Source: Spiroplasma litorale
GTDB lineage: Bacteria; Bacillota_I; Bacilli_A; Mycoplasmatales; Mycoplasmataceae
Direction: 5' to 3'
Length of the DNA: 64,000 bases
NCBI RefSeq assembly: GCF_001267155.1
Contig: NZ_CP012357.1
Coordinates: 62,001 to 126,000, forward strand
Shown here: positions 1 through 64,000 of the stretch, piece by piece
How the letters are laid out: each line of letters opens with the position of its first letter
Position numbering within the stretch: the stretch's first letter is position 1
The notes under the pieces: generated by a model
Databases searched by the model: none
Told to the model about the DNA's origin: nothing
The model's input: only the letters and a program-made list of their open reading frames with translations
Made by a program: the position numbers and the translations under genes

Positions 1-1
1 A

Positions 2-1096
2 ATGATTAAAGTCGATGAAACTTTTATTGAAACAACATTATTATTTAAAAAACAATATAATCTAAAAAAACTATTATCTAATTTAGGTAATCCACAAAAT
101 AATATTAAAGTTATTAATGTTGTTGGGACAAATGGTAAAGGTTCAACTTCAAAATATATATATGATGGTTTGCGTTCAAAATTTAAGAATATTGGGTTGT
201 TTATATCTCCAGCCTTTTTATATCAGAATGAAAGAATTCAACTAAATGGAAATTATATAAATGATGAAGATTTAAAAAAATTATATAATGACAATAAAAA
301 AATAATTAAAGAATATGAACTTACATTTTTTGAAATTTGAATGTTTTTAGCAGTTTTATATTTTAATAAATTTGATATTGATTATGCAGTCATAGAAGCA
401 GGAATTGGTGGTAGGTTAGATTGTACAAACTTATTTGAAAATCAAGTTTGTGTTTGTTTAACATCAATAGGTTACGATCATACTGAATTACTTGGTAATA
501 ACATTGAAAGCATAATAGAACATAAGGTTGGAATCATTAAGCCTGGAAGAACTTTATTTGTAAGCTCCGATAATAAAAAATATAAAAAAATAATTAAAGA
601 AAAAGTAAATGAAAAAGTTGTTTTCGCTAAAAAAGTTAAAAACAAAATTAATTATCAAAGATCAAATATTGGATTAGCAAAAAAAGTTCTTAAGTGACTA
701 GATGTAAAATACAATAATTATATTGCTCCGATCGGAAGGTATACATATCTAAATGAAACTCCAAAATTTATAATTGATGGGTGTCATAATATTGATGGAG
801 TAAAAACAGTTATAAAACAAATCAAAAAGTTAAATAATCCAATTGTTATTTATGCATCTAGTAAAGAAAAAGATTATTTTCAAATATTAAAAGTTCTTAA
901 AAAAAATATAAAAAATTTATATATAACTGATTTTGAACACCCTAAATCTTGGATAATACCTAAAGACTTAAAAAGTGACTACAACTACATTGGTGATTGA
1001 AAAATATTTTTAGAAAAAAACATATACAATAATATTGTAGTTTGTGGAAGCTTATATTTTATTCCACAGGTTTATGAATGATATAGGAGTAAATAA
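2..1096 (+). CDS. folC: Folylpolyglutamate synthase / dihydrofolate synthase family protein (FolC)
   Basis: Mur-ligase-fold enzyme that adds glutamate to folates in the cytoplasm. The ATP-binding loop GTNGKGSTS lies near residues 42-50, and the family motif GYDHTELLG follows later. The frame reads through at least four UGA-Trp codons to a TAA and gives 364 residues, somewhat short for FolC (usually about 400-430). The ATG is the second base of the window, so no ribosome binding site can be seen and the true start could lie upstream. The next gene, a folate-type ECF S component, starts 2 nt after the stop, which supports a role in folate uptake and retention. Whether the protein also has dihydrofolate synthase activity is unknown. 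Confidence 0.88.
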
Positions 1097-1098
1097 AA

Positions 1099-1812
1099 AT
1101 GAATTGATATCTAGCGACAAATATTATAGCTGCTCTATGTCTTGCGGCATTACTTCTTATTGCTTTAGCGATGGAGAAGTTTACATTTAAAAAAATATCA
1201 ATAAAACATATAGCGGTTTTATCAACATTATGTGCTGTTAGTGCAGTCTTAACAGGCTTATCATACAAACTATCAGAATTAATTTTTGGAGGGTTTAATA
1301 TTAGATTAGCATTAGGAGATTGAATAATCTTCTTAGTTGGTATGTTGTTTGGACCTTTGTGTGGAGTGATTTCAGGTATATGTACTGACACTTTAATGAC
1401 AATATTAGTTCCAAACAGTTTTGGATATCATGCAGGCTACATGTTTTGTAAAGCACTACTTGGTTTTGGTGGTGCACTTGTATTTATTTTTAATAATAGA
1501 AAATATATACTAGCAAAAGTAATTGTAATTTACTCAGTGTTTTATATAATTCAAAGTTTATTTTTCAATCAAATTTGAATGATGTCATGAAAAGGAAATG
1601 CTGCATGATTAGACTTAGCTGTTAAAATAATTAAACTACCAATATCATTAAGCATATATATACTTTTTGTTTATTCTTCTTATAAAGCACTACAACCATT
1701 ATTAAGTAAATGATCTGTTAATGAGGTTTGGTGTTATAGAGATATTGCAAAAGAAGAGAGCAAGCAATCTGTTGATAAGAAGGTGAATGCAAATGAGAGC
1801 ACTAAAAGTTAA
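1099..1812 (+). CDS. folT: Folate-family ECF transporter S component (FolT-like)
   Basis: Small hydrophobic protein of 237 residues with about six membrane segments. It contains the RLALGDWIIFLVG and FGPLCGVISG stretches typical of ECF substrate-binding S components of the folate family. It would capture a vitamin and work with the shared EcfAA'T energising module, which is not in this window. An AGGAG site overlaps the end of folC. The C-terminal tail is hydrophilic and runs into hprK, overlapping it by 20-26 nt. Folate is inferred from family resemblance and from the folC neighbour. Another vitamin substrate is possible. Confidence 0.75.
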
Positions 1813-2725
1813 AGATATAATTAATAATTTTAATTTAGAAGTATTATCTGAAAACAAAAAACAAAAAGATATTATTATTGAAGCATATGGTGTTAATAGA
1901 GCAGGTTTAGAACTTGCAGGTTATTTTGAAGAAGGCCAAAAAGCTCACAGAGTTATTATGATGTCAACAAAAGAATATCAATACATAATGAATTTTGAAG
2001 AAGATGAAAGAGCAAAGAGATATAATAATTTATTTAAACAAAACGTGCCTTTAATTATAATTACAAAAAAATTTGAAGATACTTTATTAATAAAAACTGC
2101 AAAAGAAAAAAAAGTATTAGTAACAAGAGCTACTAATGATTCAACTAGTAATTTTACACAAAGTCTTCTTGAATTCATGGATGACTACTTTGCACCAACG
2201 ATTGAACTACATGGTTCACTTGTTAACGTTTTTGGTAAAGGTGTTCTTTTAATTGGAAAATCAGGAATTGGAAAATCTGAAATTACACTTGATTTAATAA
2301 AAGCTAATCATTTGTTTGTTGGTGATGACAGAATTGTAATTGTTAGAAAATTTACAGATTTATATGGCCGAAGTCATGAAATCTTAAAAAATTTAGTTGA
2401 AGTAAGAGGGATTGGGATTGTTGATGTATCAAAAACGAATGGATATCAAGTTATTATGAATGATAGCAAGATAGATATAGTAATAGAATTATTGCAATTT
2501 AAAAATAATGGTACCGATGAATACGATAGAATCGGTAGTGATTTTCAAAAATTTAATATCTTAGATGTAGATATACCATACATTAAAATTCCTGTTGCAA
2601 CTGGTAGAAATATACCAAACATAATTGAAGTAGCTGTTGCAAAACTAAAATTAAAACAAAATAGCCAATATCAAAGCGAGGTTGAACTAATTTCAGAAAG
2701 AGCATTAAAATATAATGATCAATAA
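1793..2725 (+). CDS. hprK: HPr kinase/phosphorylase
   Basis: Bifunctional enzyme that phosphorylates and dephosphorylates Ser46 of HPr, tuning PTS sugar uptake. The central HGS motif (residues 140-142), P-loop GKSGIGKSE (155-163) and HprK signature LVEVRGIGIVDV are all present, and the length (310) is normal. An in-frame ATG six bases upstream (1787) is possible, but the AGAAGG site fits the 1793 start better, with about 9 nt spacing. The gene overlaps folT upstream and lgt downstream, so the three are probably translationally coupled. Its target HPr is encoded at 37074 in the same window and keeps the serine. Confidence 0.95.
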   Translation: MRALKVKDIINNFNLEVLSENKKQKDIIIEAYGVNRAGLELAGYFEEGQKAHRVIMMSTKEYQYIMNFEEDERAKRYNNLFKQNVPLIIITKKFEDTLLIKTAKEKKVLVTRATNDSTSNFTQSLLEFMDDYFAPTIELHGSLVNVFGKGVLLIGKSGIGKSEITLDLIKANHLFVGDDRIVIVRKFTDLYGRSHEILKNLVEVRGIGIVDVSKTNGYQVIMNDSKIDIVIELLQFKNNGTDEYDRIGSDFQKFNILDVDIPYIKIPVATGRNIPNIIEVAVAKLKLKQNSQYQSEVELISERALKYNDQ

Positions 2726-4118
2726 TTTTTTAAGTAGTAAATGATCTAATGGACAACCAATCCCTGAAGGAGTTTTTCCAAGATCGGATGGTAGATTTTC
2801 AGATAACCTTTCTTTTCTATACTCAATATTTATTTTGGCAGGAGTTATTCTTGTTGTTATTGCATCAATAGTTTGTCTTAGAATAAAAAAAATACCTCTT
2901 AAAGAATTTATAAATGGAATCTATATTTCAATTCCAATAGCAGTTATTGGTGCAAGTTTTTTTGGGAAATTGGGAACCACTGGTGAGGATTGAAAAATAT
3001 ATAGACTATTCTTTTTTTGAGAACCAGGTTTAAGTTTTTTTGGTGGTATGTTTTTTGGAGGGACAGCAGCCTTTGTGTGATTTTGATATAAAAAAAGAGT
3101 CACTAAAATATCAATATGAGTTTATGCAGATTGTATTGTGCCAAATGTTTTATTAGGCCAGTCAATTGGTAGATGAGGTAATTTATTTAATCATGAGATA
3201 ATGGGTAAGACAGTGTCTGATGATAATATGAATAAAATTACATGGCTTCCAACTTTTATATGACATAGACTTTTTTATTTTCGTAACCCATTAACTGGTC
3301 AAGAGTACGAAACACTTCAGTTTAGAGAACCATTGTTTTTATATGAATCAATTGCAACTTTCGCATTTTGATTAATTCTAGTTTTGCTTATTCCACAACT
3401 TTGAAAGATTTTCAATAAAAAACCTTATAAAATTGATCCTTACGCATTTCCATGTAAGTTTAATAAAAAAGTTAGGTGAATAGATGAAAAAGATTTGATA
3501 TCGTATAATACTCAAATTCCCGTTGTTTATTTAAAAAATTCAAAAGGTCAACTAAGTTTGAAAATGAATTGAGTTTGAAAAAAAGCATATATCTTGTATG
3601 AGACTAATATACAAGAAACAAAAAACTTGCAAAACAAAATTACAAAAAGAAAAGAAGAACAACTAAAAGCGGAAAAGAATTATAAAAAAATTAATTTAGA
3701 AATTAAAAATAAAATTAAAAAAATAAAGAGAGATAATAACAATAAAGAACTTATAAAAAATATTAAATCGCAAAAAAAATCTGAAGAGTATATTAATTTA
3801 AAATTCCAAAAATCAAGAATAAGAGAATTTTTAGGAAGAGATTCAAAAGATCTATACAATTTAAACAATCCAAATAAATATTTTGTTTGGCACTCAGGTG
3901 TTTTTGCATCTTTTTATATAATGTATATTTCATTGATTAGGATTTTACTTGACTCATTTAGAGATCCATACGAGCTAGCGGTTAAAATGCACCCAGCACT
4001 TAATTATTTATCATTATTTAGTATATTTTTATTAGGGCTTGTTTTATTTATATTTGCTCAATTTATATCGCCAAAAAAATGAAGGGAAAGTGGCTGATTG
4101 TATGAAAAATCTTATTAA
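2715..4118 (+). CDS. lgt: Prolipoprotein diacylglyceryl transferase paralog 1 (Lgt-like, motif His missing)
   Basis: Polytopic membrane protein of 467 residues in the Lgt family, which transfers diacylglycerol to the lipobox cysteine of prelipoproteins. The signature GRWGNLFNHE (about residues 152-161) is intact. The conserved S-x-H-G-G motif reads SFFGG, so the histidine (E. coli His103) is Phe at residue 109. In the last membrane segment the usual R-x-x-x-E appears as RILLD. A Lys/Glu-rich, probably coiled-coil insertion of about 85 residues precedes the final two membrane segments. It overlaps hprK by 11 nt, and its tail overlaps the trxB start. A second lgt at 5086 keeps the histidine. 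This copy may be specialised or catalytically weak. Confidence 0.85.
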
Positions 4119-5040
4119 AACTGATTATGATTTAATAATTGTTGGAGAGGGTCCTGCTGGATTATCTGCTGCAATTTATTCGTGTAGAGCTGGATTAAGA
4201 ACAATTTTATTAGAAAATTCAACACCTGGGGGTAAAGTTATGAAAACTGACTCAGTCGAAAACTACCCAGGTTTTAAAACAATAAAAGGACCAGACTTAG
4301 GTTTTCATTTTTATGAACAAGCATTAAACTTGGGTGCGGTTGAAGCTGGTAGTGGGATTAAAAATTATAAAAAAGAAAACGATGTGTTTATAGTTGAATT
4401 AATTAACGGAAAAATAATCACTGGTCTTGCTATGATAATAGCTACAGGAACTAAGGAAAATTTATTAAAAGTACCTGGTGAGTTAGAGTATTATGGTAAA
4501 GGAGTTTCATATTGTGCAACGTGTGATGGGGCATTCTATAAGGAAAAGGATGAATTAGCTGTTGTTGGTGGCGGTTATTCTGCAATTGAAGAAGCAATTT
4601 TTTTAACAAGATTTGTTGGAAAAGTATATATAATTCATCGAAGACAAGGTTTTAGAGTAGATAAAAAATCGATAGAAAAAGCAAAAAACAATAATAAAAT
4701 TGAATTTATATTAGATAGTGTTGTGACTGAAATAAAAGGTTCAAAAGAAGTTGAATCAATTACTATAAAAAATTTAGTAGATGAAGACATTAGAGAATTA
4801 AAAGTATCAGCAATATTTCCCTTTATTGGACACGTTCCAAATACAAACTTTATAAATGATAAAAGTATTTTAAACGAAGAAGGGTTCATTTTAACTAATG
4901 ATAAAATGGAAACTGATATTAAAGGATTATTTGCAGCTGGAGACGTTAGAGATACTCCGTTTAGACAAATAGCAACAGCTGTTTCTGATGGTGCAATCGC
5001 AGCTCAATTTGCAATAAAATTTATAGAAAACCTTAACTAA
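4102..5040 (+). CDS. trxB: Thioredoxin-disulfide reductase
   Basis: FAD/NADPH flavoprotein that reduces thioredoxin. Visible are the FAD-binding GEGPAG (residues 15-20), the redox pair CATC (138-141), the NADPH loop GGGYSAIEEA and HRRQGFR, and the C-terminal GLFAAGDV FAD motif. The NADPH loop has Tyr where most family members have Asp (GGGDSA). I chose the ATG that gives MKNLIKTDYD, because the ORF extends upstream only into the end of lgt; this start overlaps lgt by 17 nt. The 312-residue length is typical. TrxB probably supplies electrons to the aerobic NrdE/F reductase encoded at 37418-41057. Confidence 0.93.
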   Translation: MKNLIKTDYDLIIVGEGPAGLSAAIYSCRAGLRTILLENSTPGGKVMKTDSVENYPGFKTIKGPDLGFHFYEQALNLGAVEAGSGIKNYKKENDVFIVELINGKIITGLAMIIATGTKENLLKVPGELEYYGKGVSYCATCDGAFYKEKDELAVVGGGYSAIEEAIFLTRFVGKVYIIHRRQGFRVDKKSIEKAKNNNKIEFILDSVVTEIKGSKEVESITIKNLVDEDIRELKVSAIFPFIGHVPNTNFINDKSILNEEGFILTNDKMETDIKGLFAAGDVRDTPFRQIATAVSDGAIAAQFAIKFIENLN

Positions 5041-5085
5041 AAATCATAGTTATGATAAAATTACATAGTTAAAGGTTGTGATTTA

Positions 5086-6408
5086 ATGTTATTAAGCTGA
5101 ATTCAAGGAAATAATTGAACGCAAGCCGACATAGGAACAAGAGCTCAAAGTGATTACGGGGGCGTACATATGTATGCCTTGACAATGTCGCTTGGAGTTC
5201 TTTTATCAATTTTAGGTTGTGCTCTTCAATTTTATAGAAAAAAATTAAGTTTTAAAGAACTTTGAATAGCGGCTATTATTGTTGTCCCTTTAGGTTTATT
5301 TGGTGCTAGTTTTTTTGGGAAATTAAACGCAGAAAATGGTAGAAATGCAGGCGGAGTTGGATTTTTTGGTTTATTTGCTTTTTGAAAAGCGGGTATGTCA
5401 ATACATGGAGCAATTTTTGTTACAGTAATTGCTGGTGTTATTATATTCAATATTGTGTCATTAAAAACAAAAGTTACAGTTTGAGAATATGCTGATGCAA
5501 TAGCTCCAAATGTATTACTTGGACAAGTAGTTGGTAGATGAGGAAACTTTTTCAACCATGAACTTTTTGGAAAACCCGCAGGACTATATGAGGACAAATC
5601 AGTATTATCTTGACTCCCAACTTTTATAAGAGACAATATGGCTTTTAAATACACTAATTCATCCCCTAATAGTAATGGATTAATAGATGGTCAAACTTAT
5701 GTAATGCATCCAATTTTTTTGTATGAATCTTTTTTCTTATTGGTAAGTTGACTTATAATTACTATGTTAATTCCATTCATTGGTAGATGAATAGGTAAAA
5801 AACCATGAAAAGTGAATCCAGAAAAATACCAATTTGATTTAAAATACTCTTTTAGATATTTTTTTACTAGAAAATACGAAGAAGGTAAAAAAACATATTG
5901 AGAAGTTTGAAATGAAGCAACATCTCAAAATTATGAAGAAAAAGAAAGAGATAAATATTTAGAAAAAGTTGATAAAATAAATGATAAAAACCCAATAATT
6001 AGGCGATTTAAAAAAGGGAAACTATTGCTACAAACCAATAACCCTAATAAATATATGCTTACTAGAAGTGGTGTCGCATTTGGGGGTTACTTTTTAGCTT
6101 GGAATTTAATTAGGTTTGTTCTTGAATTAGACAGACCTGATGATCACTTGTTTTTGATGTACAATAGAACGTTATCTTTAGTTGTAATAGGATTGACAGC
6201 ATTTTCTGGATTGGTTATAATTCTTTTAGCTCAATTTTTATTCCCATATTTTATTAGAAGACCGGGATATACATATGAGCAAGAGTTTTTCCCAGTAAAT
6301 ACAATTCAAGAAAATACAAACATTGTAAAGGATAAAACCGATAAAAAAGAAATCAATGAAATTAATGAAAATAACTCATCTAAAAAAGAGTTCAAGAAAA
6401 GGGAATAA
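5086..6408 (+). CDS. lgt: Prolipoprotein diacylglyceryl transferase paralog 2 (complete motifs)
   Basis: Second Lgt-family protein, 440 residues. It keeps the catalytic-region histidine (SIHGA, His107), the signature GRWGNFFNHE (about 150-159) and the C-terminal R-x-x-x-E (RFVLE). It is therefore the better candidate for the working prelipoprotein diacylglyceryl transferase. Like its paralog it carries a charged cytoplasmic insertion before the last two membrane segments, and it ends in a hydrophilic Asn/Lys/Glu-rich tail. An AAAGG site precedes the ATG. The stop codon overlaps the whiA start by one base (TAATG), so the two genes are coupled. Both copies are much longer than E. coli Lgt (291 residues). 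Confidence 0.9.
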
Positions 6409-7367
6409 TGTCATTTGCACTTGATGTAAAAAACGAAATCCTAAATCATGACTTTTCACTAAAACAAATGAAAATGTTATTAACAGGTTTTTTAAAATTT
6501 AATGGTGAAATCATATACAATGATAATGAAGTCTTATATCAGATTTCTTGTAATAACAATGCTTTAGTTAGAGGTATTTATAAAATATTGAAACAATTTT
6601 ATAAAGAAGACTTTCAAACTACAATAATTGATTTACCTATAAAAGTAAAAAATAAAAAACTATTTAGAATTTTATTAACTAAAAATGTTAAAGATTTTTT
6701 AGAAGATTTAAAAATCTATGATTTTAAAAACAACAAAAAAATAATTGAAATAGAAGATGTATCAGGAAAAAACAGTTTTGAAAAACATCAGGATCTCATA
6801 AGAGCCTATGTTTCTGGAGTTTTTATTGCAGTGGGGAGTGTTAATTCCCCAGAAACTCCAAACTATCATCTAGAGTTGCAATTTAAATTTGAAAATGAAG
6901 CAATTTATTTTTTGAATTTAATGCATTCATTTGATTTTGATTTTAAAATTGTAACAAGAAGAAACAACTTTGTTGTATATTTAAAAAAATCTATGCTAGT
7001 TTCAGATTTCTTAAAATTTATTGATGCTGCAGAATCAGTAATGGCGTTTGAAAACACAAGAATAGGCAGAGATTTAAAAAATAATGTTATTAGGTATATT
7101 AATACACAAATTCATAACCAGAAAAATATTACAAAAACTGGAAATAGACAAATTGAAGAAATAAATTTAATTATAAATAAGGGAATGTTAAGTAAATTAT
7201 CTTTGAAAGCCCAAGTACTCGCAAAAGCACGTCTTAAAAATCCTGAAACCTCATTTTCTGAATTAGTACAAGTTTTAGAAGGTGAAGGAATAAAAATAAC
7301 AAAATCAGGAGTAAGCAATCTATTTAAAATTATTAGTAAATTAGCAAAACAAATTAAGGAAGGTTAG
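6408..7367 (+). CDS. whiA: DNA-binding protein WhiA
   Basis: 319-residue WhiA homolog. It starts MSFALDVKNEI, as usual for the family, has an LAGLIDADG-like fold in the first two thirds, and ends in a helix-turn-helix (about residues 230-310) containing a family-typical LSLKAQVLAKARLKNP stretch. In Gram-positive bacteria WhiA influences cell division and chromosome segregation. The exact role in wall-less bacteria is not established. It overlaps lgt2 by one base and lies 1 nt before the small XRE regulator, in the same transcription unit. Confidence 0.92.
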   Translation: MSFALDVKNEILNHDFSLKQMKMLLTGFLKFNGEIIYNDNEVLYQISCNNNALVRGIYKILKQFYKEDFQTTIIDLPIKVKNKKLFRILLTKNVKDFLEDLKIYDFKNNKKIIEIEDVSGKNSFEKHQDLIRAYVSGVFIAVGSVNSPETPNYHLELQFKFENEAIYFLNLMHSFDFDFKIVTRRNNFVVYLKKSMLVSDFLKFIDAAESVMAFENTRIGRDLKNNVIRYINTQIHNQKNITKTGNRQIEEINLIINKGMLSKLSLKAQVLAKARLKNPETSFSELVQVLEGEGIKITKSGVSNLFKIISKLAKQIKEG

Positions 7368-7368
7368 T

Positions 7369-7590
7369 ATGGAAAAAAACAATATTTTACAAATTTTTAG
7401 CAAAAACATGAAACGTTTGAGACAAAACGCAAGAATAACTCAAGAGGAATTAAGTTTTAGATCTGGGTTACATAAAAATTATATTTCAGATGCCGAAAGA
7501 GGTAAAAGAAATATCTCATTAAAAGCAATTGAAAAATTAGCAAGAGGTTTAGAAATAAATCTTACTGAATTTTTTATGGAAAATAATTAA
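7369..7590 (+). CDS. Small XRE-family helix-turn-helix regulator
   Basis: 73-residue protein made almost entirely of one Cro/CI helix-turn-helix (NMKRLRQNARITQEELSFRS, then LHKNYISDAERGKRN). It has no other domain, so it probably acts as a dimeric DNA-binding protein. It starts 1 nt after whiA behind an AAGGAAGG site. Its stop overlaps, tail to tail, the end of the rhodanese-like gene on the other strand by 4 nt. The target is unknown. Confidence 0.85.
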   Translation: MEKNNILQIFSKNMKRLRQNARITQEELSFRSGLHKNYISDAERGKRNISLKAIEKLARGLEINLTEFFMENN

Positions 7591-7982
7591 TAAATTACTA
7601 CTTTTGTCATAGGGTCATATATCTCATTATTTCTAATGTTTTTATATCCTGTGTTCAAAAGTTTAACTTTAAAACCTTTTCTTTTAAGGTTTTTATATAT
7701 ATATAAATTACTTCTATAGTCATTACTTATAAGAAGTATTTTTTTATTTTTATCTATTAATTTAAAATAGGTAAAATTAAAGTTTCATGCAGGTACATTT
7801 GTAGTATTTTCTAAATGGTGTTCTTCATAATCAACTTTATTTCTTAAATCAATTACTTGTCACTTTTTATTCTTTAATATATTCTTTAATTTTTTTTGAT
7901 TAATAACTTTATATTTTTTTTTAAAAGACTCTCTTCTAAAAATTTTTTGAATAAGCTTAAAAATTAAATCCAATCACTGCAT
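7587..7982 (-). CDS. Rhodanese-like domain protein without cysteine
   Basis: 131-residue protein read with three UGA-Trp codons. After an N-terminal hydrophobic/basic segment, a rhodanese-like domain begins at about residue 43 (QVIDLRNKVDYEEHH, then NVPAW), followed by KKILLISNDYRS and a GF-x-V strand. The active-site loop normally carries C-x-x-G-x-R-S; here the cysteine is replaced, and the whole protein contains no Cys. It therefore cannot do classical sulfur transfer. It may be a binding module held near the membrane. An AGGTGATTTT site precedes the ATG. It is convergent with the XRE gene. Confidence 0.7.
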
Positions 7983-8104
7983 AAAATCACCTACTAAAAT
8001 TATACTTTATATATTTAAAAGAATATAGTTAAAGAAAATTTAATTACTCTTAATTAATTAATCATTTTATAGTAATATATACTTATATTGAACGGAGGTA
8101 AAGT

Positions 8105-8395
8105 ATGAATTTATTGGCAACGGCTTCTCAAAAAGAACTGTCAAATCAAATTATACTTGTATTTGAAATTATTGCTTTAATAGTATCAATACTTATGATT
8201 GTTGTTGGATTAATTCAGAACAAAAGTTCACAAACTGGTTTAAGTGCCTTAAATGGTGGAAATGACGAACTATTTTCTAACTCAAAAGAAAGAGGTACTG
8301 ACAAAACTATGTCAATTTGGATGTTTAGTCTTGGTATAATTTTATTTGTAGTAACAATAGTAATAGGTATAATAACAAACACTATTCTTAAATAG
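8105..8395 (+). CDS. secG: Preprotein translocase subunit SecG
   Basis: 96-residue protein with two membrane helices (about residues 17-38 and 73-93) joined by a Gly/Ser/Asn-rich loop, the layout of SecG, the small accessory subunit of the SecYEG channel. It has a strong GGAGGT site and starts a new unit after the divergent rhodanese-like gene. The stop codon lies inside an intrinsic terminator hairpin. Identification rests on topology, length and position before rnr and smpB, the common Firmicutes/Mollicutes order secG-rnr-smpB-ssrA. Confidence 0.85.
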   Translation: MNLLATASQKELSNQIILVFEIIALIVSILMIVVGLIQNKSSQTGLSALNGGNDELFSNSKERGTDKTMSIWMFSLGIILFVVTIVIGIITNTILK

Positions 8396-8403
8396 TGTTT
8401 TTT
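8377..8403 (+). terminator. Intrinsic terminator at secG stop
   Basis: Perfect 10-bp inverted repeat (AAACACTATT / AATAGTGTTT) with a CTTA loop, running into a T tract. It contains the secG stop codon. Only 16 nt remain before the rnr start codon, so rnr must rely on read-through, or the hairpin has another function. Confidence 0.8.
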
Positions 8404-8419
8404 CATAGAGGAAGTATTT

Positions 8420-10516
8420 ATGGAACATTTAATTTCATATTTAAAAAAAAACGAACAGACGACACTAAACGATATTTTAAACCACTTTAATAACAAAGAA
8501 GAAGTAACTAATATTTTAAAAAAACTTAAAGAGGATTATAAAATAGGTTGAACTAACGATAATAAAATATATTATATAGATGAAAAATTTAAAATAGGTT
8601 CAATTAGAATAAATGACAAAGGGTTTGGTTTTGTAAAAAATTATAACAATCTAGAAGAAGATTTTTTTGTTGCGCCTAATTCATTAAATGGTTGTATTAC
8701 TTCTGATGAAGTTATTTACACTATCGAAAAGGAAAGCGACGATAGAACAAAAGCAAATATTGAAGGTATATCTAGCAGGGTAAAAACTTCATTAGTTGGG
8801 GAATTAGTTAAAAGTAAATGTGGCCGTTTTATTGATTTAATTCCTAGCGAGCAAGGTTTTAAAAATTATAGAATAGTAATGATAAATCAAAAAGATTTTA
8901 GACTTAAACCTGATTTAATATTAAAGGTTAAAATCCTTGATGTTAGAGATAAAAAATTATTTGTTAAAATACAAAAAATTATTGGGAACTCAAATAAGGC
9001 TGTGGATAGAATTATATCAATAGCCTATGAGTTTAATATAAAACCAGATTTCAATCCACTTGTATTAAGACAGGCTGATGAAGTTGCTGTTCCAATAAAT
9101 TATAATGATTATGAAATTAAGAGGAGGCTTAAGGATTCAATTATAGATAAATGTCTAGTTACAATTGATGGAGAAGACTCAAAAGATTTAGATGATGCAA
9201 TATATGTAGAAAAAACTTTAACCGGTTATAAATTGTTTGTTGCAATAGCGGATGTTTCATACTATGTAAGACCATTTACAGAACTTGATAATAGCGCATT
9301 GTTTAAAGGTAACTCGGTTTATTTAGCTAATAAAGTTATTCCAATGCTACCTGAGAAATTATCAAATGGTGTCTGTAGTTTAAATCCAAATGAAGAGAAA
9401 CTTTGTATGGTTGCAGAGATTTTATTTGACAATAATGGTAAAGTAGTTAATAAAAAAGTATATGAATCAATAATGATTTCAAAAGCAAGATTGACTTATA
9501 AAGAAGTTAACAGTATATTTGAAGGTCAAAACCCAAATAATAGAAATGGGGAAGTTCTTGAAATGCTTGAAAATGCTAAAGAATTACATTTAGCAATAGA
9601 AAAAGAAAGGATTTCAAGAGGATCTATTGAATTTGAAATATCAGAACCTAAAATAATTTTAGATAAAGAGTTTAATGTTGTAAATATAATAAAAAGATCA
9701 CGTGGAATAAGTGAAAAATTGATTGAAAATTTTATGGTTAGTGCAAACGAAGCAGTAGCAACAATAATTTTTCAAAAAGAATATCCACTTATTTATAGGA
9801 ATCATGATATTCCAAAAGAAGATAGTTTAAAGGAATGGTATGCTTCTCTAAAGGCTTTAGGGATTAATGCTAAGATGAATGAATTAGAAAAATTAAACCC
9901 AAAAAAAATCCAAAGTGCTCTAAAGGAAATTGAATTACAAGTAAAAGACGAAACTGAAAGAGAAGTTATAAATATCACTTTGCTTAGGTTTATGGAAAAG
10001 GCTGAATATGGATTAGATAATATTGGTCATTTTGGTCTGGCAAGTGATTGTTATACTCATTTTACGTCTCCAATTAGAAGATATAGTGATTTGCTAGTTC
10101 ATAGATATTTAAAACAATATTTGGTAGAAAAAGACTTTAAAGAGAATAAACTTAAAAATAATGAAAAATTTATATCAAAAGCTTCAAACATTATTAATGA
10201 AACCGAAAGAAATGCTGTATCAGCTGAAAGAGAAGTTAATAAAGTTTGTATGTGCGAATATATGAAAGATAAAGTGAATATAGAATATTCAGGTGTAATT
10301 TCTGCTGTATTAAAGTTTGGTATTTTTGTGCAACTTTCTAATTGTGTTGAAGGTCTTGTGCATATTTCAGAATTAAAAGATTACGTCTATGATACAGAAA
10401 AAAGTATTATGATAAATAAAAATAATAATACATTGAGATTAGGTCAAATTATTAAAATAAGAGTTAAAAATGCAGATGTAAAAAAAAGAGTAATTGATTT
10501 TGAACTTGTTGGTTAA
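8420..10516 (+). CDS. rnr: Ribonuclease R
   Basis: 698-residue 3'-5' exoribonuclease of the RNB family, which degrades structured RNA and works with tmRNA/SmpB in rescue of stalled ribosomes. An N-terminal winged-helix/cold-shock region is followed by the RNB catalytic core, with its aspartate cluster EDSKDLDDAIY (about residues 251-261), the FTSPIRRYSDLLVHR motif, and a C-terminal S1 domain (GVISAVLKFGIFVQL, then EGLVHISEL). An AGAGGAAG site precedes the ATG. One UGA-Trp lies near residue 44. smpB follows after 9 nt. Confidence 0.96.
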
Positions 10517-10525
10517 GAGGTTAGT

Positions 10526-10963
10526 ATGGGAGAGCATGTATTATTAAAAAATAAGAAAGCTTATTTCAATTATCATATATTAGAGACTTATGAAGCAGGT
10601 ATAGTTTTAACTGGACCAGAAATAAAATCAATAAGAGAAAAAAATGTTTCAATAGATGAATCTTTTATTTTGATAAGACGAGGCATACCAGAAATATTAA
10701 ATATGAACATAAAAAAATATGAGTTTGCAAATAATGTTAAATTTGACTCAACAAGAAATAGAGTGCTTCTTTTACATAAAAAAGAAATAAAAAAAATTAT
10801 TAAGCAAGTTATGTTAGAAAAGTTAACTATAGTTCCTTTAAAATTATATTTAAAAGGTAATTATGCAAAATTAGAAATTGGCCTTGGCAAAGGAAAAAAA
10901 CTTTATGACAAAAGAGAGGTTATAAAAAAAAGAGAGGTAGAAAGAAGGATTAAAAAAATATAA
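10526..10963 (+). CDS. smpB: SsrA-binding protein SmpB
   Basis: 145-residue RNA-binding beta-barrel protein that delivers tmRNA to stalled ribosomes. Typical features are [29 protein letters not shown] near the N-terminus (shown here only in part: [16 protein letters not shown]) and the basic C-terminal tail [19 protein letters not shown] that enters the mRNA channel. The AGAGGT ribosome site lies just after the rnr stop. Its RNA partner ssrA is encoded 126 nt downstream. Confidence 0.96.
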
Positions 10964-10976
10964 ATAATTTATATAT

Positions 10977-11040
10977 TAAAAACAAGGTAATAGTAAACCG
11001 TTGTTTTAAAAACAAAATATATTTTTAATATTTGTTTTTT
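10977..11040 (+). terminator. Two weak terminator-like hairpins after smpB
   Basis: First, an imperfect stem of AAAACAAGG with CCGTTGTTTT (one bulged base). Second, a stem of AAAAACAAA with TTTGTTTTT separated by an AT-rich loop and ending in a T run. Together they probably end the secG-rnr-smpB transcript before ssrA. Confidence 0.5.
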
Positions 11041-11059
11041 ATTTAATTATTTAAAAAAA

Positions 11060-11084
11060 ATAATTATAAATGTTTTATAATTAT
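11060..11084 (+). promoter_or_regulatory. ssrA -10 region inside a perfect palindrome
   Basis: TATAAT (11076-11081) ends 8 nt before the mature 5' end of ssrA, at the right distance for a -10 box. It lies in the right arm of an 11-bp perfect inverted repeat (ATAATTATAAA / TTTATAATTAT, 3-nt loop). No good -35 box is visible. The repeat could be chance in such AT-rich DNA. Confidence 0.5.
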
Positions 11085-11089
11085 CTTAT

Positions 11090-11493
11090 GGGGGTGTCCC
11101 GGTCTCGACAGGATATTTTCACCCATAGTTGCAGTGGTTTGGTAGACCTTAATACTTCTAGGTTTGATAAAATGCAAACGAAAACAAAAATGAATTTGAA
11201 ATGCCAGCATTTATGATCAATAATGCATCAGCTGGAGTTGCTTTAGCAGCTTAATAAGTTTTTATACTTATAGCATTCAACGTTAGTAAATGTGTTTATG
11301 CTTCATTTAATGACGTATTACCTAGCATAATAGATTAACTAATTGTGAGAGAGTTAATCGAAAATAACTTCACAAAATCTATAAATTATTTTTGTTAGTT
11401 TTATTTTTTATGGATAATTAAAAACTATCTAAACTGTAGACGCTATGGGTTGGAGTATTTTGGACGCGGGTTCGATTCCCGCCATCTCCACCA
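11090..11493 (+). ncRNA. ssrA: Transfer-messenger RNA (ssrA)
   Basis: About 404 nt. The 5' end GGGGGTG pairs with CATCTCC near the 3' end to form a 7-bp acceptor stem (with G-U pairs), followed by A and an encoded CCA. The TCGACAGG of the 5' domain and the T-arm GCGGGTTCGATTCCCGC are present. The tag reading frame begins at GCA (11174), encodes 26 residues starting ANENKNEFEMPAF and ending GVALAA, then has two TAA stops in tandem. It tags proteins from stalled ribosomes for proteolysis. A T tract after the CCA probably ends transcription. SmpB and RNase R lie just upstream. Confidence 0.97.
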
Positions 11494-11528
11494 TTTTTTT
11501 TTGCAAAATTGAAGAAAAAGAAAGGCTA

Positions 11529-13487
11529 GTGATTGTTTTGGATATTTTGTCTACAATATTGATTATTCTTTCTTTTTCTTTAATTTCAATTATTTTTTAT
11601 ATGTTTGCTTGAGGTTTTTCAAGACACATATTTAAAAAAATCTATATATATTACCAACTATTCTTGGGAGTAATTTTTGGTTTTCTTTCAACCTTTATAG
11701 TTGCAATTATTAGTATTATTACAGCGGACAAAAAAGTTTTATATTTAACATTATTTTTACCTATTATTTCATATTGGGTTTCAATTATTTTTATAAGTTG
11801 GTATGCCTCTATTGGAATAATAACTTGAAACTTATTAAATCTATTATTATTTTCAAGTTTATTTTCTCAATATTTTGGGATATTAGATGAAAACTATTCA
11901 AAGACACTTGTTTCAATTTTGTATATATTGCCATTTATAGGTAGTATTTTAAAATATTACTTATTTAAAAAATTATCTTCATGGTATATTTGCACTGTAG
12001 TCATATTTATTGCATTTTTAATTGTTTTAATTTGAAATATAATATACAGTAATTTTTCAGAAATTAAAGATAAGAGTTTGTATGTGATATTAGTTCTTAT
12101 AGCATTATATTTAACATATTTGATTTGTCAAACAATTGATAAAATTTATATTCATGCATTAAAACTTCAAAATATTGTTGTTTATGAAAATCAATACTAT
12201 TTAAATTATTCATCATCAAATTCACAAATCTTAAATTTAATTAGCCAAGAAAAAGTTAGGTATGGAATATATTCAAATTTTTATATTGCTGAATTTGATA
12301 AACTTGAAAAAAAGGTGAGTAACAATATAAAGGATTATATCTTTAATAGTATTGCAACTAGTGCATACAAAAGTATAAGTGAAAAATTTAAAAAAGTTAT
12401 ATTTTTTAAAACTAACTATAAAACATTTGGTGTATTTATTCCAATAGAAAATTTGTCAAATGATATTAAAAAAACTCCGGAGTTAACAAAACTATTTAAC
12501 ACTTTAATCAGTTTACAAACAATATTTTTAATAAAGAGTTATAAAATTAAAATAAACATTAGATCGGTTTCAAGCTTCTATGGAGTCCATTCAAACGATT
12601 TAAATAACTTAAATGACTTGAATAATTATATGATTAAAAATCAACTACTAATTATTGAAGAGAGTCACACAATTGCAAATCCAAGTGAAATATTAATTGA
12701 AAAAAATAAATTAAGAAAAATTTCATCATTGAATGAAGTTGTGAATTTAAACTTACACACTACTTTATACGAACCTATTTACAATTTAGAAAAAAAAGAT
12801 TTTAGTGGGTATTTTTTAAATGGAATAATAAATGGTGAAGAATTAAATTCGCAAACTTTTTATAAAACCAAAAAGTTAATTGATGATATGGGTTTAACAA
12901 GTTTATTTTTAAGATACCTATCATTGAGTTCTCTTAAAGATTACTCAAGAAAAATAGGTACAGATAAATTTGATAAATTAATTTTTGTAAATTATGACAG
13001 CGACTATTTATCAAGCTCATCATTCGATAAAGACGAGTTTATATTAAAATTAAAAAATTTAAAAATAAATTTAAAAAATTTAGTTTTAAATTTTGAAATT
13101 AACAAAGAGATTAATAGTAAAGCTACCTTAAAAAATAATATAATGTTTTTGAAAAGCAATAATATAAAAACTTCAATCTCTAATTTTGGAAATGAATTAA
13201 CAGATTATAGTCTTATTCAATGTTATGAACCAGACTTTATATTTTTAGAAAGTGAACTTTCAAAATCGGCACAAGCAATTGATAACCACAAAAAAGTAAT
13301 AGAAGGATTAATAACAATTGCAAAAAAAATTGAAGCACTTCTTATTGCAACCAATGTAAATAGTTATATAATATACAAAAGGTTAAAAGAAATTGGACTA
13401 AAAAATTTTTTAGGTAGTCTAATGGGGAGTTCTTCTGATTTAAAAAAATACATATCAGAAGAATTAAATTATTTATTGACAAAATAA
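11529..13487 (+). CDS. Membrane protein with degenerate GGDEF and EAL domains
   Basis: 652-residue protein with about six N-terminal membrane segments (residues 1-195). A middle domain follows in which NYKTF (about 296-300) sits where GGDEF would be. The C-terminal domain (about 405-645) has the EAL-fold pattern: YEPIYNL, then YFL where EAL would be, LVLNFEI for LxLEITE, SNFGNELTDYS for DDFGTGYSS, and PDFIFLE for DFIKID. All catalytic acids that can be aligned by eye are lost, so neither cyclic-di-GMP synthesis nor breakdown is expected. It may be a sensor or scaffold. I chose a GTG start because the frame extends without a stop from there; AAAGG lies only 3 nt upstream, so a nearby TTG is an alternative. 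Confidence 0.68.
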
Positions 13488-13497
13488 AGGATGGAAC

Positions 13498-14955
13498 ATG
13501 GGTACAGATTCGAAAAAGATTGAAATATTAAAATTACTAAAATTACATATAGAGAAGCATGACATAAATTCAATTAGAGAACTTGCTGATAAATATTATC
13601 CATTTGATATTGCAGAAGCGATGTTTGAATTAGATGAAAACAACATTGTGCTTATTTTGAGATTATTAACAACTGATCAAAGTGCTGAAATTTTCCCTTA
13701 TCTTGATCCAGAGATACAAGAAAAAGTAATCACTGTTATGAATTCAAAAGAAGTAAAAGAAATTTTTGAAAATCTTTATACTGATGATATAGTTGATATT
13801 TTAGAAGAGATGCCTTCGAATATTGTTAAAAAAATTCTAAGATCATCTACTCCAGAATCTAGAGAACAACTTAATACTATTCTTAAATATGACGACGACA
13901 CAGTTGGTAGCATAATGAATGTTGAATATATACGTTTTAGAGATATATGAACAATTAAAGAATGTATAAGCGAGCTAAAGATTAAACAAGATATAATAGA
14001 AGAACAAAATACTTTCTTTATTGTTGATAAATTAAACAATTTAAAGGGTGTAATTGACATGAAGTCATTATTGTTTGAAAAACCAGAAACAATAGTTAGT
14101 GAAGTTATGGATGAAAGATTCATTTCAGCATATACAAGAGATCATCAAGAGTCTGTTATAGACTTATTTAAAAAATATGAATTAACAATCATACCAGTTA
14201 CAAATAGTCAAAATAAATTAGTTGGAGTAGTAACAGTAGATGATGTTTTTGATGTTATTGAAGAAGAAGCTACTGAAGATATTCATAAAATGGCTGCAAT
14301 TACGCCAACTGAGGATGAGTATTTTAAAACTAGTATTTGAAAAATGATGAAATCGAGATGTATATGACTTGTAATACTAATGACTGTTGCAACCTTGACT
14401 CAAACAATTATATTTTTATTTTTAAATTTATTTATAAAAAAAAGTAATTTAAGCAATGAGTTACTTGACGTAAAAGGCGGACTATTCTTCATTGTCTTAA
14501 TGATATTGCCTGTAACAAATGTTATATCAAGCACTTCTGGTAATAGTGTAATTCAGTCCTCAACAATGGTAGTAAGGGCAATATCTTTAAAAGAAGTTTC
14601 AAACAGAGATTTAGGAAGAGTTCTTTGAAAAGAACTTAGAGTATCATTGATTACAGGAATGGTATTAATAGTTATAAATTTAATTAGATCATTAGTTTTT
14701 TATGCAATTCAGTATAGAGGGGATGTATCAAGTAGCATTATTTGATATACAATTGCAATAACATCTATTTCTTTATTTTTATGTTTAATATTTTCAAAAC
14801 TTGTCGGAGGTTCTTTGCCTATAATTGCTGAAAAATTTAAAATCGATCCAGCTATTATGGCATCGCCAGTATTATCAACCTTTATAGATATGGTATCAAC
14901 AAGTATATTCTTTGGTATTACATATGTGTTTTATATTAATTTTATAATTATGTAG
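13498..14955 (+). CDS. mgtE: Magnesium transporter MgtE
   Basis: 485-residue magnesium channel of the MgtE family, in the usual order: an N-terminal helical domain (residues 1-130) with acidic patches, a CBS-domain pair (about 135-260) ending IEEEATEDIHKMAAI, and five membrane helices (about 285-485). The PVTNVISSTSGNSVIQSSTMVVRA region (given here only in part: SSTSGNSVIQSSTMVVRA) matches the pore segment. Several UGA-Trp codons occur, including two near the first membrane helix. The gene lies 10 nt after the preceding stop, which leaves no room for a magnesium riboswitch, so sensing is likely through the CBS domains only. Confidence 0.93.
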
Positions 14956-14962
14956 GAGAAAA

Positions 14963-15610
14963 ATGAGATTAAGAAATAAAAATTGAACATCTGAATATAT
15001 TGAGCTAAATAAAAAATGAGTTTTACAAGAAGAAGATTATATAAATTGTTTAAATAAATTTGATAATGATTATGATATACACCTTGAAATAGGATGCGGT
15101 AAAGGAAACTTCGTAATTAATAAATCAGAAAATAATGAAAAAATTAACTACATTGCATTAGAAAAAGAAAGAACAGTCATAGGAGTTGCGTTAAAAAAAT
15201 CTATAGAGTATTTTGGGTCTTTTAAACAAAACTTAAGATTTCTAAACTTGAACGCGGATAAACTAAGCTCTTTCTTCGCAAAAAAACAAATATCAAAAAT
15301 ATATTTAAATTTTTCTGACCCATGACCTAAAAAAAGACACTCAAAATATAGATTAACTAACGTTAAATACCTTGACATATATTTTGATATTTTATTAAAA
15401 AAAAGTACAATAGAAATCAAAACAGATAATGAAGGTCTTTATAACTTTACATTAGAAGAAGCTATTAAATCAAAATTTAAATTATTGTATAACAATGATG
15501 ATTTATATTCAGATTTAAAAGAATTAGAAAATAATACTCAGACAGAATATGAAGTTAAATTTAATGCTATGGGAAAAAAAATAAAGAAAATTATTCTTTT
15601 GAAAGAGTAA
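14963..15610 (+). CDS. trmB: tRNA (guanine-N7-)-methyltransferase TrmB
   Basis: 215-residue SAM-dependent methyltransferase that makes m7G46 in tRNA. It starts MRLRNKNW, as most family members do. The SAM-binding LEIGCGKGNF, then ALEKE, NLNADKL and the catalytic-region motif FSDPWPKKRHSKYRLT (Trp from UGA) are all present. GGAGAA precedes the ATG 7 nt after mgtE. The 3' end overlaps the convergent minus-strand gene by 20 nt. Confidence 0.95.
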
Positions 15611-16142
15611 TATGTTCTTTATTTTTTTTGTAGTAAGTAATATAAGCATTTTTGAACTCTTTATTTTCATTTATTAAATAAAGAGTTATAGAAGTGTATA
15701 AGAAAAAATAAGTAATGTTTATTAAAAAAATTATTAAATAAACTCAAAACGTTTCTCTTGCATAAGAAGATCACGTTGATTTAATAATTAACGGACCACT
15801 AGATAGTTCAATAAAAAAGGCACAAATTGTAAATAAAATAGTAAATAAATAGTTAAATAGCGATTTTATAACTGTTACTTCATAATCACTTGATTCGTCA
15901 TCTTTTGTAACTTCAATATTATAAAATAAACTTATAGATGACTTACTTAAATTTAAACAAGTTGATATAAAATATATAAGTATATAGTTTAGAACAAAAA
16001 CGCAACAAAATATAATTTTGTTATGTTTTTCTATTGGTATCACAAGAATTATAATTAATGATATTATAATTAATGTAAAAACAACAGAACCAAATCAAAG
16101 TATAGGTTTTTTAATATTCTTTTGAATTAAGTTAAAGTCCAT
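15591..16142 (-). CDS. Hypothetical four-helix membrane protein
   Basis: 183 residues with about four membrane segments (near residues 15-35, 45-65, 95-115 and 130-155) and a charged C-terminal tail. An acidic loop with DDESSDYE sits between the second and third helices. I recognise no family. The start ATG follows an AGGTGAAAT site. The frame crosses UGA-Trp codons. Transcribed divergently from deoD and convergent with trmB. Confidence 0.7.
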
Positions 16143-16179
16143 AATTTCACCTAGAAATGATTATAATATAAATCATTCC

Positions 16180-16201
16180 AATATTTAAATAATTAAATAT
16201 T
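16180..16201. repeat. Perfect inverted repeat between divergent genes
   Basis: AATATTTAA and TTAAATATT separated by 4 nt, in the 110-bp divergent region between the membrane-protein gene and deoD. TATAAT-like sequences flank it: 16228-16233 toward deoD, and the reverse complement at 16160-16165 toward the minus-strand gene. It could be an operator; in DNA this AT-rich it could also be chance. Confidence 0.35.
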
Positions 16202-16252
16202 TAAAATAATTTGATACAAAAATACAATATAATTAAAAAAAAGGAGAAATTT

Positions 16253-16972
16253 ATGACACCTCATATTAACTCAAAAAAAGACGAAATTGCTAAAATAGTG
16301 CTCATGCCGGGCGATCCGCTGAGAGCTAAAAAAATAGCAGAGACGTTTTTAAAAGACTATAAACTAGTTAATGATGTTAGAAACATGTATATCTATACTG
16401 GATTTTATAAAGATGTTAAAATTACTATTGCTGGTAGTGGTATGGGTTGTCCTAGTATCGGTATTTATTCTTATGAACTTTTTAAGTTTTATGATGTTGA
16501 TTGCATAATTCGAGTAGGTTCAGCTGGTAGTTATAATAAAAATATAAATGTTTACGATATATATAATGTAAAATCAGCATTTGGAGAAAACAATTATGCT
16601 AAAATTGCCGGAAACATTAATGATAATATAATAAAATCGAGTGAAGAAGTTTTTAATACAATAGAAGAGACTTCTAAAAAGCTTGATATAAAATTGCATA
16701 GTGGTATAGCGCATTCTTCTGATGTGTTCTATAGAATGGGTGACTCAATTGAGTTTGCAAAAAGTAAAAATCTAGACGTAGTTGAAATGGAATCGTTTGC
16801 TTTATTTGCAAATGCAATAATAACAAATAAAAAAGCAGGATGTCTATTAACTATTTCAGATAGTTTTATTACCAAAGAAGCCACAACTTCTGAAGAGAGA
16901 CAAAATAAGTTTATGAAGATGTGTGAACTTGCTTTAGAATCTTCAATTTCTCTATTAAAAAACAATATTTAA
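16253..16972 (+). CDS. deoD: Purine nucleoside phosphorylase, DeoD type
   Basis: 239-residue cytoplasmic enzyme that splits purine nucleosides with phosphate to base plus (deoxy)ribose-1-phosphate, central to salvage in mollicutes that cannot make purines. Motifs: MPGDPLRAK near residue 23, GSGMGCPSIGIY, RVGSAGSY, and the active-site VEMESFALFANA with SDSF near the C-terminus. I chose the ATG behind AAGGAG that gives MTPHINSKKDE; an upstream in-frame codon at 16211 would add 14 unconserved residues. It probably feeds the guaB/guaA pathway encoded at 48912-51933. Confidence 0.95.
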   Translation: MTPHINSKKDEIAKIVLMPGDPLRAKKIAETFLKDYKLVNDVRNMYIYTGFYKDVKITIAGSGMGCPSIGIYSYELFKFYDVDCIIRVGSAGSYNKNINVYDIYNVKSAFGENNYAKIAGNINDNIIKSSEEVFNTIEETSKKLDIKLHSGIAHSSDVFYRMGDSIEFAKSKNLDVVEMESFALFANAIITNKKAGCLLTISDSFITKEATTSEERQNKFMKMCELALESSISLLKNNI

Positions 16973-17078
16973 GAAATTTATAATAAAATTTTAAAAAAAT
17001 AAATAAAAAAGTGTAAATTAATATTTAAAAAGGTAAAATTTTAAATAGAGTTTTTTTACACTCCTGGGGGCTAAACAT

Positions 17079-19202
17079 ATGACAAATACAAAAAACATAT
17101 CAAATGAAATATCATCAATAATATCAGTTGAAAATAATGATTTGAAAAATGAAAATGCAAATATGAGTGGAGATACACCAAGTGGAAAAATGATGAAATT
17201 TGCATCAATTACTGCAAAAGAATACGCACTTGAAAACTTACTAGATAAAAAACACTCAGATTTACATAGACAATCAATTATTCACATACATGATCTTGAT
17301 TACTATGCTACAAAATCTGCAACTTGTGTACAGTACAATATAGAAGAAATATTTAAAGATGGATTTTATACAAGAAATGGACACATAAGAGAACCAAAAT
17401 CAATTGCAGTTTATGCTGAACTTGCTGCAATAGTTTTTCAAACTGCTCAAAACGAAATGCATGGAGGACAAGCAATCCCAGCATTTGATTTTTTCATGGC
17501 AAAAGGTGTATCAAAATCTTTTAATAAAAGATTATTTGAAAATGTAGTTTCATATCTAGAAATAACTGAATCAAAATATGATGAAAAAGTTTTAAAAGAT
17601 AAAATAAACAGCTCTGATTTTATAAAATTTGAAAATACTAATCCAAATCAACTAATGGATTTATTATCACAATTTAGCATCCCAGAAAAAACAATAAAAA
17701 AACTTATTGAAAATGCAAATAAAAAAGTAAGTTCTGATACAGATCAAGCAATGGAAGGTTTCATTTATAATTTGAATACCCAACACTCTAGAGGTGGTAA
17801 TCAAGTTGTATTCTCATCAATTAACATTGGAACTGATACTTCTAATGAAGGTAGACAAGTTATAAAATCTTTATTTAAAGCTTTAAGAAATGGATTAGGA
17901 AATGGAGAAACTTCAATATTCCCAATAGTAATATTTAAAGTTAAAGATGGACTAAACTTTTCTCAAAATGATAAAAAAAGAGCAGATAGTTTAAATCAAA
18001 AAGATTGAAAAAATGTTAATGATTGAGAAACAAAAAACTTTGATTTATTTTTAGACGCTCTTGAAACCACAAGTACTAGATTATTTCCAAACTTTATGTT
18101 TTTAGACCAACCATATAATATGCATGAAAAATGAAATATAAACGATCCAAATAGATGGATGTATGAGCCCGCAACAATGGGATGTCGTACAAGAGTTTTT
18201 GAGAATATAAGAGGCGAAAAAACAAGTGTAGGGAGAGGTAACCTATCATTTACTTCTTTAAATTTACCTTTCATAGCCTTAGAACTGCTAGAAGATAAAG
18301 GTTTAATTTCAAATAATTATATTGATCGTGAAAGAACCAATAGAGAAGAAATTAAAGAAGAGTTTTTAACAAAAATAAAAGAATTATCTAATGAGGTTTG
18401 CCAACAATTATATAATAGATATAAATTCCAAATATCTGCAATAGCAAAAGAGTTCCCTTTCTTAATGAGAAATAATGTATTAACAGGAGGGCAATCACTA
18501 AAAGCTAACGACAGCGTTGAAGATGTTTTTGTTAAAGGAACATTAACTATTGGATTTGTAGGATTAGCAGAAGCATTGAAAGCTTTGATAGGTGTTCACC
18601 ATGGTGAAAGTGAAGAAGCGCAAGAATTTGGTATTGAAATTGTTAAGGAAATGAATAAAGTTTCTGAATTTTGAAAACAAAAAACTGAGCTTAATTACGG
18701 TGTAATTGCAACTCCCGCAGAATCAGTGGCAGGAAGAATGGCAAAAGTTACAAAATCAAGATTTGGTTCAATAAGTGAAATTACAACAAGAGATTACTTT
18801 ACAAACTCAAATCATGTACCAGTTTACTATAATATATCAGCTTATAAAAAAATTCAAAAAGAAGCTGCATATCATAAATGAACTTTAGGTGGAAACATAA
18901 GTTATATTGAGCTTGATGGAGAAGCAAAGAAAAACTTACACGCAATTTTGTCAGTTGTTGATTATATGAAAAATAATGGTATTAATTATGGTAGTTTAAA
19001 CCACCCAGTTGATAGATGTAAAAAATGTCACTATACTTCATTGATACAATTAAATTGTCCAAAATGTGGGGCAAACGATATTTCAAGAACAAGAAGAATT
19101 ACAGGATATCTTGTTGGTGACTTGGATGGATGAAATTCAGGTAAACAAGCCGAAGAAAGAGAAAGAGTGAAACATTTAAAACAAGAAAATGAAAATTCTT
19201 AA
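17079..19202 (+). CDS. nrdD: Anaerobic ribonucleoside-triphosphate reductase
   Basis: 707-residue class III ribonucleotide reductase, a glycyl-radical enzyme that makes deoxynucleotides without oxygen. The C-terminal zinc site has four cysteines (C647, C650, C660, C663). The radical motif RITGYLVG places the glycine at residue 676. The central [15 protein letters not shown] and [10 protein letters not shown] stretches are family typical. The start follows a GGGGG-containing site (17066-17070). The gene overlaps its activase nrdG by 14 nt. An aerobic reductase is also encoded in this window, so the cell can make dNTPs with or without oxygen. Confidence 0.95.
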
Positions 19203-19695
19203 AATCTTTAAAGAAACAATTAGTGATGGTCCGGGTATTAGGTATTCTATATATGTTGCAGGTTGCTTACATGCATGTAAAGGGTGTCACAACTTACTTA
19301 GTTGAAGTTTTAAATTAGGAAAAAACTTTGATAAAGAATATGAAGAACAAATATTAAAAGATTTAAAAGAAAACCCTTTACTAAGTGGTGTTACATTTTC
19401 GGGTGGTGATCCAATGTTTAGTTCTAAAGAGGTCTACTTTTTAATTAAAAGAATTAAAGAAGAAACTGGTTTAAATATCTGAGTTTATACTGGATTCACA
19501 ATTGATGAAATAATTCAACAACGTAATAATGGTGAAGATGAATTATATAGATATAAAATTTTAAAGATAATTGATGTTTTAGTTGATGGAAGATGAGTTC
19601 AAGAACTATATGACCCCCAACTAGACTTTAGAGGTAGTAGTAATCAGAGATTAATAAATACAAAAGAATGACTTAAAGAGAAAAAACTTATTTAA
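19189..19695 (+). CDS. nrdG: Anaerobic ribonucleotide reductase activating protein
   Basis: 168-residue radical-SAM enzyme that creates the glycyl radical on NrdD. The iron-sulfur motif is C26-x3-C30-x2-C33 ([10 protein letters not shown]), and the SAM-binding FSGGDP follows. DGRW and FRGSSNQR near the end are typical of NrdG. It overlaps nrdD, consistent with coupled synthesis of enzyme and activase, and is followed by an intrinsic terminator. Confidence 0.95.
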
Positions 19696-19701
19696 TAAAC
19701 T

Positions 19702-19729
19702 AAAGACCTTTTAAATTAGAGGTCTTTTT
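19702..19729 (+). terminator. Intrinsic terminator after nrdG
   Basis: AAAGACCT pairs with AGGTCTTT across a 10-nt loop, then a short T run. The tsaD start lies 18 nt further on, with no space for a separate promoter. Confidence 0.8.
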
Positions 19730-19747
19730 AATGAAATGGGGTAATTA

Positions 19748-20698
19748 ATGCTTATACTCGCAATAGAATCAAGCTGTGACGAATTTAGTGTTGCAATAAT
19801 GAAAGATAAAAAAATTGTTGCAAATATAATATCGAGTCAAATAAAAGATCATGTAATTTATGGTGGAGTTGTACCAGAATTAGCATCAAGATTGCACGTA
19901 GAAAACTTTTCTAGTGTTATAATAAATGCATTATCAGATTCAAATGTAAAAATAAATGAAATTCAATACATTGCATATACTGATAAACCAGGTCTTATAG
20001 GAAGCTTAATCATTGGAAGATTAGTTGCTAAAACACTTGGATTATACTTAAATATACCAACTATGGCTTTAAATCATATGGAAGGCCACATTTATTCAGC
20101 AAATATTGAAAATAAATTCGAATACCCTGTTTTATCATTGGTTGTTAGTGGTGGACATACACAAATTCAATACTTGGAAAAACCACTTAGTTTTGAAGTT
20201 ATTGGAACAACTGTTGATGATGCAATTGGGGAGTGTTTTGATAAAGTTGCAAGACAGCTCGGTCTATCTTATCCAGGAGGACCTGAAATTGATAAGTTAT
20301 CGATTGATGGTGACGAAAATGCATACAAGTTTCCAGAAATAAATTTAGTAGACAAATATAACTATTCATTTTCTGGATTAAAAACAGCCAGTTTAAACAT
20401 TATTAGCAAAAGCAAAAAAGATAATAGTTTTAATCTAAAAAACTTCTGCGCTTCTTTTCAAAAAGCGGCAATTAATTATCTGGTTAAAAATTTTGAAAAG
20501 GCAATAATCGAATACAAACCTAGGTCAATTAGTTTAGCTGGTGGAGTTAGTGCTAATAAAGTTTTAAGAAATAGAATTTTTTCCATTGGAAACAAGTATA
20601 ATATATTTAAGATACTGGTACCAGACTTAAAATATTGTACTGATAATGCAGCAATGATTGCAGAATTATGTAATGAGTATATTAACTATAACAATTAA
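19748..20698 (+). CDS. tsaD: tRNA threonylcarbamoyl transferase TsaD
   Basis: 316-residue ASKHA-fold protein that completes the essential t6A37 modification of ANN-decoding tRNAs together with TsaB and TsaE (not seen here). Motifs: ESSCDEFSVAI at the N-terminus, the metal-binding NHMEGHIYSA, SGGHTQ, and LAGGVSANKVLR near the end. GGGG precedes the ATG. The regulator gene follows after 17 nt. Confidence 0.96.
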   Translation: MLILAIESSCDEFSVAIMKDKKIVANIISSQIKDHVIYGGVVPELASRLHVENFSSVIINALSDSNVKINEIQYIAYTDKPGLIGSLIIGRLVAKTLGLYLNIPTMALNHMEGHIYSANIENKFEYPVLSLVVSGGHTQIQYLEKPLSFEVIGTTVDDAIGECFDKVARQLGLSYPGGPEIDKLSIDGDENAYKFPEINLVDKYNYSFSGLKTASLNIISKSKKDNSFNLKNFCASFQKAAINYLVKNFEKAIIEYKPRSISLAGGVSANKVLRNRIFSIGNKYNIFKILVPDLKYCTDNAAMIAELCNEYINYNN

Positions 20699-20715
20699 AA
20701 CAGAAGGAGATAAAC

Positions 20716-21495
20716 ATGAGGTCATTTTTAAGTAAGTTGACTACTATTGATGAGAATGATTTGACAATCAAAGAAAAAAAAATAGTAGATTTTATTAAGG
20801 GACATTTAAAGGAAATTGTAGATACAAATATGAAAATAGAAAGAATGGCGCAAGAAGCAGGAACTGGTTATAGTGCTATATACGGACTATTAAAAAAATT
20901 AAACATTAAAGGTTTTAGAGATTTTGCTATATCACTAGCAAATGATGTTGAAAATCAAAAAATTAATGTTGCCAAAAACGACGAAAATGTTGTACAAGGC
21001 TATATAAATATAATTAAACAAAACTATGCATTAATTGAAAAAAAAGATATATTCCAAACATTAACAGTTTTAAAAAACTCATCAAGAGCATTTATTTGTT
21101 ATTGAGAAAACTTATTATCTGGTCCAGCACAAGAGCTATCAAACTTTCTTTACAAAAATAATTTAGATACTTTTTTATTAGATAGTGATCAAGATACACT
21201 AACTCAAAGAACAGAAAGTTCTAAAGAAAATGATGTTTTTATATTTTTTACAAGATATGGAAACTCAAGTCGACTAGACAAATTTATTACTGAAATTGGT
21301 AAAAAAAATAGAAAAATAATTTATATATCTGGTAAGGTTGCTTCACCAAATATAGTAGAGTACTTATCATCAATACATACATTGATTGTTGATAATCCAG
21401 ATGAATTAATCTACAAAGGGCATATATCAAATTCAGTCCCATTTAATTATCTAAACGATTTATTAATTTATCACTATATGAATTCTGAGGGTTAG
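20716..21495 (+). CDS. MurR/RpiR-family transcriptional regulator
   Basis: 259 residues. The N-terminal RpiR-type helix-turn-helix (residues 8-75; MAQEAGTGYSAIYGLLKKL) is followed by a SIS sugar-phosphate-binding domain (about 125-245). Such proteins respond to sugar phosphates and usually control the genes beside them. Here manA, a small membrane protein and a PTS IICB gene follow directly, so this operon is the probable target. An AGAAGGAG site precedes the start. The sugar-phosphate ligand cannot be read from sequence. Confidence 0.87.
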
Positions 21496-21505
21496 GAAAA
21501 AAACA

Positions 21506-22420
21506 ATGAGTCTAGACATAGTAAAAGTTATACCATATTTTTCTGAAAAAATATGGGGTGGAAGCGAATTAAAAAAATACGGGTTTGAAATAGGGGATAG
21601 AAAAGTTGGAGAAGCTTGATTAATAAGTGCACATCCAAATGGTATGTCTTATGTTAATTTTAATAATAATAAAATTTCACTAATAGATTTTTATAATCAA
21701 AATAAATCATTTTTTGGATATTATAATAAAGAATTTCCAATACTTGCAAAAATAATTACAGCAAATGATTATTTATCTGTACAGGTACATCCAAGTGACG
21801 AATATGCTAAGAAAAAACATAATTCATTAGGTAAACCAGAAAGTTGATATATTATGGATTGTAAAAAAGATTCAAATTTAATTTATGGGCATAATGCAAG
21901 CTCCTTAAAAGAATTTGAAATTGCAATTAAAGAGAATAAATGAAATGATATTTTAAAAAAAGAAGAAATTAATGTTGGAGATTTTTTATATGTTGAACCT
22001 GGAAAAATTCATGCAATAACACCAAATGTAACAGTTTTTGAACTACAAAGATCAAGCGATATTACATATAGACTTTATGACTATGATAGATTAGAAAACA
22101 ATAAAAAAAGAGAATTGCACATTGAAGACTCACTAAATAATATATCAGTGCCAGACTCAGATGATTTTATAATAAGAAATAAAGATAATTTTGATTTTGA
22201 ATCAGAGTATTTTTTGATTAAAAAGTTAAAAATAAATGGTAGCTTCAAATTCGAAAAACCAAATACTGACTACTGAATTAATATTACTATAATCAACGGT
22301 GAAGGCGTAATTAATGGTGTAGATTTTAAATGTGGAGAGTCTGCGGTATGTAATTCAAATGTTAAACTTTTTGAAATTACTGGGAAATTAGAGATTATAT
22401 TTTATTGGGTAAATAGATAA
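21506..22420 (+). CDS. manA: Mannose-6-phosphate isomerase, class I
   Basis: 304-residue zinc enzyme that interconverts mannose-6-phosphate and fructose-6-phosphate. Metal-ligand motifs QVHPSDEYA and GKPESWYI (about 93-120) and the VEPGKIHAI segment are present, as is FELQRSSDITYRLYDYDR. The length matches the short Bacillus-type enzymes. It lies between an RpiR-type regulator and a PTS permease, so mannose may enter by the PTS and be isomerised to feed glycolysis. Confidence 0.92.
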
Positions 22421-22422
22421 TT

Positions 22423-22650
22423 ATGGAACAAAGATATTATTATTTAACAGCAGCTGTAATATTCCTTGTAATTTCAATTATTTTATTTTTAGTTGATTTT
22501 TTTCTAAAAAGAAAAAAAACAACTGTTTCATCAACTTTACAAGTTAAAGATAAAGGAGTGTGAGGTTTCACTAAAGCCCACATACTTCAATATTCGGCAA
22601 TCTTTTGTTTGGTTATGTGTATTGGAAGTTTTTTTGGTTTTTTACTATAA
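22423..22650 (+). CDS. Small hypothetical membrane protein
   Basis: 75 residues with two predicted membrane helices (about 7-26 and 54-74) joined by a basic loop containing KRKKTT. It begins 2 nt after manA, so it is likely co-transcribed. I recognise no family. Two bases separate it from the isomerase and 53 from ptsG, suggesting a role linked to the sugar operon, but this is context only. Confidence 0.6.
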
Positions 22651-22651
22651 G

Positions 22652-22679
22652 TTGATATATTTTTTAATAGGTCTATAAT
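22652..22679 (+). promoter_or_regulatory. Promoter for the PTS IICB gene
   Basis: TTGATA, 16-nt spacer, TATAAT, placed 25 nt before the IICB start codon and right after the small membrane-protein gene. It suggests the permease can be transcribed independently of the regulator/isomerase genes. Confidence 0.6.
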
Positions 22680-22703
22680 TAATTATGGATAAGGAGAAAA
22701 TAT

Positions 22704-24512
22704 ATGGAAGAGAAAATAAAAAAACAAACAGTTAAGAAGTCTTTCAAAGAAAGTGTTAAAAGTTTCACAAGTGGAATAATGCCTACACTTTCTAAACTTA
22801 GCAAGGCCTTCTTATTACCAATTGCTCTTTTACCAATTGCTGGGATTTTTTTAGGTGTTGGCGCTACCATTGCTAACGCTTGTATATATACTGGTGATCA
22901 AGATGGAATTGGTTATGTTATATTAAATGGTTCTTTAGTAACAGAAGGTATGCAAGGACTTTATTTTTTTGGTAAAGTTTTAAATACAATGGGTGATGTC
23001 GCATTTGGAAATCTACCTGTATTATTTTGTATATCAGTTGCTATTGCTTATACAAATGACTCAGGTGTTGCAGCTATTACATCTGTTGTTGGATTTCTAG
23101 CATTTAATGGTTTGCAATCTGCTTTATTAATATCATCAAAATACACTGATACATACAGTGTTCTTTGATACAGTAATGTTAGCAAAAACTTAATAACACC
23201 AAATTTAGGGATTGATTCATTAAACACAGGTGTTTTTGCTGCAATATTTGTTGGTGCAATATCTGCTTGGATGTATAACAAGTTTCATAAAACGCAGTTA
23301 CCATCAGCATTTAGTTTCTTTTCGGGATCTAAATTAGTACCAATAATAACTTTTATGGCTGTAATACCATTAGCATTTATATTTTTAATAGTTTGACCCC
23401 CACTAGGTAAAGGTTTGGCTTGGTTTGGTGAAAACTCTGGAAAATTACCTATGGGTACTGATTCATTCATTTATGAAATATTGGAAAGATCATTAGTTCC
23501 ATTTGGTTTACATCATGTTTTCTATGCTCCATTATGATGGTCTGCTGCAGGTGGAGATCTAGAGCAATTATTAGAAAATAACTCAGATTTTGTTTTACAC
23601 ACAGGTCAAAAAGCTGGAGAATTACTAAGCGAACTTAGAAATAAAGGTTTAGCAATCCCCAAAGGTGATCAAACTATTATGTATTGAGTAATTGCTCATC
23701 AAGATTTAATTAATTTTAAAGATATTGAAAGTATGGGATTAAATTTAGGTAGATTCCAATCAGGAAAATTTGCATTTATGATGTTTGGTTTACCAATGGC
23801 AGCAATTGCAATGTGATTAAATGTTCCTAAAGAAAATAGAAAAAAAGTTATGGGAATTTATTTCTCTGCTGCGTTTACAAGTTTCTTAACTGGAATTACT
23901 GAACCAATAGAATTTACTTTCTTATTCTTGGCACCATGGTTGTTCTATTTGGTACATATGCCATTAGCTTCAATTTCATTTTTATTAACAGGACTAATGA
24001 AAACCCACACCTCAATGACAGTTTCAGGAGGATTCATTGATTACATTGTATTTGGTTTAATTCCATTTAAAGCTGGAACTAACCCACTACATATATTGTG
24101 AATAGGTCTAATAATGGCACCTGCATATTTCTTTAGTTTCTATTTTGCAGTAAAATTTGGTAAAGTTATGGTACCAGGTAGAGATGGTTCAAATCTATCA
24201 AATCTATTTACAAAAAAAGATTTTAAAGAAAAAGCAAGTGGTTCAAAAAACAAAGCACACATTGAAAAAGCAACTAAAATATTAGAATTTTTAGGTGGAT
24301 GAGAGAATGTTGAAAATGTTGACTCATGTGCTTCAAGGTTAAGAGTGACAGTAAAAGATTCATCGATTGTAAATGGTGATGGAATAAAATCACTTGGTGG
24401 ATGCAATGGTGTAATTATAAGGGGGAAAAGCATTCAAGCAGTTTACGGTGGGGAACAGGAAGTTTTAAAACCTTATTTAAAAGAATTAATAGAAAAACAA
24501 AAAAGTGAATAG
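22704..24512 (+). CDS. ptsG: PTS sugar transporter EIICB (glucose family)
   Basis: 602-residue PTS permease. The IIC membrane domain (about residues 20-490) contains GITEPIEFTFLFLAP and PFGLHHVFYAP, both typical of the glucose/maltose/N-acetylglucosamine group. The IIB domain (about 525-600) carries the phosphorylated cysteine in VDSCASRLRV. No IIA domain is fused; the separate IIA(Glc) protein at 48392 probably supplies the phosphate. AAGGAG precedes the start. Glucose, mannose and N-acetylglucosamine are all plausible. The manA neighbour hints at mannose or glucose. Confidence 0.88.
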
Positions 24513-24514
24513 TA

Positions 24515-24556
24515 TATATAATAAAAAAAGATTTCAAAATCTTTTTTTATTATATA
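24515..24556 (+). terminator. Long perfect hairpin after ptsG
   Basis: A 20-bp perfect inverted repeat (arms with AAAAAAAGATTT / AAATCTTTTTTT at the centre) around a CA loop. It acts as a rho-independent terminator and is symmetric enough to work in both directions. asnS starts 28 nt later. Confidence 0.85.
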
Positions 24557-24584
24557 AAATATATATGTTTAAGGAGAATTGATA

Positions 24585-25949
24585 ATGAATATAAACCAAT
24601 TAGTAAAAGATAAAAAATTAAAAAATGATGATATTGTTAGTTTTACAGCAAGAGTGAGAACTAATAGAGCAGGTAAATCAGTTGGTTTTTTGGTTGTTAA
24701 TGATGGATCAACCATATTAGATTTGCAAATAGTATATAAAGACTCTCTTAAAAACTTTGCAGAACTTTCTCAATTGAGAATAAGTTCTGTGATAAATATA
24801 AATGGAAAAATTCTATTAACACCTGAAAAAGAACAAAAACTTGAGGTGCAAGCATCTGAAATAGAGATATTAAGCAGTGCAAGTTTAGATTATCCTCTTC
24901 AAAAAAAAGAGCACTCTTTAGAATTTTTACGAGAGATATCACATTTAAGACCAAGAACTAAAACATTCCAATCAATATTCAAAATTAGATCATCTGCTGC
25001 ATTTGCAATTCATAAGTTTTTCCAAGAAGACGGTTTTGTATATGTTAACTCACCAATCATTACTGAAAATGATGCGGAAGGAGCTGGAGAATCTTTTATT
25101 GTAACAACATTAGATAACGGAGATTATCCAAAAGATTTTTTTGGTAAAAAAGCTTGTTTAACAGTTTCTGGTCAGTTAAATGCAGAAGCATATGCACAAG
25201 CATTTAAAAAAGTTTATACATTCGGACCAACTTTTAGAGCTGAAAACTCAAACACTTCAAAACACGCTGCAGAGTTTTGAATGATTGAACCAGAAGTCGC
25301 ATTCGAAGATTTAAAATATAATATCGACTTAATTGAGAATATGGTTAAATATGTTATAAATTATATTTTCGAAGTATGTAAAGAAGAACTAGAATTTTGT
25401 GATTCTAATTTGGAAAACGGATTAATTGATAAATTAAACCTAGTTAGAAACTCAAATTTTGAAAAAATAACATATACAGAAGCGATAAAAATCTTACAAG
25501 ATGCAGTAAAAAATAATCATGAGTTTGAAGAAAGTGACATAAAATTTGGTTTGGATTTAGGTACAGAGCATGAAAGATTTATATGTGAAAAACACTTTAA
25601 AAGACCAATTTTTATAACTGACTATCCAAAAGAAATTAAAGCATTTTATATGAAACTAAACCCTGACGATAAAACAGTGGCCGCAACAGACCTATTAGTT
25701 CCAGGTATTGGTGAATTGGTTGGCGGAAGTCAAAGAGAAGATGATTTTGATAAATTATCAAAAAGATGTAAAGATTTAGGAATTGATACAGATTCTTTAT
25801 CATGATATAACGACCTAAGAAAATATGGTTATTATAAATCAGCTGGATTTGGTCTTGGTTTTGAAAGATTGATTATGTATATAACAGGGGCAGGTAATAT
25901 AAGAGATGTAATACCGTTCCCAAGAACCCCAAAAAACCTACTATTTTAA
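24585..25949 (+). CDS. asnS: Asparaginyl-tRNA synthetase
   Basis: 454-residue class IIb synthetase: an N-terminal OB-fold anticodon domain (residues 1-110), then the catalytic core. Motif 2, [22 protein letters not shown] (key part [15 protein letters not shown]), with the AEFWMIEPE form marks AsnRS rather than AspRS. Motif 3 is [15 protein letters not shown]. The ATG after AAGGAG was chosen; a TTG two codons earlier is less likely. GatCAB is encoded at 59423-62607 but is probably needed for Gln-tRNA, since a direct AsnRS exists. Confidence 0.96.
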
Positions 25950-25962
25950 TAGTAGGTTTTTT
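25931..25962 (+). terminator. Intrinsic terminator after asnS
   Basis: AAAAAACCTACTA pairs with TAGTAGGTTTTTT around a 6-nt loop. The stop codon of asnS lies in the loop. A T tract forms the 3' arm. Confidence 0.85.
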
Positions 25963-25989
25963 ATAATTTACAATAAATAATAGAAAAAT

Positions 25990-26025
25990 TTACAAATATA
26001 TATAAAAAGAATTATAATAATTCTT
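25990..26025 (+). promoter_or_regulatory. adhE promoter with palindrome over the -10 box
   Basis: TTACAA, 17-nt spacer, TATAAT (26013-26018). The -10 box sits in the middle of a perfect 8-bp inverted repeat, AAGAATTA-TAA-TAATTCTT (26007-26025), a good position for a repressor operator. AGGAGG follows just before the adhE ATG. Confidence 0.6.
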
Positions 26026-26036
26026 AGGAGGAACTT

Positions 26037-28640
26037 ATGAAAGAATTTGAAGATTTGTTTAAAAAAGCGCGTGAGTCATTTGAAGAATTTTCTCAATTTA
26101 CTCAAGAAAAAGTTGATTATATATTTAAAAAAGCTGCATTAGCAGCAAACGAGAACAGGATTCACTTGGCTAAGTTAGCTAAAGAAGAAACAAAAATGGG
26201 GATCATAGAAGATAAAATCTTAAAAAATCACTATGCTAGTGAGTTTATTTATAATAAGTATAAAGATTTAAAAACTGTGGGTACATTTTACTCAAATGAT
26301 CCAGGGGGTATTGATAAAGTTTATGAACCAATTGGTGTTGTAGGAGCTGTAATACCAACAACAAACCCAACATCTACAGCAATATTTAAATGTTTATTAT
26401 GTATTAAAACAAGAAACACAATTATAATTTCACCTCACCCAGGTGCAAAAAAAAGTACAATTGAAGCTGCTAAAATTGTTTTAGAAGCTGCTGTTAAAGC
26501 TGGTGCTCCGAAAAATATTATCGGATGAATTGAAAACCCTTCTCTAGAAGGAACAGAATATGTAATGAAAAATTCAGATATTATTTTAGCAACTGGTGGA
26601 CCAGGAATGGTTAAGGCAGCTTATTCTTCTGGAGTGCCTGCAATTGGTGTTGGTGCTGGGAATGCACCTGCAATAATTGATGATTCAGCAGACTTAGAAC
26701 TTGCAACTTCATCAATTGTTCAGTCTAATACATTTGATAATGGTGTTGTTTGTGCAACAGAAAACTCAGTAGTTGTATTGGAGTCTGTCTATGATAAAGT
26801 TGTAAGTTTATTTGAAAAGAAAAATACTTATATCGTGACAAAAGAAGAGGAAAAAAATAAGTTTAGAAAAGCAATGTTTAAAGAAGGTAAGTTTGGACTT
26901 CTTAATTCAGAGTTAGTTGGTAGAAGTGCTTTAGATGTAGCAAAACTTGTAGGAATAAAAGTACCAGAAACAACAAGATTTATTTTAGTTGAAACAGAAA
27001 GCACAGAATATGATGAAGCATTAGTTCATGAAAAATTGTCTACATACGCTTCTTTATACAAAGCAAAAGATTTTGATGATGCAATTAAAAAATCTAAAAA
27101 TATATTAAAATTAGGTCCTGGACATACAGCGTCATTATTTATAAATAGAAAATCTTCAATTGAAAAAGTTGAAAAATTTAAAACTTTAAATCCGGGTAGA
27201 CTTTTAATTAACTCTCCTTCTTCACTAGGTGGTGTTGGAGACATGTATAACTTTATGTTAGAGCCAAGTCTTACATTAGGTTGTGGAACAAAAGGTGGTA
27301 ACTCATATTCACAAAATGTTACTCCTTTAAACTTATTGAACGTAAAATCATTAGTGGAGAGAAGAGAAAATATGCAATGACTAAGATTACCAGAAAGAAT
27401 TTATCATAAGTTTGGATCACTTGAGGTTGCTCTTGAAGATTTAAAAGATTGAAATATAAAAAATGTTTTTATAGTTACTGATAAAATTATTAACCAATTG
27501 TATGGTAAAAGAGTAACTTCAAAATTAGATGATTTGAATATCAAGTATACTATTTTTGATGATGTTGAACCAAACCCAATGCTTTCAACAACACTACGTG
27601 GATCAAAAATGTTAGAAAATATTAAAGCGGATGCAATAATTGGTATCGGTGGTGGATCATCAATGGATGCTGCAAAATTAATGTGATTATATTATGAGAG
27701 CGAAGAAGAAGTTGATTTCAAAGATCTTGCTGTAACATTTGCTGACATAAGAAAAAGAATAGTTAGATATCCAAACACAGGTAGAAAAGCAAAAATGATT
27801 TGTATACCAACAACTTCAGGAACTGGATCTGAAGTAACACCATTCTCAGTTATAACAGATGATAAAGATCATAAAAAATATCCTTTAGCAGATTACTCAC
27901 TTACACCTAACATGGCTATAATTGATCCATCATTAACAATGACTGTCCCAAAAGGAGCAACAAATGCGCCTGCATTAGATGCTTTGACCCACTGTTTAGA
28001 ATCATATGTTTCAGTTATGGCAACTGAATATACAGATTCTTATGCTTTACAAGGTGCAAAAAATATAATCGAATATTTACCAAGAGCTTATAAAGATGGA
28101 GCAACAGATAAAGAAGCAAGAGAAAAAGTTATGAATGGTGCAGCATTTGCGGGATTATCATTTGCAAACGCATTTTTAGGTATAGTTCACTCATTATCAC
28201 ATAAAATTGGTGGATATCACAATGTTATCCATGGTGCTGCAAACGCAATTCTTTTACCTTATGTAATTAGATATAATGCAGCTTGTGTTCTTGAAGGTGG
28301 TAAACAAGGATACTTCTCTCAATATGAAACACAAAACTCAATGGAAAAATATGCTTCTTTAGCAAAATTTATTGGATTAAAAGGTAAAAGTGATGAAGAA
28401 CTTGTTGACGCATTAATTGATAAAGTAAGAGCTTTAACAAAAGAAGTTGAATTAAAAACTAACTTTAAAGATTATGGTGTTGATGAAAAAGCATTTCTTA
28501 ATACATTAGATAAAATGTCTGAAGATGCTTTTGATGATCAATGTACAGGAGCTAACCCACGCTACCCATTAATTGAAGACATTAAACAACTATATATGGA
28601 TGCATATTACGGAAAAGATATTAAAAAATTTTCAAAATAA
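26037..28640 (+). CDS. adhE: Bifunctional acetaldehyde-CoA/alcohol dehydrogenase
   Basis: 867-residue AdhE that reduces acetyl-CoA to acetaldehyde and then ethanol, regenerating NAD. The N-terminal aldehyde dehydrogenase half has its catalytic Cys at 239 (FDNGVVCATE). The C-terminal iron-dependent alcohol dehydrogenase half has GGGSSMDAAK, PTTSGTGSE and the metal-binding D648 region (DALTHCLES) with HSLSHKIGGYHNVIHG further on. Length is normal for AdhE. It precedes the PFL genes, and together they form an anaerobic ethanol/formate pathway. It has its own promoter and terminator. Confidence 0.97.
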
Positions 28641-28642
28641 TT

Positions 28643-28670
28643 AAAAAAACCTTTCAATAAGGTTTTTTTT
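28643..28670 (+). terminator. Intrinsic terminator after adhE
   Basis: AAAAAAACCTT / AAGGTTTTTTTT with a 5-nt loop, 2 nt after the adhE stop. Confidence 0.85.
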
Positions 28671-28713
28671 GAAATTAATTGCAAATTATAAAATATATTA
28701 AAAAAATTATAAA

Positions 28714-28745
28714 TTTTTAGAAAAAATTCTAAAAAGGTCTATAAT
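28714..28745 (+). promoter_or_regulatory. pflB promoter with adjoining inverted repeat
   Basis: TATAAT at 28740-28745 with a weak -35 (TTAGAA, 28717-28722, 17-nt spacer). A perfect 9-bp inverted repeat, TTTTTAGAA-AAAA-TTCTAAAAA (28714-28735), covers the -35 box and spacer, so a bound regulator could block RNA polymerase. Confidence 0.5.
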
Positions 28746-28764
28746 ATATAACAAAGGAGATATT

Positions 28765-30822
28765 ATGAGATTTAAAGAATGAGAAGATTTTCAACCCGGT
28801 GAATGGGTTGATGAAGTTGACGTTAGAAGCTTCATCCAAAGAAATTATACACCTTATACTGGTGATGACTCTTTTTTAAAAGGTCCAACCGAAAACACTA
28901 ATAAATTATGAGCTAAAATAATGGAACTTACTAAAAAAGAGAGAGAAGCAGGAGGAGTTTTAGATGTTGATACAGATATACCATCTACAATTACCTCACA
29001 TGCTGCAGGGTTTATAGATAAAAAACTTGAAAAAGTAGTAGGATTACAAACAGATAAACCCTTTAAAAGAGCATTAATGCCATGAGGTGGTATTAATATG
29101 GCAATTCAGGCAAATGAATCATATGGATTTACAGTGTCTGATAGAGTAAAAGAAATATTTACTAAATATAGAAAGACTCACAACCAAGGTGTTTTTGATG
29201 CATACACACCTGATATGAGAAAAATACGTAGAAGTCATATTGTTACTGGACTACCTGACGCATATGGAAGAGGTAGAATTATTGGAGATTACAGAAGGTT
29301 AGCCCTATATGGATCAGATTTTTTAATACAACAAAAAATTAAAGATTCATACTTAATTGACGGTGAAATGACAGAAGATAAAATTAAGCTACGTGAAGAA
29401 ATTACAGAACAAATAAATGCATTAAAAGATATTACAAAAATGGCAGAATCATATGGTTTTGATGTTTCTAAACCAGCTAAAGATGCACACGAAGCATTTA
29501 ACTTTACATATTTAGCTTATCTTGCTGCAATTAAACAAAACAATGGTGCTGCAGAATCATTTGGTAGAACAGCAACATTTTTAGATATTTATATTGAAAG
29601 AGATTTTAAAAAAGGAATTTTAACTGAGGAAAAAGCTCAAGAACTTGTTGACCACTTAGTTATGAAATTAAGAATAGTTAAATTTGCTCGTACTCCTGCA
29701 TATAACCAAATATTTTCAGGAGACCCTGTTTGAGCAACTGAATCAATTGGTGGAATAGGTTTAGATGGACGAACACTTGTTACAAAAAACTGTTTTAGAT
29801 ATATTCACACCCTTTCAAATATGGGACCTTCACCAGAACCAAACTTAACTATATTGTGATCAAATAATTTGCCTAATAAATTTAAAGAATTTTGTTCAAA
29901 ATATTCAATTATGTTTTCATCAATGCAATATGAAAATGATGACATAATGAGAACAACTCATGGGGATGACTATGCAATAGCTTGTTGTGTTTCTCCAATG
30001 AAAGTTGGAAAACAAATGCAATTCTTTGGTGCAAGAACAAACTTGGCAAAAACATTATTATATGCAATTAATGGTGGTAAGGATGAATTACTAAAAGAAC
30101 AAATTACACCAATTTTTGAACCAATTCAAACAGGTGATGGTCAATTAGATTATGAAGAAGTTTGAAAAAAATTCGATAATATGATGGGGTGAGTTGCTGA
30201 GAAATATGTAAATACACTTAATGTTATTCATTATATGCACGACAAATATTATTATGAAAGTGCAGAAATGTGTTTCTATGATACAGATGTACATAGATTC
30301 TTTGCTACTGGAATTGCAGGATTATCAGTTGTAGCAGACTCTTTATCAGCTATAAAATACGCTAAAGTTTTCCCAGTAAGAGATGAACACGGTATTGTGA
30401 CATCATATAGAACTGAAGGTGACTTCCCTAAATATGGTAATGATGATGATAGAGTAGATGACATTGCAAAAGAAGTTGTAAAAGTATTTATGAATAAAGT
30501 AAGATCACATAAAACTTACAGAGGTTCTGAAGCAACAATGTCAGTTCTTACAATTACATCAAATGTTGTATATGGTAAATCAACAGGAGATACACCTTGT
30601 GGTAGACGTTATCCAGAAGCGTTTGCACCAGGAGCCAACCCAATGCATGGTAGAGATTGTTCGGGAGCAGTTGCTTCATTAGCTTCAGTTTCAAAAATTC
30701 CATTTAAACATGCAGCAGATGGTATATCAAATACTTTCTCAGTTATTCCTAATGCATTAGGAAAAGATGAAGATTTAGTAATAACAGGAGAAATTAAAGT
30801 TTCTGGAAAATTACCAAAATAG
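28765..30822 (+). CDS. pflB: Pyruvate formate-lyase core subunit, lacking the glycyl-radical domain
   Basis: 685-residue protein matching pyruvate formate-lyase from its N-terminus ([13 protein letters not shown]) through the catalytic pair C407-C408 ([10 protein letters not shown]) to [15 protein letters not shown]. In ordinary PFL (about 750-760 residues) that point is followed by the C-terminal domain with the radical glycine. Here the frame ends 15 residues later with a real TAG, and the missing domain is a separate gene 61 nt downstream. The enzyme cleaves pyruvate with CoA to acetyl-CoA and formate; activity must need the second subunit. AAAGGAG precedes the ATG. Several UGA-Trp codons occur. 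Confidence 0.93.
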
Positions 30823-30830
30823 TAAAAAAT

Positions 30831-30850
30831 TAACTTAAAAGTTATATAAT
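30831..30850 (+). promoter_or_regulatory. Possible promoter of the glycyl-radical subunit gene
   Basis: TATAAT (30845-30850) follows a small perfect palindrome, TAACTT-AA-AAGTTA (30831-30844). No convincing -35 box. If active, it would let the 82-residue subunit be made in excess of the PFL core. Confidence 0.4.
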
Positions 30851-30883
30851 ATATATAGGTATAAATGTTAAAGGAGAAATAAT

Positions 30884-31132
30884 ATGAAAACAAAAGCATC
30901 ACAACAACAAGTTGAAAACCTAGTAAATATGTTAGATGGATATATGGGACACGGTGGTCACCATTTAAATGTAAATGTTTTAGATAGAGAAATATTGAGA
31001 GACGCACAAAAACACCCAGAACAATATCCACAATTAACAATCAGAGTTTCAGGTTATGCAGTTAACTTTGTAAAATTAACTAAAGAACAACAAGAAGAAG
31101 TTATTTCAAGAACTTTCCATGAATCAATGTAA
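30884..31132 (+). CDS. Separate glycyl-radical domain of pyruvate formate-lyase (GrcA-like)
   Basis: 82-residue protein equal to the C-terminal domain of PFL. It has [21 protein letters not shown], as whole PFL proteins have (key part LDGY, HHLNVNV), then [13 protein letters not shown] with the radical glycine at residue 57 and [12 protein letters not shown] at the end. It resembles E. coli GrcA/YfiD in the last 50 residues but, unlike GrcA, keeps the PFL-type linker and has no unrelated N-terminal part. It has its own AAAGGAG site. Together with the preceding core it adds up to one full PFL. PflA encoded next would install the radical here. Confidence 0.9.
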
Positions 31133-31134
31133 TT

Positions 31135-31158
31135 AAAGAGGACTTCGTCCTCTTTTTT
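31135..31158 (+). terminator. Intrinsic terminator between radical subunit and pflA
   Basis: AAAGAGGAC pairs with GTCCTCTTT around a TTC loop, followed by T residues. This is the most GC-rich stem in the window. The pflA start codon is only 11 nt downstream. Confidence 0.88.
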
Positions 31159-31169
31159 AGGTAACAACA

Positions 31170-31916
31170 ATGGAAGAAAAAGAAATTGTAGGTTACTACA
31201 ACAGTATTGAAACTTTTGGTGCTGTTGATGGTCCTGGATTAAGACTAGTTATATTTTTGCAAGGCTGCTTATTAAGGTGTAAGTATTGTCATAACCCTGA
31301 AACTTTAGAATTTAAAAAAGATAAAATTATTACTATTGACGAAGTGATTAAATTATATGAAAAAAATAAATCATTTTATGCCCATGGAGGTGTCACTTTA
31401 TCTGGTGGTGAAGCAACAACTCAGATCGATTTTTGTATTGCACTTTTTAAAAAACTAAAAGAATTAAATATAAACACATGCTTAGATACGTGTTTTGGAA
31501 CATTCAATGAAATTGAAAAAATTAAATCCAAATGAAGAGAACTTTTAAAATATACTGATTTAGTATTAGCTGATTTAAAACATATTGATAATGAAAAGCA
31601 TATTAGTTTAACTTCAAGACCAAATACAAATATATTAGAAGCAATAAAATTTGTTGACGAATGTAATACCAAGATGTGAATAAGGCATGTTCTTGTTCCA
31701 GGGTGAACAGATGATAAAGATGATCTTATAAAAATGGCCGAGTTTGTTAAAGGGCTTAACAATGTTGAACGATTTGAAATGCTACCATATCACAATATGA
31801 TGATACCCAAATATGAAAACCTAAAAATGAAATTTTATCTCAAAGATGTAACTCCTCCAAAAAAAGAATATGTTGTAGAATGTAGAAAAATAATTGAAAA
31901 CGTTCTTAAATCATAA
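31170..31916 (+). CDS. pflA: Pyruvate formate-lyase activating enzyme
   Basis: 248-residue radical-SAM activase. The cluster motif is C33-x3-C37-x2-C40 (GCLLRCKYC), with [10 protein letters not shown] before it and LSGGEATTQ for SAM binding after it. It would abstract a hydrogen from Gly57 of the small PFL subunit. Because it sits 11 nt behind a strong terminator with no promoter space, it is probably made by read-through at low level, as expected for a catalytic activase. The start has only a weak AGG upstream. Confidence 0.94.
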
Positions 31917-31923
31917 TATATAT

Positions 31924-31953
31924 AAAAAACTGTATTTTTTATTACAGTTTTTT
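31924..31953 (+). terminator. Intrinsic terminator after pflA
   Basis: AAAAAACTGTA / TACAGTTTTTT with an 8-nt loop, 7 nt beyond the pflA stop. It ends the fermentation block. Confidence 0.85.
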
Positions 31954-32045
31954 ATTTTTGAAAATATGAACATATTAAATATTTTATTTTTAAATGTATA
32001 TTACAATTAGTGTAAAATTAATTTGAATAGAAAGTAGAAGAAAAT

Positions 32046-33011
32046 ATGTTTGTTACATTTATAATTGTAATTCCAAATGCAAAAGAAGAGTTTAAACACT
32101 CGATTGAAAGCGTTTTAAACCAATCAGTTAAAGATTACGAACTAATAATTGTTTTAGATCGTGACATTAATGATATTGAAGAGAACGAGTATTTTTGCAA
32201 CCTTTATAAAGATAATAAAAATATTAAACTAGTATTTAACAATAATAGATACGGGTCTTCTTATTCTTGAAATATTGGACTTGAGTTATGCCAAGGAAAA
32301 TATGTAAAATTTATTTCTCAAGGAGATACAATAGAAAAAGATTTTGTTATTAAAATCCAAAATAAATTAAAAGAACACGATTCTAACTCAATAGATGTTA
32401 TTGAATATAGTTTTAATTTTGTTAATGATAATCAAATACCCTCTAAATCATTTTTAGAATCAAACAAAGTATATTTTTTAGAATCAGAATATGATCCATT
32501 AGCTTACACAAATAATTTGCTTTTTAACAAGCTTTACAATTTTCAAATTATAGATAATTTTAAATTTAAATTTAGAAATCAAGTTAGATTTGATATGTTA
32601 TTTTTCTATAAAATATATAGCCAAGCAAAAACTTATTTATATATTAATTCAGAAAGTTTAGAAAATGTTATTTTAAGACAAGTTCAATATTCAATATTTG
32701 ATATTGTAAATCAATGAACACATATTTTTAATTATTATAGAAGAATTAAAAAATATAATGAATTAAAAGATTATATAAAATACTCATATTATAAAACAAT
32801 GCTTCATATATGAATATGAACAATCTCAAAAACAAGTAATAAAATATTAACAAAAAAAGCATTTGATTTTGCTAATAGAAAATTTGAACCTAAAAAAGAA
32901 GATTTCATAAAAAATAACGTTGTTTTTTTAAATACAAAAGATGAAACTTTCAAAAATTTAGTTATTAATTTCTCAAACTATATCAAAGAAAAACTTAAAA
33001 GTATGAAATAA
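32046..33011 (+). CDS. Family 2-like glycosyltransferase
   Basis: 321 residues. The N-terminal GT-A fold is recognisable: FIIVIPNAKEEFKHSIESVL, NQSVKDYELIIVLD, then NNRYGSSYSWNIGLELCQGKYVKF (key parts shown). Where most GT2 enzymes have a D-x-D metal site (FLDSDD), this one has FISQGDT, so only one acid remains. The C-terminal 150 residues are basic and aromatic and may touch the membrane. The acceptor could be a glycolipid. It precedes the RDD/beta-lactamase-fold gene by 15 nt. Confidence 0.7.
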
Positions 33012-33026
33012 CAAAGAGAGACTTAG

Positions 33027-34832
33027 ATGGAAAAACAAAAAGTTAAAAATAAAACTGAATTTAAAGAACCATCGGTTTATATAATGTTATTAGCAAGAAT
33101 TATTGATATCTTATTATCTTCTGTACCAATGATATTGATTTATATATTTTTAAAAGTCGAGAGCTTACAAAGTGCTTTAATATTATTTTTCTCTTTTAAT
33201 TTTTCATTTTTTATATATTTTATTTTATTACCATATTTATTGAAAGGTAATACAATTGGAAAGTTTGTTTGCCTCTTAAGGTTAAAAAATGAGGGAAATA
33301 AAAATTTATTTTTATGCATACTAAGAAGAGAGTTGTATTTTTTATATATCCCCTTCATAGTTCAGACTTTATTACAAATTGTTGCACTTTTATTTTTTAG
33401 ATACTATCAACCTGGTAATAGCGATATGAATAGCAATGGTTGAAAAATAGCAGTTATAATTCAAAATTTAGGAAATACATTTCTAGCTATTTGATTTTTT
33501 TATTTGGTAATCACAATTTACCTAAGTCCTAAAAAAAGATCTGCGATTGATGCAAAACTAAATATTAAAATTTATTCTTTAAAATTTATAAATCAAAATC
33601 AATCTAAAAAATATGTAAACGTAGTTGAAGAAAATTATATACCAGGGGTTATTAATATGAATGAATTAATTGAAAATAAATCAATAGAGTTTAAGAAAAC
33701 AGAAAACCTAATCCAAGGCTGAGTTGAAAACTCATTCATTAATGGTGCAGTAATTAAGATTCAAAAAGGTAAGTCTTTAATTTATGAAAATGTTTTTGGT
33801 TATAATAATTTAAAAGAAAAAACTTTGATGAAAAGTAATACTATATTTAAAGGATATTCTATTACAAAAATGCTAACTGCAATTGGAACTTTAATTTTAG
33901 CGGATAAGAATTTAATATCATTAAACGATGAAGTATCTAAATACTTACCATGATTTAAAAATATGAAAGTTTATGAAAACGGAGAAATAAAAGAAGCGAA
34001 AAATAAAATTAAAATTTATCATCTATTAACAATGACTAGTGGCTTAGTTTATGGGGGTAAAACAACTCAAAGCGAGCATCAAACAGAAAAACTTTTATTA
34101 AAAATCCGCAATAAAGAATTTGCCAATGATGAATTTATGAAAATGGTATGTGATATACCTTTGGAGTTTGAACCTGGAACATCTTGAAAGTATGGAATAT
34201 CATATGATGTTTTAAGTGCATTAATTGAAAAAGCTATAGGTAGTTCATTCAGAAATTTTATAAAAGAAAATATATTAGATAGACTTAATATGAATGATAC
34301 TGATTTTTATATGATTGATAAACTTAGAGAAGCTTGTGTATACAAAGTATTAAATGAAAATGAAAAAAATAAATTAATAAAACTAGATAATTTTAATTAC
34401 TTACTTCAAGATATTGAAAAAGTGCCGAATATTTCTATGGGTGGTTCGGGTATATTTACAACTTGTGAAGATTATTTTAAATTTTTAAAATTTTTACTTA
34501 CAGGAAATGATAAAAATAATGTAAAATTATTATCTGATGAAATGTTAATACAAATGAGAAGCGATCAAGTTCATCTTTTAAAAAAATTTTTATATATGAA
34601 TATAAATGAAGATTATAGTTATGGTTATGGAGTAAGGGTCAGATTATCAAACCAAATAGAACCATTAACTTCTATTGGTCAATTCGGATGAGATGGTTTA
34701 CTTGGATCTAGTTGTATAGTTGATCCAAAAAATGAGCTCATAGTTTGTTTTATGACAAGTGTTAAACAAAAAGATGACAAAATTGTTAAAGAGTTATCAA
34801 AAGCAATTTATGAAGATATTAATATGCAATAG
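33027..34832 (+). CDS. RDD-domain / serine beta-lactamase-fold fusion protein
   Basis: 601 residues. Residues 1-185 form an RDD-type membrane domain with about four helices and the typical charged positions (LARIID, later KKRSAIDAKL). Residues 215-601 form a class C beta-lactamase/esterase-like domain with S278-x-x-K281 (GYSITK), LLTMTSGL, and a tyrosine at 389 in YGISYDVL where Y-x-N is usual. Such serine hydrolases act on peptides or esters. This organism has no peptidoglycan genes in view, so a lipid or peptide substrate is more likely. UGA-Trp codons link the parts into one frame. Confidence 0.75.
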
Positions 34833-34840
34833 GAGGTAAG

Positions 34841-37006
34841 ATGGATAATTATCTAGAAGATTTAAACAAGGAACAATTAGAAGCTGTTATAAATATAGAT
34901 AGGCCAGTAAGAATAATAGCTGGAGCTGGTAGTGGAAAAACAAAAGTCATTACTTCCAAAATAGTTTATCTAATTAAAAATCAAGGTATAGCACCAAAAA
35001 AAATTTTAGCAGTAACATTTACTAACAAGGCTGCAAATGAAATGAAGTCAAGGGTTATAAAAGCTTTGCCTGAAATTGATAATACACCAATGATAACCAC
35101 ATTTCATGCTTTTTGTGTGAGGGTTCTTAGAGAAGATGGTGATTGCATTGGTCTATCAAGAGACTTTGTTATTGTCGATGCAAGTGAACAAGCTAAAATT
35201 ATTAATAAAATAAAAAAAAGACTTGGTATCTTTGATGATTTAACAATTAATAATAAAAAAATTTCTTATAAATTAAGTAAATGAAAGTCTGAAAAGAAGT
35301 CAATTGAAGAATTACAAGAAACTATTTTTAATAATGATGAAAAAAAATTAATCAGAATATATGATGCCTATATAAAAGAATTTGATGAAAATAACTATGT
35401 TGATTTTGATGACCTTATACTTAAGACACATTTATTATTTTCTTCTGATAAAAATACTCTTTTAAAATGAAGAAATAGATTTGATTACATTTTAGTTGAT
35501 GAATTCCAAGACACAAATTATCCACAATTTGATTTAATTCGTTGAGTAAGTAAGGAAAATAATCTAACAGTTGTTGGAGATCCAGACCAAACCATATATT
35601 CTTGAAGGGGTGCAAAAGTAAAAATAATACTAGATTTTAGTAAAGTATTTCCAAATTCAAAAACTATATTTTTAAATCAAAATTATAGATCTACTAAAAG
35701 CATATTAAATTTAGCAAATCAATTTATAAGTCTAAATCAAAATAGGGAAGAAAAGATTATACATACAAATAACCATGAAGGTAAAAGTATTAAAATTAAT
35801 GAGGCATCAACAAGAATCAGTGAAGCTAAAATTGTTGCCAATAAAATTCAAGAAATAGTAAAATCTAAAAAATACAGTTATTCAGATATTTATGTTTTAT
35901 ATAGAATAAATGCTTGATCCCAAGAATTTGAAAAAGAGTTTCAAAATAAGGGTATTCCATTTCAATTAATTGGAGGATTTAAGTTTAAAGATAGAAAAGT
36001 AATTAAAGACGTTACAGCAATGCTTAAGGCTGTATCTTTTAAAGATGATATTTCAGTAGAACATTTTCTTTCACTAACTCCTAAGGTTGGACAAGTTTCA
36101 ATAGAAAAACTAGTTCAAAAAGCTTATGAAATCAATTCGAGTCTATTTGATTTGGTAACAAAAAACCTTGAAATTGCTTTAACAATAAACAAAAATCTTA
36201 AGGAAGTGAGTTCCGCACTTATTAAAGGAAGTGAACTATCAGAAACTAATTTTTCTGTTCAAGAAACATGTAAAAAAGTTATTAATTTATCTGGATATAT
36301 GTCAAGGTTTAATGTTAATGATAAAGAGGACCAAGAAGCAATAAATAATATAAATGCCTATTATGACCAGATGGCTAACTATGATAATGAGTATAACTTC
36401 TCAAATGACTCTAATGTTGTTAAAGATTTTTTGTATAGTGAGGCTTTAATTTCTGATCAAGATGATTTAAAAACTTTAAATAAAGTCACATTACTTACAA
36501 TTCATGCAGCGAAGGGATTGGAAAATAAAGTTGTCTTTATAGTAGGGCTAAATCGTGATGTTTTTCCTTCATATATGAGTTTTATGTCAAAAGACTCACT
36601 AGAAGAAGAAAGACGAGCATTTTATGTTGCGATCACAAGGGCTAAAGAAGAACTTTATATATCTTATGTTTCAGGTGAATATTCACACATATCTAAAGGG
36701 GAACTAATTCAATCAAAATTTATTGAAGAACTTGACCCTAAATTATATGAAATTGAAAAAAATATATACTTTCACCCTGATAATACATATACAAGCACAA
36801 AAGCTTCAAATATTAATTTAAAAGATAAAGTGGAAGAAAAATTGAAAAAAATTAATTTAATAAAAGGTGATATCATTGACCATATTGTATTTGGTAAAGG
36901 TAGTGTAGTTAAAATACAAGATAAATATATTTCAATCGCTTTTGAAGACCCTAAACAAGGGGTAAAAATGGTTCCAATAAATTCTTCAACTTGGAAAAAA
37001 ATTTAA
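34841..37006 (+). CDS. pcrA: ATP-dependent DNA helicase, UvrD/PcrA family
   Basis: 721-residue superfamily 1 helicase acting in repair and replication. Walker A is AGAGSGKT (27-34), motif Ia AVTFTNKAANEM, Walker B VDEFQDTN, motif III GDPDQTIYSWRG, motif V VTLLTIHAAKGLE and motif VI EEERRAFYVAITRA. The C-terminal tail ends with a Tudor-like VFGKGSVVKIQ segment typical of PcrA. AGGAGGT overlaps the stop of the previous gene, indicating co-transcription. Confidence 0.95.
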
Positions 37007-37038
37007 TTTTATTTGAAAATATTTGTATATTTATTGTA

Positions 37039-37044
37039 TATAAT
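37039..37044 (+). promoter_or_regulatory. -10 box for ptsH
   Basis: TATAAT 29 nt before the ptsH start codon. The best -35 candidate is TTGAAA at 37013-37018, but its 20-nt spacer is long. Confidence 0.45.
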
Positions 37045-37073
37045 GAAAGGGTAATAAAAAAGGAGGAAGACTA

Positions 37074-37337
37074 ATGACTTCATTTAAAGCAAAAGTTATA
37101 GATCCAGTAGGGTTACATGCTAGACCTGCTTCAGTATTAACAAAAGAAGCATCAAAATTCACATCAGAGATTAAGATTAAAACAGGTGATAAAGAAGGTA
37201 ACCTAAAATCTATCATGAACGTAATGGCATTAGCAGTAAAATCAGGTTCTGAAATCATTATTGAAGCATCAGGAGATGATGAAAAAGAAGCTATAGCTGC
37301 AATCGAACAAGCTATGAAAGATAATTCTATAATTTAA
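37074..37337 (+). CDS. ptsH: Phosphocarrier protein HPr
   Basis: 87-residue PTS phosphocarrier. His15 in GLHARPAS accepts phosphate from EI and passes it to EIIA. Ser46 in LKSIMNVM is the target of HPr kinase encoded at 1793. A strong AGGAGGAAG site precedes the ATG. It stands apart from ptsI and crr (46596-48868) and is bounded by its own promoter and a terminator. Confidence 0.97.
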   Translation: MTSFKAKVIDPVGLHARPASVLTKEASKFTSEIKIKTGDKEGNLKSIMNVMALAVKSGSEIIIEASGDDEKEAIAAIEQAMKDNSII

Positions 37338-37366
37338 TAAATTAATTTTCATATAATGTATAAAGT

Positions 37367-37396
37367 AAAAAAATACAATTATAGGTATTTTTTTTT
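37367..37396 (+). terminator. Hairpin between ptsH and nrdF
   Basis: AAAAAAATAC / GTATTTTTTTTT with an 8-nt loop. It probably ends the ptsH message. A TATAAT (37352-37357) lies upstream of it, so a transcript starting there would run through this hairpin before nrdF. Confidence 0.65.
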
Positions 37397-37417
37397 CTCT
37401 AATTAGGAAGGAATACT

Positions 37418-38440
37418 ATGGCAAAACAAAAAAATGATTATTATAATGAATCGGTATCACCAGTTGAGTATGCATTAAATAAGTTTAAGGGAAAAATGCG
37501 TTCAGTTAACTGAAATGTGATTAATGATGACAAGGACTTAGAAGTTTGAAATAGAGCAACTCAAAATTTCTGATTACCAGAAAAAGTACCAGTTTCAAAT
37601 GACCTAGTTTCTTGAAAAACACTTGAGCCCAAATGACAACAACTGATAACTCGTACCTTTACAGGATTGACATTGCTTGACACAATACAAGCAACTATCG
37701 GAGACATTGCTCAAATACCTAATTCTTTAACAGATCATGAACAAGTTGTATATGCTAACTTTTCTTTTATGGTTGCTGTTCATGCAAGGTCTTATGGAAC
37801 AATTTTTTCTACATTATGTTCAAGTGAACAAATCGAAGAAGCGCACGAATGAGTTATAAATACTAAAAGTTTACAAGACAGAGCTAGAATTTTAATACCT
37901 TTTTACACTGGTGATGATATTTTAAAATCTAAAGTAGCTGCTGCTTTAATGCCTGGTTTTTTATTGTATGGAGGTTTTTACTTACCATTTTACTTATCTG
38001 CAAGAGGTAAACTATCTAATACATCAGATATAATTAGACTTATTTTAAGAGACAAAGTTATTCATAATTATTACAGTGGTTATAAGTATCAAAAAAAAGT
38101 ACAAAAATTAAGTCCTGATAAACAAGCGGAAATGAAAAAGTTTGTATTCGACTTATTGTATGAATTAATTGATTTAGAAAAAAAATATTTACTTGAGTTA
38201 TACGATGGATTCGGTATAGCAGATGATGCGATTAGATTTAGTGTGTATAATGCTGGTAAATTTTTACAAAACCTTGGTTATGAATCACCATTCTCAGAAG
38301 AAGAAACAAGAATTGATCCTGAGATATTTACCCAGTTATCAGCAAGAGCCGATGAAAACCATGACTTCTTTTCTGGTAATGGGTCATCTTATATAATGGG
38401 TGTTACTGAAGAGACAGAAGACTCTGATTGAGAGTTTTAG
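37418..38440 (+). CDS. nrdF: Ribonucleotide reductase small subunit NrdF, VPK type (metal-free class Ie)
   Basis: 340-residue R2 protein. Of the six metal ligands of normal NrdF it keeps D88, H122 and H216, but the three glutamates are replaced: Val119 (MVAVHARSY), Pro179 (LMPGFLLYGGF) and Lys213 (RDKVIHNYY). This V/P/K triple and the radical tyrosine at 126 match the class Ie protein known from Mesoplasma florum, where a DOPA radical forms with no metal. It supplies the radical to NrdE for dNTP synthesis. The frame crosses several UGA-Trp codons. AGGAAGGA precedes the start. nrdI follows after 3 nt. Confidence 0.95.
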
Positions 38441-38443
38441 TTT

Positions 38444-38905
38444 ATGCATGACGATATTAAATTAGTGGATGATTCTGAAATTGTTAAACCAACCGGAAAA
38501 GTTCATGTTGTGTATTTTTCATCCATATCAAACAATACCCACAGATTTATAGAAAAATTAGAAATTGATAATTCTAGAATTCCATATGAATTAGAAAATG
38601 AACTTAAAATATCAAAAGACTATGTTTTAATTACTCCAACATATGGTGGAGGCGGTAAAGATACTGCTGGTGCTGTACCAAAACAGGTTATCAAATTTTT
38701 AAATGATGAAAATAATAGAAAATATTGTAGAGGAGTTGTTGCTTCTGGTAACACTAATTTTGGTGACTCTTTTGCAATTGCTGGACCAATACTTTCTAAA
38801 AAACTTAATGTTCCTTTGCTTTATCAATTTGAGCTTTTGGGAACAAGCCACGATGTGGTTACTTTAAAAAAAATTCTTAATGATTTTTGAAACGAAGGGA
38901 ATTAA
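38444..38905 (+). CDS. nrdI: Flavoprotein NrdI
   Basis: 153-residue flavodoxin-like protein with FMN-site motifs [12 protein letters not shown] and [16 protein letters not shown], and the family stretch [12 protein letters not shown]. In class Ib and Ie systems reduced NrdI makes superoxide to activate NrdF; for the VPK-type NrdF it is needed for DOPA radical formation. There is no clear ribosome site 3 nt after nrdF, so translation is probably coupled. Confidence 0.94.
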
Positions 38906-38912
38906 TAATAAT

Positions 38913-41057
38913 ATGAACAATAAAAAAGATGTCATAGACACAGAAGAATATATAAAACTTAATGCAAGGTCAAAAATTTTTGTAAAAGATAAAGATAACT
39001 TCATTCTTGATAAAGAAGCAGCCAAATTATATATTGAACAAAAAATTGTTCCAAATACTATGAAGTTCAATAGTATTGAAGAAAGAATTAATTACTTAGT
39101 TCAAAATGAATATTATGATGAAGAAGTAATCAACAAATACAAAATGAGTGAAATTGTCGAACTAACAAATTACGCATTTACTTTTAATCATTCATTTCCA
39201 AGTTTTATGGGGGCATTAAAGTTTTTTAATGCATATGCTTTAAAAACATTTGATGGAAAACAATTCTTAGAAACTTATGAAGAAAGAGTTGTTATGAATG
39301 CACTATTTTTAGCGGGCGGAGACATAAATAAGGCGGAAGACTTATTAAAACAAATAATATTGAATAGATATCAACCTGCAACTCCAACATTTTTAAATGC
39401 AGGAAAAAAACAAAGAGGAGAATATGTTTCTTGTTACTTGCTAAGAGTTGAAGATAATATGGAATCAATCGCTAGAGCAGTTACAACTTCACTTCAATTA
39501 TCAAAAAGGGGTGGCGGAGTTGCTCTTTGTTTAACAAATTTACGTGAATTTGGAGCACCTATTAAAAATATTGAAAATCAAGCAACAGGAGTTATACCTG
39601 TTATGAAAATCTTAGAAGATACTTTTTCATACGCTAATCAATTAGGACAAAGACAAGGCGCTGGTGCAGTTTATTTAAACGCTCACCACCCAGATATTAT
39701 TTCTTTTTTAGATACAAAAAGAGAAAATGCAGATGAGAAAATTAGAATTAAATCATTATCTTTAGGAGTTGTGGTTCCAGATATTACATTTGAACTTGCA
39801 AAGGAAAATAAAGAAATGGCTCTATTTAGTCCTTATGATGTTGAGAAAGAATATAAGAAACCATTTTCAGATATTTCAATAACTCAAGAATATGAAAATC
39901 TATTAAAAAATAATAATATTAAAAAAACATATATAAATGCAAGAAAACTATTTCAAACAATTGCTGAATTACATTTCGAAAGTGGATATCCTTATATTCT
40001 ATTTGATGATACTGTAAATAATAGAAATGCACATAATGGTAGAATTGTTATGAGTAACTTGTGTAGCGAGATTGTTCAAGTAAGTACCCCAAGTACATTT
40101 AGAGATGATTTAAGTTTTGAAACAATTGGAGAAGATATTTGTTGTAATTTAGGAAGTCTAAATATTGCAAAAGTAATGGAAAGCGGTAAAGATTTTGGTC
40201 ATGTTGTTTATGATTCAATCTTTGCATTAGATTATGTATCAAGAAACTCAGATCTAAAAAGTGCGCCTTCAATTGAAAACGGAAATAGAAACAATCATGC
40301 TGTTGGTTTAGGAGCTATGAATCTCCATGGATTTTTAGCAACAAACGAAATATATTATAATTCTGAAGAAGCTGTTGACTTTACAAATATATTCTTTTAT
40401 GTACTTGCTTATAATGCTTTTAAATCATCTGCTAAACTGGCAAAAAAATATGGAGCATTTAAAAATTTTAAAAATACAAAATTTGCTGATGGATCATATT
40501 TCAAAAAGTATACAGAATGTGAAGATGGAAAATGATTACCAATTACTGAAAAAGTTAAAGATATATTTAAAAAATATAATGTTGAAATACCTTCAAAACA
40601 AAATTGAATAAATTTAGTTGAAGAAATAAAAAAAACAGGGATAGCAAACTCGCATTTATTAGCGGTTGCTCCTACAGGATCAATAAGTTATTTATCTTCT
40701 TGTACCCCAAGCTTACAACCAGTTGTTGCACCAGTTGAAGTAAGAAAAGAAGGTAAATTAGGTAGAGTTTATGTGCCTGCATATAACATTAATTTTGATA
40801 ATATGCAATACTATGCAATGGACGCATACGGAGTTGGTCCAGATTGAATTATCGATATTGCTGCAGCAGCACAACAACATGTTGATCAAGCAATATCACT
40901 TACATTATTTATGACAGATAAAGCAACCACAAGAGATTTAAACAAGGCTTATATAAGAGCTTTCAAAAAAGGTTGTGCTTCAATTTATTATGTTAGAGTT
41001 CGTCAAGATGTATTAGAAGATAGTGAAAACTATGATTGTGATGCTTGTGTAATATAA
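38913..41057 (+). CDS. nrdE: Ribonucleoside-diphosphate reductase large subunit NrdE
   Basis: 714-residue catalytic subunit. The substrate-site cysteine in [11 protein letters not shown], the NLCSEI motif (N-x-C-x-E) and a second redox cysteine are present, and the C-terminus ends CDACVI, the swinging dithiol re-reduced by a thioredoxin-like donor. The ATG giving MNNKKDVID was chosen; the upstream part of the frame only overlaps nrdI. GAAGGG lies 13 nt before it. Forms the active enzyme with NrdF. Followed by a terminator. Confidence 0.96.
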
Positions 41058-41097
41058 AATCCTTTTATAAACGTACCGTTTTATAAAAGAATTTTTT
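41057..41097 (+). terminator. Intrinsic terminator after nrdE
   Basis: CTTTTATAAACG pairs with CGTTTTATAAAAG (one bulged T), followed by a T-rich tract. A TATAAT at 41111-41116 follows and probably starts the ABC transporter operon. Confidence 0.75.
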
Positions 41098-41138
41098 ATT
41101 TTTTTTCATATATAATGGTTAGGAAAGGAAATTTTACC

Positions 41139-41888
41139 ATGATAGAAATTAAAGAAGTATCAAGAAAAATTGGAAATTTTAGTTTGAAAAAAGTTAGTTT
41201 TAATATAAACAATGGTGATGTAATTGCTTTTGTTGGTGACAATGGTGCAGGTAAAACAACAACAATTAAAGCTCTATTTGGAGAACTAAAAATTGATAGT
41301 GGATCAATTTTAATTGATGGAGAAAACTTATTTAAAAATAATAACTTAAGAAAAGTAGCTTTCTTTCCAGATTCAAATAATGTTCCTTTAAATATGAAAT
41401 TATCAGATTATTTGCGTTATATTTGTGCTGCAAATGATTTATCAAAAGAAGAAACTGAATTGAATACTGAGTATGTTTATAGATTACTTGAATTAAAACC
41501 TTTTAAAGATAAATTAATTAAAAAATTGTCTTCAGGTTGAAAAAAGAAAGCTATAATGGCCAGTGTTCTAATAAGAAAACCTAAATATATCATATTTGAC
41601 GAACCTACTGCAAACGTGGATGTTGAGTCTAAAATGTATTTTATGGAAATATTTAGATTATTAGCAAAAGTTGGGATAACAATACTTATAACAAGTCATA
41701 TAATTGAAGAGTTGCAAGAAGTTGCAAACCATTTGGTTCTTATAAGAAGAGGCGAAATAGTTCACGATGCTAAGTTTGATAATTCAAAAGAAAAAATAAT
41801 GGATGTATATAAGAAATATATGCAAAGTCCAATTAAAGATCTATCAATATTAAGAAATTTATATGCAAATCAAAAGAGGGAATCATAA
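41139..41888 (+). CDS. ABC transporter ATP-binding protein (exporter pair 1)
   Basis: 249-residue ATPase. Walker A GDNGAGKTTT (about residues 33-42), Walker B YIIFDEP, and H-loop TSHIIEE are intact. The ABC signature reads LSSGWKKKA instead of LSGGQ, with the Trp coded by UGA. It pairs with the permease that begins 1 nt after its stop. It is a close paralog of the ATPase at 43773, sharing a 47-nt identical stretch around Walker A. I chose the ATG behind AAAGGAA. The cargo is unknown. Confidence 0.88.
41241..41287 (+). repeat. 47-nt exact direct repeat, copy 1
   Basis: Covers the Walker A region of the first ABC ATPase. It is identical, including third codon positions, to 43875-43921 in the second ATPase 2.6 kb away. 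Confidence 0.85.
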
Positions 41889-41889
41889 G

Positions 41890-43761
41890 ATGGAAAAATT
41901 AGAAAAAGAAACTAAGACAAATAGCAAAAATTATATTTCTTCTTATAAAAATTTTAATAATCTTTATTGAATAAATCTAAAGATATCTTTAAAAGCTACA
42001 AGTATTATTACAGCTGGAGTTATAACTTCGTTTAGTATATTTTTATTATTAATTGTAGAATTTGCATCTGGATATTCAGTTCAAAAAAGTTATGCTTCTT
42101 ATAGAGATGTAGTTTATATTTTTATAACTGCAATTGTTATTGTTAATGCTATGGTTATTTCATTTTATTTATATAAAACACAAAACAGAACCGGTATTCA
42201 AGCAATTGAACTTAGAGCGGGTTATACTGTATTTAAATCGTTTATAATAAGACAATTAGTTCAATTGACAATTATAGTTGTTTACTTACTACCTTTATTT
42301 TTATTATCAGTACCAATGATGTTTATTTTTAATATGGATTCAAAGTTTTATTTTGGTACATTATTTTCACAACTATTTTTTATTATTTTTCTAGGAATAT
42401 TTTCCTCTCTGATAATTAACGCAATTGTACTTAGTTTCAAAACTGCAATGGCAGCTTGTTTATCAACTATTTTTATGATTTTTTGTTCAATAACTCCGTT
42501 TGTTTACAACTTAGCAACTTCTGTTGGAAATCTTTCAAGTGGAGAAAAACAAAAAGTACCTTTAATAAATTTAAAATTTAAATCAGGATCAGACTTTTAT
42601 AATAATTTTAAAAACGATGCGAATTTGAGCAGTGTTTTTGATGACAATACACCTGAAAATAAATCAAAAACATTAGATAATTTAAATGAAAACTATAATA
42701 AAGCTGCAGATAGTTTGGCAAAAATAAATCCAAGTAATAACAGATTTAAAAATAACGATTTAAAAACATGAAGAGTTTCAGATAATAATCAACTTTATAC
42801 ATATGCTTTAAAAAAAGGTGAAATAATGTATAACTATATGCTTGGAGAAGATCAATTAACAGAATGAAATTTATTAAGTAATACATCATTTGGTAAATTA
42901 CTAATAGATATAAATGAAACTTTTTTTAAAGAAGATATTTACTCAAATTTAGTAAAAGAATTTAAATCTGTTACACCAAACATATATAAAAGATCTTATA
43001 ATATGGGTCAAGATTCTAATAAAATAAATGTTACCTTAAATAATTTTATTAAAGAAATAGATAAAACATTACCACAATATAGTGGTTTGGTAAATTACAT
43101 AAATAAATTCTATTTAGCAAATTATGATTATCTTATTTTAGATAATAAAACACTAATAGATACTATTAGCAATGATTCAATTTATAATGAGTCATCATGA
43201 GGAAAAGAATCAGCTTGTTCAACTTGAGGTGAAGGAAGCAAAAATTGTAACTCTGAAACTATTAATAAAAATGATGAATATAAAAATAAATACACAGAAT
43301 ATCCAGAACTAACAATATTTAATGGACTATTTTTAGGATTATGAAAAAACTCAATGATTTTTAATATTGACAATAAAGAAGATGTTAACTACTCACTTGA
43401 TGACTATTCAAAACTAACAAAATCGTTTTCAACATCATCTACAAACATTATGATTCACTTTCCAATGATGTTTAGTGGTATATTTATGGATTCATTAGTT
43501 GATGATGGATTAAGTACACAATCATTTTTATCTGTTTCAAGACCTGTAACTTACATAAAAAATTTATTTGATTATGAAAAACAAGCTCCTGAAAATAAAA
43601 ACAAAACAAATAACTCTTCTTTAACACCTCTATTTAAAGATGGATATTTAAAATACTCTTCATATTTTATTAAAGGACTTGCTTTCTTTGTTTACTTACT
43701 AGTAGCTTCACCGCTTGCGTATTTAACTTGATTATCATATAGAAGAAGGGCTAGAGTTTAG
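41890..43761 (+). CDS. ABC transporter permease with large extracellular domain (pair 1)
   Basis: 623 residues. After a cytoplasmic N-terminus, about six membrane segments lie between residues 35 and 220. Then comes a large hydrophilic region (about 225-590) and one last membrane helix near the C-terminus (FFVYLLVASPLAYLT) with a basic tail. This resembles ABC-2 type exporters. The QNRTGIQAIELRAGY stretch has a counterpart in the second permease (KQMIDGIQIIEVRSG), showing common descent. The soluble region contains a Cys pair (SACSTWGEGSKNC). Cargo unknown; surface lipids or peptides are possible. Confidence 0.75.
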
Positions 43762-43772
43762 GTGATTGGATT

Positions 43773-44516
43773 ATGATTGAATTAAAAAATGTAACAAGAG
43801 AAGTTGGCGGATTTCTTTTAAATAAAGTTAGTTTTAAAATAAAAAAAGGTTCTGTTGTTGCGTTTGTTGGTGATAATGGTGCAGGTAAAACAACAACAAT
43901 TAAAGCTCTATTTGGAGAACTTAAACTTGATAGTGGTCAAATAACAATCGATGGGGAAAACATATTCAAAAATAATAATTTGAGAAAAGTTGCGTTTTTC
44001 CCAGATTCAAACAATGTTCCCATGGATTTATCTTTGAAAGATTATGTATATTATTTATGTGCAGCAAATGGCATTTCAAAAAAAGAAACCAAAAAAAACT
44101 CACAAGCAGTTTTTAAAATGTTAGGTTTAGAAAAGTTTGCTAAAAGAAAATTAGCTCAATTAAGTGCGGGTTGAAAAAAAAGAGCAATTATGGCAAGTAT
44201 ATTAGTAAGGACACCAGAATATATTGTTCTTGATGAACCTACTGCAAACGTTGATGTAGAAGCTAAACTTTCATTTATGAATATATTACATGAACTTCAA
44301 AATATAGGTGTAACAATACTTATAACAAGTCATATCTTAGAAGAACTTCAAGAGATGGCAAATTATTTAGTTTTGATAAATGAAGGTGAAATAGTTTATG
44401 AAAACAAGTTTGATAATAAAAAAGAAAGTATTGCAGAAATTTATAAAAGGTATCGTTCAAAAAAAGTTGATAAAGAAACAATTTTGAATAGTTTATATTC
44501 AGGAAAGGTAGAATAA
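43773..44516 (+). CDS. ABC transporter ATP-binding protein (exporter pair 2)
   Basis: 247 residues, strongly similar to the ATPase at 41139 along its length. Walker A GDNGAGKTTT, Walker B YIVLDEP and H-loop TSHILEE are present. The signature is LSAGWKKRA, again with UGA-coded Trp at the usual Gln position. AGGTG lies 8 nt before the ATG. It pairs with the permease starting 1 nt downstream. Confidence 0.88.
43875..43921 (+). repeat. 47-nt exact direct repeat, copy 2
   Basis: Second copy of the repeat at 41241-41287, in the Walker A region of the second ABC ATPase. Confidence 0.85.
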
Positions 44517-44517
44517 A

Positions 44518-46458
44518 ATGGAAAATACAAAAAACCTGAAAGAAATAAAACCCAAAAAAACAAAAGTAAAAAAAGAAATGGGTGCTCATTCAAAAATTAA
44601 AACTTTATTTTTAATAAATCTTAAAAGAGTTATTGTGAATAAAGGTATTATTGCAATGGCATGTATTTTTATTATATTAAATGTTCTTTTTACTATATCA
44701 ACTTCATCAAGTATTAGTTTAGATACCTATATAACTTTAATAGCACAATTTATTTTGCAATTATTCTTCTTTATAATCTTCTTAACTTTACTTGTAAATG
44801 ATTTATATAAAAAACAAATGATTGATGGTATACAGATAATTGAAGTGAGATCCGGTATTAAAATAACTAACTCATTTTTTATGAGATATTTAATTTACTT
44901 GACTATTGCTTTTAGTCTTTGCACTTTAAATATGTTAATATCAGTAGCTTTAAGAAACAAATCTCTATTTGAGACATCTATATCTGCATCTATTTATTGA
45001 AGTACATATTTCTTTTTCTTCATATTTACATTAATATGAGCACCAATAATTATTGCAATTAACGTTTCGGTAAGTGTTGCAGGTTCAGTTGTTCTTAATA
45101 TTTTCTTAGGGACTGTAGTGATTTTTTCACAGTTAATTTCAGGTGTTGTGTTACAAACAACCCAATATGATTATTTTACATCAGCAAATTTAACAACTAA
45201 TCCAATTTGAACTGCAAGAGTTGAATTATCATACTCATTTTATGATGAGTTTAAAAATGATGATAAAATCTCAAAATGATTTAATGATAGTTTCTTTGCA
45301 AAAGTAAATAATAATTTGAATTATTTTTATGTTGAGGATGAAGAGGGTGCACCAGAACCTGAAAATAATTCTTCATTAAATTTAAAAAATAATTTTAAAT
45401 TTAATTATAAAACTTGAAAAAGTTCGCAAGAATACAATTATAACAATAATGGAGGGCATAGTTCTAGCGCAAATCCATATGAACAATTATTAAGTCAAAT
45501 GTTATATGGTTATAAACTTAATTATGCATTAGATTATAACGGTAACAAACCTGTTCATGTTCTTGAAAACACAAACATTTATTCTTTTTTATCAGAAGTA
45601 TATAACTTAATTGACACAAATTTTTTAGATAGTTCTAAAAAAGCACCACACAACAATGCGGCAGAACCGGTATTTTGAGATACAACTAATGGAAATGTAA
45701 TTAAATTGAGTCCATTAATTGAATGATTGGATAAACAAGAATCAATGAAAGATTATAAAAGTTATCTTGAGTGACTAGATAAAAATTATGATAAATATAT
45801 ATATTCAATAATGTCAACTAGGGTCAGTGACTATAACTCTTCAGATTATTACACACCATTTCAACTTATTTATAATAATAGTGGTACATCAAACCCAAGT
45901 ATTGACTGAAATAGATTTATTCCACTTAACCCAAAAACACAAGAAAAAACAACAGAATACAATAATAATGTAAATAAAATATACAATAGATACCCTGAAT
46001 TATTATTATTTAATTGATTTGTATTAAGTAATTTTTCAAACTCGGTAAGAATTGACAGTGCTAAAAATTCTAACAGTAAATCTTTAGATGCTTTTTTATC
46101 AGCAGCAGACTCAATTGGGGGATCATCAAGTAATTATTTAACATTTAACCCATTCACTCATTTTTCTACAATGTATTTTAATTCATTTTCTTCTCCGGTT
46201 ACAAATGACTTATTTTCATCAATATATAATGTAGCTATGTGACAAGGATCAAGAAAACCGATTGTAAATCTTAAAAGTCTTGCTAAATATGACTCAGAAA
46301 ATAGAAAGGATGATGAAATATCACCTATTTACGAAGAGTACAAACCAGAAAGAAATGCAACTTTTAGTGTAACTGGTGCATATGTATTTTATTTGTTATT
46401 TTCAGCATTAATTACATACTTTTCTTTCTTAATCTTTAAAAGATTTTCAAGAATATAA
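44518..46458 (+). CDS. ABC transporter permease with large extracellular domain (pair 2)
   Basis: 646 residues with a basic N-terminus, about six membrane segments (residues 35-235), a large Asn/Ser/Tyr-rich exposed region (about 240-615) and a final membrane helix (FYLLFSALITYFSF) before a short basic tail. Layout and order match the first permease, but the exposed regions share little visible sequence, suggesting different cargo or partners. Many Trp residues are UGA. Followed by a terminator. Confidence 0.75.
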
Positions 46459-46474
46459 AAAAATATGAAAAAAT

Positions 46475-46508
46475 AAATTCTACGCTATAAAGAAGGGTAG
46501 AATTTTTT
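46475..46508 (+). terminator. Intrinsic terminator after ABC operon
   Basis: AAATTCTAC / GTAGAATTT with a 13-nt loop, then T residues. A TATAAT at 46559-46564 further on is a likely -10 box for ptsI. Confidence 0.75.
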
Positions 46509-46595
46509 AATTAGTTGGATTCTTTTATATACTTATAATTTAATGGCAATAATTTAGGTATAATATATATTGAATATTAGGAGGGTAAAAATATA

Positions 46596-48317
46596 ATGTG
46601 CAAAAAATTTAATGGAATTGGTGCAAGTAATGGGATAGCTCTTGCAAAAGTTTACATCTTAAAAGAAGAACCAATAATAATAAAAGATGAAGAAACAAAA
46701 AACATTGATGAGGAAATAAGTTTAATTAATAGTTCAATTGAAAAAGCTAAAAAAGATTTAGAAAATTTAAAAAATATAGCAAAGGATAAATTAGGCGAAG
46801 AAAAAGCAGCTATTTTTGAAGCGCATGCATCAATTTTAGAAGACCCTGTAATGTCAGAAGAGTTTGTTTCACTTATTAAACATAAAAAATATAGTGCTTC
46901 AAAATCTATATCAGAAGTTGCCAATAAATATATTGAAATGTTTAAGGCAATGGATGACCAATATTTTCAAGAAAGAGCAGCGGATATAAAAGATGTAACA
47001 GAAAGACTATTACGTTATGTATTAAAATTAACTGTTCTTGATTTGGCAACTATAAATGAAGAGGTTGTTATTGTAGCAGAAGATTTAACACCATCACAAA
47101 CAGCTCAATTAAATCCGCTTTTTGTAAAAGGATTTGCATGTAATGTTGGTGGTAGAACAAGTCATGCTGCAATTATGGCAAGAAGTTTAGAAATTCCTGC
47201 TGTATTGGGACTTAAAGACATACTTTCAAAAGTAAAACCAAATGATATCATTGCAATTAATGGTTCAAACGGGGATGTTGAATTAAACCCAGAAGATAAA
47301 AAAACTTGAGAAAATCTATCAAACGCATTTAAACAAGAAAAAGAAGAACTAAAAAAAATGAAAGACCAACCAACTTTAACAAAAGACGGCTATGATAAAT
47401 TTATTTTAGAAGCTAATATTGGTAGTCCTAAGGATGTTGAAGGTGTTTTAGAAAATGGAGCAGAGGGTATTGGATTATTCAGAAGTGAATTCTTGTATAT
47501 GGATAATGATCATTTCCCAACAGAAGAAGAACAATTTAATTCATATAAAGAAGTTGTTGAAAAAATGAATAATAAATTAGTAGTAATTAGAACATTAGAT
47601 ATTGGTGGAGATAAAAAACTTTCATACTTCAATTTTCCATCAGAAATGAATCCATTTTTAGGTTATAGAGCTATTAGATTTACTCTTGATAGAAAAGATA
47701 TATTTAGAGACCAAATAAGAGCCCTATTGAGAGCAAGTGCTTATGGTCATTTAGGAATTATGTTTCCAATGATTGCCACTATAGATGAATTTTTAGCAGC
47801 AAAAGATTTTACTTTAGAATGCAAAAAAGAACTTGAAAAAGAAGGTCACAAAATTGGAAAAAACCTTGAAATTGGTATGATGGTTGAAATTCCAGCAGCT
47901 GCAGTTAATGCTGAAAACTTTGCAAAACATGCAGACTTTTTCTCAATTGGAACAAACGACTTAATTCAATATTCAATGGCCGCAGATAGAATGAGTGAAA
48001 ATGTTGCTTATCTTTACCAACCATATAATCCTTCAATTCTAAATTTGATTAAAATGACTATTGATGGTGGACATAAACACAATAGATGAGTTGGTATGTG
48101 TGGTGAAATGGCTGGTGAACCAAATGCCCTACCATTGTTAATGGGATTAGGACTTGATGCTTACTCAATGTCTGCAACAAGCGTTTTAAAAGCTAGAAGT
48201 ATTATGTCAAAATTAACTCTAAAAGACACACAAGAACTTTCTGAAAAAGCTTTAAAATGTGACAAAACAGATGATGTTCTTAAACTTGTAAAAGATTTAA
48301 TGGATAAAAGTCTATAA
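46596..48317 (+). CDS. ptsI: Phosphoenolpyruvate-protein phosphotransferase (PTS enzyme I)
   Basis: 573-residue EI, which takes phosphate from PEP and passes it to HPr. Active-site His190 lies in [12 protein letters not shown]. The PEP-binding barrel has [20 protein letters not shown] and the catalytic-Cys region [10 protein letters not shown]. Starts [11 protein letters not shown] behind AGGAGGG. It precedes crr by 74 nt, a common ptsI-crr arrangement in mollicutes, while HPr is encoded elsewhere. Confidence 0.97.
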
Positions 48318-48328
48318 TAAATTTTTCC

Positions 48329-48358
48329 AAATTATTTATTTACTTAAATAAATAATTT
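48329..48358 (+). repeat. 13-bp perfect hairpin between ptsI and crr
   Basis: AAATTATTTATTT and AAATAAATAATTT flank an ACTT loop. No T tract follows, so this is not a classic terminator. It could mark an RNA processing or stability element that separates ptsI and crr levels. A TATAAA follows at 48361. Confidence 0.6.
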
Positions 48359-48391
48359 GCTATAAAATAATAAAAGAAAGAAGGTAAGCCC

Positions 48392-48868
48392 ATGGGATTA
48401 TTCACAAAAAATAAAAGTCTTGAAGTATTTTCTCCAGTAGATGGAGAAATTATTGATATAAGTAAAGTAGAAGATGAAGTATTTTCAGAGAAAATGCTTG
48501 GAGATGGATTAGCTATTATACCAAGCGATGATAGTTTTTATTCACCAATCGAAGGGAAATTAGTAACAGTTTTTCCAAGTGGTCATGCATATGGTATTCT
48601 TGCAAAAAATGGAGTTGAAGTATTGGTTCACATTGGTCTTGATACAGTTTCTCTTAATGGTGAAGGATTTGACATAAAAGTTAAGCAAAATGATTCAGTA
48701 CAAGTTGGAGATTTGCTTGCAGTTGTTAATATTGCTGAAGTATCTAAAAAAGTACCTTCAATGCAAACACCAATTATATTTACAACTGAGTCAATGGAAG
48801 GTAAAAAGTTTGAAATACAAAAAACCGGAAAAGTTAAAAAAGGCGATTTAATAGCAGTTGTAAAATAA
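48392..48868 (+). CDS. crr: PTS EIIA(Glc) component
   Basis: 158-residue IIA of the glucose family. The paired histidines are His65 (SGHAYGI) and His80 (VLVHIGLDTV), the latter being the phosphorylated one. VFSPVDGEII at the start is typical. It receives phosphate from HPr and would phosphorylate the IIB domain of the permease at 22704, which has no IIA of its own. Followed at once by a terminator hairpin. Confidence 0.95.
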   Translation: MGLFTKNKSLEVFSPVDGEIIDISKVEDEVFSEKMLGDGLAIIPSDDSFYSPIEGKLVTVFPSGHAYGILAKNGVEVLVHIGLDTVSLNGEGFDIKVKQNDSVQVGDLLAVVNIAEVSKKVPSMQTPIIFTTESMEGKKFEIQKTGKVKKGDLIAVVK

Positions 48869-48898
48869 AACAATAAACTAATGTTTATTGTTTTTTTT
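48867..48898 (+). terminator. Intrinsic terminator after crr
   Basis: AAAACAATAAAC / GTTTATTGTTTT with a TAAT loop and a T run; the stem begins at the crr stop codon. guaA starts 13 nt later. Confidence 0.85.
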
Positions 48899-48911
48899 GA
48901 AAGGAATAAAT

Positions 48912-50450
48912 ATGGTTAAAACACAAATTATTATTTTAGATTACGGTAGTCAATATACTCAATTATTAGCTAGGAGAGTTAGAGATTTAAACGTATACGC
49001 TGAAGTAGTTAATTATCAAATAACAGCAGAAAAAGTAAAAGAATACAAAAATCTTAAAGGAATTATATTATCAGGTGGTCCAGCAAGTGTCTACAGTTAT
49101 GATGCATATAAATTCGATGATGAAATATTTAATTTAAATATTCCAGTTCTAGGAGTATGTTATGGAATGCAATTAATTGCTCAAAAACTTGGGGGGAAAG
49201 TCGAATTAGCAAAAAAACAAGAATTTGGTAAATCAATTTTATCAATTGAAGATAATGAATCATTGTTATTCAAAGATATAGATGATAACTCTCAAGTGTG
49301 AATGAGTCACGCTGATCACATTATAAAGATGCCGCCAGATTTCTGCATCGCAGCTAAATCAGATAATTCTATTGCAGCCATTTCAAATGAAAAAAACAAA
49401 ATATATGGTATCCAATTTCATGCAGAAGTTACTCATTCAATACATGGATTAAAATTAATTGAGAATTTTTTATACAATATATGTAAATGTGAAAAAGATT
49501 GAACTATGGCTCAGTTTATAAACGATTCAATAAATGAAATTAAAAATAAAGTAAAAAATGAAAATGTTATTTTAGGATTAAGCGGTGGAGTAGACTCTTC
49601 TGTTTGTGCAGTTTTGTTATCTAAAGCAATAGGTAAACAACTAAATTGTATTTTTGTTGATACTGGTTTACTTAGAAAAGATGAAGCAAAAAAAATTATG
49701 CAAAACTATTCAGAGTTTGATATGAATATAAAATTGGTTGATGCAAGTGATAAGTTTTTTACTGCATTAAAAGGTGTTTCAGATCCAGAAGAAAAAAGAA
49801 AAGTAATAGGTAAAGTTTTTATAGATGTTTTTAACGAAGAAGCTTTAAAATTAAAAAATGCAAGTTTCTTAGCTCAGGGAACAATTTATCCAGACGTTAT
49901 TGAATCGTCTTCTGAAGGTCATTCTTCTAAAACTATTAAATCACATCACAATGTCGGTGGTTTACCTAAAGAAATGAATTTTAGTTTAATTGAACCAATA
50001 AGATCTTTATTTAAAGATGAAGTTAGAAGAGTTGGTAAAGAGTTAGGGATAAAAGATTTTATATTGAATAGGCATCCATTCCCAGGTCCCGGATTAGGAA
50101 TAAGAATAATTGGTGAAGTGAGCAGAGAAAAAGCAGACATTTTAAAAGAAGTGGATGATATATTTATTAATAAACTAATAGAAAAAAAATTATATAATAA
50201 AGTTAGTCAAGCATTTGCAACATTGCTACCAGTTAAAACTGTTGGTGTTATGGGTGATAATAGAACTTATGAATATCTTGTAGCATTAAGATCTGTAGAT
50301 ACTATTGATTTTATGACTGCAGTTGCAAGTGAACTACCTTGAGATTTTCTTTCAAACGTAACTAATGAAATAATTAATAGCGTTAAAGGAGTAAATAGAG
50401 TAGTTTATGATATAACATCAAAACCACCAGGAACTATAGAGTGGGAATAA
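48912..50450 (+). CDS. guaA: GMP synthase (glutamine-hydrolysing)
   Basis: 512-residue enzyme converting XMP to GMP. The N-terminal class I amidotransferase has Cys83 (GVCYGMQL) and HAEVTHS. The ATP-pyrophosphatase domain has the P-loop LSGGVDSSV, and the dimerisation domain ends [13 protein letters not shown]. The ATG behind AAAGGA was chosen rather than an upstream TTG inside the terminator. guaB follows after 13 nt, so the two steps from IMP to GMP are side by side. Confidence 0.97.
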
Positions 50451-50463
50451 TTAGGAGAATAAA

Positions 50464-51933
50464 ATGAGCATAGATAATTTAAATGACAAAATTGTAAGTG
50501 AAGGAATAACATTTGATGATGTTCTTATAGTGCCAAGATATTCTGAAGTTTTACCAAATGATGTAATAACAAAAACAAAATTAACAAATGAAATCGAACT
50601 AAATATTCCAATTATAAGTGCGGCAATGGACACAGTTACTGAATCAAAACTTGCTATTGAAATGGCAAGAGCTGGTGGTATTGGAATAATTCATAAAAAT
50701 TTATCAATTGAAGATCAAGCTATGGAAGTTCAAAAAGTTAAAAGAAATGTATCGGGTTTTGTAACTGACCCAATTACAATAAGTTCAGATACAAAAGTAT
50801 CTAAAGCAAATGAAATTATGGGAATGTATAAAATATCAGGTCTTCCAGTAGTCGACAAAGATAATAAATTAATTGGAATTGTTACTAATAGGGATTTAAA
50901 ATATTTTTATGATGTTGAAGAACCTGTAAGTAAAATAATGACAACAAAAAATATTATCACTGGTAATCCCAAAACAACTTTAGATGAAGCAAAAGAAATT
51001 ATGGTAAAAAATAAAATTGAAAAGTTACCAATCGTCAATGAAAACTATAAAATTGTTGGTTTAATTACTACAAAAGATATTGATAAGGCAATTGACTATC
51101 CAAATGCTTGTAAAGATAAAAAAGGTAGGTTAAGGGTTGGTGCAGCGGTAAGTGTTACCCCAGATTTTATGGATAGAACCGATGCTCTTGTTAAAGCTCA
51201 AGTAGATGTTTTAGTTGTTGATTCAGCACATGGAAATAGTAAGGGTATTATAGATGTTGTAAAAAAAATAAGACATAAATACCCAACACTAAATATTATT
51301 GCAGGAAATATTTGTACTGCAGACGCTGCAAAAAATTTACATGAAGCAGGTGCAAATGCAGTAAAAGTTGGAGTAGGACCTGGAAGCATCTGTACAACAA
51401 GGGTTGTTACTGGTATTGGTGTACCTCAGATTACTGCAATAAATGATATATATAATTACTCAAAAGATAAAAACTTAACAGTAATAGCTGATGGTGGAAT
51501 TAAATATTCAGGTGATATTGTTAAAGCGCTTGTTGCTGGTGCTGATTGTGTTATGCTTGGTAGTATATTTGCTGGAACATCAGAATCACCAGGAGAAGAA
51601 ATTATTCTTAACGGTAAAAAATATAAAAGCTATGTTGGAATGGGTTCGATCGCAGCAATGAAAAGAGGAAGTAGCGATAGATATTTCCAAAAAGGAGCAA
51701 AAAAATTGGTGCCAGAAGGTATCGAGGGAAGAGTTCCATTTAAAGGTAAAGTTAAAGATGTAATTTTTCAATTAATTGGAGGATTAAAAAGTGGAATGGG
51801 ATATACAGGCTCAAAAACAATTGATGATTTAATAAAAAATGCAAAATTTGTTAAAGTATCTTCAGCTAGTTTGATTGAGTCTCACCCACATGATATTGAA
51901 ATTGCAAAAGAAGCTCCAAATTATAATAAATAG
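50464..51933 (+). CDS. guaB: IMP dehydrogenase
   Basis: 489-residue enzyme oxidising IMP to XMP with NAD. A TIM barrel is interrupted by a CBS pair (about residues 98-212). Catalytic Cys310 lies in [11 protein letters not shown]. The flap motif [11 protein letters not shown] and RVPFKGKV are present. AGGAG precedes the start. With guaA it forms a GMP-synthesis pair using IMP from salvage. Confidence 0.97.
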
Positions 51934-51947
51934 ATTTAGGTTAGAAA

Positions 51948-52916
51948 ATGAAAAAAATTCTAGAGTTTAGAAATAAGCATTATTCCCAAGAAGAAGCACA
52001 ATTTAATTTCAACAGTTTAAATTATAAAATTGACGGAACTGTTTTTATTATTTGTGCTTTTGTTGTGCCGTTTGCGTTTTCTTTATTTTTTAGAATTTTT
52101 TTAAATTTAAAAACCAATACCACTTCACAAGAAATATTTTTTTATATAAATATTTTGTCAAATATTTTTGGTTTAGTTATATTTATATTAAGAAACCCTA
52201 AAAAAATTTTAACAAAAGGTTATTCACTGTTTTATTTTTTTGCCTTACTTCCAAGTTTAACTTATATAATTATTGGCACAGTTTCTAATAGTTTAATAAA
52301 AGATAGCGAAAATAAACAAACAATTAACATCTTTATACAAATGATATGCCAAATATTAAGTGAAGTCATTATTATATCGATAGCGTTCTTTTTCGATAGA
52401 AATTTATGATTAAGAATAAAAAATACTTTTAAAAAATCTATATGAACACTTTTGATAACAGGTGTTGTAGGATTTATACTTTTATATCTTATTTCTAGCT
52501 TATTCTTTTCAATGTTGATCGAAGATAATCTTTTAAAATTACCACAAAGTGAAAACGAAAACAGTTTAAAAAGTGTTTTACAAGGAAATAGTTCGGTGTT
52601 AGTTAAAGTATCTTATGGAGTATTATTATCTATATTGTCTATAATTGTAGCTCCAGTTTGTGAAGAATTATGTATGAGAGAATCTTATTTTTCAAATAGC
52701 TCAAATCAATATTTAGGTTTTATATTTAGTGGATTGTCTTTTGGATTTATCCATTATGGAAGCACAGGAGATTTTGAACACATTATGACTTATACAACTG
52801 CAGGATTTGTTTTATCGGGGGTATTTTGGTTTTCGAAAGGCAATGTTACTTATAGTTGGTTAGTACATTTAATAAATAATTTATTTGCTTTAATTCTTAC
52901 CTTTGCATTACTATAA
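51948..52916 (+). CDS. CPBP-family intramembrane metalloprotease
   Basis: 322 residues with about eight membrane segments. The C-terminal half has the CPBP (CAAX-protease-like) motifs: EELCMR with E239, E240 and R244, then FGFIHYG (His269) and HLINN (His307). Family members cut membrane-embedded peptides or act in bacteriocin immunity and surface-protein processing; the substrate here is unknown. The stop overlaps the next start by one base (TAATG). Confidence 0.83.
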
Positions 52917-53815
52917 TGAAAAATTTTACTATAAATAATAATGATGCTAATCAAACTTTAATAAAGTTTATAAAAAAAATGTATAAAAATACAAATCTTA
53001 GCATTATTCAAAAATGATTTAGAAAAGGTAAAATTAAAGTAAATTCAAAAAGAACAAAAGACCCAAAGTATCTTTTGATGTTAAATGATTTCATTGAAGT
53101 TTATGATAATGAAAATCCAGTACAAAGACTAATACAACAAGAAGTAGATTTTTCAAACTTAAAAATCTTGTACGAGGATGAAAATATAATAGTGATTGAC
53201 AAAGACCAAGGAGTTGAAGTTCACTCACCAGTTGCAATTTCACTCGATTCAATGGTGCGTTCTTATTTAATTTCAAAAAATGATTATGATCCAGAATTAG
53301 AAAATAGTTTTGTTGTAAGTCATGTTCATAGAATTGATAAGTTAACAAAAGGCATAGTTATTTATGCAAAAAATAAAAGCACGCTAACTTATTTTGTAAA
53401 TAACATTAATAATAAAAATAAGATAAAAAAAATATATCTTGCAAAAACCGAACAAAATAATTTACCAACTGGACAAATCAAAGGTTTTATATATTATGAT
53501 AATGACAATAAAAAGTCATTCTTTAATATAAAAGAAACAAAAAATTTCAATAATAAAACAATAGAGCAGTTTGTTGAAAATATAGATGATTCGCAAAATA
53601 TTTATAAAATTCAAATTGAAACCGGTAGAAAACATCAAATAAGAGCATTTTGTGAATATTATAAATCGCCAGTCATAAACGATTTTAAATATGGAGCCAA
53701 AAGTCAAAAAGATTGAGGGTTTGGATTGATATCATATGAGGTTTCGTTTAACGATTTTGAAGAGCACCTAACTTATTTAAATGGTATTACAATTACTTCA
53801 AAACTTAGTTTTTAA
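52916..53815 (+). CDS. RluA-family 23S rRNA pseudouridine synthase
   Basis: 299 residues. An N-terminal S4-like RNA-binding domain (residues 1-70) precedes the catalytic domain, with the catalytic aspartate at 141 in HVHRIDKLTKGIV and ETGRKHQIRAF later. Most RluC/RluD proteins have HRLD followed by D-T-S-G; the form here is divergent but keeps the aspartate. RluC-like or RluD-like activity cannot be told apart by eye. Coupled to the CPBP gene. Confidence 0.87.
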
Positions 53816-53847
53816 TGATAAAATAAAAAAAACAAAGGGGGGTTAAA

Positions 53848-55752
53848 GTGCTTTCTACGAGACAAGGTATTATTAGTGCTTTCATTGGTACTACAATTTC
53901 GTTATTCAACGCTATTGTTCAGTTTCTTACAATGTATTGAATACTTCAAAAGTTTGGAACAGAATTTAACGGGTTTGTAAGACTTGTTGGATCTTTTTCT
54001 GCTTTAATATCTACATCAGAAAGCGCATTAGGTATAGCTGCTATAATACTAATGGTAAAACCCCTTGTTAATAATGATTGAATTACTGCAAATGAAATTT
54101 ATTCAACAACTAAAAAGAACTTTAAAAGAGCTGCTTGATCTGATATAATTTTGGTTTCTTTAATATGTTTGGCTTACCCACTTTATGCAGGAGTATCTTC
54201 AAATGGAAGTTTTTTAAATGCAGATAGTTGAAAAAATATTGGAATATCATTATTGGGTGACTCAAAAGCAACTTATTTTGAACTAGTAATAATATCACTA
54301 ATATTTGGCTTTAAAAATTTTATTACATGTTATTTTTTTACAGTCTATGAAACTATAATATTAGCAGACAACAAAAACTCAGTCAGAAGAGTTGTTATAT
54401 TATTTGTTGATATACTTGTAAATGGTTTATTCTTTTATTTACTATCAATTGATAATATAAACCCAGTAATATCATTTATACCAATATTGTTATATTCTCC
54501 AATTAAGGGATTTTTAATTTTCTTTTATGCTAGAAAAAAATATCTGTGATTAAAGTACTACAAAGATTTCAATAGTTTCAAATTGCTGTCCACTAAAAAG
54601 AAAATATCATTTTCAACTTTGGGAACCTCAATACTTTTAAACACAGATATAATAATCGCATCATTAATTTTAGGTCTTCAAGTTTCATCAACACTCTCTT
54701 TATATTTGGTTGTTGCTGTAAATACTAGACTGATTATGACTAACTTCATTATCTCATTTAGAGAATTTTTTGTAGTGCTTGTTACAAAAAGAGGAAGAAT
54801 AAATTGAGAAAGTTATATAAAGTATGAACTTTATACATATTTGATAGCGGCATTTACATTTATTAATATGACAATTTTATCACCATACTTTGTAAGTTCT
54901 TTATATGGAGATCTAGCTCAAAAATCTTTATCTAATTTGTTAAATGAGCTTGCAAATGCAAATGCATTAAAATTTATGTTTTATTCACCATTCTTTTCAT
55001 TAATATATGGCGCAATTACTTCTCTTATAATTATGTCTGATGCACAAATGACATTAATACAAGCTAAAGGAAGATACTCAGAAGTTTCTAGATTTCAAAA
55101 TTATCTTGGATTAGCATATATTTTTATTGTGCCCTTATTTACTTTTATTATGGTTTATGCAAAAGTAGGGAATGAAAATTATTTAGTTTATGGAATATTA
55201 ACAATGTATATTTTAAAATTAGTTTTTACAGTTGTTAGATATTCATATCTTTGAGTCTATGTATATAGATATGTTACATATAACTCAAGAAAAAAATATG
55301 TGTTAAACAATTTTTTAATTCTTGTTGTTCCATCTGTTTGTTTTGCGTTATCAAATATATTTATTTTAAATAGAACATTTAGTATTGAAAATAATACAAA
55401 TCATGATTCACACATAATAAATTTAATAGGTTTATTTTTTGCAACATTATTTTTATCTGCAATATCTCTTGTCCTATTTGCATATTTCTTTAATCCATTA
55501 ATTATGAATGGTATATTTAAAAATTTACCAATAGTTAATAGGTTACTTTCAAATAAAGTTAGAGAAGAAAGAAAACAAAGATTAAAAGAGTATGGAGTAA
55601 AAATCGAAGACATTGTAGATAATAGCAGTAAAATAAATCAAGTAATGATGAATGTTGAAGAAACAGTCACCCTAAATAATTTAGCACTATCTGATGAAAA
55701 TATTGAAGAAGATGCTGTTGTTGAACCAATATATACAATTAAAGGAAATTAA
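53848..55752 (+). CDS. Flippase-like polytopic membrane protein
   Basis: 634 residues with roughly 12-14 membrane segments and a hydrophilic, acidic C-terminal tail (about 570-634). The start region RQGIISAFIGTTISLFNAIVQF and the even spacing of helices suggest an oligosaccharide-flippase (MATE/Wzx-like) protein, which would move lipid-linked sugars across the membrane. GTG start behind AAAGGGGGG. Clusters with another large membrane protein. The family call is by pattern only. Confidence 0.5.
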
Positions 55753-55798
55753 AATATTAGTACATTTGTTGAAATGTTATAATTAAATTGGTGAAAAT

Positions 55799-57418
55799 AT
55801 GAATTCAACTATACTCGTTGCAGCTTTAGGGCTACTATCATTATTTATATTTATGTTTTATACATCTGGGTTAATATTCTCAGAATTTTTTAAATTAAAA
55901 ATAAAAAATAGTTTTACAGCAATTGCGATGGGGTTTTTTTCTTACTTTACATATATATCGATCCTTACATTTCCTTTACAGTTAATATCAGTTTTGCCAT
56001 ACGTTTTTTTTATTTACTTTATTATGGCAATTAATATTTTATATTTATTATTTTGTTTTATATTTATTAGATTTTGATTAGATACAAGTTTTTTAAAGTT
56101 AGAACTTTTGTTTTTTTTAGTTGTAGTAATAATTTTTGTAGGTTTGAATTATTATTTGTATAATGCTCCTGCAGACAAAAACTTTTTAAGACATAAAAGT
56201 ACTTTATCAATATTAGACTGACTAAAAGATAACCCGGTATCATTTTTTTCGAACTCAACGCTTTTTAACTTTCTTGAGTTTAAAGCTTTTCAAGGATGAT
56301 TTACTTTTCAGTTATCTTTAATTATTATTTTGGGACTAAATGCTTATGAATATGAAATGTTTTTAAAACCTTTTCTTTTTGTTCTTGATGGATTTTTAAC
56401 TGCCGCAATTTTCTTCACTATTGTTGACTCATTTTCAACAGTTACTTATAAAAAATCAAAATTCTCTATTTATATAATGTGTTTATTATTAACTGTTGGG
56501 AGCAGATTTTTAACTAAAGTTGTTGATTATGATTTTTGAAATGGGGAAGTTACATTTGCAAACTTAATAATATATTCAACAGTTTTAATAATTAGGTATA
56601 CAAGTTTTAATAACCGGGAAAGGTTTTTACCATTATTCATTGGTTTGATTATGGGAGGGTATACTTCCTTTTCTTGAACTAATTCTTATCATGTTCTTTT
56701 CTTGTTATACGCATTTTTATTTATTATTCAAAAAAAATATAAAGCAAACTTTACAAAAGATATTTTAAAGCTCGCCATATTTCCAATTACAAATATTGCT
56801 TTTTATAACTTGGTGTCAGAACTTTATTTACAGTTTGCAATATTTATGGCTTTCATTATTTTTTTAATAATACTTGCATCAATAATGAGCAAAAAATATA
56901 GCGTAACACATAAATTTGAATTATTTGTGGAAGAAAAATCTTTATTTACAATTTTATTTGTGCCAGTGTGATTTTTAACTTTCTCAATCGCTTTAATTTT
57001 AAGTATAAATAAAGGATTTATGAATCAAGAAGATAACGATCTTAATTTTTTATATGTATGAACTTCATTTATCATAAATTTTAAAATTAGATATTGAACA
57101 ACTGTTGTTTTATCTTTATTAACAATAATTGGGTCTGTTGTTTGGGTTGTATTTAGAAAAAAAATTAAATCAAATATATTAATAAATTTAATAGACCTAC
57201 TCTTAATTTGTTATTTAACATTTTATAATCCGGTTGTTGTGAAACTATTAAGTTTAATTTATCCAAAAGTAACAGCCCTTAGAGGAATTGTTATGATTTG
57301 TTTATTCACTGTATTGATGAATTCAACACCCATATATATAGTAAATAAAATTGAAGAATTGAAAAATAAAAAAGATTCTATAATAGTTATTAAAAAATAT
57401 AGTAGAATAACATTTTAA
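55799..57418 (+). CDS. Hypothetical polytopic membrane protein
   Basis: 539 residues, about 13 membrane segments, very rich in Phe, Ile and Leu. Charged loops are short; one exposed loop (near residues 115-165) includes NAPADKNFLRHKST. I recognise no conserved motif. Its position 46 nt after the flippase-like gene and its topology are compatible with a polysaccharide polymerase or a lipid-linked glycosyltransferase, but nothing proves this. Several UGA-Trp codons lie in frame. Confidence 0.65.
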
Positions 57419-57429
57419 TTGAGGTGTGT

Positions 57430-59422
<1,993 letters not shown>

Positions 59423-59433
<11 letters not shown>

Positions 59434-59713
59434 TTTTGATATATTGAAAAGTCTAGAAAATGATGTAATGTTAGATTTAACTGATGAAGAATTAAATAAG
59501 ATTTTAAAGTTTGAAAATGAAATTCTTTCAAAATTTGAAAAAGTATTAAATATAAATACTGATGGTGTACAACAGCTACATTACTGTTTTGAAATTAATA
59601 ATTCATATTTACGAAATGATGATGAAACAAGAACAATTTCAAAAGAAGATTTATTATCTAACGCTCCTGAAGTTGAAGATGATTATGTGATTATCAAGAA
59701 GGTGGTGGGGTAA
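59423..59713 (+). CDS. gatC: Asp/Glu-tRNA(Asn/Gln) amidotransferase subunit C
   Basis: 96-residue small subunit that holds GatA and GatB together. Recognised by position before gatA and by a family-like pattern: an acidic helix (LTDEELNKILKFENEI) and a C-terminal APEVEDDYVIIKKVVG. The ATG follows GGAGGG. Sequence is divergent, as usual in mollicutes. It overlaps gatA by one base (TAATG). Confidence 0.85.
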
Positions 59714-61170
59714 TGAATTTTAAAAAAACTTCAATTTCAGACTTACATAAAAAATACATTAATAAAGAAGCGAATGTAAAAGATGTAATAAAAAATGTTA
59801 TTGATAATATATCAAAAGAAAAAGATAAAAATTTTCTTATTACTTTTACCGACAAAGAAGCATTAAATATTTCTGAAAATATTATGATTGAAAAAAATAA
59901 ATTTTTATCAGGGATACCTTATGTAAACAAAGATAATGTTTCAACAAAAGGCGTATTAACAACTGCTGGATCAAAATTATTAAAAGATTATGTTCCTCCA
60001 TATGATGCAACTATTACTGAATTATTAAAAAAACAACAAGCAATACAAATAGGAAAATCTGCATTAGACGAACTTGGAATGGGTGGTACAGGGCTATTCT
60101 CATTTAATGGGATAGTTAAAAATCCAATAGATGAAAAAAGAATAATTGGTGGTAGCTCAAGCGGAAGTGCTTACTCAGTTTGTAAAGGGTTGGTGCCTTT
60201 TGCTATTGGAACTGACACAGGTGATTCAATTCGTAAGCCTGCTAGTTATGCAGGTATATATGGTTATAAACCAACTTACGGATCAATTTCAAGATATGGA
60301 GTAATTCCATATGCTCCAAGTTTAGATCACGTAGGATTTTTTACAAACTTTGCAGAAGATTTAGTATATCTTGCAGATGTTTTTATTAAATATGACAAAA
60401 AAGATTCAACATCAATAAATAATGAAAAAGATTATTTAAAAGTACTAGAAAAAAAAGTCCAAAAAAACAAGTTTGTATTTATAAAACAAGTTTGAGATTA
60501 TTTATCTGAAAATTTAAAGGAAGCTTATTTAAAACTATTTGATATATTAAAAAAAGATGGGCATATAGTTGAAATGGTTTCTTTTAATAAAAATTTATTA
60601 GATGCAATTCCTGCAATGTATATGATGATTTCTTTTGCTGAAGGAGTTTCCACAAGTTCAAATCTAGATGGTATTAATTTTGGTTTTAGACAAGAAGGAA
60701 ACGACTATGAAGATATTATAAAAAAAACTAGAACCTACTCATTTGGTGATACAGTAAAGAGAAGATTTTTATTAGGTAGTTATCAATTACGTAAAGAAAA
60801 CCAAGAACTATTATTAGCTAAATCAAAAAAAGTTAGAAGACTAGTTGTAGAAGAACTTAATAAAATATATGAAGATTGTGATATATTAATTCTTCCGCCA
60901 TCACTTAAAGAAGCTCCATTAATTAATGAAGTTTATGGTACTGACATTGAAGAAAGATATGATGGTGATTCTGCATTTCTACAAGACTTATTAATTCTTG
61001 CAAATTTAAATGGTATGCCTTCAATAACTTTGCCTTTTATAAAAGACAATAAAACTAATATGCCAATCGGAATAAACATTAATTCTAAACCATTTACCGA
61101 TGATAATTTGCTATCTATAACAATATACTTAGAAAAAATAATTAAAAGTAATTTTAATAAGGAGAATTAA
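59713..61170 (+). CDS. gatA: Asp/Glu-tRNA(Asn/Gln) amidotransferase subunit A
   Basis: 485-residue amidase-signature enzyme that releases ammonia from glutamine for the GatB reaction. The Ser-cis-Ser-Lys triad region is visible: GGSSSGSAYSV and GTDTGDSIRKPA, where most amidases have GTDTGGS. The DHVGFF stretch follows. Subunit of the heterotrimer GatCAB, probably making Gln-tRNA(Gln), because a direct AsnRS is encoded at 24585. gatB begins right after its stop. Confidence 0.95.
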
Positions 61171-62607
61171 ATGACAAATTTTGAAATAATTATTGGTATT
61201 GAAAACCATGTTGAATTAAAAACAAAAACAAAAATGTTCAGTGATGCTCCTGTTACTTATGGTTTACATCAAAATACAATGGTAAATGAAATTGATTTAG
61301 GATATCCAGGTGCACTACCTTCAGTAAATAAAAAAGGTGTTGAACTTGCAGTACTTGCATGTAATGCATTAAAAATGAAAATTAACAAAATTTTAAGATT
61401 TGATAGAAAAAGTTATTTTTATTCAGATTTACCAAAAGGTTTTCAAATTACTCAACAATTCCACCCAATTGGAAAAGAAGGTAAAATTGAAATTGAAAAT
61501 AGTAACGGGAAAAAATTTATAGAGATTGAAAGACTACACATTGAAGAAGACACTGCAAAACAAATCCATAAAGATGGAAAAACTTACATAGACTATAATA
61601 GATGTGGTGTTGGTTTAGTTGAAATAGTATCTAAACCAGTTTTGAAAAATTCAGAAGATGTAATAAGTTATATATCAAAGTTAAGAGAGACTTTACTATT
61701 TTTAAATGTAAGCGATGTAAAAATGAATGAAGGATCATTTAGGTGTGATGTAAATATTTCGTTAAGACCATTCGGTTATGAAGGTTTTGGAAATAAAGTA
61801 GAAATTAAAAATCTTAACTCCCTAGGTAATGTTAAAAAAGCAATTGACTTTGAAATAAAAAGACAAAGTGAATTACTTCTTAATAACAAGTTAGTTGAAC
61901 AAGAAACAAGAAGATTTGATGAAAATATACAAGAAACAGTTTTAATGAGAAAAAAAACTGACGCAATAGATTATAAATATTTTAGAGAACCAAACATTTT
62001 TCCAATTATATTAGAAGATAGTTGAATAAATGATGTAATAAATAATTCACCTGAATTAGCAAATGTAAAAAGATTAAGATTTGTTAATGAGTATAATTTT
62101 TCAATCGAAGATACAAATTTTTTATTAAATGATTATTACTTAACTAAATTTTTTGAAGAATGTGTGACTTTAGGAGCTAATCCTAAAAAAGTTTTAAATT
62201 ATATTACTAGCGATATTAAATCCTTATTAAATAAAGACAATATATCAATTAATCAATCTCAGTTATTACCAAAAAATATAGTTGAAATAATTAATTTACT
62301 TGATGAAGGAATCATATCTTCTAAACACGTGAAATCAATTATTCCTATTTGTTTTGAAAATTTGACTAACGTAAAAGAATTGATTGATAAAAATAACTGA
62401 AAATTAATTTCAGATAAATCTGAAATAGTTAAATTACTTGAACCAATAATAGACAAAAATAAAACTCTTATACAGGAAAATTATTTAAATCGTCCAGAAA
62501 GAGTTGAAAAAACAATAATGGGTGAATTAATGAAAATTACTGGTGGAAATGTAAACCCTAAAGTTTCTATGGAAATAATAAGTTTAAAATTAAAAAACAT
62601 TAAATAA
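61171..62607 (+). CDS. gatB: Asp/Glu-tRNA(Asn/Gln) amidotransferase subunit B
   Basis: 478-residue tRNA-binding and kinase subunit. IGIENHVELKTKTKMF at the N-terminus, YFYSDLPKGFQITQ, RLHIEEDTAK, and MNEGSFRCDVNIS are classic GatB segments. The C-terminal YqeY-like helical domain ends VNPKVSMEIISLKLK. AAGGAG overlaps the end of gatA. It converts Glu-tRNA(Gln) to Gln-tRNA(Gln) with GatA and GatC. Confidence 0.96.
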
Positions 62608-62611
62608 ATTT

Positions 62612-63298
62612 TTAAACTTCTCCACCTTTAATTTTAAGCGCTAGATCATTTACTACATTATTTCTAGCAAACACAACAACAATATCATTTTCTTTTAATG
62701 CTGTATATTCATCTGGTATTACAATTTTCCCATTTCTTTTAATTTGAACAATATTAAAATCTTTGTTTGGGTTTAAACCTACATCAAAGATTTTTTTATT
62801 AATAACTTCTTGATTGGTTACTTCTATACTTGTAAATACAAACTCTCCATCAGTGCTTTGAACTTCACTTTCAATATCGAATAATGTTTTTGTTGCAACC
62901 ATTCTTGCACTCATAACATCAGGTATAACAACCATATCCTCATCTAAACCTAGTGCAATTAAAATTCTTTTATGTTTTTCATCTCTAGCTCTTACTATAA
63001 TGTTTTCAACTTCTAAATCAATAAGGTTTAGAACTGTAAGAATACTTGATTCCATATTTGAACCAAAACACACTATTATCCCATCAAATTGAACTATTCC
63101 GTTTTTTTCGAGAGCCATTTTATTTGTTGTGTCTAAAATAACTCCCTCAACGCTATCAAATTCATTAATATGTTTATTTAATTTTTCCTCATTATAATCA
63201 AATATTTTAATAAGTTGTTTTTTTTCATCTAAGGCCTGTGCTACAGACAAACCAAAATAGTTTGCACCAAGTATTGCAAAACTTTTTTTCCTTGCCAT
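62612..63298 (-). CDS. ktrA: Potassium uptake regulator (TrkA/KtrA family)
   Basis: 228-residue cytoplasmic RCK protein: an N-terminal NAD/ATP-binding Rossmann domain (residues 1-135, AILGANYFGLSVAQAL, with Asn where the second Gly of G-x-G-x-x-G usually sits) and a C-terminal TrkA-C domain (about 145-225, KENDIVVVFARNN). It gates the membrane channel encoded divergently next to it. AGGAGG precedes the ATG on the minus strand. Confidence 0.9.
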   Translation of the reverse strand: MARKKSFAILGANYFGLSVAQALDEKKQLIKIFDYNEEKLNKHINEFDSVEGVILDTTNKMALEKNGIVQFDGIIVCFGSNMESSILTVLNLIDLEVENIIVRARDEKHKRILIALGLDEDMVVIPDVMSARMVATKTLFDIESEVQSTDGEFVFTSIEVTNQEVINKKIFDVGLNPNKDFNIVQIKRNGKIVIPDEYTALKENDIVVVFARNNVVNDLALKIKGGEV

Positions 63299-63335
63299 AT
63301 TTACCTCCTCATAACTCTACTAATTATACAACTCT

Positions 63336-63365
63336 TTGACACTTTATTGTATAATTTAATATAAT
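63336..63365 (+). promoter_or_regulatory. Promoter of the Trk/Ktr channel gene
   Basis: Consensus TTGACA, 18-nt spacer, TATAAT, ending 17 nt before the ATG. On the minus strand a TATAAT (63323-63328) points toward ktrA, so the two genes share a divergent control region of 84 bp. Confidence 0.65.
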
Positions 63366-63382
63366 ATAAGTTAGAGGTTATA

Positions 63383-64000
63383 ATGAGCAAGCTTATTAAA
63401 AAAGAAAATAGACCATCTAAAAATAAAGATACTAAAAAAATTGATAAAGTCTTTAAGAAATTAAAAAATTGATGGCCTTTTTCTAGAATTACAGGAAGAA
63501 TAATAATATGGTATGCCTTATCTATTTTAATAGGAGGTTTTTTACTTTCAATACCTGGTGTTATTAAAGATGAAAAAAACTATTGAAAACTTTTAGTTGG
63601 CGTTTTTACTGCGTCAAGTGCAATTTCTGACACAGGTATTACAATGGTTCAAACTAATACTAGTTATTCTTTTATTGGTCAAGTATTGATTATAATTATG
63701 TGCCAAATTGGTGGTATTGGTATACTAACAATAAAAATAGTTTTGCTTGCTTTGTTGGGTAAAAAAGTTTCACTAGAAGATCAAAGCATTGCGCAATCTG
63801 AAAGAGGGAATAGTACATTATCAAGTACAGTTGAAATGATAAAAGATGCCTTTATATTTTTGTTATGATTAGAAATTATTGGTGCTTTTTTCTTATTTTT
63901 TGCATTTTATTTTAATCAAGTAGATACAAGTGCAATACAAGATAAAAGTTCAGTTTCAAGTTCATATCATGATTTTGGAAAATCGTTGTGAAGTTCTATT
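63383..64000 (+). CDS. ktrB: Potassium transporter TrkH/KtrB family, N-terminal part
   Basis: Membrane subunit of a Trk/Ktr potassium uptake system. The first 206 residues are in the window and the gene continues past its end. After a basic cytoplasmic N-terminus, the first M1-P-M2 unit is seen with the pore loop TASSAISDTGITM, then GGIGILTIKIV and a third membrane segment. Works with the RCK protein encoded divergently. Confidence 0.9.

Follow-up and report, generated by a model that had tools for sequence, protein, structure and literature searches.

An nrdFIE operon of Spiroplasma litorale encoding a predicted metal-free class Ie (VPK) ribonucleotide reductase

The genes nrdF, nrdI and nrdE of Spiroplasma litorale form an operon that very probably (about 0.96 by our estimate) encodes a class Ie ribonucleotide reductase of the VPK type, the only aerobic reductase of this organism, in which an oxidant derived from NrdI would generate a metal-free DOPA radical at Tyr126 of NrdF. 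The operon lies within a stretch of 64,000 nucleotides (the window), bases 62001-126000 of a complete, one-contig genome of 1,225,519 bases, and all positions given here are those of the window (Table 1). Its sequence, diagnostic residues, gene order, single copy and phylogenetic placement were established directly, and no sequence evidence against a class Ie assignment was found.

Table 1 Features of the window discussed in the text
Feature	Position	Strand	Length	Evidence or remark
Membrane protein with degenerate EAL domain	11445-13487			no EAL signature; SNFG for the usual DDFG
nrdD, class III ribonucleotide reductase	17079-19202	+	707 aa	PF13597, 602 bits; TIGR02487, 588 bits
nrdG, radical-SAM activase of NrdD	19189-19695	+	168 aa	TIGR02491, 175 bits
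adhE-like bifunctional aldehyde/alcohol dehydrogenase	26037-28640			
Pyruvate formate-lyase	28765-30822			
Radical-SAM activase of pyruvate formate-lyase	31170-31916			
RDD-like membrane part fused to class C beta-lactamase-like serine hydrolase	33027-34832			
nrdF, R2e subunit of class Ie (VPK) ribonucleotide reductase	37418-38440	+	340 aa	code 4 open reading frame; 6gp2 match
nrdI, flavodoxin-like activator	38444-38905	+	153 aa	TIGR00333, 177 bits (cut-off 74.65); PF07972
nrdE, catalytic R1 subunit	38913-41057	+	714 aa from ATG 38913	TIGR04170, 981 bits; PF08343, PF00317, PF02867
Large ABC-transporter membrane protein	41863-43761			no Pfam or NCBIfam match
Large ABC-transporter membrane protein	44518-46458			no NCBIfam match

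Long open reading frames are seen in the window only when TGA is read as Trp, and with that code all 340 codons of nrdF are open, including seven TGA codons. The protein aligns without gaps over residues 1-340 to the R2e of Mesoplasma florum (PDB 6gp2), with 294 of 340 residues identical (86.5%; E = 5.6e-206), and the two share a common residue numbering. Read directly, the translation carries D88, V119, H122, Y126, P179, K213 and H216. Columns 119, 179 and 213 are Glu in all 76 related class Ib sequences, so V119, P179 and K213 occupy ligand positions, as the initial annotation had proposed when it noted that D88, H122, H216 and Tyr126 are kept. A chance match or misaligned ligands can be ruled out from the gapless alignment, its E value and the all-Glu class Ib columns. 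Instead of the four carboxylate and two His metal ligands of a class Ib protein, NrdF thus has three of the four carboxylates replaced, by Val, Pro and Lys rather than the Gln, Ser and Lys of the QSK variant, with the Asp/His/His set and the Tyr of the VPK type retained. Because of these replacements, NrdF should be unable to hold the usual di-metal site.

Agreement with the M. florum protein extends beyond the ligands. Structural work on that enzyme (MfR2) names W52, Q91, Y163, L183, F187 and Y325 for gating and radical transfer (PMC7615503); all six are the same in the window NrdF, and they and the active-site residues are invariant across all 65 VPK sequences examined. Position 183 is a fourth class-specific position within the sampled set: every VPK (65) and QSK (2) sequence has Leu there, and each of the 76 class Ib sequences has Phe. 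The differences from M. florum R2eVPK (6gp2, 6gp3, 8bt3 and 8bt4) are scattered changes away from the site. Other VPK-like R2e proteins (6ebo, 7mmp and 7mmr) match the window NrdF at about 600 bits from residue 5 or 6 to 340, although they come from other hosts and are more distant in sequence. The QSK enzyme of Gardnerella vaginalis is likewise class Ie and DOPA-based, with three Glu replaced and Lys as the third replacement, but it has Gln and Ser in place of Val and Pro, is encoded in the order nrdHIEF or nrdIEF and falls outside the VPK clade (PMC11846895). Class Ib NrdF proteins (for example, 3n37 and 1kgn) belong to the same overall family and also work with an NrdI partner but, unlike the window NrdF, keep all Glu ligands and use Mn2 or Fe2.

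The gene order at the locus, nrdFIE, is the one described for the VPK variant (PMC11846895) and is shared by M. florum and VPK genomes in general. Each of the three genes scored above the curated cut-off of its matching NCBIfam model, and Pfam was searched as well. That nrdI adjoins nrdF, as first noted, was borne out, with nrdE following; nrdI stands directly behind nrdF in 64 of 64 VPK loci checked, the window not being counted. The closest solved chains to the window NrdI, 6ebq and 7mmp_E, are both NrdI. The initial call of nrdE also stood, apart from its start: ATG 38913 appears more likely than ATG 38880, which would give 725 residues, because it is preceded by a Shine-Dalgarno-like aaggga and yields an N-terminus that better fits relatives. 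The NrdE translation contains the motifs SNLCSE, CCNLGSL, YYVRVRQ and a C-terminal CDACVI, and thioredoxin, a possible reductant, is encoded in the genome. ptsH (HPr) lies upstream of the operon and an ABC transporter ATPase gene downstream. A scan of the operon gave 19 promoter-like sites, no more than in shuffled sequence (25.7), and nothing resembling a terminator on the strand of the operon. Directly after the operon come two genes for large ABC-transporter membrane proteins, each behind its own ATPase gene.

Family searches of the complete genome returned exactly one R2 gene (PF00268), one NrdI and one R1 (PF02867). A second, normal nrdF, which the initial annotation had named as the finding that would count against its reading, is therefore absent from the genome by PF00268 search. 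A divergent PF02867 protein (open frame of ~700-850 aa, ~350 bits) is absent here and is found in many relatives (G003, G015, G021, G026, G027, G030, G034, G037, G042 and others), including genomes without any R2 gene; it is possibly a B12-dependent or other reductase.

To place the enzyme among its relatives, we compared 99 genomes (that of the window and 98 relatives). A PF00268 gene was present in 64, and 63 of these could be typed by their ligands: 57, including that of the window, were VPK and six had the normal Glu residues. One R2 (L092) was too distant for alignment and its ligands were left untyped. All 20 genomes of the genus were VPK. NrdI was found in 62 genomes: all 57 of the VPK type, plus five whose R2 is of class Ib type. 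A tree built from 82 sequences placed all 65 of the VPK proteins in one clade (100/100) joined to the two QSK proteins. Its bootstrap had yet to converge completely and it brings some long branches together, but support for the VPK clade is firm. The window NrdF is nested within this clade, as expected of a class Ib-derived VPK protein, and groups with its homologues from G016 and G006 (95% and 94% identical, respectively). A GTDB survey found 128 VPK genomes, 93 of them Mycoplasmatales; the order was nrdFIE almost without exception, and 65 VPK species were dependent on class Ie alone (PMC11846895). The window enzyme is one more clear orthologue in a described class and an ordinary member of it, found in the group in which the class is most frequent. 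Among the sampled relatives, the metal-free form is the rule.

The proposed mechanism follows that of the M. florum orthologue, from which the absence of metal, the DOPA, the radical and its transfer path would carry over. Reduced NrdI would react with O2 to give an oxidant, either superoxide or the protonated species, that would pass along a channel between R2 and NrdI into NrdF. There, Tyr126 would be hydroxylated to DOPA and then oxidized to the radical, with D88 holding the DOPA radical and K213 acting as proton donor; at each turnover, the radical would travel via W52 and Y325 to the active-site cysteine of NrdE. In the orthologue, the DOPA radical formed with NrdI and O2 is known, with its 383-nm band, EPR signal and +16 Da mass shift (PMC7615503), and is held by a short hydrogen bond from D88, with a proton from K213 through water and an electron path over W52 (PMC7615503; PMC8902622); the route of DOPA formation is not settled (PMC11846895). 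The class Ie activity of this VPK orthologue is published, and the active protein was free of metal, with no Fe or Mn, by metal analysis and in crystal structures (as summarized in PMC11846895 and PMC7615503). The same analyses and structures make it very improbable that the window NrdF is an atypical class Ib enzyme that still binds metal through D88, H122 and H216, the three class Ib ligands (of six) that it retains; K213 would also put a charged amine inside such a site.

The class Ie reading can also be weighed against decay. As the genome has an intact class III system and some relatives lack any R2 gene, nrdF might be a class Ib gene that lost its ligands by drift in a cell relying on NrdD or on imported deoxynucleosides. 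We consider this just as improbable, given that all 65 VPK proteins carry the identical three substitutions and show no variation at any other functional residue, that the nrd operon is intact, that the orthologue is active (PMC11846895) and that six other genomes of the genus (G001, G005, G007, G009, G013 and G015) have a VPK R2 without nrdD.

The class III system itself comprises a glycyl-radical NrdD, with the motif RITGYLVG and zinc-type CKKC/CPKC motifs, and a radical-SAM NrdG with the 4Fe-4S motif CLHACKGC (CxxxCxxC). The class III enzyme needs the iron-sulfur cluster of NrdG. The initial expectation that aerobic dNTP synthesis would be free of iron and manganese probably holds for the class Ie enzyme, by analogy with M. 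florum, but does not extend to the class III one, and metal independence is limited to aerobic synthesis. The suggestion that the nrdD/nrdG context is worth recording fared less well. Both genes are in the window, but they lie 18 kb upstream of nrdF rather than adjacent to it, and nrdD occurs in 14 of the 20 genomes of the genus. Less than 25 kb separates nrdD from nrdF only in the window genome (G000) and its two nearest relatives, G006 and G016; wherever else in the genus both genes occur, they are much farther apart, which rules out a positional functional linkage as a general feature. Three genomes of another genus (G030, G037 and G042) have nrdD and no R2 gene. In contrast to the window host, the sampled genomes of a family-level group (g5) that includes Mesoplasma grammopterae have no NrdD match. 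No paper linking Spiroplasma with the class III enzyme by name was found in the literature searched.

The alignment of NrdD to its best family model starts only at position 92 of 746, with no ATP-cone match, and NrdE likewise lacks an ATP-cone, its Pfam matches being only those in Table 1; neither reductase therefore seems to have an ATP/dATP overall-activity switch. Between nrdG and nrdF, genes for an adhE-like dehydrogenase, pyruvate formate-lyase and its radical-SAM activase stand in a row, so this region encodes several enzymes that are oxygen-sensitive or fermentative and would in most cases use iron. Pyruvate formate-lyase was found in 18 of the 99 sampled genomes. Given that this genome encodes pyruvate formate-lyase and an AdhE-like protein besides the class III reductase, caution is warranted before such organisms are described as having no need of iron.

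The window genome gave no match to Fe/Mn superoxide dismutase. Among the 99 genomes, and without correction for kinship, this enzyme was present in 4 of the 57 VPK genomes (G063, G076, G094 and G098) and in 5 of 7 with another R2 type (G069, G072, G074, G079 and G084). Its scarcity in VPK genomes is suggestive of a fit with a superoxide-using enzyme, but shared descent may explain the pattern, because the family of the window genome is almost entirely without superoxide dismutase. A broader scheme, which we regard as rather unlikely, is that dNTP synthesis is split by oxygen between a metal-free, superoxide-dependent class Ie enzyme, working aerobically without detectable superoxide dismutase, and an anaerobic iron-sulfur class III enzyme, and that loss of the dismutase may have helped to fix class Ie in the lineage.

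Two further proteins of the window have unusual domain content. The membrane protein with the degenerate EAL domain is, judging by its altered motifs, probably not an active c-di-GMP phosphodiesterase, and the genome has no GGDEF match. The fusion of an RDD-like membrane part to a beta-lactamase-like serine hydrolase occurs in a wall-less bacterium, the genome of which also contains eight strong MreB-family matches.
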